Made by a program: the position numbers and the translations under genes
Shown here: positions 1 to 64,000 of the stretch, in pieces
How the letters are laid out: each line of letters begins with the position of its first letter
How positions within the stretch are numbered: the stretch's first letter is position 1
Origin: Piezodorus guildinii
Lineage: Eukaryota; Arthropoda; Insecta; Hemiptera; Pentatomidae
Direction of reading: 5' to 3'
Assembly (NCBI GenBank): GCA_023052935.1
Contig: CM041294.1
Location: 37,843,236-37,907,235 of the forward strand
DNA length: 64,000 bases
Notes under the pieces: generated by a model
What the model was told of the DNA's origin: nothing
The model's database searches: none
What the model saw: only the letters and a program-made list of their open reading frames with translations

Positions 1-489
1 CCAATAATAAGTTCTAAGACTATTGTAAGTCTTGTAGAGGAACTTGATTGCGCGGGTAGATCTGAGGGTATGGTATCCAGGCTTTAAATGCCTGAGCCTT
101 GTTCAATATAAGTTGAGTATTTTAGTATAGTGACCCTCAAGATTATGCTATACCACGCTAGTGTAATACCCGCGGCTGCCTCATAATAAGGATCACCTCC
201 GGTCTATATAAGGCTCCACTCCAGCCATATCCTACGAAGCGGTCTTCCGTATTTCAAACCAAAATTCAATTAACCAAAGTATCTTCTGCCTACGCAAAGG
301 CATATATTAAACGGGGACTGAATGTCCATCGAACTTCCATAGATTTTCGTAAAAAAAAATAAACCCGTTTTATTGTCAACCATGCTAAATTGATATTAAA
401 TCATATGAGAATCACTAATGGTGCTTCACCAAGTCTCGATTGGGATTTGCGTAAGCTTTGTGATGTCCCAACGACTGCTTGTTTTGTTA
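1..489. other. unassigned flank with a TATA-like box
   Basis: No coding frame or known repeat was recognised here. A TATATAAG string at 205-212 sits in a locally GC-richer stretch (about 160-260) and resembles a core promoter or an LTR promoter, but no transcript or paired LTR is visible. The rest is AT-rich single-copy-looking sequence. Confidence 0.25.
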
Positions 490-1406
490 TTTGGTTGAAA
501 CACATTAAATGTCCGTTTTTTAAAAATCTCAATCTTTACAGAGGATTATGTGTTGTCTGTTGATTCCTATCGAATGATTTATAATCTGTAATAAAAACTT
601 GTTAATCCTCTCTTTGCAAATTATATTTGTTTTTCCCCAAGTGAGAATAGAGATTTTTGAATAATTTTAATCAAGTCCATAGAAACACGCGATTACAAAA
701 CGATTTAACGACTACGAACTAGGTTTTTTCGCTGCCCTAGCAGCAAGGATTATTAATAATGCGTTTGTTGAAGTAAGTTATAATGTAAGTATATTTCCAA
801 AACCTTCTTTAGGCGATACGACATTAGAAAATCTTCAGAATGAAAACTGTCATAGAACTTTGGAGCAAAGGCACAAGTCATTTGAGAGCTTCCAGGCATT
901 TAAAATTGATCGAAAAGCCAAAAAAAGTTCGATTCCTGGATTCCACACGAGCTAAAAGAACGTTGTAAGCAGTGGATAGGTCAACAGCCATTCGTAGCTT
1001 TGCTTTCACGTCAAGAAAAAAATAAACATCATGGGGCGTGGAATAATTTGTTACGAAAAGTAAAATAATACAGTCATACAGCTTTAGAGCTAAGGCACAA
1101 GTCATATGGGATCTTCCAGGATTTCTGGGTTCCAGACGAGCAAACGAACGTCGACAGACATGTGTTGCTTTGCTTCCTTGTAAAAAAAAACAAACAACAT
1201 TCTGGGGCGTGGAATAACTTGTTATGAAAAGTGAACGCCGGTCAGGTTAATAGATCAATACCGATCAGCCTCCTTTGTATATGACAAACTGAATCTCCAT
1301 CCGAATAACTTAATGGTTGGATGAAGTGTAAAAAATATATTGCATTTAAGTTCAATTTTTTTTCCCCCTGATTCCAAAAACGCTCATTTTATGTGTTAAA
1401 ACCCAA
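490..1406 (+). mobile_element. mariner copy 1, internally rearranged
   Basis: The ends are imperfect inverted repeats: at 490 the sequence reads TTTGGTTGAAACACATTAAA followed by TGTCCGTTTT, and at 1372-1406 the complement of the same motif ends in ACCCAA. TA dinucleotides flank both ends (488-489 and 1407-1408), the usual mariner target duplication. The same termini occur at 57038-57891 and at 63620, so this is one family. Inside, 676-780 aligns with the N-terminal helix-turn-helix of the 57-kb copy, and 890-1060 resembles the mariner HLK...WIPHEL...LLSRQ region. The catalytic GDEKW block has decayed to CYEK with frameshifts, and the C-terminal half is missing. It is dead as a transposase source. 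Confidence 0.75.
850..1240 (+). pseudogene. mariner transposase fragment, partly duplicated
   Basis: Two related stretches lie in tandem. The first (about 855-1065) encodes, across frameshifts, the mariner linker motif with HLK and WIPHEL, then LLSRQ, then a decayed catalytic block. The second (about 1085-1235) repeats parts of the same sequence, for example AGGCACAAGTCAT and GGGGCGTGGAATAA, with substitutions and small deletions. In mariner transposases this region bears the first catalytic aspartate in a DEKW motif; here the position reads tyrosine in both copies. The duplication is probably a local rearrangement after insertion. Confidence 0.6.
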
Positions 1407-1817
1407 TATTTTCTTTGGGATTAGTAATGTGCTTAATTTGACTCTATAATGACACTATGCGGATACATTCAAAGTAGAAGATAAGATTGAAGCAAAATTA
1501 AGAAATTTAAAATCTAGACCAATTTACCAACTTTCCTATGCCAACGATCTTCAAACGTTTTAATCGAATGCCGAAAAACCTGAAATCAGCGTATCTAAGG
1601 TAGAGCCAATCCATTAACCACCTCAACGCCTTAGTTCATTTGAAATAATATTTGAGATCTAAATCGTATACTGGCCTGGACTATTTTCTAAACAGTTTAT
1701 TTTATCGTTTTACTCATTACTCGATAAAAAAATTAACATTTTGTAGTCTATTTAAGATATGTACGCAGTATCCAAAACTGAAGACGACGATGCGTGCATT
1801 CACTTACCAATATGTTA

Positions 1818-1921
1818 GGACCCGTTTATACTGCACCTGTTTCAGGGGGGCTGAAGTGATAGGATTAAATTGGATCCGCTACCGCTGTAGTCCCCAAAAC
1901 GAGTACAGTATAAACGCGCCG
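1818..1921. mobile_element. 104-bp MITE with TTA target duplication
   Basis: The first and last about 30 bases are inverted repeats sharing CGTTTATACTG near each end. Both sides are flanked by TTA (1815-1817 and 1922-1924), the three-base duplication typical of PIF/Harbinger and related elements. No coding capacity. The two terminal repeats differ at several positions, so the copy is not recent. The 131-codon frame running over it (1652-2047) has no recognisable similarity and is treated as chance. Confidence 0.5.
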
Positions 1922-2149
1922 TTAGTATCAGTTGGAAAGAGGGGCGAAAGAGCATTTGCTCGCAGTTGTTTTCTGTCAATTTGTGTAATTCCGTTGAGGG
2001 CAAATAAAGTAAATATAAACGGAGAAAACATAAATAAAACTTATTAATTAAAAGAGAATAAAATATACTGTTTATTAATTTTTATTACAATTAAAAGATC
2101 CCTTGAAAATGGCAAAAAGCCGAAACGTAGGGAGAAGGAAAAAGAAGTA

Positions 2150-3025
2150 AAAAAATCTGGTGCGGGCAACACACGACTTTCACTTACTTCCATTTATAAA
2201 ATCAATGAAAGAATTTCAATTACACTTAGAGATAAAACGATACGTGAAACTATTAAACAATTAATTAAATTGAATTTATATAGAAAAGTGTGTTTTATTA
2301 AAAAAAATATTATATTATTATCTAAACCAATCAGTTAGTTTTATCTTCTTTTCATCACTCCCTATTAACTCTTAAAAGCTTGAGTATACGATAATTTTTT
2401 TTTCTAAAATCTTTAGCTTTCCAACGGTATATCATACATGTATATTATGTTCAAAAACAAAACATTGCATTAAAAAAAATATTTTTTCTGTTTTCTCCTT
2501 TAATTGGGTATCGAATTTATTCAATTTATATATTTACCTGTTTTTCATCAGTGGTAACAAGATAATATAGTTATTTTTATAGAATCGACAAAATTAAAGG
2601 TACTTTAAAGGCAGAAAATTTAAATTATCGGCATTTAAGCCCTGTCAGACCATTTTTATCCGGATAAAACCTAAATGATATTAAAGCCTATTAAATTTGT
2701 CATCAATTTAGCGATTTTAATCAAAATCGTCGGAACCGTTTTCGAGAAAATTGAAAAAAGGTGCAAAATGCATGGTATAAAGTTGCTCTTCTACTAAGCT
2801 CATTTTGATGAAAAAGGTTTTGTAACGTCTCGGGCGTATATTTGTCATAAATATGAAATTTCAGTTTCATAGGTCTTTTCATTTTTGCCCGGGAGTTACC
2901 ACACACACACACACACATAGACCTTTTTGCGGGACTTGGTTATTTGGACTCAGGAGACCCTAAAATGTGTATTTCCGTTGAAAACTGGAATTCGAAAATT
3001 TTAACGATCGCAATACTTTCTACGA
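2150..3025 (+). repeat. dispersed family A, copy 1
   Basis: A dispersed repeat of roughly 0.9 kb that begins near GGTGCGGGCAACACACGACT and ends near CGATCGCAATACTTTC. Shared internal blocks include CTTTCCAACGGTAT, CATTTAAGCCCTGTCAGAC, AGGTGCAAAATGCATGGTAT and GAAATTTCAGTTTCATAG. Other copies lie at 8850-10305, 19915-20450, 32390-35965 (split), 36415-37165 and 59205-59925. Full copies end in sequences related to ACTTTCACTTACC in inverted orientation, suggesting short terminal inverted repeats. No open frame is conserved. A (CA)n run lies at 2900-2917. Confidence 0.7.
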
Positions 3026-3300
3026 TGGAGATTTCCTTTTTTTTTTTTATTTATTTATTTTTTTTTTGTATTTCTTTCTTTATTTGCAAATCGGCTGCGA
3101 GAGCCATACATGGGTAAACAGATTTCCCTGAATATGTGAATAACTCGAACAGTTCTCGACAACCAACTTAAGCAGTCCACACTCGCGCGCGACTTTATTA
3201 CCTCTCACTAGCCAGCGGTCACTCATTCGCTGATCCCCACTCAATAAAACAAAAGCATATCGCGCTTGCACTCTAAACTAAAATACAGTAACACACAAAG
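3026..3300 (-). mobile_element. poly(A)-tailed retro-insertion, minus strand
   Basis: The plus strand shows a long T-rich run (about 3038-3070) next to the end of family A. On the minus strand this reads as a frame ending at 3080, then AATAAAG and an A-rich tail, i.e. the 3' end of a polyadenylated transcript. The 63-codon frame at 3080-3271 is not recognised. Most likely a 5'-truncated LINE or processed copy. Confidence 0.3.
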
Positions 3301-3604
3301 TAAAATATATCCAACCGTTGTATGAAAAAAAATACAAATATTCCTTTGTACAATTTTAATTCTAAACAGTAATTAATTTTTAAAGATTAGCTGGACGAGG
3401 ATGTACCGTATAGCATGCTAAGTCTTAAGCGGACATGGAACAAAATATATCATGATTTATTTTTTTGCACTCTTAAAAAAATCTACCTAGAATGGAATCT
3501 TCATTCATGCCAAGTTTTACGATTTGCTTGACATAACCGGCAAGAATTTTTCATCAAATGAACTGTATGGAGTACAACTTTGTATTGCATAGAAAACTGG
3601 GTTA

Positions 3605-3900
3605 CATTTTTTTTATTTTTATTTATTAGGGAAGTAAAGAAGTTCCTTATTCCATCCAGAGAAAGAGCAGCCATATCGGTCCGCTACGCTGTGAGCGTGT
3701 GAACGGGTCTACGTGCTTCGGCAATAGCCAATGCCATCTAGATCACACGCGATCTTCCGGTAGCTTTAACTGCCGCCCCGGGAGTCTTTGCCGCTCACCG
3801 CTTCTTCGATCAACAACCTCCACCGGCAGATGGTCATAAAATGGTTATCTCCCACCCTTCCGGGAACAGAATGCCACAACAGCACATTTATGATCAGAAA
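3605..3900 (-). mobile_element. probable R1/LOA-like LINE 3' end
   Basis: On the minus strand, GC-rich sequence (3900 to 3640) runs into a TAAATAAAAATAAAA-type tail at about 3632-3607. Tail and base composition resemble the 3' end of the R1-like insertion at 12157-12994. No frame was recognised, so the assignment rests on the tail and composition only. Confidence 0.3.
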
Positions 3901-5370
3901 GGAAATACAATCTAATCTTACTCATGTCCCATCAAATGAAATGTAGTATGGCTATAACATTGGCATTCTTAGACCTTAAACTAGAAATAAACAAAGTATT
4001 ATGACTATAAACAGTTTTGTTTTTAGTCCTCAAGGGTTTGAGTTAATATGAGGATGATAACCACCCTAACCAAACTTGATCATGGCCCTGAACTCTTTTT
4101 TGCTGGCTGTTTTAATATGCATTTTATGTTTTTGTTAAAAAAAAATATATATAAAAATCATTCCATGACCTTTTTTCAATTACCAACATTTTTTTTAGAT
4201 CACCTTTAACTCGCATTTGTAGGCTATGCAGGGGTTTCTAGAGCCGGAGGAAATTTTAACTGTTCAAATCTAGTCATATGGTTGCTAGATGATGCGCGGA
4301 AATACCATTCAGCCACACCGTGTCCCTGAAAATCTATTGTAGCCCCTAAACCACTGTTGTAAATGAAAAACAAACTTAACACTCATCTTTATTTTACGCT
4401 ATGATAATACATAAGGTTTGCTAGTAAAATTTCCGCAATTCCTATATTCTCTGACATCTTTTTGATATGTCTGTCAAGACAAAAGCATAACATTTTATTT
4501 TACTTTTACAATTTATTGGCTATGAATAAATGATTATAATAACTGTGGTCACTGCGTCAATGGCGGTATGTTATAACTTTTTTTCAGAGTTCTAACTCAT
4601 CCTCAGAACTGAACCCTGAAAGTATAAGTCAATCGTACACTTAATACATTGCACTCTACGATCTTTATACGAGCAACGGTGGATGTATAAGTAATAGGAA
4701 GTAAACAGTTGCAAGTGTAAAAACACTGAAATTTATTACATAATGGTTTATTATATAATTACTAGGTCACAATACAAATAAAATTAGTACATAAAATAAA
4801 ATAACAAAAGTAAAAAAAAAATAAATAAATAAAAAAAAAAAATATATATATATATACTTTTCAAAAGAAGGCAACATTTAAGAGAAACAAACAAAAAATT
4901 TACAGAACAACTCTTATGATTAATTCGCCTCACATTTCCATGGTATCAACCTTAAAACATTTTATATTTAGGCAAAAACTATCACTTTTTACTTTCACTT
5001 TCTTGAATTAATATATATGATATATATGATATTATATTCATATTTTATTTTATCTTTTATTTAACATTATTAGTTATTTATTTTTTATCATTATTATTAA
5101 TTTCTTTTATTTATCTTTATTTTTATTATTTGTCAGTGTTACTGTATTATTTATTTGTTTTAGTATTTTGTTCGTTGTTTTCTTTTGTAATTCTTTTTTT
5201 TTTTCTGCTATCATTATTTTGGTAAATTGTTTTTCTTTTTCTTTGTTTTTTTTAATGATGTGAGGGTGATAATAACCATCAGCAATTTTTTGCCCTTAAA
5301 ATAAAAACAACAACAAATGAAAATCAATGATACATCGGTTTCCACTCGCTCAAATGATTTTTTATTTTTT
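3901..5370. other. AT-rich stretch without recognised genes
   Basis: Contains simple A/T-rich runs (about 4135-4155, 4800-4855, a TATATGATATAT palindrome near 5010-5035) and a strongly T-rich strand at 5040-5250. I see no coding frame or structured RNA. Confidence 0.4.
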
Positions 5371-7192
5371 AAAGAACACCTCTCTTATTATTATTTCACG
5401 GCGCTACAACCCGGTCACGGGTCTTGGCCTCCTCCAACCGCCTCCTCCAATCATCACGGTCTTGAGCCGATGCCATCCAGCTCCTAACTCCCAGCAACAT
5501 GCGAAAGTAGGGATTTCTTCAGATTGGTCAATAAGGGAAGAAAGCAATACCTTAGTAAAGTGATGTCTTGTAAGGATAAACATGGAAACTTGTTGACCAA
5601 CAAGTCTGAAGTTCTTGACGAATGGAGGGATTATTTCAATGATCTTCTCAATCCAAGAGAAGGAGACTCTCATGATGAATTAGACAAACAAGAGACAGAT
5701 GAAATCAACAGAATACAAGTGGGAGAACAAGGGTTAGACATTGAACCTCCTGATGAAGAAGAGGTTATAGATGCCATCAGCAAACTGAAAAATAACAAAA
5801 CCCCTGGCATTGACGCACTCCCTGCTGAACTCTTGAAATACGGTGGAAATGAGCTCAACAAAGCATTACAAGATCTTCTCCTTGTGATATGGACAGATGA
5901 GGTGATGCCCTCCGATTGGAACAGATCAGTTATCTGCCCTATACATAAAAAGGGTGATAGATTACTTTGCAGCAATTATCGAGGCATCTCACTACTATCC
6001 TGTGCCTATAAAATACTATCTAATATTCTTTTTAGACGTCTCTTACCATTTGCTGAGCGCGAACTTGGTCCCTACCAGAGTGGATTCAGGAAAGGAAGAT
6101 CCACCTCAGACCAGATGTTCTGTGTGCGAACAATTCTTGAAAGAGGCCATGAGTATAAAACCAAAACTCACCATCTTTTCATAGATTTCAAAGCAGCGTA
6201 TGACAGCATAATACGAGAAGAGCTGTACATTGCCCTCAGAGAATTTAATATACCTGAGAAACTTATACGCTTGATAAAGCTTACCATGAAGGAGGTGAGA
6301 TGTATGGTAAGAGTAAATGGTGACAGGTCCAAGGAATTTCGTGCAGATAAAGGACTCCGACAAGGGGATGCACTAGCCTGTTTGCTGTTTAATCTAGCAC
6401 TTGAGAAGGCCGTAAGAGATGCTGGTTTACGCGAAAGAGAAGGGAATATATTTACCCGACTTGTCCAGCTGTTCGCTTACGCAGACGACATCGACATTGT
6501 GGGACGCTCTCTACAGTCCGTGACTGATGCCTTTCTGGCTTTGATGGGTCCTGCCAGCAGACTTGGACTGAACGTTAATGAGTCCAAAACAAAATATATG
6601 GTAGCAGAAGAAATCCCAATGCTAGGTGAGACAGTCACTATCGGGGTTCATAAGTTTGAGAAGGTCTCAGAGTTCACATACCTGGGATCAGTGGTCACCC
6701 AAGATAATAACCCCGATATTGAGATAAGGAGAAGAATAACTGCAGCCAACAAATGCTACTTTGGGTTAGGCAAGCAGCTAACCAAGCGGATACTCTCTAG
6801 ACAGACCAAGCTCCACCTCTATAAGACATTGGTACGTCCCGTACTGCTCTATGGATCAGAGTGTTGGGCGACTTCAAAGGCGACCGAGAAGGAACTCCTA
6901 ATTTTTGAAAGAAAAGTTCTCCGCCGTATTTTTGGAGGAGTGAAAGTTGGAGAGGAGTGGAAGCGGCGCACAAATCAGGACCTCTACAATGCTTTTGGAG
7001 AAGGTGATGTGGTCCGGGCTATGAAGTTAAGACGCCTAAGATATGCAGGGCATATTGCCAGGATGGAAAATGGAGAAATGCCCAAAATATTGCTCACTCA
7101 GCCGATCCATGGGATAAGAAGAAGAGGAAGACCAAGGTTGAGATGGTCGGATGGTGTGGCGGCGGAAAAAAAAAAAAAAAGAACACCTCTCT
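5371..7192 (-). mobile_element. RTE-type LINE with inverted body (twin-priming structure)
   Basis: Identical 15-base direct repeats AAAGAACACCTCTCT flank the insertion (5371-5385 and 7178-7192). Directly after the left one, on the minus strand, lies the true element 3' end: 5522 down to 5387 encodes the usual RTE C-terminal tail containing AQDRDDW and LEEAKTRDRV, a stop, and an AATAATAATA tail. The remaining 1.6 kb (5524-7165) is in the opposite orientation and stops at RWSDGVAA, just where the tail piece begins. An A-run (7166-7177) fills the right junction. This is the geometry expected from twin priming during target-primed reverse transcription. Endonuclease sequence is absent. Confidence 0.85.
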
Positions 7193-7197
7193 ACTAA
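5524..7197 (+). pseudogene. RTE-clade reverse transcriptase fragment
   Basis: An uninterrupted frame of about 547 element codons plus ten or so read from the A-run and target duplication. It lacks a natural start: the first codon at 5524 is TTG directly after the inversion junction, and the N-terminal endonuclease is missing. Reverse transcriptase motifs are clear: SNYRGISLLS (residues 150-159), GFRKGRST (187-194), FIDFKAAYDS (219-228), GLRQGDALACLLFNLALE (277-294) and the catalytic YADD (319-322). Downstream are the RTE connection motifs YLGSVVT, LYGSECW, ERKVLRRIFGG and GHIARM, then GRPRLRWSDGV. The protein would copy LINE RNA at a nicked target. It is a partial copy and cannot work alone, but the lack of stops suggests a fairly recent insertion. 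Confidence 0.85.
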
Positions 7198-7444
7198 TTA
7201 TTTATATCGTATTATGCACCTGCCCCAGGTGTGATGAGAACCGCTAATGAATTGCCTGAATAACAACATCTTGATATCTTGTGCATCAGTGCTCATGTTT
7301 CAAAACCTAATGGTAAAATCTTTCGCTAGTCACATCTGATTTGAACTAAACTCTTTTAATTTATTTTATTGTAATATACTTGTTTATTGGTATATCATAT
7401 AATTTTGTACATGAGATTATCATTTTGTTATTTTTATCGCCTAA

Positions 7445-7949
7445 TTTTTAATAAATAAAATCCTTATTATCCTGGGACATGTCCCTTTAGAATTAAATAT
7501 ACAAAATTTCCTTTGGAACCTTAGAGTAAATTAAATACATATAAACAAGTTAATAATAACTGATGTAAAATAGACATTTTTAAATGAGGGGAAAACAACA
7601 AAAATAAAATAAAATAAAAAGCTTATTTGGAATTATATTGAGCCTGGTTATTCATTAAGTGATTAAATATGCGGGATTTGAAGGTAGAAAGAGAGTTGGA
7701 GTAACGGATGGAAGGAGGGATAGAATTCCATAGGATTGAGGATCGAATGAGAAAGGATCTGTCGAAATGTGCAGTTCGGTGGGCCGTACTGTATAAATCC
7801 GAAGGCCTGGAGCGTGTACAACGGGGATGGACAGAGGATTTGAACCGTAAAAGGTCAAAAATGAATGATGGACGGCGGGATAGGATAACTTGGTGAAGGA
7901 ATGACACAAGGAAATACTTGCGACGATTGGAAGGGTAAAGCCACTTCAA
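7445..7949 (-). pseudogene. CR1-like LINE 3' end, minus strand
   Basis: The minus-strand frame 7949-7623 (108 codons) matches the C-terminus of CR1/L2-type LINE reverse transcriptases: it contains LLRFKSSVHP, SRPSDLYS, RSSILWNSIP and LSTFKSRIFNHLM. After the stop an untranslated region continues to about 7445, where a GGGACATGTCCC stretch resembles the 3' motif (GGGCATTGTCCCGGAATAAAG) of the copy at 11645-13948. The element is 5'-truncated. Confidence 0.65.
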
Positions 7950-8849
7950 CTAGCCATAAAATTAGGATACAGAGATGTACCTAAGGACCCCGAAGATAAA
8001 TCGAACAAAGCAATTAATTAAGCGTTTTATTTTTACCTCGAGATCCCCAGACACACCAACGTATACCGTACAGCAATAGTCGAAGTATTTATGTGACATA
8101 ATCAAAGTTTGATTATGAATATTATATTCTGTTAATGCTTATATTTCATTTTTTATCATTTTTATTTTTCTTAAAAATTCTAGCAATGTTTATCCTAATT
8201 GTTATCTTTATTATTGTAATTTCTTTCTCCTTGTTCTGAAGGTTAGTTATGGCTTCTTATCTGTATTTTAAACATTGTAATGGGCATTGCGGGCATTGCT
8301 CTTGTATATAAAAAAATATAATAATAATAAAATAATTAAAAAAAAGCATCTTGATTTGGGTCTAAATGTGTTGTCGCATACACTCTTGAGAGACCGTAGA
8401 GCTGGGAGGACGCAAGCCCTAAATCTCGACTCCCCTCCTCCCCAACCTCCCCCGCGAGTAGAAGAGACATTAGATAAGAGGTAGGCATTAGATAGTAACT
8501 ATTTAGCAGATTACAGAGACTGTATTAGGGACTTGTACGTGAGCCATGTCTCCCCTGTCATTACCGAGCCGCCTTCCACTCTCGGCTCGGGCAGCGGATA
8601 CTTCCGCAATCGATATAGCCTCGCCTATAATCGACACAGGATCGATATTAAAAACGATTGTAAAGCCGTAATGCCAAGCAAACTGTGTTTATTCAATATA
8701 TTGTATTAAATAGATAATTATACTATATATAAGCCACTACAGAAAGAGAAAAAAAAAATAATCGAGATAATAAACCAAATTTACTCACTCAGCATAAATT
8801 CCTTAAACTTTGGTGAACTTATTCAAAAGAAAAAAAAATCTTGGGTGGG
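7950..8849. other. unassigned, with a GC-rich patch
   Basis: AT-rich with a GC-rich patch at about 8380-8650. A 65-codon frame at 8287-8484 has no recognisable similarity. A(T/A) runs at 8310-8345 may be the tail of an old retrocopy. No RNA gene seen. Confidence 0.3.
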
Positions 8850-10305
8850 CAACAAATAAATTTCACTTACCTCGGCTTTTAAAATCAATTTAAGAACTTA
8901 TAAATATACTTAACGCTTATTATTTTGACTTTCACTTACCTAAATATGAAATATATTGTAAGGGAAAGTATTGCGATCATGATAATGTTCGAATTCTAGT
9001 TTCCAACGAAAATACACGTTTTAGGGTCCCCTGAGTCCAAATAACCAAGTCTCGAAAAAAGGTCTGTGTGTCTGATTTTTTTTTTTTTTTTTTTTATTTT
9101 TTATTAACGATGGTAGGTGGAAATCTTCAAAAGACGCGGATAGACCCGTACCTATCCGTGTGTGGGATTTTTACCCACTAAAACCAACCTCCCTACACCT
9201 GTTCATTCCTCTCCACGGGACCGCCGTTAGGCATTACTTCGTGGAGGGAAATAGCTGGGTGCAGCCCCGTTGTCCTCTTCCACCGGTTTCATTTTTCCAT
9301 ATTATTGACTTCTTTTGGCCCTCTCTTCCGCTCTCAACCTCTTAAGACGACTGTGACGAATCTCTTCGCTGTGTCCCAATGGTAGTCCGAGCGCAGCATA
9401 TGGTTCATTAAATTTTCTGGTATGATGCTTCCCTCGTACACTCTCTCCAATTCACTTCTTTCTTCCGCAAAGCGAGTGCAAGGGAAAAATACATGTTCCG
9501 CTGTTTCCTCAAATATCTGAAACGCGGGGCATTCTGCAGTGTTGTCCAGTTTAAATCGGTATAAGACGTGACAATAAGGATGCCACTTTGGCCGATTTAG
9601 TGCTGGTATACTTCGTGTGATCATTAAACCGAAGATGTGCGTCGATCATAACTCCTAGGTACTTTAAGGAGGATTGGGAACGAATTTCGTGTCTACCCAC
9701 CGTGACAGAGATGTATTTGATTTTCTTCCTGCTTGTGACACGGAGAACCTCTGTCTTGTGGTCTGCAAGCTGGAGACCTACCGACAACAGCCAATCCCAA
9801 ACCGTAGCAATAACCTGATTAGCGTTGAGGGTATGTGTGTGTGTGTAAGTGTTTGGTAACTCCAGCGCGTAAACAAAAAGTCCTATGAAACTGAAATTTC
9901 ACATTTAAGACATTTGTCTTATATTTATACGATTATATTATATTTATACACCCGAAACGTTACAAAACCTTTTTCATCAAAATGAGCTTACCAGAAGAGC
10001 CACTTTTAACTATGATAGCCCTTTTTATGATTTTCTCGAACACGGCTTTAACGATTTTGATTAAACTCACTATATCGATGTAACATCCAACTTCTAACTG
10101 TATTTGTAAATTCTCTAATCGATTTTGAAAACGGAATAGAATAGAATAGAGTTTATTATTGACCTGTTACATTTAGGACAAAACTGGTCCTCTCTTACAA
10201 TGAACAGGAATTGTATATAAATTTATATTTTACCTTGAGTCAGGTCTTTCAGTCAACGGAGGTAAGTGAATGTCGCGTGTTGCCCGCACCAGATTTTTTT
10301 TTTAA
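8850..10305 (-). repeat. dispersed family A, copy 2, interrupted
   Basis: Reverse-orientation copy of family A. The part 8935-9075 carries the CGATC...AAAATACACGTTTTAGGG end; 9835-10305 carries the GAAATTTCA, ACGTTACAAAACC and GTGTTGCCCGCACC end. Between them a LINE (9076-9834) has inserted within the family's (TG)n run. A second short insertion at about 10133-10245 begins with (GAATA)n and resembles the CR1-like LINE 3' end. Confidence 0.65.
9076..9834 (-). mobile_element. R1/LOA-like LINE, 5'-truncated and deleted
   Basis: Two overlapping minus-strand frames represent one decayed reading frame. Frame 9787-9551 has the reverse transcriptase end region with SLKYLGVMIDAHLRF. Frame 9624-9334 has the C-terminal cysteine-histidine region with ECPAF and ETAEHVFFPC, typical of R1/LOA-type LINEs; the second cysteine of the usual CxxC is phenylalanine here. 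A 3' untranslated region (9330-9100) and an A-rich tail (seen as T-run 9079-9103) follow. It sits inside family A copy 2; target duplications cannot be defined because the site is a (TG)n run. Not functional. Confidence 0.7.
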
Positions 10306-10680
10306 GGTAATTTCAATATAGTTTATCGACAACAGTTGACCAACATATACGAACACTCTATTCTCGTTTTCACAGTAAACTTAACGGACACGACAATAGA
10401 CTAATTAAGTCAGTAGCTGAAATGCCAGTCAGAATAGGGCTAAATAGAAGCTGGATGAGGGACCTCATCCGCTAAATATAAGCCTTGGAAGGGGTGCTGT
10501 TGGGCTCTTTACTGTCTGATCTTACATTTGTCCAACACACTTGCTGATTGTCCGATAGCTTCTGACAGGTGTGAATAAAGATATGATGAGAAAAAAAAAA
10601 CATATATATTCAGTTTCGCAGGAAACATATGATTTAGATTAAATAATAGAACAATATTAAAATTTTAAATTTATAAGTAA
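10306..10680 (+). other. possible LINE 3' end with poly(A)
   Basis: Sequence from about 10345 runs to GAATAAAGATATGATGAG followed by ten A residues at about 10591-10600, the look of a polyadenylated 3' end. No frame is recognisable. Part of family A-like sequence resumes at about 10690-10830. Confidence 0.3.
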
Positions 10681-10869
10681 CAAGTTTAATACATAATACA
10701 TCTATATTACTGTTATAGTATTAAAAAAATTACATTAACAAAACATTTTTGCCCTTTTCTCCTTTAGTCGTTTATCAAATTCATTCGACAGTTATATTTA
10801 GCCATATATAGACAGTTTTTTTACAATTTCAAAAAATGATATGTTTAATTCTATATATTTTTTTTTTAA

Positions 10870-11640
10870 TGATCCTTAAGAATAGTAGTATGTAGATATT
10901 GAAAAGAAGTTAATAGGGGATACAGTCTTCGAAGGATTTCAATTAAGTAAAACTTAATTTATTTTACGAACAATCATGATTGTTGTGATCTCCCTCTAAC
11001 AATAGCCCTGAAGATGGCTTTAAATTTAGGGCGAAACGTTAGCACAATAAATTATTAAATTTTGGTAACTGCACCTCCAATTAAGATAAATATTTACTCC
11101 TTTAATAAATATTTACTTTCTGGAGTATTAAAAAGGATATCTATAAATATTTAATTTATTATATAAAAAGTTCTATAAATAAAAACTATAGTAGGATATA
11201 GAAAAAAACTAATATATATAAACCTCTCAGGCTACCATTTGTCTGAAACAGTAAAGAACTAGCCTGAAGAGCTAGAGGCTCATATCTTTCCCTACACCTC
11301 TCTCCCTCTCTCTCGCAAATGCAACTGTGCAATAAATTGACCGTGAAATATTTACCGCGCAGGCAACTTGCAGCGTTTCTGCGTTTTATCAAAGTATCGC
11401 AAGGCGTAGCAGTATAGTACGCTGAGGCAGATGTGTTCTCTGGACCACCTTCGCATTCTTGGTGTAATTGGAAGCTGTCTGCCATGGAGTTGCTGGTTTA
11501 TTTTCAAATATATCTTAACTGCATGATTTTATGATGTAGATTTAAAAAAAAATAATGTATTTTTAATATGCTTATTTCCTCACATATTGGAGTACTAATG
11601 TTTATTTTAAACGTTTTACCATTAAATTAAATTACCATAC
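10870..11640. other. unassigned; includes the hammerhead-like motif
   Basis: Besides the motif at 11005-11043, the stretch 11230-11500 is moderately GC-rich with a (CT)n patch near 11300. A 99-codon minus frame at 11186-11485 has no recognisable similarity. No gene claimed. Confidence 0.3.
11005..11043 (+). ncRNA. degenerate hammerhead-like motif
   Basis: The core CTGAAGA (11008-11014) and GAAAC (11033-11037) enclose a short imperfect stem GCTTTA/TAGGGC. The canonical hammerhead core is CTGATGA, so one base is changed. Minimal hammerheads of this layout are known in the flanking repeats of Penelope-like retroelements. Weakest of the four copies in the window. Confidence 0.4.
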
Positions 11641-12156
11641 ATTCCGCAGTTCCTACCACCTTTATGCTGACGACCTCCAAATCTATTTATCCTTACCTCA
11701 CTCCGAGTTATCTGTAGCATTTGCCAGTATTCAGGAAGACCTAGATGGAATTAGTGCCTGGGCAAACCTGAATAACTTAAGGCCTAATCCTACAAAAATT
11801 CAGGCCATCCGATTCCGAATCGCTCCTCCGATCTATCACCACCCTTCCTCCGCTTTTACTTAATGATCATCCTATTGTTTTTAGTTCATCTGTTAAAAAT
11901 CTTAGCATCATCATCGACCAAAACCTGTCTTGGAAACCCCAAATTGCCCAAATTTCCCGTCGATCGATTAGTACCTTGAAATTATTCCACCGATCCCGCC
12001 ACCTCCTACCACAATCTACCCGTAAACCCCTACTTACATCACTCATTTCTACCCCCTTTGACTATGGTAGTGTGGAATATGGCGTCCTCCCGAAGGTACT
12101 CGAGGACAGATTGAGAAGGATTATGAATTACTTTTTAAGATTTGTGTTCGGTACCT

Positions 12157-12994
12157 TTTATTTTATTTATTTTATTTTATTTAACTCCCTGCCCTGCCTG
12201 TTAGGCAATACGGGTATTGCAACAGTGGGATGGTAAGCGTGACCGCATAACAACCCACTGCTGCTATTAAAACGGTAACAATATTATCTTCAGATCAGCC
12301 ACCGTCCTGCTCTGCTCCTCCTCCGTCCGGCGGCCTGTCAGGAACTGGACCTTCCTCTCTCCTCCTCCGGTCCATGTGGGTAGCAGCTCCTCCTCTTTTC
12401 CTCGCCTGTCTAGAGGTCCTCGTAGGGCAGGTCTTCGGCAAATATTGAAGTGGGCTGGCCCAATAGCGGTTTTCCACCCGTACACAAACTTTTTGTAGTA
12501 CGGGTAGTTATGCCTATTGACCAGCCGGGGAAAATCGTTTTCTGTGAGGGCGTAGAGACCTGTATCCCTCGATAATTTAGCCCTTAATGAATCGAAGGCG
12601 GTGCAGTCCATGATGACGTGCTCAGCAGTTTCCGGGACGTTGCAGCTAGGGCATAGGGGGTCAATGTCTATTCCATGGTGATTGAGCTTTGAGCGGAACC
12701 CCCCATGCCCTGTGAGGAATTGCGAGAGCCAGTAGTCCGGGAGGACCCACTTTGCTTCTAGTCGGGACCGGACAGTGGGGAAGTATTTCCTTAGAGTTGA
12801 ACCTTTCGGACTGGTCACCCACCTCCGATTCCACTCTTCTATCGTATCCTCCCGGATAATCTCTTTCCATTTACTCGGGCTCTCGCTTATCCTCAGCTGG
12901 AGATATTCCGGCAGACTTGCTGAGCCCTCTCTTCTAAATTTATACATCATCATGTCTTCACGCAGGAGAAGGTCGAGAGGTACCCCTCCCGCTA
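12157..12994 (-). mobile_element. R1/LOA-like LINE nested in the CR1-like LINE
   Basis: Flanked by perfect 15-base direct repeats TTGTGTTCGGTACCT (12142-12156 and 12995-13009). The minus strand runs from the truncated 5' end at 12994 to a tail made of TAAAA and TAAATAAAA units (12187-12157). It splits the conserved C-terminal region of the CR1-like LINE, so it came later. Confidence 0.9.
12267..12953 (-). CDS. C-terminal part of an R1/LOA-like LINE ORF2
   Basis: A 228-codon uninterrupted frame. Residues 76-86 (LSQFLTGHGGF) and the cysteine-histidine knuckle C101-x2-C104-x7-H112-x4-C117 are the C-terminal signature of R1/LOA/I-group LINE proteins, downstream of the reverse transcriptase and any RNase H domain. 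In full elements this region is thought to bind nucleic acid at the target. The methionine at 12953 is an internal codon: the frame is truncated at the 5' side by incomplete reverse transcription. The last 40 residues are arginine- and glutamate-rich. Absence of stops suggests a young copy, yet it lacks all catalytic domains. Confidence 0.75.
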   Translation of the reverse strand: MMMYKFRREGSASLPEYLQLRISESPSKWKEIIREDTIEEWNRRWVTSPKGSTLRKYFPTVRSRLEAKWVLPDYWLSQFLTGHGGFRSKLNHHGIDIDPLCPSCNVPETAEHVIMDCTAFDSLRAKLSRDTGLYALTENDFPRLVNRHNYPYYKKFVYGWKTAIGPAHFNICRRPALRGPLDRRGKEEELLPTWTGGGERKVQFLTGRRTEEEQSRTVADLKIILLPF

Positions 12995-13431
12995 TTGTGT
13001 TCGGTACCTCGAGGCGGTCGCATGTTTCCCACCTCTACGAGTTAAAGTGGTTATCCCCAACCTTTCGAAGACAATATTTCCTTGGATCATTCCTTTATCA
13101 AATCAATAACTCCCACCATCCATTTTATGCCAACAGCCTTCTGGTATTTAAATCCTCAACCCATCACCAGGAAACAAGAACCCGTTTGTCCGACCTCTAC
13201 ACTCCTTATCATAGAACCAGAAAATATGACTGCTCCTTTTTAGCCTGTTCCACTGATTTATGGAATTCCCTCCCTTCAAACATCCGTCATGCTCCTTTCC
13301 TGTCATCGTTTATATCCCTCCTCTTTCAATACTTCCATTCTCTGTATTAAGTCCGATGTAAGCTAATTTTTATTATGCCAACTTATGAAAGGGGAATTTT
13401 ACTTTAATGCTCTTACTTTAATAAGATGTAA

Positions 13432-13737
13432 AAGTTTTTTTATTTTTTTATTTAAAGAAATTTACAACTGTATTAAATAAATACAAGTAAATAGGCTTTA
13501 TATATGATTACAACACATGGTAGTCCTGTGAAGAAACTACCCATTGGTTGCACTCCAATGTCTAATTTATGTTAGGAGGTCTCTTGGCCATCTTCTTTTA
13601 AGGCGCCTCGGTGGGTTTTCGGGAATAGATATGGATAATTGTTATATAAATGAGTTTTTTCTAGTAAGTAGGAAGTTTTGAGCGTTTGTCGAGTAAGTGT
13701 TGTAGTAATCTACGAGCAGTTTCCTGTCAAAAAAAAA
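13432..13737 (-). mobile_element. jockey-like LINE 3' fragment
   Basis: Minus-strand sequence related to the jockey copy at 61735-62735: shared blocks include AGGCGCCTCGG near 13600, GTTTGTCGAGTAAGTGTTGT near 13690, and CAGTTTCCTGTC. The piece has an internal deletion. Its T-rich start (13434-13455) is the A-rich 3' tail on the minus strand. A short AAAAGTT occurs on both sides and may be the target duplication. Confidence 0.5.
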
Positions 13738-13948
13738 AAGTTAAATTCTATGTTTATTCTTATTAATTTATTACTAGAATTTGTAAATAGAGATGGTGCT
13801 ATGACCCCTTCTTCCTTTTCTTTTTACATTCTTGTGTTATTTAATTGTAGTTATATATTGTTTTTGGCCAGTTATAATTTATTATTTTGTTCATAATTGT
13901 TATTCTTAAGGGCATTGTCCCGGAATAAAGTTTCTTTTCTATTCTACA

Positions 13949-14486
13949 TTACTGCCTCAAGTATTCCCCGGCTCACACCAACTACTGTACATTAATCTCC
14001 TCGGTCGTCAGCTTGTCATGGAGAAGTCGCTTCAATCCACATCGTCCAGGACGTTATTCCTACACCTAGCTGTAGGTATTACTCCTTCAGGTTTCCCCAG
14101 AAATATCTTTTAGATTGTTCTGCCCTCATTCATCCTACGTTGGTGTCCCAGCCACTAAATGCGTTGCAGGCTCGCGAAACTTGCATCTCTTTATGATGCT
14201 TAAACACCCTTATTTTTCTTTATGTACAATGCACCATTTTTACGATCTGGGCCGTAGATTCGTTGTAATACTTTATTTCTAATCGGTCTAGTTCGGTGGA
14301 TACTGGTTTCATTAATGATGAAATCGTCGGAAGGGTCGAAAACTCACACAGTTAGAAGCCATCCTGTCTGAAACTTGATGCCATTCTGTGGAAATTACCT
14401 GTCACATAGAAAAAGTACAAAGAACCTTCACAACAATAAAACTCCTGCTCACCATCAGATATCTAAGATTGTTAATTGTTACATCT
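13949..14486. other. unassigned unique sequence
   Basis: Balanced base composition at 13960-14360 but no frame with recognisable similarity on either strand. A 60-codon frame at 14375-14557 runs into the poly(A) insertion and is not supported. Confidence 0.3.
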
Positions 14487-14499
14487 ACTATTGGACACT

Positions 14500-14582
14500 T
14501 AGTATGAATGTGGTCTCTTATCAATATTATTATTGTTCATTTTGTAACAAATTGTAATATATCTCAATAAAAAAAAAAAAAA
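14500..14582 (+). mobile_element. 83-bp poly(A)-tailed insertion
   Basis: Perfect 13-base direct repeats ACTATTGGACACT flank it (14487-14499 and 14583-14595). It ends CAAATTGTAATATATCTCAATAAA followed by an A-run, i.e. a poly(A) signal and tail. Nearly the same 3' end appears at about 48300-48350, so it is an extremely 5'-truncated LINE copy. Confidence 0.75.
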
Positions 14583-14595
14583 ACTATTGGACACT

Positions 14596-15324
14596 ATGGG
14601 AAGACGACTTTAGGACATCGAGGTGTGGGTCTATCGAAAAATTCTGAAAATACCACGGCTCACCACATAACAAATAATAAAATACAGAATGAAAAATGTC
14701 AGCCAAAAAAGTTTATTTAAATTATCAAATAAACAATATTAGGGTACTTCGAATAAACTATAAGGAATAAAAGTAAATTTTGTCTCCTGCAGAATATTAA
14801 GCAAGGCATAGAATCTTTAATGGTGAAGCACATTAATTCCTAAGGGTTAGCTATCGTAATATAATAAGAGGTTACATTAAAGTTTTAGATATGCAGAAAG
14901 TAATTAATGAAATGTAAAGTACTTAATTCACGTATTAAGTACTTTACATTTTCTTCACCTTGTAAGACGCAGCAGAAGGATCTTCACTATTGTCATCTTG
15001 AGAGTATTTTAGTAGGACTTCGGTCTTTAAATTGAACCAATATAGTTCTAAACTCATTTTTGTCAGATTTGGACATAATAGTCCTCTTCCCTCTGACCAA
15101 TTGATAAGGAGTTTGTACTGTTTCACGTCCGGTTTCAAAGTCCAGGACGGTTTCTTCATTCTAATTTCCAAGGAAACCATCTCTTTATTAAGTCATCCAA
15201 GAAAGACATTGTTTAAATGATTAACTATTCCGCTGCCTCCGTTAGGTCTTCTTGATGTTTCCATAGGTCTTCTGCAAGTCGTTTGTATGTTTACCCCCTT
15301 CCTGGGGTCAGCCCAGTTACCTTA
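14596..15324. other. AT-rich unique sequence around the 78-codon frame
   Basis: A short imperfect palindrome AAGTACTTAATTCACGTATT AAGTACTT lies at about 14919-14945. Apart from the minus frame described separately, nothing was recognised. Confidence 0.3.
14944..15180 (-). CDS. unknown 78-codon frame, possible exon
   Basis: I do not recognise this protein. It is rich in lysine, leucine and serine with an acidic DDNSEDPS stretch near the C-terminus, and does not look like a repeat translation or a LINE frame. On the minus strand the ATG at 15180 follows AATAAAGAG, and CTTACAAG is followed by GTGAAG at 14958, so an AG...GT exon of about 220 bases is possible. No other exon can be linked to it. 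A chance frame is equally possible. Confidence 0.25.
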   Translation of the reverse strand: MVSLEIRMKKPSWTLKPDVKQYKLLINWSEGRGLLCPNLTKMSLELYWFNLKTEVLLKYSQDDNSEDPSAASYKVKKM

Positions 15325-15326
15325 TT

Positions 15327-15386
<60 letters not shown>
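15325..15386. repeat. (TA)n microsatellite
   Basis: About 31 uninterrupted TA units. Confidence 0.95.
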
Positions 15387-15389
<3 letters not shown>

Positions 15390-15785
15390 TAAAGAATAGA
15401 TATCTGCAAAATTTATAATACATTGCTGGAATACTCCTTTACAATTGTCTAGAATTAATTGGTACACCAATAGTTAAAAAATTATTTGACTTACTGAGTT
15501 ATAAGCGTAACTGATGAGTTTTGCATCATTTATGCTATACAAATGATTCAAAGTCGGTCGATTTTGTGAGAAATGTTAGGATGAGAAAATAATTCGATAT
15601 TGCGTATCTAACTGGAGATAATACGAGTTTAAGGTGCCTAGTATGCGAGGTGAGGGTGCTGACAGATTAAACGAGAAATGATGGTGTTACACCTATACAG
15701 AGGTCTGACTGAAATATTGTATAATAATGAAAAAAAATAATGAAATAAAAACTATTGTTTGTTTGTTTTTTTAATTTAAAATCAC
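15387..15785. other. AT-rich stretch, nothing recognised
   Basis: No coding frame, repeat family or RNA structure recognised; A-rich patch at 15730-15770. Confidence 0.35.
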
Positions 15786-15786
15786 T

Positions 15787-15955
15787 TTATGCTACTGTTG
15801 CAAATCGGACTGCACTACAGTGGGAGTTATAAATTTTGCCTGTCCAGGTTTAATTGGGATAGGGATCTTAAACGAGTACCTGACATCGCACAAGCTTGGT
15901 ACCACTATTTTACGTACGCTCCAAAGGAAACTTATTATTCGCTAATGCTGGATTG
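15787..15955 (-). mobile_element. SINE family B, copy 1 (body)
   Basis: Minus-strand body shared with the copies at 36282, 50895, 51680 and 54212: blocks GATCCCTATCC, ACCTGG(A)CAGGC-type, and GCATAAAGTGA near the 3' end. The tRNA-like head is degraded or missing here. Confidence 0.55.
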
Positions 15956-16019
15956 TAAAACCTTACATTAGAGAAGAAAAAAAAAAATAATAACATTGTA
16001 GGCATTGTAAGAACTTACA

Positions 16020-16390
16020 CAGTGAACTATGATTGGATTATTAATTCTGAGGTATCTATAGTAAATATAAAAATTTTATTTATTTTTTTCTGTTTTATAA
16101 TTAATCTCGGTGAACTAATTCCAAAATTCCCTACTATTTTTTCTTCATCTTCGAAAATCACTGAGAGATGGGCAAGATTTAAATTTTTTTGTTCGTCGCT
16201 GTCTTCTGATCCTAAAATTCTATACGTATTCTGCTCTATTTTCAAAAACAACTGAGTAATGGGCTTATATAAATATCAATTTGTTTTAATTTCTTTTTCA
16301 AGTTTCGCTGCATCCTGATCAGAAAACTCCATAAAAAAATTAAAACATTCTTAAACGGCTTCTATTATAAAACTGATAACGACGTGGAGG
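16020..16390 (+). repeat. dispersed family D, copy 1
   Basis: Contains CTTCGAAAATCACTGAGAG, CCTAAAATTCTATACGTATT and TTTTCAAAAACAACTGAGTA, which recur with changes at 31580-32010 and 46100-46450. Family function unknown; two short plus and minus frames here are shadows of the repeat. Confidence 0.45.
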
Positions 16391-16624
16391 TGTTTTTTTT
16401 ATTCGAGTTCTTGAAATGCAACTCTTATTCGGGGAATATATATATATATATATATAATTTTTTTTGTTGTTGACTATTATAAAATTGAATATTATAAACC
16501 AAATATATCACATGTATCATAAAAAAAATAAATAAAAATACCTGTGCTATTACAATTCCTTGTCTTGGGCTACATATAGAGATTCGTACTGTTTCTAGGA
16601 CTACGTTAGTGTAATGAGGTGCAT

Positions 16625-16803
16625 TAAATTAGGCAAAAAAAAAATGAGGCCGAGTTCACATTGGGATTTTCCCGGTACTCTTAGAGCCCGTGGGACACAC
16701 CCAGCCGATATAGGAGCTAAAATAATACTCTGTCACAGCCGGGATTCGAACCCAGGACCCGAAGAACTGTAGACTAGTACTCTACCCACTAAACCACACT
16801 TTT
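16625..16803 (-). mobile_element. tRNA-derived SINE, family A-type head
   Basis: On the minus strand the first about 75 bases resemble a tRNA: GTGTGGTTTAGTGGGTAGAG fits an internal A box and GGGTTCGAATCCC fits a B box. The head is followed by a body with GTGTGTCCCACGGGC and ends in an A-run (T-run complement at about 16636-16645). A related head and body occur at 37812-37990. Acceptor-stem pairing is poor, so it is a SINE rather than a tRNA gene. The A and B boxes would be the RNA polymerase III promoter. Confidence 0.65.
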
Positions 16804-16807
16804 CCTA

Positions 16808-16808
<1 letters not shown>

Positions 16809-16898
<90 letters not shown>
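16809..16898. repeat. (AT)n followed by poly(T)
   Basis: About 25 AT units then about 38 T residues; on the minus strand this is the A-rich and (AT)n tail of the RTE-like relic next to it. Confidence 0.9.
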
Positions 16899-17503
16899 CA
16901 CGAAGAGGCCTTAGAGACCACGCGAATAACACGAATTGAATGCTTCCTCTTTACCTGCCTCCTCCCCTCCCATATACCCCTCATGAGCTCCGCCCGCTTA
17001 CCCTTCCTCTCCTCAGACCACGCAACACCCTTTCTGGAGCGCTTCTTTCCCGCAAGAACCTTTATTCTCTTGAGCGCCATCCTGTACTTATCCCTGTCAA
17101 AACAATCTTGATCTCTTAGCTCCACTTGTTCCATATCATCCTTAACCTTTTTGAAATATCCGGTTAAATGTTTATGACTGTGGATTCGCTGAAAATTTTT
17201 ATAGTTAAGTCTTTCGGAATTCATCCTCATCATATGGCCATAGAACCTCAGCCTTCCCACCCTAGCGTCAGTTTCTAGATCTGTGGTTTTCTTATATATT
17301 TCATCATTTGACCTCAACCTATATCCTTCAGGTGTTCTCCTAGGTCTGTAGATTCTTCTTAGAATTTTTCTTTCTATTTTCAGAAGGATTTCTAGGCTTG
17401 GAGGACAAGAAGTTATTGCGTAAAGTATCACTGGCTTGACGACTGTGTTATAATGTTGTATCCTAGCTTTTAGATCCCTATCATGTATATATAATATAAA
17501 CAA
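16898..17503 (-). pseudogene. RTE-like LINE C-terminal fragment
   Basis: A 201-codon frame beginning within the reverse transcriptase thumb. VVKPVILYA, LLKIERKILRRIYRPRRTPE and EGYRLRSNDEIYK, then VGRLRFYGHMMRMNSERL, are the connection region seen in many arthropod RTE-type ORFs. The catalytic domain is gone (5' truncation near 17490). The C-terminal 70 residues are basic. The tail is A-rich then (AT)n. A sister fragment lies at 20480-20671. Confidence 0.7.
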
Positions 17504-17529
17504 TACATAATTTTTATTTCCAAAATAAG

Positions 17530-18080
17530 TATTTATTACTTTTTTTTAAATGTTATTAAATAAAAAATATGTAAATATAAAAATACCCAGCCTGGAGCTA
17601 CTGACAACCTTCCCTTCGTTAAGCTCTCGACAAGGGTTGACGTTTACCGCCGGTCCGTCCGAGTTACAAACATCCACCTCCTGCTTCTTCCTGACGTACA
17701 AGCTCGCCGAAATGCCCCGCGGCCGGAGTGCGACAGGATACGAGAAGACAAAGGGTCGCGTCGACATATACTTAGCACTTTATTATAGCAGAGGAGAGCG
17801 GAGAGGCGAGCTAGGCCCGGGGATGTAATTTATGCCCGAGGAGAGGGGGGGCGGCGAGATCAAAGCGGCCCCCCCACACAGAGGGGTCCTAATTATGAAT
17901 GACTCCTTCCCACGACTGGTCTTCGGCCCTTACCTGCGACACCGGCTCTCGATTTACGACCTGTCCTTAATACACCTCAGTCGCTCGCCTTTCGTCCTTT
18001 GTCGTCCACTGTTTGTTTTCTTCCGAAATATTTCTCAAAATGTAGTCGGATTCACATCATCTCTCTCGCTATAGAATGAT
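17530..18080. other. GC-rich island, unassigned
   Basis: About 17600-18010 is far richer in G+C and CpG than its surroundings. Overlapping frames exist on both strands (17546-17767 minus, 17550-17828 and 17832-18074 plus), as expected from low stop-codon density; none shows recognisable similarity. Could be the regulatory part or first exon of a host gene, or part of an unknown transposon. Confidence 0.35.
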
Positions 18081-19800
18081 ACCGCTATTCTTGGTTTCCG
18101 CGAACTACTTCTAAACTACACGATGGATTATGATACTTTTTTACTATCATTTAGGGCCTTCTGTCCTCAAGGTTTATAAGTAAAATACATTCTTGTAAAG
18201 TTTTTTTATATAAGGGAGAATTAAATTTTTTGTAATTAAATCATCAAAAAACTATTTCCTATTATTGTTAAAAGTTGATATGCAATATAAGAAGTCGTAC
18301 AAGTTAACAGAAAGTTGTTACCAACCCATAAACTTATGAACATATGTTATTTGTAATGCGATGAGGGAGATTATGGCGGTTTATTGTTGCCACCGTACAA
18401 ATATTAAAATAATTCCTCAAGCAGCCTTTTTCAATGCAGGATATTTTGACTCTGGTTCAAATTTCCAAAATATCATAATCGATGTCGTCTTTTATTTTAA
18501 TTGTAGAGCTTAAACTTGCATCTCTATTAATTATAATTCTCCAAATACTTTTTAGGTCATAATTATACTTGAAATGAAAGCTCACCTTAAATTATGTTAA
18601 TTTAAAATGGATTCGGAAAAACATTTAGAGACGATTTAAAATTCTGTAAATCTATTTTGCATTCCATCAATATTCCTTCTAGCTTTTTCATATAGATTTA
18701 GCGAGAGCCAGAAATTATCCTTTAAAGATCCGCATGTGGTTCGCGAGCCACAGGTTGGTTTAGTTAATTTTTTTATATTTTACTTTTTAGTATTTTTTTT
18801 TTATATTCCAACCATTTGGTGAAAAAGTAGTGCCTCCCCTGGTTTCCCTATGCCTATGGCCATGCACATATCATCACAGGAAATGTTTTCTTGTTCGAGA
18901 TATTTAATTCATATATTCAGGATTGTGAACTAACCTGAAACGCCGTGCATGAGGGGATGATTTTCAATATCATCATTCTAAAATTACGTAGAAAGACGAG
19001 GGTGGCAATCCCATAGGGTTGGGGGGCGGATCAGGAAGTACTCAGCTGCAGATCTGTGGGAAGGGAAGGTAAGAGTGGGCGGATTGCATTATCAGCACAT
19101 GCAGTTCCTGCAGTCCTTGAATCGCTAGGGTTCAAACCTAATGATATATATATATTGTTACGGGAATATGAGAAATACTGTCTGTGGAAACAAGGTTAGA
19201 GCAATGTCTGGTCGGAATAATACTGTTAATATCAAATAGAGTATAATACAGGGTCCGACAGAGATGTATAATCATGTCGCTACATAAACACCATTTACAC
19301 CAATGACACACTGCAACCATAAACCATTCGTCGGCAGCATAGCCTCAGAGAGACATGTAATTCCACATAATTCACACTCGGGCAAAAATAATTAGGGTGG
19401 ATTTGACCTACCACAGCTCGGCCAACACACCAGAATTGCTTGTAAGACCACCGCGTCTTATGAAACAATTCTATCTACTAACTCTGGATTCATGATTTAT
19501 GATAAAATTCGTCTACATTTTACACAATAAATCCTTATTCCTTACCTGTCTTTTGAGGTATAATAAACATTTGTATTAATGAAAGTTTATACTATTCTTT
19601 ATATAATATAAAGAGTGAATTCAAGTAAAAAATACGTTAGCATGCTAAATAAATTAAAAAAAAAATATTTATTTTTTTATCTGGATACAATTCAAGTTTA
19701 AAAAAAATATGTACTGTAGAATAAACATTTTAAAATATTACAAAAAAACAATAACATTTTTTTTTTTTTTTAAATATTATCATTTTGGTGAAAGTATACA
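18081..19800. other. mostly unassigned AT-rich sequence
   Basis: Holds a possible hAT end (separate entry), a TATATATATA run at 19142, and a moderately GC-rich stretch from about 19157 to 19460 beginning TGTTACGGG, which looks like the start of an LTR but has no matching end. No frame recognised. Confidence 0.3.
18712..18765 (-). mobile_element. possible hAT terminal fragment
   Basis: Read on the minus strand, CCAACCTGTGGCTCGCGAAC followed by CACATGCGGATCTTTAAAGG resembles the subterminal region of widespread animal hAT elements, which is rich in TGTGGCTCGCGAGCCACA palindromes. The terminal CAG motif and the other end were not found. Confidence 0.4.
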
Positions 19801-19885
19801 TGAATGAATGAATGGAAAAGAAACTTTATTCTGAGATAAGGTCCTTTAAGAATAACTTAAGTGTACAAAAAACAAATCTATCATT
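19801..19885 (-). mobile_element. CR1-like LINE 3' tip
   Basis: On the minus strand this is CTTAAAGGACCTTATCTCAGAATAAAG followed by TTTC and ATTC tail units, matching the 3' end of the copy ending at 13948. Extremely 5'-truncated. Confidence 0.45.
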
Positions 19886-19914
19886 ATCAAACGAACATTT
19901 TAAAAAAAATATCG

Positions 19915-20450
19915 TTTTTTACTTTCACTTACCTATATATGAAATAAATAGTAAGGGAAAGTAATGCGATCGTGAAAATTTTCGAAATACATGTTTTACG
20001 GTCCCCCCAGTCCAAATGACTAAGTCCCGCATTTACAATTTTCTCAAAAACGTCTCTAACGATTTTGATTTAACTCAATATATCGATGTAAAAATTAATA
20101 TCATGTAGGTATAATTCTGATTGAAATAGTCTGACAGGGGTAAAATGTCGATATTTTAAAATGTTTTCCTCAAAAGTACCACTAATTTTGTAGATTCTAT
20201 AAAAATAACCATATCATCTGATTGGCATTGCTAAATATACAAGTTGAACGTTTTTGATAAACAACTAAAGGAGAAAAGAGCAAAAACATGTTTTTAATGC
20301 AATTTTTTGTTTTTGAAAATAAGAACAGTAATATACCAAACAGTAATGTAAAATATGCCGTTGTGAAGATAAAGATTTTATATACAAGCTTGTAGAAGTT
20401 AATAAACAGCGATGAAAATCCTATAAAACAAACTGATAACCGTAGGAACG
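19915..20450 (-). repeat. dispersed family A, copy 3
   Basis: Begins TTTACTTTCACTTACC, then AGTAAGGGAAAGTA and the family's other blocks in reverse order (AAGTACC, AAAGGAGAAAAGAGC, AAACAAACTGATAACC). An internal segment containing the GAAATTTCA block is deleted. Its end abuts an RTE relic. Confidence 0.65.
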
Positions 20451-20479
20451 CAACCTTTGCTTATGAACTGTTTTCTGGA

Positions 20480-20671
20480 GCTCCTAAATTTTTATATAGA
20501 TCTCATCCTATATCCTTCCTGTGTTTTTCTAGGACCAAAAATTCTTCTTAAAGTACTTCTCTCTATCTTAAGCAAGTTTTCAATTCTTGTTTTCATGGCA
20601 TACAAGATGGCTGATCTTACCACAGTACTGCAATGTGTTAATTTTGCTTTTACAAAAATGTCCCTTTTGTT
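20480..20671 (-). pseudogene. RTE-like LINE relic
   Basis: Minus-strand codons include KAKLTHCSTVV, AILYA, NLLKIERSTLRRIFGPRKTQ and EGYRMRS, closely related to the fragment at 16898-17503. It ends where the inverted-repeat structure starts (20672). About 60 residues, not functional. Confidence 0.6.
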
Positions 20672-20679
20672 ATATAGCA

Positions 20680-20845
20680 TTTCCAAGTCAAATTCAACCT
20701 TTTCCAAGTCAAATTCAACCTTTTCCAAGTCAAATTCAACCTTTTCCAAGTCAAATTCAACCTTTTCCAAGTCAAATTCAACCTTTTCCAAGTCAAATTC
20801 AACCTTTTCCAAGTCAAATTCAACCTTTTCCATTTCAAATTCGAC
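20680..20845. repeat. 21-bp minisatellite, left arm
   Basis: About eight near-identical copies of a 21-base unit (TCCAAGTCAAATTCAACCTT and one more T). The last copy diverges. All four reading frames covering it are repeat translations. Confidence 0.95.
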
Positions 20846-21104
20846 CTTTTTTTATTTCAATAAAATATAAAAATCAAATTAACATGATTTTATGTTTTTA
20901 TGGTTATTTTAATTACACATTATGTTTTTAACCCTTGTGGCTTGTTAAATGTTCCCAGGGGCCTTTTTACATATAATTAGTCACGATTATAATAATAAGT
21001 ATAACCGACACTTTAATTTATAGACATTTTCGATACAATGTCTAGTAGTCGGATTAGCGGGGGTCCGTTTTATTTTAGTTTTATAATCGCGGGCGAAAAT
21101 ATTA

Positions 21105-21762
21105 TCAATAGAGGTTTATTATAACTTTTTCGTATTTATTGGATACAAGGCTCAGTAGATGCGTTCCCAAAGGTTCGCTACCGATTACACTATTAATTTT
21201 AATCGCGTTCGCTCAAATATTGCTTTATTATAACTTTTTCGTATTTATTGGATACAAGGCTCAGTAGCTCCGTTCCCAAAGGTTCGTTACCGATTACACT
21301 ATTAATTTTAATCGCGCTCGCTCAAATATGGCTTTATTATAACTTTTTCGTATTTATTAGATACAAGGCTCAGTAGCTCCGTTCCCAAAGGTTCGTTACC
21401 GATTACACAATTAATTTTAATCACGCTCGCTCAAATATGGCTCTATTATAACTTTTTCGTATTTATAGGATAGTAGGCTCAGTCGATGCGTTCACAAAGG
21501 TTCGTTACCAATTATACTATTAATTTTAATCGCGCTCGCTCAAATATGGCTTTATTATAACTTTTTCGTATTTATAGGACAGTAGCTCCGTTCCCAAAGG
21601 TTCGCTACCGATTACACTATTAATTTTAATCGCGTTCGCTCAAATATTGCTTTATTATAACTTTTTCGTATTTATTGTATACAAGGCACAGTAGCTCCGT
21701 TCCCAAAGGTTCGTTACCGATTACACTATTAATTTTAATCGCGCTCGCTCAAATATGGCTCT
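21105..21762 (+). repeat. 109-bp satellite, left arm part 1
   Basis: Six units. Each carries TATTATAACTTTTTCGTATT, GGCTCAGTAG, CCCAAAGGTTCG and TTAATTTTAATCGCGCTCGC. The array continues after the LTR at 22365. Confidence 0.95.
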
Positions 21763-22364
21763 TGTTTGTTAAATAATATTAATAAATTGGGTATGTGCGT
21801 TGGTTATATATTGCATGTGAAATAAATACGCCAGGCTATGTATAAAAGGAAATGTTTAATTGAAATTAATAATACAAAATAAAATAATAAAATGAATGCC
21901 CAATTCTAATGTGGTAAAGTAATAGTTCTGATTGTAATTAAATACTATAATTGTTAAATTAGTAGTCCTTCAATGTTATATTAATATTTAAGGTAAGCTT
22001 ATCTGCTGTCCCCCTGTGGGACTTGTCTTCTTCTCGATTATGAGTCTCTGCTGCCCCCCTGTGGGACTAGATGGTCACCCTGTGTGACTGGATGGAAGTC
22101 CTGTAGTACGTACGCACTCACTTACGACTCGACTTCGACTCGACTGCGACTCGACTGGGACTCGACTGCGACTCGACTGGGACTAGACTTCGACTGCGAT
22201 ATTTTAATTCCCGGCACTGTAATTCTCGGTAATGCGCATGCGCGCCCTTCTGGTAACTGCGTAAGTTAATCAGCACTATTACTTCGTATTTTTTAAAAAC
22301 AAATAAACCTTAAATAAACTAATATAAATTTATATACACAATAATTATCATAGAATCACCAACA
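21763..22364. mobile_element. solo LTR, 602 bp
   Basis: Starts TGTTTG and ends CCAACA, an imperfect inverted repeat of the usual TG...CA form. The satellite unit is cleanly interrupted and GCTCT is duplicated at both borders (21758-21762 and 22365-22369). Internal features: TATAAAA at 21841-21847, an AATAAA near 22301, a tandem repeat of CGACTCGACT-type units (about 22120-22195), and a perfect TGCGCATGCGC box at 22233-22243. No internal retroelement region, so it arose by recombination between two LTRs. Orientation likely plus, from the TATA and AATAAA order. Superfamily not determinable; the 5-bp duplication fits Gypsy or BEL. Confidence 0.85.
22233..22243. promoter_or_regulatory. NRF1-type palindromic site in the LTR
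   Basis: TGCGCATGCGC is the full consensus of NRF-1, whose insect counterpart is erect wing. It lies in the second half of the solo LTR. Match to a known motif only; binding is inference. Confidence 0.45.
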
Positions 22365-23560
22365 GCTCTATTATAACTTTTTCGTATTTATAGGATAGTA
22401 GGCTCAGTAGATGCGTTCTCAAAGGTTCGTTACCGATTACACTATTAATTTTAATCGCGCTCGCTCAAATATGGCTCTATTATAACTTTTTCGTATTTAT
22501 AAGATAGTAGGCTCAGTAGATGCGTTCACAAAGGTTCGTTACCAATTATACTATTAATTTTAATCGCGCTCGCTCAAATATGGCTTTATTATAACTTTTT
22601 CGTATTTATTGGATACAAGGCTCAGTAGCTCCGTTCCCAAAGGTTCGCTACCGATTACACTATTAATTTTAATCGCGTTCGCTCAAATATTGCTTTATTA
22701 TAACTTTTTCGTATTTATTGGATACAAGGCTCAGTAGCTCCGTTCCCAAAGGTTCGTTACCGATTACACTATTAATTTTAATCGCGCTCGCTCAAACATG
22801 GCTCTATTATAACTTTTTCGTATTTATTGGATACAAGGCTCAGTAGCTCCGTTCCCAAAGGTTCGTTACCGATTACACTATTAATTTTAATCGCGCTCGC
22901 TCAAATATGGCTCTATTATAACTTTTTTGTATTTATAGGATAGTAGGCTCAGTAGATGCGTTCACAAAGGTTCGTTACCGATTACACTATTAATTTTAAT
23001 CGCGCTCGCTCAAATATGGCTCTATTATAACTTTTTCGTATTTATAGGATAGTAGGCTCAGTAGATGCGTTCACAAAGGTTCGTTACCAATTATACTATT
23101 AATTTTAATCGCGCTCGCTCAAATATGGCTTTATTATAACTTTTTCATATTTATTGGATACTAGGTTCAGTAGCTGCGTTACGGGGGGTTCTATCCCGAC
23201 CATTATATTAATTATTCGTGCGCTCACTCAAATATGGGTTTATTATAACTTTTTTCGGATTTATTGGATACTAGGCTCAGTAGCTGCGTTCCCAAAGGTT
23301 CGTTACCGATCACACTATTAATTTTAATTGCGCTCGCTCATATATGGGTTTATTATAACTTTTTCGTAATTATTGGATACTAGGTTCAGTAGATGCGTTA
23401 CGGGGGGTTCTATCCCGACCATTCGATTAATTATTCGTGCACTCACTCAAATATGGGTTTATTATAACTTTTTCGTATTTATTGGATACTAGGCTCAGTA
23501 GCTGCGTTCCCAAAGGCGCGTTATCGATTATACTGCTAATTTTTATCGCGCTCGCTCAAA
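22365..23560 (+). repeat. 109-bp satellite, left arm part 2
   Basis: About eleven units. Two units near 23165 and 23395 are a variant with TTACGGGGGGTTCTATCCCG in place of the CCCAAAGGTTCG block. Confidence 0.95.
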
Positions 23561-23785
23561 TTTCTGCATTTGTGTTTTGGGGTGTTTTGTTAGTGAATGT
23601 GTTAATGTTTTTTTAGTCAGTTGGTCTAATGTATGTTTATTTCGTGCTTTTTGTAACTTTTCATCTATTGGGTTACCGCTAATCCTTTTTATCAGGATAG
23701 TAAGTTATCTTTTTGGTTAATATTTTGGAGTTTAATAATCAGCTAAACAAAACCATTTAATACGTCCGTTTTTATTTGATAAACC
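23561..23785. other. central spacer of the inverted-repeat element
   Basis: Unique T-rich sequence between the two arms. It has no open frame of note and no recognisable transposase. Confidence 0.7.
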
Positions 23786-25085
23786 TCTACTTGAGTTAGC
23801 GCAATTAAAATTAATAGTATAATCTGTAACCAGTCCTTGGTTACGCAGCGACTGAGCCTTGTATCCAATAAATATGAAAAAGTTATAATAAACCCATATT
23901 TGAGCGAGCGCGATTAAAATTAATAGTGTAATCGGTAACGAACCTTTGGGAACAGAGCTACTGAGCCTTGTATCCAATAAATACGAAAAAGTAATAATAA
24001 ACCCATATTTGAGCGAGCGCAATTAAAATTAATAGTGCGATCGGTAACGAACCTTTGGGAACGGAGCTATTGAGCCTTGTATCCAATAAATACGAAAAAG
24101 TTATAATAAACCCATATTTGAGCGAGCGCGATTAAAATTAATAGTGTAATCGGTAACGAACCTTTGGGAACGGAGCTACTGAGCCTTGTATCCAATAAAT
24201 ACGAAAAAGTAATAATAAACCCATATTTGAGCGAGCGCAATTAAAATTAATAGTGTAATCGGTAACGAACCTTTGGGAACGGAGCTATTGAGCCTTGTAT
24301 CCAATAAATACGAAAAAGTTATAATAAACCCATATTTGAGCGAGCGCAATTAAAATTAATAGTGCGATCGGTAACGAACCTTTGGGAACGCAGCAACTGA
24401 GCCTTGTATCCAATAAATCCGAAAAAGTTATAATAAACCCATATTTGAGCGAGCGCGATTAAAATTGATAGTGTAATCGGTAACGAACCTTTGGGAACGG
24501 AGCTACTGAGCCTAGTATCCAATAAATACGAAAAAGTTACAATAACCCATATTTGAGCGAGCGCGATTAAAATTAATATTGTAATCGGTAACGAACCTTT
24601 GTGAACGCATCGACTGAGCCTACTATCCTATAAATACGAAAAAGTTATAATAGAGCCATATTTGAGCGAGCGTGATTAAAATTAATTGTGTAATCGGTAA
24701 CGAACCTTTGGGAACGGAGCTACTGAGCCTTGTGTCTAATAAATACGAAAAAGTTATAATAAAGCCATATTTGAGCGAGCGCGATTAAAATTAATAGTGT
24801 AATCGGTAACGAACCTTTGGGAACGGAGCTACTGAGCCTTGTATCCAATAAATACGAAAAAGTTATAATAAAGCAATATTTGAGCGAACGCGATTAAAAT
24901 TAATAGTGTAATCGGTAGCGAACCTTTGGGAACGCAGCTACTGAGCCTAGTATACAATAAATACGAAAAAGTTATAATAAACCCATATTTGAGCGAGCGC
25001 GATTAAAATTAATAGTATATTCGGTAACGAACCTTTGGGAACGCAGCTACTGAGCTAACTATCCAATAAATACGAAAAAGTTAAA
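23786..25085 (-). repeat. 109-bp satellite, right arm
   Basis: Twelve units in reverse orientation; spacing between GAGCGAGCGC blocks is exactly 109 at 24011/24120. Minus frames at 23732-24022 and 24319-24522 are translations of this array. Confidence 0.95.
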
Positions 25086-25343
25086 TTAAACCTCTATTGA
25101 TAATATTTTCGCCCGCGATTATAAACTAAAATAAAACGAAACCCCGCTAATCCGACTATGTATCGAAAAGGTCTAAAAATTAAAGTATCGGTTATACTTA
25201 TTATTATAATCGTGACTAATTATATGTAAAGAGGCCCCCGGGATCATTTAACAAGCCACAGGGTTAAAAACATTATGTGTAATTAAAATAACCATAAATA
25301 CATAAAATCATGTTAATTTGATTTTTATTATTTTATTGAAATC

Positions 25344-25538
25344 GAAAAAGGTTGAATTTGACTTGGAAAAAGTTAAATTTGACTTGGAAAAGGTTGAATT
25401 TGACTTGGAAAAGGTTTAATTTGACTTGGAAAAGGTTGAATTTGACTTGGAAAAGGTTGAATTTGACTTGGAAAAGGTTGAATTTGACTTGGAAAAGGTT
25501 GAATTTGACTTGGAAAAGGTTGAATTTGACTTGGAAAT
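25344..25538. repeat. 21-bp minisatellite, right arm
   Basis: About nine copies of the reverse complement of the left-arm unit (GGAAAAGGTTGAATTTGACT and T). Confidence 0.95.
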
Positions 25539-25545
25539 GCTATAT

Positions 25546-26090
25546 CTCTAATGCTATATATATCTCCCATAGTGTTCCAGTGTTTGTATTAATGTCTCCA
25601 TGGCTCTTTTATCTGTCCCGTTCCTGCTAATTGTGTGTTAGCATATAAAATTATGTATAAAATTTCATGATGTAATATTAAATTTAAAAAAAGCAAAAAA
25701 TGAATTTTGCTGTTAAGAAGTGGAGTTATTTTTCACCTCACTTTGAAGGTGTTTGAAAAAAGATTGGGAAGGAGAATGGCGGTTATTTGATGGGAGAGTA
25801 AAAGGTGCCCAGCAACTATAAAAACGGAAGTTTGGATAGAATTAGATTTTTAATCCTGGCATTGATCCCCCACTCTCACCCTCTCGTCCGATGAAACGGT
25901 CGTATAGCATATAAAGGCAAGATAGGCTGGACAAACGATAATAATAATAAATCTGTAGAATAACTCCTTCTTGAGGCCATGACCGTCGAGAATGTTAATA
26001 ACCTCGAATCTCTGGAGCTATTTAGCGAAGCCACGGCATAACCCTCAACCTTAAGTGCTTTGATTGGATTAGTTAAGAACGTTAAACCTC
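25546..26090. other. unassigned flank
   Basis: A second ATGCTATATATATC lies just outside the arm end (25551). No recognised gene or repeat further right. Confidence 0.3.
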
Positions 26091-26560
26091 CATCCTATCA
26101 CAATACATGGTCTAGCAAGCTATGAAAGTGTTTATTATGGTTACAATGATAACAAATCGCGATGCTCCAAATCCAAAGGCACCGCCTCATTGTCCCGATG
26201 ATGACCCCCGCACATTGTCCCCAGGTAGAGCCGCCCCGGAGGACGTCCCCTATATCAATGGCCCGCAGTGGATGAAAGGCGAGGAGTGGAAGACCACCCG
26301 CCGGCCCCTGCCCGCACATCACTCACCTGTGGTCCCGATGACTGATGGTCGCTCTCTCCTCTCTCTCAGGACAATGGCTACGAAATGATGTTTCTGTTGA
26401 GTCCTCTTGTTGACATTTGTAACCTGGCGGGTGGCGCTAGGTCCTCGGAGAAACTGGGGATATAAAAGTTTTCTGAACATTAAACATATATTTATCGACC
26501 CTGGTGTTGAGGCGACGAAGAGGATCATCATGGACCTGACTTGACTTCAATAAACTGGAA
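26091..26560. other. GC-rich island, unassigned
   Basis: 26160-26360 is GC-rich with open frames on both strands (26122-26388 plus, 26098-26322 minus). Not recognised; no conserved motif seen. Similar isolated GC-rich patches occur at 17600, 37260, 52300 and 55750. Confidence 0.3.
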
Positions 26561-26804
26561 AAACCTGCAGGTTGAGTGAAATCATTGAACCAAATAACCT
26601 CCATTAGCCATAGAGGAAAATTATCAGTACGTGGATCAAGAATAATACCAAAAATAGTAGAAAACTATTAATTACACTCTTTAGCGTTGGGAATTAGGGA
26701 TATTGTCAAATGACATGTCGCCTGATGTTCGAAGCAGATTTAGTCAATCTGGAGCTTCATTTCTAATAATCCCGCTATGACACTTCTATTTTAATTTTAA
26801 CTTT

Positions 26805-27085
26805 AAAGTCGAGGATTTTGGATTGTAAGGAAGAATTTGATGGTTCAGTGGAGCCCCAAAGCTCAACTCCGTAAGTCCAGATAGGTCTTATAATGGTCAT
26901 GTAGATGAGCCTTTTGTAGCTAAAAGGAAGGTTAGGTAGAGAGTCAGTCTAATAAGTGTTGAAGTAACGGAAAGCGGCGAGCAGTTTTCTTGTCGTTTTA
27001 GTCAAGTGTGCGGATTCCATGTTAGACGTTCGTCAAGTGGAAGTCCTAGGTAGTGGATCTGTTTAACTGGAAGAAGCGGCGAAAA
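26805..27085 (-). pseudogene. jockey LINE fragment
   Basis: Minus-strand sequence parallel to 62060-62340: shared GGATTTTGGATTG, AGCTCAA, ATAGGTCT, GTCAAGTG and TGGAAGTCCTAGGTAG-type blocks. It covers the region between the reverse transcriptase thumb and the C-terminus. Frames are broken. Confidence 0.55.
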
Positions 27086-27109
27086 AAATAAAATAAATTA
27101 AATAAAATA

Positions 27110-27330
27110 ATCATTCAAGAAATAGCTGAGGTACAGTGTTTTGAACTTGGTGGTGGTGATTGGCCATTTTCATTGCATATAAATAAATTGAATGTTTTCC
27201 TAGTTCCTCTTTCTTCTTTGAATTATTTATTGCTATAGATATAATTTAATTGCCTTCACAGCTATATTAACGTTAAACCATAATATAATTATTTGGAAAC
27301 AATAAACCAATGTGTAATTATTGTATTTTT
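27110..27330 (+). repeat. dispersed family B, partial copy
   Basis: Contains AAATAGCTGAGGTA, TTTGAATTATTTATTGC, GCTATATTAACG and TTTGGAAACAATAAACC, the blocks that define family B around 44460-45905. Confidence 0.5.
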
Positions 27331-28165
27331 TTTAAATGATATTCTCACTCAAAAGTCTCTGGGATTAAAACACTATTTATTCCACTCTTGTTTAAGTGGC
27401 ACCAAACTTACAGCATGTGAACACCACAATATTGTTATAACTAGTTTGTATTTTGTGAACAATAGCAAATAAATACAACAACAACGGTATTTTGAAGGAT
27501 GAGTAAGTAGCGCTCCTTGACATAAAAGAGAACACCTCAAAAGACGTGTTCAATGAGCTAGAAACACCTAGCAATAATGGTTTTTGTTCGGATTCAATGC
27601 ACGTTAAAACGCCGGGATCAGTTTCTAAGCCGAGTCTCGTGCCCACTTTCTTTTCAAGACAGAGTGGATGAGCTAAGCCTGCAGCTGCGGTTTACCAACA
27701 CGAGGATAAGAAGGATCTCCGTAAGAAGTAGGGGCGTCACAAGAGATATGTAGGTCCGGACAGTGGTCAGTAACCACCCCGGTTGTTCGGTGAGACCTTT
27801 CCGCACAATGGAACAATTCGGCACACCCAACAGTCCACGGGGGGTCCCAACTTTAAAATGCCCCTTCCTCAGGAACAATAACTCACAATAACTCGGACCC
27901 TCAAGAACAAGCGCTATCTACAAAGGACTTTATACAATTTTTATTGGCTTTCTTCTTGGGTAGCCTCAAGGTCGTTAAAAATAGTACGAGTCCATTTTAT
28001 TAAATTTTTGCTGATAAAAATTTTTTATTTTCTTTATTTTTTTACCCGTTGTTCTTTATCCTTTCCTCCATATAGAACCATGGATTTAACATTTTACTGG
28101 CTAACACTCTATGTTTTGCAACCATTTTAATTTAGCTTCGCGGCTAAAAATCCCTTTGTCTATTA
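27331..28165. other. unassigned
   Basis: 27380-27930 has fairly balanced composition. Two minus frames (27392-27646 and 27654-27878) are not recognised. No repeat family identified. Confidence 0.3.
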
Positions 28166-28174
28166 ATTTTGCAC

Positions 28175-28280
<106 letters not shown>

Positions 28281-28696
28281 AATATTTATATTAACTGCTT
28301 CACAAAAAAAAGTGGCGCACTTTGATGAATCATTTTTTTTTTTTTTTTTTTGTGGAATTGACATGCATTCCATCAACATTTTTAACAAATTGTATTCTTT
28401 TAGGATGATTTAGAGGTAAAATTAAGATCATGAAACAAAAAATAAAGATTTATTTGAAAAAAAAGAGAAAATTAACGAAAACTTATATTAAAAAAAAAAA
28501 TGTTTTCCTCTGTTTAATTCAACTTTCAATAACGGGTATTGCTTCCTCTTGCTTGAACTACTGCCTGGAGCCTTGTTAGGTTTGTTGCAATAATTACAAA
28601 CAATAAGGTTTGTTGCAACATCTTGCGAGATTTCCTCTCATGCTTCCACTGAAGAAGTTCTTAGCTCCTGTAAGTTTTAGGAGGGTTAATTCTTCT

Positions 28697-28702
28697 TATA
28701 TA

Positions 28703-28762
<60 letters not shown>

Positions 28763-28765
28763 AAT
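28697..28765. repeat. (TA)n microsatellite
   Basis: TA units with a few ATTTA interruptions, adjoining the palindrome. Confidence 0.9.
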
Positions 28766-28839
28766 ACCATCAAACGTTTGGGAAACATACAAATCAACAC
28801 TGTTATGGATCAATCTATTCAAAATCGTTCAGCAATTGC

Positions 28840-28885
<46 letters not shown>

Positions 28886-28959
28886 GCAATTGCTGAACGA
28901 TTTTGAATAGATTGATCCATAACAGTGTTGATTTGTATGTTTCCCAAACGTTTGATGGT
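28766..28959. repeat. perfect 78-bp inverted repeat with (TA)n loop
   Basis: Arm 28766-28843 and arm 28882-28959 are exact reverse complements by direct comparison, and the (TA)n between them is itself self-complementary. The right arm is continuous with the jockey fragment at 28960; the left arm is its mirror copy. Confidence 0.95.
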
Positions 28960-29420
28960 TTGGTGGATCCCCATAACTCAACCCCATATGTCCAAATAGG
29001 CCTAATGATGGTAATATAAATTAATTTTTTGTAGTATGTGGAAAGTTTTGATCGTTTGTCCAGTAAGTGTTGTAGTAAGCGGTATCTACGAGCTGTTTCT
29101 TATCGTTTCAGTCTAGTGTGAGGATTTCAAGTAAGACGTTTGTCTAGATGGAGTCCTAGGTACGGGATCTGTTCAACTTAGGTGAGTGGAATATTGTTAA
29201 AGGAAATAGTGGGACAGGCGGACATAGGTTTTCGACGAAGGGTGAAGGTAATTTGATGGGATTTAGTAGGGTTGTTTTTGATTCTCCACTTTTGACACCA
29301 TTCTTCAATGGAAGAAATGTGAGACTGGAGAGTTTCGGAAGCAACAAATGGGTCATTATTTACGGATAACACAAGTGTCATCTGCGTAGGTTGTGAGGAC
29401 AGTACCAGGATGGAGAGGAA
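28960..29420 (-). pseudogene. jockey LINE reverse transcriptase fragment
   Basis: Minus frame 29381-29178 follows the catalytic site region: the DNA just upstream encodes a decayed YADDT block, then the frame gives ASETLQSHISSIEEWCQKWR and NPTKSHQITFTLRRK, typical of jockey-clade reverse transcriptases. It continues in decayed form to 28960 where it meets the palindrome. It is related to 61735-62735. Not functional. Confidence 0.65.
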
Positions 29421-29424
29421 ACTT

Positions 29425-29795
29425 AAATCGCGTTATAATTTTATATATAAAGACATAGAGAGTTCATAAGTTTACGGGCATACAACTATTTTATATTAAC
29501 TTGTACGATTTCTTTTATTGCATATTAACTTTTCTAAACTCTTGCGCTTTCCAACGGTATATTACACGTTTATGTTACTGCTTATATTTCAGAAATATTT
29601 TGTTGACGACTTGGTTACAAAAAAATTATTTTTCCCGTTTAAAGAAAAGTAAAATTGCAATCTTTTTGACTTATAAACCTTCAGGAAAGAATGCCATTGA
29701 TGATAGTGCAAATCGTATCAAAATCCGTTTTGTGGTTTAGAAGGAGTTAGCGGAATCCTAAATCGCGTTGTCATTTTATATATATAGATATGATC
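29425..29795 (+). repeat. repeat unit bounded by 30-bp direct repeats
   Basis: AAATCGCGTTATAATTTTATA (29427) and AAATCGCGTTGTCATTTTATA (29761) recur about 335 bases apart, with TATATAGA-type sequence following each. Between them lie CTTTCCAACGGTATATTACA and CAAATCGTATCAAAATCCGTTT. It could be two copies of a tandem repeat or a Helitron-like non-autonomous element. Confidence 0.4.
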
Positions 29796-30333
29796 AATAG
29801 AGATATATCTAATTAGATATAATCAAGAAAATTAACATTCTTCTTTTCTTGGTAACCATTGTTGCAAGTAGACAAACTCTAGATTTTAATTCTAATCAAT
29901 ATTGATTATATTTGCAATTATTTAAAATTAGCACATTCTAAATACAATAAAATATCTTGCAATGAGTCCTCCTTTTATTAATAAGTCAAGAACGCGGGCC
30001 GAGAAAGAAATTTTCGTAAATATTAAATAATTATGATATAGATGATGATTAGCGACAGTACATAATTAGGAAATTATCTATTTAATTATTAAAAATGTAC
30101 TAGTCGTTTTTCTCGATCTTTTAGTGGCGTGAGGAATTATTTTTTAGCATTTTAACATGCTTATCATGTAAGTATTGTAGTCAATGTTTTTTATTAAAAT
30201 ATTTTATCTCTTTTTAAGATGAAATCTATGAAGTCCTTTGACATAAATGAACAAGTATTTTGCTTTAACAAAAAGTTTTCAAAACGTTCATTTTTATCAT
30301 TTAATAAATGAATATTTGCTAAAGAATAATCAA

Positions 30334-30365
<32 letters not shown>

Positions 30366-30835
30366 GCAATAATATTATTCAATCAGAGAAACATTTATGG
30401 AGAAATCAATTGTTCCTTTTAAGCTTGCTAACTATGTGTACATTTACAGTTTGTACGGTTAAAGTTCCATAAGGAAGTGGGGAGATGTGTGTAACATGTA
30501 AATAAAAGAACCCTCCCTGGATTGATGTGGCTGTTATTCCCTGGCGATATAAAAGGCATTGTATCGATTAGCCTTAGTGTTAGTAAGGGGGGGGAGTCCC
30601 TCCTCTATTGTCACCTCATCAGGGTCGCCATTTTAAAAACTATATCTTTTAAGGGTATACACGCATTTACAGGACAGTATTTCTACATTCAGCTTTATAG
30701 TAAAAAAATAAATAAATAAAAAATAATAATAATTTACTGAGTATGATATAATTATAGGTTGTTGAAAATTATTTAAAAAAAGGCGATACTTACTCTTGAA
30801 TTACTCATCCTTCAAGATAACGTTTGTTGTATTTA
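29796..30835. other. AT-rich, unassigned
   Basis: Includes a 27-base T-run (30339-30365) and a GC-richer patch at 30520-30640 with a GGGGGGG run. No recognised frame. Confidence 0.35.
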
Positions 30836-31300
30836 GAATAGAACAGAATAGAAAATAATTTTTATCATGGGACTGGGTCCCTTACGAATAACAGGTTTGT
30901 TGAAAAATACATGTCTGTCCAATAAAAAAAAAAAAAATAAACATAATTAACTAATGTTTACAATCATGGATTAATATATATACAATACAAAAAAAAAAAA
31001 AAGAATAAATAAATAAAAACAATTTTCAGAAAATAATTGTGTTAGACAAAATAAAAAATAGATGAATTGGTAACAGAGTTGAAATATAAAATAAGAAGAA
31101 AAAAAAATGAACAGTAACTTTACTCTTGCACTTAGTCTTTTATGAGTAACGTTAGCTTTGGCATAATAAAGGTTCAATATCTGGCAAAGAATAAGCGAAA
31201 AATAGACCAATTCGACATAAATAAAAATAATATACTGAAAATTTGATTTACCATTGTTTGCCAAATACAACCTAGTATAACAATATTGAGGTGTTCACAT
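30833..31300 (-). mobile_element. CR1-like LINE 3' untranslated region
   Basis: Minus-strand tail (ATTCT)n (30833-30850) preceded by CGTAAGGGACCCAGTCCC, the family's 3' motif. The upstream part is AT-rich; the 99-codon frame 30971-31270 is hydrophobic by composition only. Confidence 0.45.
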
Positions 31301-32389
31301 ACTGATAGGATTCAAGTTTTTTCCAATCTAAACCAGAGTGGAATAATTATATTTCGTAGCGGTTGAATCGCCGAGCTCTGTGAGTGAGGATATCATAAAA
31401 AATGCTAAAAATTATTACACAATGGTTTTAAGAGAAAAAAAGGATATTATATAGCAATTTATATAGTTGTTTCGGCGATTAAATTAATCAAACCAGCAAC
31501 CCCATCAATTCAGATATAAGGAAACTGAAAAATCAGTACTTCTTAGTTCAAAACGCTATATCTATGCTATTTCCGGATTTCAATGATTCTTCAATATCTC
31601 CAAAAATAACTGAATTATGGGTGTATATATATGTATATATATAGGAAAGATTTCAATGCGTATTTATAACTATTTTTTTTTTTTTTTTTTTTTTTTTTTG
31701 CCGTGTCTTTATCCTAATCCTGTATACTGTCAATATCTTCAAAAATGATGGAGATATGGGCATGTATAAGGGTAAAAATTCAAATTTTCTTTTTTATAAC
31801 TCATCGAGGTGTCTTGGTTAGAAAAATCTAGAAACTTCCTATGATTTACTGAATTAGAACATTTTTAATTATCGGCCATTTCTTAACAAGTCGATTGCTA
31901 TCAACATTGAGGTATTAGGAAGCCCTGGTATTTTTCTGTCAATAATTGTGAATTTAAAAAAAAAAAACAGTCCGGTAGTTTCCGCGAAAAGCCGTGTACG
32001 ACGGCACGACGGATTTTATTTTATAACAATAAACTAAAACAACATAGCGTATCCATTTTTACAAGAAAAAGAAATAATAAAACCTAATTACTTACAAGAA
32101 TTGAAGAACTATTCTCGATCAAGACAGTATTCATTATTCTGTAAATGAATTGTTAGTATTTTTATCAGCTCAAAGTTTTCGTCTAATACATAGACATTTC
32201 TTTATATATAAGCACATAACTAACTGGTCATGATGGATTTATCAATATTTTGCAAGGTTAGAGTAATGGGTATATTGGAAGATTGTCTCACTCGAGCGAA
32301 GAATGCGTAATTTTTACGTTATACGTAAAAATACCTTAAAGGCACATCATTTCGCAATTATTACGACAGAAAATGTTTTGTCTCACCAG
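31301..32389. repeat. family B and family D related sequence, mostly unassigned
   Basis: 31360-31560 holds family B-like pieces (TTACACAATGGTTTTA, CTATTTCCGGATTTCAATGA). 31580-32010 resembles family D: ATCTTCAAAAATGATGGAGA, and CTGGTATTTTTCTGTCAA followed by GCGAAAAGCCGTG, parallel to 46380-46440. A T-run lies at 31673-31699. Confidence 0.4.
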
Positions 32390-32498
32390 CTATATGAGTA
32401 ATCATAAAAATTTGTTTTCCCTGTTTTTTGAACTTAACAGTAATATACCGTTGACATGCTAGAGATTTTAGAAAAAATATAATCTTATACATTCTATT
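32390..32498 (-). repeat. dispersed family A, copy 4, left part
   Basis: Reverse-orientation family A blocks (AACAGTAATATACCGTTGA, TAGAGATTTTAGAAAAAA) up to the RTE insertion; the copy continues at 35752-35965. Confidence 0.6.
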
Positions 32499-35400
32499 CC
32501 TCGCGCGGATCTCATTACCGCGTATGGGGAGCGTCCCACGGGTGGCGGATGTGGGGATGGTCGGTGGAATTTCCTCGGAAGCTCCTCCCGGCTAAGTCCG
32601 ATGGACTCGCTGACCAACAATGAGAGCGGCCCCCCAGGCTTGCTGGAGGGTGTGACGTAGGTTCGAACGCCCTACTCACATATTTTAGTTCACAAAATAT
32701 CACCAAAAGTCATGGATTCCTCTGAGGTAAAACGCTCATTATCCGGAGGTAAACTAGTCCCCCGTTCGGGTCTCCGGGTGGGGACTGCTTCAGGGGAATC
32801 ATGGCGCAAGATGAAAATTAGAGATCTAACAATAGGGACGTGGAACGTTAGAAGTTTAAATACGGCAGGTGGGTTAAAGTCGGTCGCGAATGAAGTTAAG
32901 GGGTACCATTTAGATATCGTTGCATTACAAGAGGTTCGCTGGCCAGGGGAGTGTTCGTTAACAGAAGGAAAGTATACTATTTGGTACGGGGGGAGCGTTA
33001 ATTATTGTCTAGGTACCGGGTTTCTGATTAGGAATAGATTTCTTTCCGCTTTACGGGACGTACAGTTCTTTAGTGAAAGAATATCGGTTGCTATATTTCA
33101 AGGGCGTTGGTTTAAAATCGCGGTTATAAACATTCATTCTCCCACCGAAGACAGTGATGATGAAGTAAAATGCGAATTTTATGATAAACTAGAGTCGGTT
33201 TACGATAAGTTACCACGAAATTACATTAAGATAATACTAGGCGACGCGAACGCAAAGGTTGGAAGGGAAGAAGTATATCGTCCTACAATCGGTAAAGAAA
33301 GTTTGCACGAATATAGTAATGATAATGGGACCCGACTAATAAACTTTGCCATTTCGAAAAACCTAGTAATCAAAAGTACTACATTTAAACATAAGGATAT
33401 TCATAAGTATACGTGGACATCGCCGGATGGACAAACACGGAATCAAATCGATCATGTTTTAATACAAAACAGATGGCAAAGTAGCATAATTAACGTGAGA
33501 TCGTATCGGGGTGCAGAATGCGGTTCTGATCATGAATTAGTAATCGCGAAACTTCGACAAAAACTAAATACAAAAAAGAGAACACCGAACTATATTCGTC
33601 CCGAGAATTTTGATTTAGTTAAATTGAACAACCTCGAAATTAGAAAACAATTCGCGATAGAAGTAAAAAATCGGTTCGAAGCTTTGGAATCTTCAGACGA
33701 GGAACACAAAGATGTAAACAAACTATGGGAAGGGATCAGGGATAATATTAAAGAGGTCGGTAATTTATGTCTTGGAAAAATTGAAAATAAAAAGAACAAA
33801 CCTTGGTTCGACAGGGATTGTCAAAATATGTGCGAAAAAAGAAAAACCGCTAAACTGAATTCCTTAAATAATCCAAGCGATAATAATGTGGCTTATTTTC
33901 GGTTAGTAAAGAATGAAACTTCAAAACTCTTAAAAAATAAGAAAAGAGAGTATCTTAAAGGCAAAATAATAGAAATAGAAAAACACAGAAACGAAAATGA
34001 CGTAAGAGAGATGTACAAAGGTATAAACAAATCGCGTAAAAGATTTGAACCTCTATTGAATGCGATTAAAGATGCAAATAACAATATAATTGCGGATCCT
34101 TCTGAGATATTAAATAAATTTAAACAACACTTTGACGGCATCTTAAATACGGAAAATAATAATCAATCTCCTCTCTCTGAATATCAGAGCGCTGAACCAT
34201 GGATAGACGCACCGAGTAAAGAGGAAGTCGAAATGGCGATAGGAAAATTAAAACGTTATAAGGCCGCAGGAAATGATAATATCACGAGTGAATTAATCAA
34301 GGCGTGTGGAGAAGCCGTCGTTTCCAAAATACATTTTTTAGTTAAAAAGATCTGGGAAACTGAAAAAATGCCCGAGGAATGGAAAGAATCAATACTTATT
34401 CCGATTCACAAAAAAGGACCGAGGTCGGATTGTAACAACTATCGTGGGATCTCTCTTCTCCCAGTATGCTATAAAATATTCTCGTAAATTCTAACTAGTC
34501 GAATCACGGAATACGCTGAGGAAATTATCGGAGATTACCAATGTGGTTTTAGGCGGAATCGCTCGACTATTGACCAAATATTTTCCCTACGTCAAATATT
34601 AGAGAAAAAAATGGAATACAACGGTGTAGTCCATCAACTTTATATCGATTTTAAAAAGGCTTATGATTCAATAGACCGTCAGAAGCTATATAACATCATG
34701 ATTGAACAGGGAATACCTAGAAAGTTAGTAAACCTAGTAGAGATGTGTTTGTCGGAAACATTCCATAAAGTTAGAATCGGTCATAATTACTCCGAGAGAT
34801 TTGAGGTGCGATCGGGTTTAAAACAGGGTGACTCCCTTTCACCTGTGTTATTTAATTTAGCTTTAGAATATGTCATAGAAAAGGTGATGTGTACCGAGAA
34901 AGGCTTAAATATGGGTGACAAGATTCCGGTTTTGGGGTATGCCGATGATCTGGTATTGCTAGGTGAAGACACGGAAACCATACAACTAAATACAAGTGTG
35001 TTAATAAAAACCGGTAAAGAAATAGGACTCGAATTAAATACCGATAAAACGAAGTATATGATTAGTAGCAGAAACGGTGTCGATCTTGGAGATATTGATG
35101 TATCAGGTCATACTTTTGAACACGTAGAGAAATTCAAGTATTTAGGTTCAATTATAACTAGAAAAAATGAAATCCAGGAAGAAATAAAGTCCCGGTTAAA
35201 GGTGGGAAATGCGTGTTATTATTCAGTTGCTAAGTTACTTAGTTCGCGGCTTCTATCTAAAAACTTAAAGATTAGAATTTATAAAACTATTATTCTTCCA
35301 ACGGTTCTTTACGGATGTGAAACGTGGCCGCTTACTTTAAAGGATGAACAGCGGCTTAAGGTTTTCGAAAATAAAGTATTGCGTAAAATATTTGGTCCAA

Positions 35401-35737
35401 AGAGAGATGAGGCCACTGGGGAGTTTAGAAGGTTGCATAACGCGGAATTGCGGAACTTGCATCCTGTGAATATAATTGAGCTGATTGCATCGCGGAGACT
35501 CAAATGGGCGAGTAAAGTTGTTGGGCTCGATGACGAACGGATTCCGAGAAAGTTGGTATTTGCTGATCCGACTGGTAGGCGTCCGAAAGGTAGGCCGAAG
35601 CGAAGATGGGAGGATTGCGTTAAGGCTGATCTCGGGAGCTTGGGCTTGAATGGTGAGCATTGGACGAGTCTGTGTAGGCGGAATTTGGTGGTATCGGCAT
35701 CGAACCTTCGGGTTCGCTAAGCCTATTATTATTATTA
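32499..35737 (+). mobile_element. full-length RTE-clade LINE
   Basis: A 3239-bp insertion with 14-base direct repeats TTATACATTCTATT at both ends (32485-32498 and 35738-35751; up to three bases may belong to the tail). The 5' end is a GC-rich leader of 213 bases without a separate ORF1. A single reading frame encodes endonuclease and reverse transcriptase, and the element ends in a short (TTA)n tail rather than poly(A), as RTE elements do. It interrupts family A copy 4, so that copy is older. Apparently complete and young apart from one stop codon. Confidence 0.92.
32712..35720 (+). pseudogene. RTE endonuclease-reverse transcriptase with one internal stop
   Basis: The frame runs 1002 codons from ATG 32712 to TAA 35718, broken only by TAA at 34485-34487 (codon 592); the flanking parts are in phase. 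Endonuclease of the exonuclease III/APE type: TWNVRSLN (43-50, N45), QEVRW (E74), GDANAKVG (D178, N180), NQIDHV (244-249) and SDHELV (D273, H274). Reverse transcriptase: IPIHKKG, NYRGISLL, QCGFRRNRST, YIDFKKAYDS, GLKQGDSLSPVLFNLALEYV and catalytic YADD (743-746). C-terminal connection motifs YLGSIIT, LYGCETW, FENKVLRKIFGPKR and GRPKGRPKRRWED (last part altered) follow. It would nick target DNA and reverse-transcribe its own RNA. The stop lies between motifs of the fingers domain, removing reverse transcription unless read through. Confidence 0.9.
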
Positions 35738-35751
35738 TTATACATTCTATT

Positions 35752-35965
35752 GTAAAAGTTAATAGAGAGGGATGAAAAGCCGATAAAACAAACTGATTGT
35801 CGTAGATAATAATATAATAGATTATTTAATAAAACATATGTTTCTTTTAAAATCCAATGTAAATAATTCTTTAACAATTTATTTTCGTTTATAAATTTGT
35901 TTAAAAACTCTCAAATTGATATAAATAACGAGGGTAAGTGAAAGTCGTGTGTTGCGCGCACCAGG
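35752..35965 (-). repeat. dispersed family A, copy 4, right part
   Basis: Continues the copy interrupted by the RTE: AACAAACTGATTGTCG, then GAGGGTAAGTGAAAGTCGTG and GTGTTGCGCGCACC, the terminal sequence of the family. Confidence 0.65.
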
Positions 35966-36281
35966 TTTTCAATTCCAGGTATCGAAGACGCTGTATCGAG
36001 TACACTGTGAAATGTGCCTTGCTAACAAACGCTTTGAGTTCCCTTACAGCCAATGAATGTCCGGTTTGAGATGACTTTACTAACACTTTGAAGAAATATT
36101 TAAGATGATAAATGAGACGTCTCCATTTGGGTTCCCTCTCCCTCCCAGTATTTCCTGAAAGGGATTACCCGATCAAGCGGATCGCATGGCAACATAGTCT
36201 CAAGAACAACCCCGCTTACAGCAATAATCAATAAAGCCACTCTCAAAAATCATCCTCCAAAATAGATTTATAAAATTCCTG

Positions 36282-36420
36282 TGCGATGTCAGGTGCTCGT
36301 TAAAGATCCCTATCCTAATAAAACCTGGATAGGCAAAATTTAGGACTCCCACTGTAGCATCGTCGGATTAGCCATAGCAGCATGAAGCGACGTTAAATAA
36401 ATAAACAAACAAACATAAAA
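36282..36420 (+). mobile_element. SINE family B, copy 2 (body)
   Basis: GTGCGATGTCAGGTGCTCG, AGATCCCTATCCTAATAAAA, CCTGGATAGGCAAAATTTAG, GATTAGCCATAG and GACGTTAAATAAATAAAC, nearly identical to 51840-51970. The head region upstream is missing. Confidence 0.7.
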
Positions 36421-37165
36421 TCAATTTAAGAATTTTCAAATACATAGATGAATAAATTTCAATTACATTGAATTTCGATAGGAAAATGTGTTATATTAAA
36501 TAATCTATTATATTATTATCTGCAACATTCGGTTAGTTTTATCCCCTAAATCTTTATCTTTCCAACGGTAAAGCTTCATTCTGTTCAAAAACCAAAAAAA
36601 AAAAAAAAAAAATACAATTAAATAATATTTTACTCTATTTTTCATTTGGTTGGTTATCGAATTCCCTTAACTTGTAAATTTACACGTTTTTCATCAATAC
36701 TAACAAGATGAAATGGTTAATTTTCTCGAAGCTACAAAATTAAAGGTACTTTAGAGGAAGATAATTCAAAGATTCGGTATTTAAGCCCTGTCAGACTATT
36801 TTAATCAGAATGAAACCTATATGACACTAAACCATATTAAATTATACATTAATGGGTCAAGTTAAATCGAAATCATTAGAACCTTTTTTGAGAAAATTGC
36901 AAAAAGGTGCAAAATGCATGGTATGAAGTGGCTCTTCTGGCTCACCGATTTTGATGAAACAGTTGGTGTAAAATCCCGGGCGCATAGTTGTTTAATATAT
37001 AAAAATTTAGTTTCATTCGTATTTTTTTTTTCGTGCTAGATATTTGGACTCAGATATTGGGACCCTAAATTTCCGTTGAAAACTGGAATTTGAAAATTTT
37101 CACGATCGTAATACTTTCCCTTACTCTTCATATCATATATAGGTAAGTGAAAGTAAAAGTAAAAA
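36421..37165 (+). repeat. dispersed family A, copy 5
   Basis: Blocks in plus order: CTTTCCAACGGTAA, TTTAAGCCCTGTCAGACTAT, AGGTGCAAAATGCATGGTAT, CACGATCGTAATACTTTCCC and the terminal AGGTAAGTGAAAGTAAAAG. An A-run occurs at 36593-36611. Confidence 0.7.
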
Positions 37166-37810
37166 TGAACTTTTCAAAATTAGTATGATTTCTTTCAAGT
37201 TGTAAAACAACTGTATCGTATACCCTCCGTGGTTAAGGACAGTGGTTAGGGATCGTTAGATGGATCAGACCCAGAGCTCCAGATCCTCCAGCGACCAGCC
37301 CCAACAACCCCTACCACCCTCCAACCCTTGACCTCCTTTAAATCGAGGCGACACAATATCGATGAGAGCTATCGACCGGACGGTTACTATTAATACAGAG
37401 CAGCCGGGTGCGGGGCAGATGTGCCATTGGTACTCACTACCGTCGCCAATCGCGGCCCGGGGCTTTGTCATCGCAGCCATCCTCTTCCCCCTCCGGTGGT
37501 GGTTATCCATTCTGGGTGGTTAGCCATTTTAGGGGCTGTGGATTCCGCTCGGCTTGTCAGGATCTTTAGAATATAGTTGAAATATATCTATCGGCTGTAG
37601 TAGCAACGACCGTTCGACATGGCAAGAACAATCAACTCCACAAGATCAAAAACAAACGCAATGGTGGTACTAAGGGTACTTTGCCGAAACTTTCAGAGCT
37701 TTGTAATGTTGATCAACAATAATATAAACTTTTCATTTTAATATCCATAGAACTAGATCCTACAAGTATTGGCAATAGGTACATAATTTAATTTTCTTTC
37801 GATTATTTAA
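37166..37810. other. GC-rich island and unique sequence
   Basis: 37260-37560 is GC-rich with an 81-codon minus frame (37265-37510) of no recognisable similarity. The remainder is unassigned. Confidence 0.3.
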
Positions 37811-37811
37811 A

Positions 37812-38000
37812 AAGGGAGCAGCGTTGTATAGTGGATAGAGCTCTAGGCTTCAGTTCTCCGGATCCCGGATAATAAACTCCGGCTGAGACAGAATTATTTA
37901 TTCTGTTATTTCAGCGTTGAAGCGTGTCTGAGGTATGGAGACCCTCTTGGGACACACCTCGTCTCTATAAAGCGTGTATCCAAAAAAAATTGGGCTAAAA
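37812..38000 (+). mobile_element. tRNA-derived SINE related to the 16.7-kb copy
   Basis: Head: GTTGTATAGTGGATAGAG (A box-like) and CGGATAATAAACTCCGG in place of a good B box; then GACAGAATTATT and a body with GGGACACACC. The tail region includes AAAAAAAATTGG at 37982. Function as in other SINEs: a pol III transcript copied by a partner LINE. Confidence 0.5.
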
Positions 38001-38733
38001 ACCTTGTGGGTGAACGTGATCAAAGCTTAATCATCTCCTTACACGGTCATTGGCCGTGGAATAGTACGAATGTCTATTTGCACTGAGCCCAAGACCCAAT
38101 GGGTGTAAATACTCAGGTCTGTTCCTCTACGCTTGAGGATCCCTTACTAGTACATTCCATCCTACGTAACTGTGTTCTTCAACATACAGAAGGGTCAAGG
38201 AGTGTAAGAATATAATTATCAAAAGAGCAATGATTTTCATTAGAGTAGAGAAAAGGCCCGAATATCTATTTTAAAAAATATATTCATAAACATCAACTTA
38301 ACATGTAATAACCCACCAATTAGCTAAAGTAAATTTCATCCCTTATTTATAGGGATTATTTCCGTGATTTTTTTATTAAATATTTTTTCATATCTTTATC
38401 TTAATTGATTTATTTTAGCGACAAGATTGGAAGGAGCAGTTAAAAGTCCAAGTTTCGCCCGGTGCACTCAACGGCATGTGTGAATTTTTTCTTAAATAAA
38501 TACATTTTTATGGACTACTATTCCAATTTAATGGGTAGTTTGATTTGAATGAAGTCTTTGTAGTTAAAGAGAGTTCTATTAAATTGTTAAAGATGAAAGG
38601 GTTTTTTCTGAGGTAGAAGGGCTTGTAGTAGCTATGTATGACCAAGCTATTGCAAAAATATCAGATAGAAAATGCGTTAAAGCTATACCAGATAAACGTC
38701 GACTATGTTCACCATACTGTGAGGTGCTCTAGC
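38001..38733. other. unassigned
   Basis: Single-copy-looking sequence; no frame above background. An AT-rich stretch at 38260-38420 precedes more balanced sequence. Confidence 0.3.
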
Positions 38734-38736
38734 TAA

Positions 38737-39455
38737 AGGCCGGTCCACACGCTCCGTTTTGCACAACGTTTTGTCTGCGCAGTTCAAAACGTTGCAGATA
38801 AAACGTTGCGTGTGGACTGGAAAACCGTGCAGTTTTGAATCCATTTGGAAGACGGTACAGTCTTAGTAAAACTGAGCCAGACAGCTCAGATTTCCTTGAA
38901 CTGCGCAGGCAAGTCGGCGCATGTGGACGGTAGCACCGTTTTCCGATCCGTTTTGCTACTCAGTACTCAGTTTCAATTCATATCTTTGTAACTTCTACCA
39001 GTTGCCAAAAATCTTAAAGTTGCTGTTAGCCTTTCATGTGCTGATATTGCTGTTCTCATACAAGTATTTTCTTTGTTGATATGCGGTGTCACCAATTCCA
39101 ATAAATAAGTATATGTGTCAATGTCCATTCGCAAGTAGTTCCGCCAATCATTAGGTTCATCACGTAATTCACGCAATAATTTGATATGGGAAAAGTGCTG
39201 CCTTTTTAGAAGCCACTTCCGCGACCACTTTGAACGCCGGGTACTTCTGAGATGTTCCAATCTTTTTTTTTTAACAATACAAATCGCAAAAATTGACCAG
39301 AGTAGTACCTCCTCCATGACGATCTCACACAAAACTGAGCAAAATATACTGATATGTCTGTGCCGTGTGGACGCTCTGCAAATTGCAACGTTTTCATTCC
39401 GTCTTAAGTCTGCGCAGACAAAATGTTGTGCAAAACGGAGCGTGTGGACCGGCCT
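38737..39455 (-). mobile_element. PIF/Harbinger deletion derivative, 719 bp
   Basis: The 46-base terminal inverted repeats (38737-38782 and 39410-39455) begin AGGCCGGTCCACACGCTCCG and differ at one position. TAA is duplicated at both ends (38734-38736 and 39456-39458), the three-base target duplication of PIF/Harbinger. Between them is an N-terminal transposase segment only, plus subterminal copies of the CGTGTGGAC motif. It is non-autonomous and must be moved by a full-length relative. Confidence 0.92.
38973..39317 (-). pseudogene. HARBI1/ALP1-like transposase, N-terminal part
   Basis: The methionine at 39317 (MEEVLLW) is the likely start; an upstream in-frame extension to 39461 runs through the terminal repeat and is discounted. 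114 residues survive, against about 380-400 in the family. A basic region RSTRRSKWSRKW is followed by LRELRDEPNDWRNYLRMD and ERLTATLRFLATG, the N-terminal block that precedes the DDE nuclease in nuclease HARBI1-like proteins. The whole catalytic domain is deleted, after which non-coding element sequence begins. It could at most make a DNA- or partner-binding fragment, which is inference. Confidence 0.75.
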
Positions 39456-39458
39456 TAA

Positions 39459-40380
39459 CACAGAGTATCACACTGTGGCAAAGATTTTCCATCAGACCTT
39501 GACGAGATTTTTTTTATTTTACATCATCCACCAACAGGTCAAGGCCCAATTACAAGCGGTAAATCACACAAAAAATCACATTACACTATATTAATTAAAA
39601 TAATAATAATTGAAATTGAAACTAATTGGTAATGTACTACATACCAGTTATGTATGTATAGAGATGTAGTTTTCTGGACGAAGAAACGCCATATTATAAA
39701 CTCTAAACAAGCATCTGCAAAAAGTTCCGCTCAAGCTGCCGAAAATATTATTACGAAACACATTATTCCATTTATTTCATTATTATTGTTATCATACCTA
39801 TTTATTCATTTTCGACGATATGGTCCAGCAAGTACCTAGGTCTCTTTTACATCTCCATATTCTTCTATTCCGAGATCTTCTAATATTCATTTTCTTCAGC
39901 ACGTCCTCCACTTCGTCTTCCGACCTAAGTCATGGTCTCCTTGTATCACATCTAAAAGTAGGTCGATAATCGTACATCTGTTTAGGAATACATTTCCTGG
40001 ACATACGTTCTACAAGTATTATTTAATATATCTGTGGCGGTCGTGAATAAGTGGTTAAGTCAAAATCGTAAAACTTTACATAACACCCAAAATAGAATAA
40101 TTAACATACAGCTTTCTTTCCACCTGAAATTTCTACCTCCAAGAAATTTCTTTAACCAATTTAACACGACGTGGGAGACGGTCTGGGGGAGCGATACGTG
40201 GAGCTACCTCATTTTTGATATAACTCGAGTTATCCAGTTTTTCACGACCACCACAGATATAGAAAACCCAAATTTTTTAATGTTGGAGTTATGTTGACCG
40301 TTGAGAAATTAGATGAGGAAGTTGGTTGGGGGTGCAGTCATAAATTAGATACACACATTTAAAATAAGTGCTATTTTAAT
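39459..40380. other. unassigned
   Basis: AT-rich; frames at 39654-39839 and 40034-40297 are not recognised. No repeat family identified. Confidence 0.3.
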
Positions 40381-40385
40381 TATGT

Positions 40386-40424
40386 GCCGACGTTTCGGCC
40401 TACAATGTGGGCCTTCATCAGGGC
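40386..40424 (-). ncRNA. hammerhead ribozyme motif, Penelope type
   Basis: On the minus strand: GCC, core CTGATGA, stem GGCC/GGCC with loop, core GAAAC, GTC, then GGC pairing with the first GCC. This is the minimal hammerhead layout with almost no stem III, described for the flanking repeats of animal Penelope-like elements and thought to act as a dimer. All core bases are intact. Confidence 0.7.
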
Positions 40425-41395
40425 TAAAAGAAACAAGATAACAACCAATGTAATTATAGAATTAATTATGCGCTAGGTATATAATAATAATATGACAGTA
40501 ATAAAATATGGGAACATAAATAAAATTAAATGTAAAATGATAATAAGATGTAAGTTATGAAGTATGGAAATAAGGTGACAGTTATAAAGTATGGAAATAA
40601 ACAAAATTAAGATGATAGTTATAAAGTATGGAAGTAAACATAATTGAGATGATAATATTGTAATGAGAATATATAAAGAGAGACTAAGCAAATGAAAAAA
40701 TGACAAAGGAAAAATATGTGAACAATTAAAATTTTAAATATTAACAATTTTGAAGTGATCTATGACGGTAATATATTAAAAACATAGTTAAGAGTATAGG
40801 TAATATATAAAAAGAACATAGTCATTAAAAAAGAGAAACAGTATGAATAAAAAATAATTTTAAATTTTAAAATAATGTAATATTAAACTAAGAATTATGT
40901 GTCAGGATATGTAACAGAGAAAGATATGAGTATGGAAAGAGGGAGAAAGAAATGGGTGATGAAAAGAGATCCTAATCAATAGGAAAAAAGATACATACTT
41001 GACTCTGAGACGCTGCCTAAAGGAGTGATGTTTTCCAGTTTAAAAAACGCTCATTGCGTGGAACGGAAAATATGAGAACTAGAATGTCCGTTAGGGCTTT
41101 TCCAAGAAGCTAAGTTATGTTTAATGATTCAATTGTTTGTTGAAGAAAAAAACTAAAGGTTTGGCTAATGATTTTTTTTTTTAAATATATATTAATAATA
41201 TAAAATAGCGGATTGAGATTAAAAAAAAAGAATTAGTGAAAAAAAGAGAGAAAATAGGAAGCGAACAATATATAAGTATGACTATAAAGGGAAAGATGTA
41301 AAAAATAGTGACGAGGTAAAGATTAAAAGATATTAAGTAATAACGGATGACGATGATAAATGACGATTAGGTAATAACGAATGTACATCTCATAT
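40425..41395 (-). repeat. A-rich sequence, probable Penelope-like remnant
   Basis: Lies upstream of the hammerhead on the minus strand and is strongly A-rich on the plus strand, with loosely repeated ATAAAGTATGGAA units (40560-40640). No reverse transcriptase or GIY-YIG coding is visible. Confidence 0.3.
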
Positions 41396-41580
41396 TACAT
41401 GTATGTATTATTACATACATGTAATATGGGTATTGTACATGTATATGTATTATATACATATGTATATGTATTACATACATGTAATATGGGTACATACATA
41501 TAATATAATACATACATACATGTATGTATTATTACATACCCATATTACATGTAGAATGTACATACCATGTTTTATAATGT
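41396..41580. repeat. palindromic ACATGTAT-rich simple repeat
   Basis: Repeated TACATGTATGTATTATTACA and ATTACATGTAATATGGGTA blocks on both strands form several overlapping inverted repeats. The 66-codon frame over it is an artefact. Confidence 0.8.
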
Positions 41581-42280
41581 ACATCTGTAAAATTTCATGG
41601 TAGCTGACCTTTTAGTACTTACTTCCTCGGTCCGTTTTTATTCATTTTCGTTACCCCAGGAAACTTCTATTCCAATTTTCTTCCCGTAATATTTTTAATC
41701 AAGACAAACTTCTTCAGTAATATTGAATATTTACAATTCCTGAGTTTATTGATGATCATTTTATTAAGCCTTGACTAGTTCATAGAATTTAACTCCTCGT
41801 TTTCTTAATTACAGGTCTTCAATTTTTCATTTCATTAGTATCAATTATTAATATATATTATCAAAATAATCTTTAATTTCTTACTAAAGAATTGGATCGA
41901 ATTAACCAATAATTTCCTACTAATTAACTGATAATTGGATCGGAACCCTTTTTGAAGTTGATGAACAGAAGCCGTGAACTACTCCTTTGTAACACCTGAG
42001 ATATTGACCAATAGGATTGCTATATATAGAATTCCTCGACGGTGATTGGATGGAAGTGGCTGAGGCTGAGTGGCCTGACTATCTTAGCATTCCCTCTGTC
42101 ATTAAGCCATCTACCCGAGCTCTAATAACAGCTGGGTCCTCTCATGGGAAACCTATACCCTTCTCCGCTAGAGTGAGTGTCAGCCACTCACTGAATTATA
42201 TGCTTAATTAAGTTGAACCCGCTACCGGCGCTACCAAATTGAACAGGCTGTAGCAATGAGGAAATGCTTACGATTTTTAT
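41581..42280. other. unassigned
   Basis: 41960-42230 is GC-richer and contains a short plus frame (42017-42211) without recognisable similarity. Otherwise AT-rich. Confidence 0.3.
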
Positions 42281-42531
42281 TTTTATTATAGGTGAAATAA
42301 TCAGGAATTAGTCATTTTTATCAGTGTTAAAAATGTTGAGCCTAATTGTACATACGAGTATATTGTTTTGTTTTCCCATTGTATAATTTTGCAAAACTTT
42401 TTAAAAACACAGATAAGATGTAGTATTTATATTTAGAGGTACCTTCAGGGTTTTTACATGAACCCCTTCCCATCCTACCTATGTTTATGGTTTTCCTCAG
42501 TTTATGCTTGGACATGGCTTAGTAATGGTAC

Positions 42532-42642
<111 letters not shown>

Positions 42643-42839
42643 CTATATTAAAGTCTAAAGTTTTGTTTTTATGCTTATCATCATCAGATTGTGTATCATA
42701 TTATCATTATTTGTATCTTTAATATTTAAGTATGTTGGTATATTTTCTGTTGTATTTCAAATGTTATCATTGTCACTACATTCAAAAGAAAATTTTCATT
42801 ATCATATTAATATATATCTCTTTTGTTCTGGTGTTTGTA

Positions 42840-42879
42840 GCCCTGATGATGGCTCACAAGCTTGAGCCGAAACGTTGGC
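42840..42879 (+). ncRNA. hammerhead ribozyme motif, Penelope type
   Basis: GCC (42840-42842), CTGATGA (42843-42849), stem GGCTCA/TGAGCC, GAAAC (42869-42873), GTT, and GGC (42877-42879) pairing with GCC. Best-formed stem II of the four motifs. Core bases intact. Confidence 0.75.
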
Positions 42880-43089
42880 AAAATTAAAAAAATGACTGAT
42901 TCCTGATTATTCCGCCTATAATAGTTTCTACAGTCGACTATACATCCTCAATATGATTTTTATTTATTTTTTTTTTGACGGAAGATAATTTATTTATCTT
43001 TTAACTAATTGTAAAATATATAGGCGCTATCGAATGAATAAAATTTGAGAAAAAATAAAAATTATCTGCAAAGATGAATCTTAATCACT

Positions 43090-43640
43090 TAGCGCGAATC
43101 TTGATCATATAGAACATTTTAGTATTCTAGGGTCAATATTGGAAAATAGTGAGACCATAACGACTAGTTAAATAAAAGAAGCAGGACTAGAAAGGTTATC
43201 AGTATAACTCTTAAACTCTTTCCTCTGGAGTATTAATATCCTTCTTAGGGCTAATAAATTAATATAATGCATCTTCGTAAAATGTTTTTGAGACGTAAAC
43301 CCTTAACAAAATGCAGAAAAGAAGACATCACTGCATATAGATTTTTTGAAACCCAAGGTAACAGTTGGGGTGTCAATGATACACCAGGTCTGAATCCACT
43401 AAATCAGAAAAGAATGGAAGCAAAAAGAATAATTTAAAAGTAATTGATGGAAGGAGATTGAGATGTTGTGGCCGATCGAAAGGAATAAATTAAGATTTAT
43501 AATAGGATGGAAACCTGAAAATAGAAAGAAGGAAAAGTATGCCTATAGAAGTAGAAAAAGTAACGTTGGGTAGGTATTGATGGAAGAAGAATAATGATAA
43601 AATGTAAAGAAAAAAAAGGAATGAAGATGTTATAAAAAAA
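43090..43640 (+). pseudogene. heavily decayed RTE-like LINE
   Basis: HIEHFSILGSILENSE (around 43095-43160) corresponds to the RTE motif EHFxYLGSxI, and further on RLRCCGRSKGIN (about 43457-43495) and DGNLKIERRK-like codons to the RLRWxGHVxRM and GRRxxGRP motifs. Many stops and frameshifts. Old copy. Confidence 0.5.
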
Positions 43641-44455
43641 TTTACACTGAAAAGTTTTTGTCTTTGAAATTAAGTCGAGCAAAGCAGCAGTGAAGTCATG
43701 AATATGACGTCATAGTGAGTAACTGCTAATGCTCTGTGGTATATGATGTCAGTCTTTTATATAATTTTTTAAGAACTGAATTATTAAGCTTTAAAACAAA
43801 TTTTAGTTTGTTATGATTAAGTCCAGCAGACCCGATATACGAAGTATAACAGAGTCTCCACATGAAGAAAATCTGATCTTTGGTAACAAGAGATTTGTGG
43901 ACCTTTTTCAAGCTATTAAAACACTGGTAAAACATTTCATTCAGAAGGGTTACTAAGATTCAAAACTGAATCCCAAATAGTAAAAAAAAATTAAATATTT
44001 TGGAGAAACGCGGTGAAAAGTTGGGAACTTTCGCACTTTTTTCGAACCCAAAGAACTTGTCTGATAGCAACAGATGCTATTTGAATTTAATAAGGAATCA
44101 TAAATATAGCGATAATAAACTATTTCACAGTAATCTCCATGCTGAGGAGCGGATGAATCGGACAGCACTCTGTAGAATGGTAGAAGATAGAGCGTACAGC
44201 GTGTCCAACCGCCCGTGGCCTCCTGCTTGGAGGGAATCTTGTTACCTACGGTCCAACCGCATTGGTCACACTCAGCCCCTATCGGGGGTCACCTGGTCTT
44301 CGATATCTTCTGTGGGTCCAGCACTAACCATAGTACAAGGTTGTTTCCTAAACTAACATACTTAGTGTTTAATATCCTATTCGACCCGGAACATATAAAC
44401 ATCGCCCAAGTCATATTCTTTAAATTACTTCTGAGTCTTGGTTTGGTTTAAGATT
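43641..44455. other. unassigned, with a GC-rich patch
   Basis: 44150-44350 is GC-richer. The 118-codon frame 44000-44356 and the overlapping 44215-44451 frame show nothing recognisable. Confidence 0.3.
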
Positions 44456-45905
44456 AGGTATTTATTTCCAAATAACTATATTAGAGTATAACGGTTTATG
44501 TAGCTGTTTACAGGCAATTAATATGAAAAGCAATAAATAATTCAAACGAAAATGGCCTATTCAATGCCTAAATTCAAAACGCCTTCCTTATCTCTGCTAT
44601 TTCCAAACCGATTCCAATGATTATTTTTTTCGTTTTGTAGGAAATTTAATTCTATATCGGCAAAAATTTATTTATAAATTCGGACAGACCGATTTTTTTC
44701 AAATTCGTTATTCGAGTTCTACATATCTTGAAACGTAAGCCCTTAAATTTAGAAGAGGATGGGGTAATTTTTTAGTCGAACATAAAGGTTCATTATTGAA
44801 AATAATAAACCAAAAATATCATTAAAAAAATCCATTTGTCCTCCGTGAGAATAAATAAATACTAAAAAGTTTATGTTGTTAGTGCTGCTCATTGAAAATT
44901 ATATTTCCCACAAAACGAAATAGCTCAGACCATTTCCCTTTGAATTATTAATTGCTTTTCATTATAATTAATTGCCTATAAACAGCTATATTAACAATTA
45001 TACTCTAATATAGTTATTTGAAAATAATTGCCTAATCTAAAACCCAAACAAGACTACTTATAATTCAAAGGAAAATGGTTTCAGCTATTTCGTTTTGTGA
45101 TAAATCTAATTCTCTATCAAATAGCAACAAGCAACTTAAACGTTTTGGTATTTATTTATTCGCACGGCGGACAAGCTAATAACTTATTTTTTTTGTTTTG
45201 GTTTATTCTTTTCAATAATGAATTTTTGTGATCGACTTAAAAATTACCCCTTCCTCTTCTAAATTTGAGGGCTTACGATTCAAGATATGTAGAACATGAA
45301 TAACGAATTTGAAAATAATCCGTCAGTCCCAATTAACAAATAAATAATAGATACCACATTTACCGCCATATAAATAAATCTCCTACAAAACAAAAAAATA
45401 ATCATTGGAATCGGTTCGGAAATAGCAGAGATATGGTGTTTTGAATTTAGGCGGGGTAAATTTACCCCGGGTAATAGGCCATTTTCGTTTGAAATCTTTA
45501 ATGCTTTCCATATAAGTTAATTGCCTATACAGTTTTTTGGAAATAATATTATTACAAAATGGTCTCTCATGTGCAAATAATTATATTAGACTATAACTCT
45601 TTATATAGCTGTTTAAAGGCAGTTAAAGCAGTAATATGGAAAGCAATCAATAATTCATAGGCTAATGGTCTAATTTCAAAACGCTCTATCTCAGCTGTTT
45701 CTGGACCGATTTCAATGATTCTTTTTTATATTTATAGAAAATTAAATTCTCTATCATATTTAATTTTAATATTTATTTATTGATTTGAACGATAGGCGAA
45801 CGAATTTATTAATCGGGTTACTTGTATCTTGAAACGCAAGCCCTCAAATTTTGAGGGTTCTTTTTTGGTCGATTAAAAAGGTTCATTATTGAAAATAATA
45901 AAAAA
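44456..45905. repeat. cluster of dispersed family B copies
   Basis: Three copies in alternating orientation: about 44456-44820 (+), 44885-45535 (-) and 45550-45905 (+). Diagnostic blocks: TTTCCAAATAAC followed by GCTGTTTACAGGCAATTAA; ATTCCAATGATTATTTTTT; CTTGAAACGTAAGCCCT; GGTTCATTATTGAAAATAAT. Both ends carry TTATTATTTTCAATAATGAA-like self-complementary sequence. Non-coding. Confidence 0.65.
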
Positions 45906-46460
45906 CAAAAGCATTTGTACTAGACTTCTTTACTATTATACTACCTTATATACTACCTTTTCTTTTCTTTCGATTTTAATTCAGATTGTTCAAATAAAAT
46001 TTTCTGATTACAGAACACCTGAAATTTTTTCTCTATCACCAATAATAACAGAGTTATTAGGGAATCACATCTCTTATTAGTTGTGACTTGACCTATAACA
46101 TTATTTTTTTATTTTCTTTGTTCGCGGTATCTTGACCTCCCAAATCTTTTCGATCTTCAATAATAGCCGAGTTTTTCAAGAATAACATTTCATCTATATT
46201 GTTACTTGAAGATATAATATATGAGCATACAATTTTTTTTTTATTATTATTTTTTTTTTTGTTATCGCGCTTTACTGATTCTAAAATTCTATTCATATTT
46301 TTCTCTATATTCAAAAATTACTGAGCTATAGATTTTCAACATCAACATCTAGGATTTAAGATCATCGTTAGATGCACTGGTATTTTTCTGCCAACTTTGA
46401 AAAAATTTGGTTCAGTAAATTTCAGAGAAAAGGCGTGGACGGTGAAAAACATGACAGATT
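45906..46460 (+). repeat. dispersed family D, copy 3
   Basis: 46010-46080 and 46120-46330 repeat the motif of TCTTCAATAATAGCCGAG and ATTCAAAAATTACTGAGC; 46375-46450 matches 31915-32005 (CTGGTATTTTTCTGCCAA, GAAAAGGCGTGGACG). Confidence 0.45.
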
Positions 46461-46829
46461 TAGGTGGACAAAATTCTGAAACTTGTCTATAACTAACCTT
46501 TGGGGTCCTAGATTACAGAAAAAAATTATTAAAACTAATTAATTTTTTAACACGATTGGCGAGCGTACGGTGGTCAAACATCAAATTTATTTGCTAAAAT
46601 CTAAAACTTCCCTACAGTTTACGTTTGAAGTCCCCGAATACGGGAAAAATAATATAATAATCTAATAATAATAATAATAATCTAATTATGGTTCGGAGTT
46701 TCTGAAACCAGCTAATAGATGTATTTTATATCATTTAGAAAATTCTTGAAATTATAGATTTTAAAACTTTTGATTCGGAGTGTTGTGTCTGAAAAAAATT
46801 ATGTATCACCCAAAACGCAAAATTTCTTT
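46461..46829. other. AT-rich, unassigned
   Basis: A short (AATAAT)n run at 46663-46680. No recognised gene. Confidence 0.3.
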
Positions 46830-47300
46830 GTAATATCTAAAGACTAGAAGGATTGACAAAACTAATCCAACAAACAAATCCTTGGGGTAACTTGAGGGTT
46901 ATATAGTTTTTTGTTATTGAATAGGGGCATACATTTACAAATTGCTAAATTAACTCTACTGGTGAGATTTCAATGTATATTCAATAACGAGCTTGGAAAT
47001 ATAATGCCTTACCTGTCTCAGCAATGTCCATTATTAAATAACATCAAAAAGACTGCTCTAAATACACCTTGAACACAATAAATGACCATCGAATAAAGAT
47101 AACCCCACTCCCGGTTATTAGGCACTTGTGCGAACAGGAATGATTTACACATTTACTATTTATTTGTAAACACGATATGGCGGGAAATATTAGTATTAAG
47201 GGTTTGCCAACTAATAATAAAAAGGTCAAGCACTGGAAAAATCCAAACTTTAGACTTGACTTTTGTCCACCTAAATTGGTGATTTTGCCGGCGAACAACT
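46830..47300 (+). repeat. dispersed family C, copy 1
   Basis: Matches 56270-56710 in inverted orientation over about 430 bases: AATCCTTGGGGTAACTTG, TAGGGGCATACATTTACAAA, CCGGTTATTAGGCACTTGTG, AGTATTAAGGGTTTGCCAA. The minus frame 47044-47388 is not recognised and is broken in the other copy. Confidence 0.7.
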
Positions 47301-47344
47301 GCCTTTTTCTTTCATAGTGGATATAATTAGTTGACCGTTGGGAA

Positions 47345-47690
47345 TTGCTGGAAGGAATTAGTCCGGTTGGCGGTAGTAAATGAAACAATGAATTAGTTTT
47401 AACTATTTATTTCCTGTCGACGTTTCTAATACTTTTATTATTATACCATAATCATTGTAATCGATTTCTTTACACTTCTATTTCTTTTTTATGTTTTAAA
47501 TATTGGCATCCTCTAGCTCAATGGTTTATAAAATATTGTATTTACTGTTATTGTAATTGTATTCCATTTGTATCTTTTAAGTCCTGATGACCCACAATTT
47601 GTGGCAGAATCGTTGGCAGGAAATAAATACTTGAAACTACTTAGTTGTTTCATTCACTCCCAGACTGTTTCCTTTTAGTAGCATTTTTTA
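47345..47690 (+). mobile_element. small Penelope-like remnant with inverted ends
   Basis: AACAATGAATTAGTTTTAAC and TATTTATTTCCTGTCGACGT (47385-47425) are the inverse of the sequence following the hammerhead at 47610-47665 (GGCAGGAAATAAATAC, AACTACTTAGTTGTTTCATT). No coding left. Confidence 0.45.
47581..47617 (+). ncRNA. hammerhead-like motif, second core changed
   Basis: GTCCTGATGA followed by the stem CCACA/TGTGG; the second core reads GAATC instead of GAAAC, and GTTGGC follows. The change of a core adenosine probably abolishes cleavage. Confidence 0.5.
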
Positions 47691-47944
47691 TTTATTCCTT
47701 ATTCGGGTTTGACGTATCTTGAAACGTAATCCTTCAAATTTTGTGGAGGTATTTTTTTTCTTTTTATTGATTGCAAAGGCACGTTACTGAAAGTAACAAA
47801 CCAAAAAATGAACGAATGTTTATTTTTATTTTGAAAACCAATCAATTAGTTTTAATATTTTTCTTATGCCTGACGGATATGAAAGTAAGCCACACAGTGG
47901 TTTATTTTGAACAGTGACCTAAATTTTATTTTATTTTTTCAGAT
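47691..47944. other. short family B-like sequence
   Basis: CGTATCTTGAAACGTAATCC and GCACGTTACTGAAAGTAACA at 47710-47790 resemble the family B end; otherwise unassigned. Confidence 0.35.
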
Positions 47945-48360
47945 TAGAGGCAACATATAAATTTAAATATGATCAGTGTGCGGTGTGATTGTGGCTGTGG
48001 CGTCCTCGCTTAGCTTCCGCTGGCTCTCACCAGTGATGCGGCTGAGAGGGAGGCGCTGGGATCCTTTGGGCTCTGCTTGTCCTTCCACAAGTGGGGGGAC
48101 AAGCCCCGTCCGGGGTTCCCGAGCTGATTGTAAATATTGTACATAGGTATGAATGAGACATGTTTTGTTTATTTATTTGTTAAGTTCATTTATTTGTATT
48201 TATTTTGTTATTGTATACGTTTATTTATTTTGATTTTATTTTATGTAATTTGACTTTCCTTTTGTTTATATTGTAAATATTGTATGAATGAGATCCTGTA
48301 GCACTATTATTATTGTCTATTATGACAAATTGTAATATATACGAATAAAAACAAAATAAA
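47945..48360 (+). mobile_element. LINE 3' untranslated region
   Basis: GC-rich start (GGCTGTGGCGTCC, GGATCCTTTGGGCTC, 47990-48130) followed by an AT-rich part ending CAAATTGTAATATATACGAA and an A-rich tail. The terminal 50 bases match the short poly(A) insertion at 14500-14582, and 61120-61290 is a related piece. No ORF remains, so the LINE clade is unknown. Confidence 0.45.
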
Positions 48361-48409
48361 AAATAAAAAATATGTTCAGAAGATGAAAAAAAAAAAAAAA
48401 AAAACACTC

Positions 48410-48775
48410 TGCAAATTATTACACAGTGGTCTATTATTTCCAAATAACAATATAAGGGTATGACTGTTTATATAGCAGTTGATAGGCAATTAAGTAATAT
48501 GAAAAGCGGTAATTCAAAAAATAATATAATATCACTACTGCTAGTTTCGAAACTATATCTCAGCTTGTTGTTAACCAATTTCAATGATTCTTTTTTTTAT
48601 TTTGTAGAAATGTATAGACCAAAATTTTTTTATTTTATAATAAAAATAATAACCGATTTTTGGAGTATTTTTTTTTTTCGATTACAAAGGTTCATTATTG
48701 AAAATAATAAACCAAGAGTAGTTTGGGATAAATTAATTTCGAAATGCAATAACCAATATTATTTTTAAATTGTAC
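48410..48775 (+). repeat. dispersed family B, copy
   Basis: TTATTACACAGTGGTCTATTA, TTTCCAAATAAC, GCAGTTGATAGGCAATTAAG and GGTTCATTATTGAAAATAAT in order. Confidence 0.65.
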
Positions 48776-49985
48776 CTAGTATTGCTCATTTATAAGTTGT
48801 GAATATCTCAAGAAATATAACCGTTTAAAAAACGGATGTCGAACAAATGCGTCATAGGAGCCCCACCCAACTGACATCAACTAAATGGGATTTAAAACTC
48901 TTATGTGCTTTTCTGCTTAAGGGGGTCGTTTTATCCATTTTTTTACAAGTCACAGGACCGATGTATCACAGCTTTCGCACAATGGAAAAGTCAAAAATCT
49001 CTATTGACAGAAAGATTCAGAAGGAAAAAAAAGTTTTAAGGTGGGAGATTTGTAGCCGCAGGTAATCTAGGCTCGGAACTCCGGGTGGTCCTATATACAA
49101 AGGAGCATCTACGATAAGGGCGTGGTGAATCTGTGACCTAGCACGTGACAATGCGCAGATGCGGGGGTGGCGCATGATTCGACACGCGCGAGAACTTGAA
49201 TGCGCAGAGGGTGAGAGTCGCAAGGGGCGGCATCTATTCCAACACCGTTCTCATAGCCAGTTCGGCTCATTGAGGAATATCAAAGGGGGCTTTAATATTA
49301 CTTTCTGGATCGGCATTTGTAGGAATGGTGGGGGGCGAGGCATCCGTAATCGGTTATTTCATCCTGTTCTAACTAAGAATTCCTTATTTATTAGCGTAAG
49401 TAGAAAAAAAGAAAAATATATTCCTAATTTGCAAACAAATTTTTAAAAATCAGAGAAGAAATATAGACTTATAAAATTCAGCTCCAAAAACTATATATCC
49501 TGATTTCAACCATTCGAGAATATACAAGTAAATTTTATTAAAAATACAATCGATTTTTTACCAACATCCATTCGACAAAGCGAATATCCGAGTCTTCCAA
49601 AGAAAAAGTCCATGTGCATAATTTAAGTCGGAGGAAAATAAAAGTAGACGTTTATGAAGGTAGGTATATGCTACATATATTAGAGCAAATTAGTCAACAA
49701 AATCTAATCAATTAATGTATCACTTTTTTGTTTAATACAATTTTATGATTTATCCTCAATATCAGATAGGTTTTATTTATTTTTTTTAATTCTATAATTT
49801 CCGAATTTTCTAAAATAATATCACCTAAACTACGTTTAATTTCTACTACATTGAATGACTAACCATCTCTGGTTATTATTAGTGATGACAAATGACAAAA
49901 TAGATTAATAAATAAACATACATCCCTTAGTATGAGGAATTTTTAATATGAATTAAAATTAACTTTCATAAAACCATTTTTTATT
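48776..49985. other. unassigned, with a CpG-rich patch
   Basis: 49050-49370 is CpG-rich. It contains CACGTGAC at 49142-49149 and TGCGCAGATGCGG just after, reminiscent of E-box and NRF-1-like promoter sites, but no transcript is evident. Frames here (48847-49065, 49159-49446) are unrecognised. Confidence 0.35.
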
Positions 49986-49988
49986 ATA

Positions 49989-50427
49989 CGAGGCTAGTTT
50001 TTTAAGTAAGTACCGTTTTGGAATTTAAAAAAGACGTGCAAAGATATCGCAATAATTTTATTTTTACATGAAAGCCTGTACCTTAATCTACTTTTCTACA
50101 TAATTTCCATGAATTTTGAGGCACTCCTCAAAAAATTCTGCCGCCTGACTTGTACTGCATCACGAATGTTTTGACTTCGTTATCGTCTTAAAAAGACGTG
50201 GCAAGTTGAGAAAGGGTATCGTTTTGCTGCATGACAATGCCCGTCTACAGGTGGTTAATCGGACCAAAGATCTCATCAAATCATTTAAATGGGAAACTCA
50301 AGATCATCCTCCATACAGCCCTGATCTGGCGCCCAGCAACTACCATTTATTCCTGCACTTGAAGAAAAACCTGGGCGGTCGGCGTCTTCAAGACGATAAA
50401 CGGTACTTACTTAAAAAACATGCCTCG
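49989..50427. mobile_element. mirror-image mariner derivative, 439 bp
   Basis: Terminal inverted repeats of about 30 bases (CGAGGCTAGTTTTTTAAGTA and the reverse complement ending ATGCCTCG) differ at two adjacent positions, with TA on both sides (49987-49988 and 50428-50429). The left half (49989-50165) is a transposase 3' end in reverse orientation; the right half (50195-50400) is a transposase C-terminal region in forward orientation. Two element 3' halves therefore face outward. Different family from the other mariners here. Confidence 0.85.
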
Positions 50428-50445
50428 TATTTATTTAAGTCTTGA
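50206..50445 (+). pseudogene. mariner (SETMAR-like) transposase C-terminal fragment
   Basis: LLHDNARLQVV holds the second catalytic aspartate and PPYSPDLAPSNYHLFLHLKK the third, spaced as in mariner D,D34D transposases. About 64 residues belong to the transposase; the frame then jumps from LQDDKR into the terminal repeat by deletion. The first catalytic aspartate and the DNA-binding domain are absent. Confidence 0.8.
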
Positions 50446-50890
50446 TAATGGAGGGGAAAATCCTTAACGTTGGTGGATATATACCAGGATGTTTTAAATA
50501 AATGTATAAATATAAACTTTGAAAGAATTTGATAAAGAACCTAAAAGATAAATATTTTTCCAGGTTTAAGATTTATTTTAAAAAATTTAAAATTTAATAT
50601 AATAACAGTGATAATATGAATGTCGACATTGTTTCAAAATTGTTGACCTTTCATTTTATATGATTTGTTTAATTTTTATTATAAGTCATAGACCGACCTC
50701 AATAATAAAATGACAAAAGTATACAAGCCAATGAAAGCGCTTTTAGACTGAACAAAAGGACATATAATCATAAAAATATCTTGAAGAAACATTAAAATAG
50801 CTTGTTGGAAATAAAAATAGAAAATATACACTATCATATGCATACATATTCGTATGAAGCCTGTGATACATAGTGACGAATAAGGCATTT
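50430..50890. other. AT-rich, unassigned
   Basis: No recognised frame or repeat. A 69-codon minus frame at 50679-50888 is hydrophobic and unsupported. Confidence 0.35.
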
Positions 50891-50894
50891 ATTT

Positions 50895-51195
50895 TAATAC
50901 CTGAGGGTGGGGGAATCGGTTCACCTATGGTGCAAAGCCTACATAACAGCTTATCATACCTAATGTAACGGATTCAAACCCAACCGATGGCTCCAGGAAT
51001 TTTTAAAGGGCGTAAAAAATCCTTGGTTTTGCCATCCTTCGAAGGGGATTTAAAATGAAAGACCCGAGCTTGTGGGATATGAAGTACATGTAATAGATTA
51101 CTATCCTAATTAAACATGGATATGCGAAATTGAGGACTCAAACTGTAGCATCATTCGAGTACCCACAGAAGTAGAAAGAAGTATAAATGAAAAAA
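50895..51195 (+). mobile_element. SINE family B, copy 3 (diverged)
   Basis: tRNA-like head with GGATTCAAACCCAACC as B box, then AATCCTTGGTTTTGCCATCC, CCCGAGCTTGTG, CCTAATTAAACATGGATATG and GTAGCATC. Same order as the copy at 51680 but about a quarter of bases differ by eye. Confidence 0.6.
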
Positions 51196-51679
51196 ACAAA
51201 AAAAAAAACAAACAGAAGAGGACGTAGTTGAAATCCTTTTGCTATACTTTCCTTTCCTTACTTTGGTTATCCATAATTATGGTGTTCAAGGAACTTCCTT
51301 GAAAAGGATATAATTCAGCAGTTAAATTTACAATGAATTATAATTGGGAGGCTCCACCATTTTGGAACCTCCATTTTGTTGGAAAGTAAGTGCAAGTCAT
51401 AGAGAAAAAATGTGCCTCAAGTCAATAAAAGAGTGTTGCTAAGTTAAAAGTGTAAGTGATGGGACAATGACAGTCTATCATATAACAATATGTGAGTAGA
51501 AGCAGCAGGAAGACTGAGCAGGGAGGATGCCAGCCAACAACACAAGAAAGAGTTGAAACAATAATGCAAGATATTCAAAATTCAAACTGCCTTATCTGTG
51601 TATCATCAAAATGTCATTTTTTTTTTTTTTATTATTATTATTATTTTTTTTTGTGAACCATTTAAATATCAAACATAGT
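51196..51679. other. unassigned
   Basis: T-rich run and (TTA)n at 51618-51652; the rest is unique-looking with no recognised frame. Confidence 0.35.
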
Positions 51680-51975
51680 AGGGGTCACCCATAGCGTAGA
51701 GGTTAGCATAACAGCTTTCTATGCCAAAGGTCGCGGATTCAAACCTGCGGGTGGCCCTAGGATTTTTTAATGGGAGTAAAAAATCCTTAGTTATGCCGTC
51801 CTTCGGAGGGGACGTTAAAAGGCGGTCCCGAGCCTGTGCGATGTCAGGTACTCGTACTAAAGATCCCTATCCTAATAAAACCTGGATAGGCAAAATTTAG
51901 GACCCCCATCGTAGCATCGTCCGATTAGCCATAGTAGCATAAAAGTGACGTTATACGAATAAACAACAAATCAAA
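51680..51975 (+). mobile_element. SINE family B, copy 4 (best preserved)
   Basis: Head: GTCACCCATAGCGTAGAGGT, AACAGCTTTCTATGCC and the B box-like GGATTCAAACC in a tRNA-like order. Body: TTATGCCGTCCTTCGGAGGG, GTGCGATGTCAGGTACTCG, AGATCCCTATCCTAATAAAA, CCTGGATAGGCAAAATTTAG, CGATTAGCCATAGTAGCA. Tail: GACGTTATACGAATAAACAAC. The head suggests pol III transcription. Length near 295. Confidence 0.75.
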
Positions 51976-52683
51976 CATAGTTAAATTCAGCTGTTATATA
52001 TATAAAACCTCCCTTACATACAGTCCACTTATCAGTCATAATCTATCGATGAACCATGGGAAATATCCATGGGAAACAAGTTATAATGAATTGCCGTTAT
52101 AATGGATCATAAAACATATGGTTTCAAAGTATATTTATCAGCCTAAAAAATAATGGCAGATGGTAATATCCGAGAATTAAACAAGTTAAATTTGGTCTAT
52201 GTATTTATACAGATCCAATCTGAAATACGCACTGTATTTTGAAACTGATCGATTACCTCTGTACATATATAGAGAGATCGATGCGGACCGGAGAAGAACA
52301 ATGGCCCTCACGACAGGATGCAGACCGTGCTCCAGATATGGTCGCTGATCGGGACCCCTGTCATTGGAGGGAGGATAACAAACATGGCGGCTGTTCCCAC
52401 GAGAACGGGGTTGATATCTCCATCGAGGGTTGGCACCCTCCACGCCTCATCCTCCTCCTTCCTTTGTCCTCCTCCAATCCTTCCTCCAGGGTCGTTAGCT
52501 GAGGTCATTACAGATCTGGTGTCCTCCATCCACGGCCTCGTTAATCTAACATACCAGCTGTCCTATATCCTCCATCATATATCATGGTCATACATCATAT
52601 ATGTAACTAGTTGGATAGTTGGATAGAATAATGTCATAACTTAAACATTTTTATTGGTCAGAACATTTTGATTATTATATTCA
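51976..52683. other. unassigned, with a GC-rich island
   Basis: 52280-52530 is GC-rich with open frames on both strands (52186-52443 minus, 52239-52502 and 52318-52626 plus, 52308-52529 minus). None recognised. Confidence 0.3.
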
Positions 52684-52684
52684 G

Positions 52685-52975
52685 CTAGCTGTTGCCTGCG
52701 ACTTCGTCTACATCGATTTCTGTCCTTATGATCGTTATTAAGAAGTTTTTTAAATAATAATAATTTTTAGCTTTATTTTCTTGTGGCAGAAGAACATGCT
52801 GATTTTCTCCGCAACCCGATCTTGACAATGCGACATACAGTTGGCCGTGTGAAAAGCAGTGTTGACGTAAATCGATTCCTACGTGTTTAAATGTTAGCTC
52901 CTTTGATTTATTAATTTTTACAGCAAAAGATAAATTAACGGGAAATTTAATTAAAAGTAAATAATTTGGAATCAT
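52685..52975 (-). pseudogene. Helitron helicase C-terminus
   Basis: The frame includes [19 protein letters not shown], then [20 protein letters not shown], the last conserved motifs (V and VI region) of the Pif1-type helicase in Helitron Rep-Hel proteins. Usual reading is INKSQGQTF; the glutamine is changed, indicating decay. About 70 recognisable residues of a protein that normally exceeds a thousand; the Rep nuclease and the rest of the helicase are missing. Confidence 0.75.
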
Positions 52976-53175
52976 TGGGATGCGAGGTTAATTTCCCCCT
53001 TTTTTTATCCATATTTTCCACTGATTATTCACTCCTATTCGTCACAGCGTGATGTTATATATCCTAAAGCCTACTTCGATAAATGCACTATCCAACACAA
53101 AAAGAAATTTTCAATAGTATCTATGATTAGCGCGTTCAAACAAACAAACATTTCAGCTTTATAATATTAGTATAA
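52686..53175 (-). mobile_element. Helitron-derived fragment
   Basis: On the minus strand the coding remnant is followed by GACGAAGTCGCAGGCAACAG and CTAG at 52686-52689, the form of a Helitron 3' end. The right side (about 53085-53175) has TATACTAATATTATAAAGCT and repeated GTTTG, a block common in insect Helitron/Helentron copies. It is an internally deleted copy. Confidence 0.65.
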
Positions 53176-53369
53176 ATTATCAACCCATTTAATTGCTCAA
53201 ATAGAAAATCTCCTTTTTGAGAAATGAAAAATCTCCATTTTCCTCAAAATTAGAGGATTCACGTTGATAGGTAGAATTCAAATATCGAACAAAAATAAAC
53301 TCGTCCATATTATACCGTCTTCGCCATTTTGTTTTTCGATTTCTCTAAATTGTAATTGAATACATATTA

Positions 53370-53412
<43 letters not shown>

Positions 53413-54211
53413 ATATAATGTATATAATTGTATCATTAACTACAAAAAATAGTTTAAATTAAGAGAACTTTTTTTTTTAAATCTATGCGAAGATATTAAT
53501 TAATAAAACAATCGAACTATCTAATTTTAGAACCTTATAAAGCTATTTTTAAATTCAAAAAAACATATTGTCCTAGAAATAAGAGGGATTTTTACGTTTT
53601 TTTATCAGTGTTATAATTAATGCGTTGCAAAATAAATAATACATATTATAAAAACTATTAGAACGAATATAAATTTAAACATTTATAAGAGCCTATTATA
53701 TATTTGTTACGGCTATAACTCAACTCTGACGGTGAATATAATTGCTCGTAATATTTCGATAAATAACCGACCTGGATGGTGTATCATCAGATCAAGCTGT
53801 GATAAGACCGAACTACCAGGTCCCTTAAACCCGTGACCAATTAGACCAACAATTTCAACAATATTATTTTCTAAATTCCTGGCTTAAAGATACAGAAAGG
53901 GATATAACAGTAATTATTTTCTCGAAGCCTGCTGGTCGAAAACACCTGACTCTCTGTGTCTGTGGGGTTTTGGACAATAACTATCCAAAAGTATATATGA
54001 AAGAAATGTATTAAAATCTTTAACTTTAAATTGAATATTGTTTATTTCTTTTGATTAACTAAATGTAATAAAAATAAATTATTAAATGTGAACAACCTCT
54101 ATTTAACTAATTCATTAATAAGCACCAAATCTTTGACTAGGATAAGGACAAAATTTAACGAGTACAATTTATTTGATTGAAGTACATTGTTGCTTTTGTT
54201 TATTCATTTAT
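53176..54211. other. AT-rich, unassigned
   Basis: (TA)n at 53376-53417. Otherwise no recognised frame or repeat. Confidence 0.35.
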
Positions 54212-54450
54212 GTCCCTTTATGCGACTATGGCTAATCAAACGATACTGCAGTGGGAGTCCTAGATTTTCCTATCCAAGTTTAATTAGGATAGGAATATTT
54301 AACGAGTACCTAAGGGAAGGCACAAGATGGCAACCACCAATTTGTGTCTACCAGAAGGACGGAATACCAAGGATTTTTTAACCTCCTTTAAAAAACCCGT
54401 GACCTTTGGCTTAGAAGGCTGGTATACTAACTACTACATGAAAGTTGACT
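54212..54450 (-). mobile_element. SINE family B, copy 5
   Basis: Minus-strand copy: the body blocks GATTAGCCATAG, TAGGACTCCCACTGCAG-like, CCTATCCTAATTAAAC and CTTGGTATTCCGTCCTTC-like appear in reverse order, with a degraded tRNA-like head near 54400-54450. Confidence 0.55.
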
Positions 54451-54719
54451 CCACATTAGTGTAGATTTATAGACTACAAAAAAAACATAGAAGTATTACA
54501 AAACCGCCTATTCTAATTTATAGACTATTTTGTCGCTCTGGTTTGAAAACTCATTTTAGCTACTCTAATTGTATATTACCTTATAATATGACAATGTGCC
54601 GCTTTGACATTATTTAATATTATAATAAAATTTATTAATCTTTCTTTCTGTAAAAATGTCTTATAATAATATAATAATGATTGATAAACTGACATGTTAG
54701 TATTGCGTTATTCATATCA

Positions 54720-55525
54720 ATAAATACTGTTTTAACTTTTGGTTTATTATTTTCAATAATGAACCTTTTTAATCGACCAAACAATAAAATAAAATAACCT
54801 CCCTCAAAATTTGAGAGATTTTAAGATGCGTAGAATACGAATAAAAAAAATCTGTTTGTAGGAATTAATACATAAATAATAAATACCGTTTACCACATTT
54901 ACCGATATAGAATTAAATTTCGTACAAAACGAAAAAATAATCATTGGAATCGGTTTAGAAATAGCAATGATATGGCGTTTTGAATTTAGGAGTGTTGATA
55001 GGCCATTTTCCTTTGAATTATTTATTGCTTTTCATATTAGTTAATTGCCTATAAACAGCTTATATACTCTAAGATATTGTTTTCAAAATAATATCATCAC
55101 ACAGTGGCTTCTCATGTGCAAATAATTATATTAGGGTATAACTCTTTAAATAGATGTTTAAAGGCGATCAACCAATATGAAAAACAATGAATAATTCAAA
55201 GCCAAATGGTTTAATTTCAAAACGTCCTATCTCTACTGTTTCTAGACTGATTTCATTGATTATTTTTTATATGTGTGTATAAAATGATTTGATTCTTTAT
55301 ATTAAATAAAGATAATTAAATTTTCGACATAATGAAAAAAGAATCATTGAAATTGGTTAACAACTAGCTGAGATATAGCGTTTTAAAATCAGCAGTAGTG
55401 ATGTGATATTATCCTTTGAATTATTGCTTTCCATATACTTAATTGCCCATCAACAGTTGTATACACAGTCATACCCTTATATTGTTATTTGGAAATAATA
55501 AACCATTGTGTAATAAGCGTTTTCA
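54720..55525 (-). repeat. dispersed family B, near-complete copies
   Basis: Starts TTTGGTTTATTATTTTCAAT, passes ATAATCATTGGAATCGG, GCTTTTCATATTAGTTAATT and GCCTATAAACAGCT, and ends TTATTTGGAAATAATAAACC. At least two units in head-to-tail or mirrored arrangement, as at 44-46 kb. Confidence 0.65.
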
Positions 55526-56265
55526 TTCTTCGATTCCATGATAGTTTTGGCTTGATATGATATTTGATGTGAGGTAAATTATACGGCCCTCCAATTACTA
55601 GATACTAACAATTTGTTTCTTTCACTAACAATTTAAATAAAAAGTCAAATAAACAAATGGAGATAAATCGTCTATGCAATAATTGCACACAACTCTCGCT
55701 CGTGAGATGAAATCGTCGGAGGTATTATTCACGTTTCCAAGTGTAAAATCGCTATGATTGGTCTGTGTCCATCCTTCGGCGGTTTGGCAATCCTTTCGTA
55801 CCTTCGGCGTTTCTTCGGAGGATGTTGTAAAAGAGCGAGAGGTTTCGAAAGGAACTCGCGAACCGCGTGGGCCGGGAGGACTGATGGCCGGCGATCTGTC
55901 AGGGTAAGCTGGAAGCGAGCAACATTAGCTGGGACCATCCCCTCAACACCACTCCGTCTATTAGCATCAGCTTCGTTAGCTACGAGTAAAAATATCGGTT
56001 TGGTCATAGCGCGTCAGGTCTTCAGGCCTGCGTTCTCTGGAATCCGCTGGGAGGGGGATCTCCGGAAATTGAAATCACTTGAGAGGAGGTGTACGAGTCT
56101 ATAATTCTTCTGAAAGAAAAAAAAAGTTCCATCTATCTCTGGTTACTTGAACACTGAAGAGACTTTAACGCTCCCATACGAGCAAGGAAATATCATGTCC
56201 CGGTAAATCAACATAATTAATTAACTTCTAGTATACATATTCTTGCTAGGGCTTGAAATAAAAAA
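55526..56265. other. CpG-rich island, unassigned
   Basis: 55740-56105 is strongly GC- and CpG-rich. A 116-codon plus frame (55754-56104) and a 92-codon minus frame (55729-56007) overlap; neither is recognised. Could be an exon or promoter of a host gene. Confidence 0.35.
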
Positions 56266-56267
56266 GT

Positions 56268-56712
56268 TTGGAATTTTCCAGTTCTTCACCTTTTTATTAT
56301 TATTTGGCAAGACCCTTAATACTAATACTTCCCGCTATACCGTGTTTAGAAATAAATAATAAATGAGTGAATCATTCCTGTTCGCACAAGTGCCTAATAA
56401 CCGGCAGTGGGATTATCTTTATTCGATGGTCATTTATTGTGTTTAAGGTGTGTTCAGCGCAAAGTCTTTAGCTTTTATTTAACAATGGACGTTAAATAAA
56501 TACCTGGCTGAGACAGGTAAGACATTATATTACCAAACTCGTTATCGAATATAATTTGCAATCTACCTGTAGATTTAATTTAGCAATTTGTAAATGCATA
56601 CCCCTATTCCATAACGAAAAACTATATAACCCCCAAGTAACTTGGGCCAACTTACCCCAAGGATTTGTTTCATCAATCTTTCTAGTCTTTAAATGTTGCA
56701 AAGCATTTTATT
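56268..56712 (-). repeat. dispersed family C, copy 2
   Basis: Inverted relative to 46830-47300; the pair is 9.4 kb apart. See that entry for the shared blocks. Confidence 0.7.
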
Positions 56713-57037
56713 TTTACAATCTATAACTTGAAGAGTACTGTAAAAATTTCGAGAAAAAAAAATCTGAAATCTACTCTTTATTGCCGTTTTAAAAAAATGT
56801 TTTCATATATTTTCTTTCTAGAAATCAAATGACTTGATAACCTCAAGGGCTTGTTCACCACGGAACATAAATACAAATTGTTAATTTTGAAAATTTGTCC
56901 ATGAAAAGGAACTTACTTCGTGCAAATAGACAATTGCATTGGGAAAGAAAGGAAATGTTGGCAAGAAATAGATATCATGTATGTCGAGTTGAAATAAGTA
57001 AAATGTGAAGAGTTTGACGACTACATATAAACATGAA
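56713..57037. other. AT-rich, unassigned
   Basis: No recognised frame or repeat. Confidence 0.35.
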
Positions 57038-57221
57038 TTCGGTTGTTTCACATGAAATGTCCGTTTTTATAGTTTCTGAAATACATAAAGGATTTTGCAG
57101 GTCTCTGTTGTTTTCTTCCGAATGTTTACATATTTAAAGTAAACAGTTACTAATCCTCTACCTATGTATTATAAACATTAGCTTCCCAATCAATCACCCA
57201 CTTTTTAGTATACCTCCAAAT

Positions 57222-57545
57222 ATGAATATGGAAACACGCGATTTTCGAGTAATATTTTTTTACGAGTTTAAACTCGGCCATTCATCAGCTGAGGCCACTA
57301 GAAATATTTGCAAGGCGTTTGGGGAAGAGAGTGTTAATGAACGGACCATTCGCCGTTGGTTTGCTAAGTTTTCAGCTGTGGATACCGACTTGGAAAACTT
57401 GCCCCGAGGAAGACCTCCGTCCGTAATAGACAACAATGTCCTCAAACATACAGTAGAAGGAAACCCCTACCAACAGTTAAAGGACTCTCAGCACAACTAA
57501 ATGCAAGTGCATCTACTGTTTCCAGACATTTAAAGTGTATTGGGA
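57222..57545 (+). pseudogene. mariner transposase N-terminal domain
   Basis: Frame 57222-57500 gives a helix-turn-helix region with FRVIFFYEFKLGHSSAEATR, ICKAFGE and NERTIRRWFAKFS, followed by the linker RGRPPSVIDNN. A frameshift near 57465 moves the second helix-turn-helix (PTVKGLSAQLNASASTVSRH) into the next frame up to 57545. These domains bind the terminal inverted repeats in mariners. It is not contiguous with a catalytic domain here. Confidence 0.8.
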
Positions 57546-57608
57546 AAGTAAAGTTCAAAATATACCGTGCAAAAATTGAAAGAACTGGGCTAGGAAGTTC
57601 TTCCGCAA

Positions 57609-57881
57609 CCACCATATTCTTCCGACTTGTCTCCAACAGATTACCACCTGTTCAGGAATTTAGACAAATTCGTCAAAGGAAAACTTTTCGAAAACGATGA
57701 TCAAGTGAAATGTGCGTTTTCAGATTTTGTTTCACTTCAAAGCTCAAAGTTTTTCAGTTCGGGGATAAATAAAGTTGTTGTCACGTTGGGAAAAATGTGT
57801 AGAAAAAGGATAAAATTATCTTGTTTCCATGTCGTATTTTCAACAAAAATCCTTTACTTTGAAAACGGACATTTTATGTGA
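57609..57881 (+). pseudogene. mariner transposase C-terminal end
   Basis: SSDLSPTDYHLF retains the third catalytic aspartate, followed by RNLDKFVKGKLFENDDQVK and the usual run to the 3' end. The frame stops at 57881 inside the terminal repeat. About 90 residues. Confidence 0.75.
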
Positions 57882-57893
57882 CACAACCCAATA

Positions 57894-58990
57894 ATAAGTT
57901 AAAGCTATAAGGTCATACCTGAAGTGAAGAAATCATAGAAACAATAATAAAATATATTAAAAGCAGAGATGTTCCATTAGTGAAATATAATTAATTTAGC
58001 TCATATAAATATATATAATTTAAAATTTGTATATTTTTAATCGATTTATTACGAAAGATATATTTAATGGTCACGATCATTATTAAAGAATTTAAAAAAA
58101 TTCACGGTGGCGGAAGGGACATTTGGCCCTACAGTGTTTCACTAAGAGCATACAAATCCATCAACGTTTTTGTAGCGCATATACATTCCCTGATGTGTGT
58201 ATATAAATATATATGGACAATGAATGGATATTACATGACACAATACAGTTTGCTCCTGCAATATAATAAATTTGACAGTTATGCTAATATCGAGGGTAGT
58301 ATGGAAATTGAACTGGGTTACCCAACAGCTAATCAACAACTGCCCCAAGCTGTCAGCGCTGACGAAGGCAGTACAGCCTGTACTGTACAGGACCGGTACA
58401 TCCGGTTCTCTTCGTCCTTCAGGGGTACGGTACTGGGAGCAAGGCGAGTAGCTTTGTAGGATCTGGCTGCTGAAAGTGACCTGCAATCAGAAAAGGGAAT
58501 ATATAAATTAGCCAAAGGTAAAAGGCCTATCACAAAACCTAACTTCAAAACGTTAATTAACGTTAAACGTTAACAGCTAACTTCAAAATATATATCTGCT
58601 ATTAATTAACCGTTTTTAAAGGTTTATTTTTAATTTAATGATCTATCGAATACCACAAAGTATCTTTAAACGTAAGATATTAAGTTTTCTTTTAAAAATA
58701 ATTGTGGTGTGCAAATTTTAAATATCTTAATTTTAAATATAAAAAGTTGAGTTAAGAGAGGTAAAGGTGGGTAAAATTTATTTATTTGTTCTATTATTTT
58801 TCATAATTAATTTGCGGTGTCTTGAATTGAAAACTATAAGAATTTTATTGATAATAATAAACCAAAAATCAGTCAAAAACAATAGCAAAAATTTAAAAAA
58901 AATTAAGTAATTTATACAGAAGTATTTAAACACAAGTGCTTATTTCAATATCAACATAATTTCTTAGAATTAATCTCAAACACAACTACA
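57894..58990. other. unassigned; short family B end at 58790-58870
   Basis: The 130-codon frame 58067-58459 and its opposite-strand shadows are unrecognised; 58330-58500 is GC-richer. TTATTGATAATAATAAACCA at 58845 resembles the family B end. Confidence 0.3.
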
Positions 58991-58997
58991 AGTTCTC

Positions 58998-59100
58998 GGG
59001 ATTACCTGTAGCATGGTGGTTAGTATAACAGCCTCCTATGCCCAAGGTCCCGGGTTCAAACCCGCAGGTGGCCCTCGGATTTTTTAATAGGAGTAAAATG
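58998..59100 (+). mobile_element. SINE family B, copy 6 (head only)
   Basis: GGGATTACCTGTAGCATGGT, CAGCCTCCTATGCCC, then GGGTTCAAACCCGCAGGTGG and a truncated body ending GGAGTAAAATG. Best B box of the family (GGGTTCAAACCC). Confidence 0.65.
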
Positions 59101-59102
59101 TT

Positions 59103-59177
59103 AGGGGCTGAGTGGTTAGCGTGCTAGCCTGCCACGCTGAAGTTGTGAGTTCGAATCCCAGTCCCAGGAGGACTTTT
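59103..59177 (+). mobile_element. second tRNA-like SINE head or tRNA pseudogene
   Basis: GGGGCTGAGTGGTTAGCGTG (A box-like), an anticodon-like loop CTGCCAC, and GAGTTCGAATCCCAG (B box). Possible acceptor pairing GGGGCTG/CAGTCCC is spoiled by overlap with the T stem, so a working tRNA is unlikely. It abuts the previous SINE head without spacer and ends in a T-run, a pol III stop. Confidence 0.5.
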
Positions 59178-59204
59178 TTCAAGTTGTAAGGTTTTTAGAT
59201 TTGC

Positions 59205-59925
59205 TAATTAGATGATATGGTAACTTTTATAGAATCTACAAAATTAAAGGTACTTTAGAGGAAGAAAATTTGAAATATCGCCATTTAAGCCCTTTCAAAC
59301 TATTTTAATTAGAATGAAACCTACATGATATTAAAGCCTGTCCAATTTTACATAGATATTAAAAATACTTTTGCACCTATCTCTTTCAGTTCATTATCAA
59401 ATTCATTTAACTTATATAGTTAGCGGTTTTTTAATAAATGCTAACAACATGAAATGGTTAATTTTTTCGAATGTACAAAATTGAAGATAATTTAGAGGAA
59501 AAAAAATTTAAACTATCGGCATTTAGGCTCAGTCAGACTTTTAATGAGAATGAAACATACATCACATTAAAGCTTATATCGATATAGCAAGTTTAATTAA
59601 AATCGTTAGAGCCGGTTTTGAGAAAATCGTAAATAGGTGCAAAATGCATAATATAAAGTGGCTCTTCTGGTTAGCTGATTTCGGTAAAAAAAGTTGATGT
59701 AACATCTCGGGCGTATAGTTGTCTCAAATATGAAATTTCAGTTTCATAGCACTTTTCGTTTAAGCCGTGGACTTACCACACACACAGACCTTTGCGGGAC
59801 TTGGTCATTTGGACTCAATGACCCCTAAAACGTGTATTTCCGTTGAAAAATGGAATTCGGAAATATACACGATCGCAATACTTTCCCTTACTATATATTT
59901 CATATAAAGGTAAAAGTAAAAATAG
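59205..59925 (+). repeat. dispersed family A, copy 6
   Basis: Two partly overlapping pieces: 59220-59350 and 59350-59925 both contain ATTTAAGCCC/ATTTAGGCTC-type blocks, so an internal duplication has occurred. It ends CGATCGCAATACTTTCCC and ATATAAAGGTAAAAGTAAAA. Confidence 0.65.
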
Positions 59926-61105
59926 GCAATAGCACTATCGATAGTTATATAGCTATGAATCCATATTCGTTCGTCCTAGCCCTTATATAAGGATGATTAA
60001 ACAAGGATTTTATAATTTAACTATTAATCATGACTATGCAAGGCGATGTAATTTATTCAAATTAAAGAAGAAGCAAGCACACCATAGCCGGCTATATCCT
60101 AGCTGGCTAATCAATCCATGGAACCCCGCCGCCTAAAGGGGACGTTGATCCCTCGACTCCCATCAATAAGTGCCTAATAAGGTAATCAGGTTAGGGTCCT
60201 GGGTCGGGGATGAGCGATGGGAGACGGACAAGACGTCAATGGGAAGATGAGTCCCGGCTGGGGGGAGTAAATTGAAAGGAACCGGTAGCATACCAAAGGA
60301 ACCGGTAGCATGGCAAACAGACCATCTCTAATCCGGCAGCGGTAATCTCCTGATGAATAGGGCGGCTCTTCTGTCTTCGAATTATCGCTCATTAGTCAGT
60401 TGCGGTCTGTGGCTGCTGGGGAGGGTTTGTGGTCAGCATCGGGTCTCTTAGGCTCCTCATCCTGCTTAGATATTAACTCCATGATTAATTAGTCAATACA
60501 TATCTATATTTATAAAATTAAGTGCTATTTCACTCACTTTTCTAATCATCGCAGTACCTCAATATACTCAATATACAGTACCTCAGTAGAATGTTTTCTT
60601 AGATGTTCCCCTTACCTTATAGATGTGCAATAAATATGGGTCTTAGAAAACTCAGTACTTCAAGTGGTTATAAAAATAGAATAGAATAGAAGAAATTTTC
60701 ATTTGTGAAAGAAAAAATCGTCTACAAATTAACTACACAATATATAATTATAAAAAAAAAAAAATTTGAGTCTAGTACTCCAGAAAAAAAAAAAAAAACA
60801 ATAAACAAAGGATAAAACAAGTGCTCCATAACAAAACAATAAACAATGATAAAACTAACTGGATAATACAAAACTTTTAACATAATATTCATTACTACGT
60901 AATATTAAACTTACAGAGAATTATTTTAAATAGACAAAAGTCATGAAATACTTTATTTATTTAAAAGTTAGTGGAAGGAGTAACTTATTAATGAAGGAGT
61001 TATAATTTCCGTATCTCTAAGATTCCTGTAGAAATTCAGTAGACGTCCATGCATCTATCAAGACGGAAAATAAAGTTGAGTTATGTTTTTGAGTTTAATT
61101 AACAG
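59926..61105. other. unassigned, with CR1-like LINE tip
   Basis: 60100-60470 is GC-richer and holds a 20-bp tandem duplication AAAGGAACCGGTAGCATACC at 60277-60314. A minus frame (60186-60392) is unrecognised. (AATAG)n at 60677-60695 resembles the tail of the CR1-like LINE in minus orientation. Confidence 0.35.
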
Positions 61106-61109
61106 TATA

Positions 61110-61290
61110 GAATGTGACTAATGGCACAAGCTTAACCTCCACTGGCTCCCGATATCATGCGGTTAACAGATAAGCACTGGGATCACTCGAATTTTTCTTT
61201 TCCTTTCACTTGCTTTTCAAGTAGTATGACTCGAATTTTCTAATCTAATTGTAAATATTGCAAATAAACATGCTTTTTTGATTTTTAGAA
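61110..61290 (+). mobile_element. LINE 3' untranslated fragment related to 47945-48360
   Basis: CTCCACTGGCTCCCGATATC and GATAAGCACTGGGATCAC, then TTGTAAATATTGCAAATAAAC, parallel the 48-kb copy. Confidence 0.35.
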
Positions 61291-61734
61291 GGCCTAATTT
61301 CTGTTTTGGTTATTCTGGTTTCCTAATTTAACTTTTCCCAGCTGCTGATATCCAAAATATAATATATATTATCTCAGTCAATCGGTTCTTTCCCTACCAT
61401 AACATGCGAAGTGCAATTTTTTGTTCTAACATAAAATCCAAATTCGAGAGGGTGTCGCATGGACAGAAAGAAAAAAAAAGACGTGCATGGAGGTATGAAC
61501 AGAAAACCAAGATCCTTGATCAGTCCAAGCATGAAATGTTATTGAGATGGATATAACCTAATCTGTTTCACAAAATATAACATCGCAAGACAAGAAAATT
61601 TCTAAAAACAAACTTAAGTGGATGTACACCTATGACCTTAGTTATGTCTATAAAAAATATATCCAATCATATATTTAAATTAATATAAAAATAATTATTA
61701 ATTTATGTCTTTATTTTTTTGTATAATATATTTT
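61291..61734. other. AT-rich, unassigned
   Basis: No recognised frame or repeat. Confidence 0.35.
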
Positions 61735-62735
61735 ATTGTTTTTTACAACTGTATATACAAATACAATAAGTAAAATGGCTGAATTACAATAACAGGCATG
61801 AATAGACATGTAAAGAATCTACCCACTGGTAGTACTTCAAAGTTTATTTCATGAGTAGGTCTCGAGGCCACCGTATTTTCAGGCGCCTCGGAGGATTACC
61901 GGTAATAGATGTAGATGAGAGGTTACGGACAAGCGGGTTTGAGTGGACAGGTAGTTTGGAATTAAAGGAGGTGTATCTATCGCGGGCCAAGTCTGCAACC
62001 AGTGGGATATTTAGGTCTCTATGGATGAGTTTATTAGTTACAAAGTAAGGAGCATTGAGGATTTTTCGTAGGATTTTGGATTGCAAGGATTGGATGCGGA
62101 AGGAGTTTGATAGTTTAGTGGACCCCCATAGCTCAATGCCATAGGTCCAAATAGGTCTGATAATCGTGATGTAAATGAGTCTTTTGTATTAAATAGAGAA
62201 TTTTGAACGTTTGTCTAGTAAGTGATGTAGTAAGTGGCATCTGCAGGCTGTTTCTTGTCAGTCTAGTGTGAGGATTCCAAGTAAGGCACTTGTCTAGATG
62301 GAGTCCAAGGTAGCGGATGTGTTCAACGGGGATTAGTAAAAAGTTGCCAAAGGATACAGTAGGACAGGTATTCATAGGCTTGCGGCGAAGGGTAAAGGTA
62401 ATTTGATGGGATTTATTGGGATTGATTTTAATTCTCCAGTTATGACACCATTCTTCAATGGATTGGATGTGAGACTGTAGGAATTGTGATGCAACCGTTG
62501 GGTCACTTTATACGGATAACACACATGTGTCATCAGCCTAAGTAGTGAGAACAGTGCTAGGATGAATAGGAATATCAGTTGTGTAAACGGAATAAAGGAT
62601 TGGGCCTAAGATGCTACCCTGAGGTACACCTGCGGACTGAAAAAATATGGGTGAGAATGAAAGGTTATGGTTGACTTTGAAAGTTCTATCTGAGAGGTAA
62701 GAATGAATAATTAGGAAGTATGTTGGTATGAAACA
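61735..62735 (-). pseudogene. jockey LINE, reverse transcriptase to 3' end
   Basis: Reading the minus strand from 62735: a frame with NHNLSFSPIFFQSAGVPQGS and ILGPILYSVY is the reverse transcriptase PQG motif; ADDTCV (about 62520) is the catalytic block with tyrosine lost to a stop; HIRYLGLHLDKCLTWNPHTR follows (62375-62133 frame); and the last frame 62086-61844 holds QSKILRKILNAPYFVTNKLI and HRDLNIP, the jockey C-terminus. Several frameshifts separate the pieces. The 3' untranslated region reaches about 61735. Most complete jockey copy in the window. Confidence 0.75.
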
Positions 62736-62739
62736 AATT

Positions 62740-63617
62740 ATTTATATTTAATGACTTGTAGTGAAGTAATATTTTTAATGTAATATTTATTTTTTAGCTG
62801 TATTGAGATGTACAGCCTTTTGTCAACATTCATCGATTTTTTTCTATCCTGGCGTTGCCTGCATCGGAACTGGACTTCATACTGTATTAATAAAATATAT
62901 TTTGCAATGGGTAAGAATTGACCATGTTAAAAAATGATTCAAAAGAATATTCATTGTAAGCTTAAATCAGTTGATAGTTAGTTTTTCTTAATACCGTAAA
63001 TTTCACCTGACCAATCGGAGACAAATTATTATTTGTAATTACCTTCAAATTTGACAATCAAACCATTTTTAGTAGACCATCAGATGAGCTTCCCCGTTGA
63101 ATAAAGTTCTGTAAATTCTTAACAAATATAAAACACAATTATGCATATCCGTCAGGAGGGTGTAAGCTCAGTCAGCTGTCAGTTTCTTCAAATCACTTGG
63201 AGTGAAAGTGAACAATTTCGAACACCCAGACCAAAACTAGGGCCAAGGAAAACAAGTAGTTGATCCATCGTAATTTTTATTAACGATGTTTAGTAACAGC
63301 TATTATATCGAATGGGTGCGAAATGTGAGCTCTGGGAAGTATTAGGTTTAGTTATGTTTCATGTTATTGTATTGGATCGGTGTGAGGGTTCTCCATGCCC
63401 TATCGAACTTTAATATACAATAAAATAATCTAGTGTGTGTATCACACAAATTTCGCTGTAGTTTTTACTTGAAAAAAAAATTAATGCTTTTAATCTTCCC
63501 AGAAAAAGTGAATGTTTTCAAAGAAATCAATAGACAGCTTCTATTGAATCATCTGTAATTAAAAAAAAAAAATTCTGGAAGTCATAGGGACTGCCGATAT
63601 AAGTGAAAACTTTCAAA
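62740..63617. other. unassigned
   Basis: 62800-62910 includes AATAAAATATATTTTGCA, a possible poly(A) signal. No frame recognised. Confidence 0.3.
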
Positions 63618-63619
63618 TA

Positions 63620-64000
63620 TTGGGTTGTGTCACATGAAATGTCCGTTTTGAAGGTAAAGGATTTTTATTAAAAATACGATATGAAAACAAGATAATGTTA
63701 TTCGAAGTTTTACCTTCTTTTTCTACACATTTTTCCTAACGTGACACCAACGTTTTTGTCCCCGAACTGAAAAACTCAGGTTTGAAGTGAAACAAAATCT
63801 GAAAACGCACGTTTCACTTGATCATCATTTTCAAAAAGTTTTCCTTTGACGAAGTTGTTTTGAAACATGCCGCTCAGTGAGATCATGAGGTACCCATGTA
63901 TCGAGTATTTTTACTTTCCCAATACACCTTAAATGTCTGGAAACGGTAGATGCACTTGCATTTAGTTGTGCTGAGAGTCCTTAACTATTTGGTAGGGGTT
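63620..64000 (-). mobile_element. mariner copy 3, cut by the window end
   Basis: Starts with the terminal repeat TTGGGTTGTGTCACATGAAA next to TA (63618-63619). Read on the minus strand, it keeps the second helix-turn-helix (ASASTVSRHLRCIGKVK), then TWVPHDLTERH, and jumps directly into the C-terminal QLRQRK region, a deletion different from that of copy 2. The rest of the element lies beyond 64000. Confidence 0.8.

Follow-up and report, generated by a model that had tools for sequence, protein, structure and literature searches.

The window analysed here, a 64-kb stretch of Piezodorus guildinii DNA, contains a 4,868-bp element with the ends TAGCATTTCC and GGAAATGCTA (Table 1). Around a central spacer, its two arms carry in mirror order a 21-bp minisatellite, a single-copy segment and a 109-bp satellite array. 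These three nested layers had been described in the original prediction and are real, with the boundaries of the element proper and of the spacer as given in Table 1. As computed on the window, the inverted arms extend over up to 766 nt with a complementarity of 91%. Such a short middle between long inverted termini with internal repeats corresponds to the foldback type of element. In the left arm, the tandem-repeat reading detects the 21-bp repeat over positions 20680-20850, with 98% matches, and the left and right single-copy segments share 95.6% identity over aligned positions. The left 109-bp array is interrupted by a 602-bp insertion, flanked by a 5-bp duplication (GCTCT, at 21758-21762 and 22365-22369); judged from its ends, this insertion looks like a solo LTR. 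The possibility that the 109-bp unit arose out of the single-copy part of the arm was also considered. The score was reached by 0 of 300 shuffles on the left and by 19 of 300 on the right, and such a derivation is not claimed.

Table 1. Features of the window element and of the related transposase gene (window positions unless preceded by a contig name)
Feature	Position	Strand	Remarks
Entire element	20675-25542	.	ends TAGCATTTCC/GGAAATGCTA
TA target duplication, left copy	20673-20674	.	rule from L014, L059
TA target duplication, right copy	25543-25544	.	
Outer layer, left arm: 21-bp minisatellite	20675-20850	+	~8 units; begins with terminal TAGCATTTCC
Single-copy segment, left arm	20851-21114	+	~264 bp; ~240 bp conserved across other copies
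109-bp satellite array, left arm, outer portion	21115-21762	+	6 units
Later insertion, solo-LTR-like	21763-22364	.	602 bp; foreign to the element; TG...CA ends
109-bp satellite array, left arm, inner portion	22365-23561	+	11 units
Central spacer	23562-23778	.	217 bp
109-bp satellite array, right arm	23779-25092	-	12 units; mirror orientation
Single-copy segment, right arm	25093-25345	-	mirrors 20851-21114
Outer layer, right arm: 21-bp minisatellite	25346-25542	-	~9 units; closes with GGAAATGCTA
DDE_3 domain of the C5 relative	C5 7424404-7424805		in the transposase frame

This structure is mobile, and the P. guildinii genome contains hundreds of copies of it. The 33-base element end has 1,580 matches genome-wide, and the reversed-pattern control has none. 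With a 401-base arm query, at least 43 full-length matches (93-100%, window copy included) were found on seven contigs, the best 40 of 2,159 first-look candidates being scored. Both arms are present in mirror order in 15 of 20 fetched regions. The copies carry TAGCATTTCC at both ends, and these identical outer ends are set in differing flanks, so that the foldback-like mobile element proposed at the outset is borne out. Moreover, among 100 listed ends, neighbours at most 20 kb apart face inward in 25 cases and outward in one. Of the 15 fetched copies with both arms, 12 match the central spacer over at least 200 bp, in either direction. Internal flipping of the spacer was considered for these plus and minus orientations and rejected, since with symmetric arms the orientation just reflects the direction of insertion. 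A sister family accounts for 2,992 further matching ends.

No target duplication had been recognised in the original prediction. However, the window copy has TA directly outside each end, and both a comparison with an empty site and a nested insertion reveal the TA duplication. Using a strict end pattern, TA lies directly outside 53 of 55 element ends among the genome copies (56 matches minus one chance match; paired ends from the same element do not count independently). A looser pattern also takes in internal 21-bp units (113/176 after TC). When the flanks of one copy, L014, are joined so that one TA is left between them, the joined sequence aligns across the junction to 10 distinct places that lack the element; ten joined flank pairs were tried, and this empty site was found at L014 among the matches listed. 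A 4-bp TATA duplication is ruled out, the L014 empty site being 2 bp too short for it. The nested insertion in L059 gives a TA duplication as well. Taken alone, L059 fits equally well with a reading without duplication in which the ends are ATAGC...GCTAT, but a TA duplication accounts more simply for all ends together. The IS630-Tc1-mariner superfamily inserts at TA, which it duplicates, and has terminal inverted repeats whose outer ends are conserved; the window family shows both features. The TA duplication argues for Tc1/mariner and against both Galileo/P and Mutator/Rehavkus.

The satellite varies in extent among the copies. In derived copies, the array of each arm comprises 1-17 units, and in some of these copies one arm is expanded while both transposon ends are kept. 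At L061/L062, about 58 satellite units with 95% identity form an array of ~6 kb within an element; this 12.4-kb region had been examined as a candidate transposase carrier but consists for the most part of expanded satellite. A second expanded array, on C1, is indicated by match positions only: 18 exact minus-strand unit matches, spaced near multiples of 109, spread over 12.5 kb and are flanked by two ends 16 kb apart.

This raises the question of the enzyme that mobilises the family. As originally reported, the window copy contains no transposase, and none was found in the four large interiors of family copies that were checked. Three of these interiors, in L020, L023 and L028, are made up of inserted non-LTR retrotransposons, and that of L022 has no open frame of at least 90 residues. 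Genome-wide, DDE_3 transposases gave 7,325 first-look candidates, of which the 150 scored matches above the family cut-off were listed. A relative, L067, was found through DDE_3 matches near 49 variant ends (pattern TAGCATTTCCAAGTCB), which were taken, unread, as mostly single-base variants and one of which led to this locus. The expected number of chance DDE_3 neighbours within 2 kb of a variant end is ~0.02 against the 150 scored matches and about one against all 7,325 first-look candidates. At L067, an end identical over 15/15 bases is followed by one 21-bp-type unit and lies ~800 bp from a broken DDE_3 gene (Pfam DDE_3, 1.7e-16), disrupted by stops and by a mariner-like insertion; the one L067 end read has no 21-bp array. 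When the 113-bp unit of L067 is compared with the 109-bp unit of the window, the score is reached by 2 of 500 shuffles for the whole tract and by 111 of 2,000 for a single unit; this homology is suggestive only. The single-copy segments of L067 and of the window show no significant likeness (26 of 500 shuffles reach the score).

An unbroken relative is located on C5. There, a DDE_3 gene (111 bits), with a 398-aa open frame without stops, is 83% identical to the L067 gene piece and is flanked by mirrored arrays of 113-bp units. The arrays are represented by eight plus-strand and eight minus-strand rows of arm matches, obtained with a shortened L067 query, the longer version being swamped by another dispersed repeat. 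About four 21-bp minisatellite units are found near the right end, in a reading that stops short of the outermost bases. In the transposase of the relatives, 34 residues, counted by eye, separate the second D from the E. The search for a relative with a transposase between its arms, suggested in the original prediction, was therefore successful. Low-copy and with arms of the same plan, the C5 relative is likely to be the enzyme source for the window family.

Very probably, then, the window element is a non-autonomous, foldback-armed transposon of the IS630-Tc1-mariner type, with the C5 relative as likely enzyme source. In the corresponding mechanism, a transposase encoded elsewhere in the genome would recognise the TAGCATTTCC ends and probably also the 21-bp repeated units, as additional binding sites. 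The element would be excised and then inserted at TA, often within (TA)n tracts, with duplication of the TA. The 109-bp satellite would be carried within the arms, where its copy number may shift by unequal exchange or slippage and may sometimes grow many-fold in one arm. A C5-type DDE_3 transposase would move the whole family.

Alternatively, the element may be a TA-inserting transposon mobilised by another TA-specific enzyme. We consider this unlikely. In its favour, the genome is rich in DDE_3-class transposases, the C5 relative was read short of its ends, and beyond the end the L067 arms bear only a weak resemblance to those of the window family. Against it stand the shared terminus and the 21-bp-type unit close to the L067 gene, as well as the three-layer arm plan that encloses the unbroken C5 gene. 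A further possibility, that copies multiplied chiefly through repair or recombination at (TA)n microsatellites, for instance from circular DNA and without transposase, appears improbable. In its favour, 23 of the 55 ends lie inside TA runs of at least 5, to be compared with 164 of the 6,276 TA sites of the window. However, the other 32 ends lie outside such runs, and both insertions into known sequence (L014 and L059) show one clean TA duplication.

Galileo has a target duplication of 7 bp. That the window family would be a foldback element of the Mutator/Rehavkus or P/Galileo type is highly improbable, despite the shared anatomy of long, internally repetitive inverted termini with satellites, as the available parts of the sources describe it (PMC4079207, PMC10218199, PMC3688188). 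Tetris, from Drosophila virilis, is likewise a non-autonomous foldback element; its inverted termini comprise an outer domain, a ~220-bp tandem-repeat array, and inner and middle domains, and its repeats expand into satellite arrays of kb size (PMC4079207, in the part available). According to the same text, Tetris has 8-10-bp target duplications, a proposed membership of Mutator and three structurally complete copies, and its transposase source was not found. In contrast, the window family duplicates TA and has two repeat layers in each arm; its end is matched 1,580 times, a sister family exists, and a relative bears a transposase. Rehavkus-1_TC of Tribolium, linked with TCsat23, also has tandem repeats or satellite in its inverted termini (PMC10218199, in part). 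The original prediction, whose author knew of no described element with this unit structure, was wrong or too strong on this point in view of Tetris and Rehavkus-1_TC. In the Rehavkus group, the accessible text gives a 9-bp target duplication and a Mutator-like transposase with a PHD finger (PMC6446971), whereas the window clan has a 2-bp TA duplication and DDE_3. Galileo of Drosophila, which belongs to the P superfamily, encodes a THAP transposase and has foldback-like long termini with tandem repeats, within which additional transposase-binding sites are found (PMC3688188, in part). The likeness to foldback elements or Galileo initially put forward therefore holds for the foldback shape but not for Galileo, because a TA duplication is unfit for the P superfamily; moreover, the relatives carry DDE_3, and Galileo is not known to insert at TA. 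Finally, a single copy might have been taken for a satellite locus that was duplicated in inverted orientation and never moved, or for an error of assembly. Both readings are refuted by the hundreds of matching ends genome-wide, by copies that share their ends yet sit in different flanks across seven contigs and by the L014 empty-site alignments.

Tc1-like elements with repeated binding sites target TA and have two units per end, where the window element has a 21-bp array and then a satellite. The Helitrons and Helentrons that carry satellites are not known to have long terminal inverted repeats or target duplications, in contrast to the inverted arms and TA duplication of the window element. 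Among Tc1-like elements, Sleeping Beauty and Bari have repeated binding sites in bipartite termini, as far as the available part of the source describes them (PMC3688188). In Xenopus, miDNA4 (Scalvenzi and Pollet), as PMC12628747 describes it, is a Tc1/mariner MITE with a satellite present as a single monomer or an array of varying copy number. By this description the miDNA4 satellite is internal, whereas the window element has mirrored arrays in both arms.

Satellite-bearing inverted termini are already known from Tetris and Rehavkus; the TA class, the two repeat layers and the transposase between the arms set the present case apart. How satellites originate and spread is an old question, and here several stages can be seen together in the same genome: an element that has mirrored arrays and bears a transposase, derived copies with 1-17 units per arm, and one-arm expansions of ~6 kb and, by match positions, 12.5 kb. 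A TA-inserting class is thereby added to the satellite-armed elements, of which those described in the available sources are Mutator- or P-like. Since satellite arms occur in TA inserters as well as in Mutator- and P-like elements, the arm design looks convergent, which opens to testing the idea that selection favours repeated units in the arms because the transposase binds them. On balance, we favour a Tc1/mariner-type clan that comprises two or more families of high copy number, with 1,580 and 2,992 matching ends, as well as a low-copy member whose transposase frame is unbroken, and in which three-layer foldback arms with built-in minisatellite and satellite are retained by the transposase-bearing member. 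On this reading the element would be a self-dispersing satellite factory, with arrays seeded at TA and expanding in place to 6-12 kb.

The original prediction had described three layers in mirror order around a central spacer, each arm consisting of a 21-bp minisatellite, a single-copy segment and a 109-bp satellite, and this arrangement is present in the window sequence as stated. It had also reported that no target duplication was found; this needs to be corrected, as TA lies immediately outside the element at left and right. The left 109-bp array is interrupted by an insertion that is most simply a solo LTR and that contains an internal CGACTCGACTG tandem repeat.

Features of the window (L014 is a copy elsewhere in the genome)
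Feature	Position	Size	Remarks
Window element	20675-25542	4,868 bp	start TAGCATTTCC, finish GGAAATGCTA
Insertion in left 109-bp array	21763-22364	602 bp	TG...CA ends; 5-bp duplication GCTCT
Reverse-transcriptase-like frame fragments	20492-20670 and 16898-17545, minus strand		mutually similar by eye; DNA match 73.6% over 91 bases; one adjoins the left flank of the element
Long non-LTR retrotransposon frames	5488-7197 and 32661-35720, plus strand	569, 608, 410 aa	assigned by eye
Dispersed host repeat, one family	2868-2591, 59745-59478, 37014-36737		79-88% to L014 flanks
Frame	57138-57500		presumably resembling a mariner N-terminus
Frame	38973-39467		presumably resembling a Harbinger-type N-terminus

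Searching the whole genome (1.2 Gb) at no more than one mismatch, the 33-base end TATAGCATTTCCAAGTCAAATTCAACCTTTTCC gave 785 + 795 matches and the reversed control pattern gave 0; half the end-match count puts the copy number at an estimated 800 or so. With a 401-base query from the arm, at least 43 full-length matches were obtained across seven contigs, the window included (40 scored out of 2,159 first-look candidates). Several copies with common ends, which the original prediction had proposed to look for, thus exist: besides the end matches, two mirrored arms with 21-bp units, the segment of about 240 bp and 109-bp units were found in 15 of 20 fetched regions (L009-L028), one of which, L017, has a right end without its final bases. 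The spacer is matched over at least 200 bp in 12 of these 15 copies, partially in two and not in one. As for the other regions, L010 has a single complete arm with satellite opposite, L022 has a single arm, and L020, L023 and L028 are disrupted by non-LTR retrotransposon insertions or the fetched region ends first. Among the first 100 ends listed, neighbours less than 20 kb apart form 25 inward-facing pairs versus one outward-facing, with a median span of 3.3 kb.

The strict end pattern identified 56 distinct ends in the fetched DNA, of which one was dropped, by its sequence, as a chance match. TA is found directly outside 53 of the other 55, which are non-independent since each element has two ends; the exceptions are in L015 and L025. 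TA runs of at least five precede 23 of the 55 ends versus 164 of 6,276 TA sites in the window, and may have lengthened after insertion. At least one of ten flank pairs tried gave an empty-site match, L014 being the sole one among the matches listed. Joined with one TA, its flanks align across the junction to 10 different sites that have no element, including the three window sites of the host repeat (table). Left of the junction the alignments cover 14-31 bases, and right of it at most 248, with small gaps near the junction in two and a substitution within the TA itself in some. In L059, where an element is nested in the arm of another, the uninterrupted arm gives TA again, with one adjacent base differing. 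A 4-bp TATA duplication was rejected, as the empty site would have to be 2 bp longer.

Arm segments of the same element share a mean identity of 97.5% (17 elements, excluding L059 and four one-armed copies) versus 95.8% between elements, and the same-element mean was reached by 0 of 2,000 permutations. Because the sample was chosen mostly by similarity to the window, these divergences are not ages. In L019 and L027, the left arm is of the main type and the right arm clusters with L059/L060; copies have thus exchanged arms. At L060, read with L065 and L066 (C1:39047900-39054600), one element has about 455 bp of host flank on both sides in inverted orientation, bordered on the left by a fragment of another 21-bp array, which is an element-associated inverted duplication. 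In L064 (C1:53756100), a 354-bp unit made of the element end and the beginning of a mariner-like insertion occurs in three tandem copies (229-1112).

Satellite content varies widely, with 1-17 units per arm in fetched copies (BLAST count). For a 26-base stretch of the 109-bp unit, the genome has 5,957 + 5,781 matches at no more than two mismatches (control 0), that is 7.4 per matched end genome-wide versus 5.0 in the fetched regions plus window (216 for 43 ends, L061 and L062 excluded). L061/L062 carry about 58 units in one arm, on average 95% identical pairwise; a single run of about 6 kb contains 55 of these, and the outer part of the arm is fragmented. Another two ends, C1:15977058 and C1:15993087, have between them 18 exact unit matches on the minus strand, distributed across C1:15979979-15992515 at intervals mostly near multiples of 109, and two plus-strand matches that cover less than 1 kb. 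From match positions alone, these ends would delimit one element with an expanded array.

As in the original prediction, neither the window copy nor the four large interiors examined yielded a transposase frame, and the interiors of the remaining fetched copies are occupied by arm units and spacer. In a genome search with DDE_3 (PF13358), the second-best match, C1:58830446-58830778 (L067), has a variant end, one of 49, at a distance of 940 bp. There, TATA precedes TAGCATTTCCAAGTC, followed by one 21-bp-type unit and 2.3 copies of a 113-bp unit; the minus strand holds a broken DDE_3 gene carrying a mariner-like insertion. By our own arithmetic, the chance of such a neighbourhood is about 0.02 against the 150 scored DDE_3 matches, and it is not unlikely against all 7,325 first-look candidates. 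The association of end and gene is further supported because the L067 arm, inward from the 21-bp-type unit, recurs as a repeat at other places. Positions ~541-743 of L067 belong to a different dispersed repeat, elsewhere often in adjacent inverted pairs, mostly 93-100% alike (40 scored out of 1,207 first-look candidates).

An uninterrupted 121-residue piece of L067 has at least 10 genome matches, itself included (150 scored out of 4,160 candidates). Among those scored, the best non-self match, C5:7424587-7424946 (83% identical), falls in a stop-free 398-residue frame. L067-arm DNA (40 scored out of 1,001 candidates) matches on either side of this gene: C5:7422032-7423379 has 8 rows, all on the plus strand, and C5:7425625-7427096 has 8 on the minus strand. 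The 121 bases read near the right end contain about four 21-bp minisatellite units of the same kind. Together, these arms and the minisatellite, seen near the right end, indicate that the plan of minisatellite, segment, satellite, middle and mirror occurs with a transposase at its centre, the kind of relative that the first reading had suggested seeking.

There is also a sister family. TAGCATTTCCNNNTCAANTGTNACCTTTTCC at no more than one mismatch gave 1,486 + 1,506 genome matches (control 0), the end of the window family being two bases short of matching this pattern. Among the first 100 of these sister-family ends listed, 41 neighbour pairs within 20 kb face inward and 0 outward; one pair, C1:30186018/30189093, has L067-type units matched between its ends at 30188285-30188642. 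Several of the scored places align with the greater part of the L067 arm at 70-73%, including the mirrored pairs C2:129510865/129514519 and C4:148296025/148297075. At C2:47465720-47469788, mirrored L067-type unit arrays of about 1 kb each side, 2 kb apart, are probably a further sister element.

Satellites or tandem repeats within inverted termini are already known in Tetris (PMC4079207) and Rehavkus-1_TC (PMC10218199; group features in PMC6446971), which the present family resembles in this respect; miDNA4, as described in PMC12628747, is a Tc1/mariner MITE that carries a satellite. The open-licence literature searched, mostly through its listings, yielded no foldback element that inserts at TA and has satellite in its arms. 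The P. guildinii elements combine many copies, fixed ends, a TA duplication, mirrored arms, satellite growth within the element and, in a relative, a transposase frame between such arms. A DDE_3 enzyme of the C5 type would move the window family, with the 21-bp units as putative transposase binding sites, and the satellite arrays would lengthen via unequal exchange or slippage.
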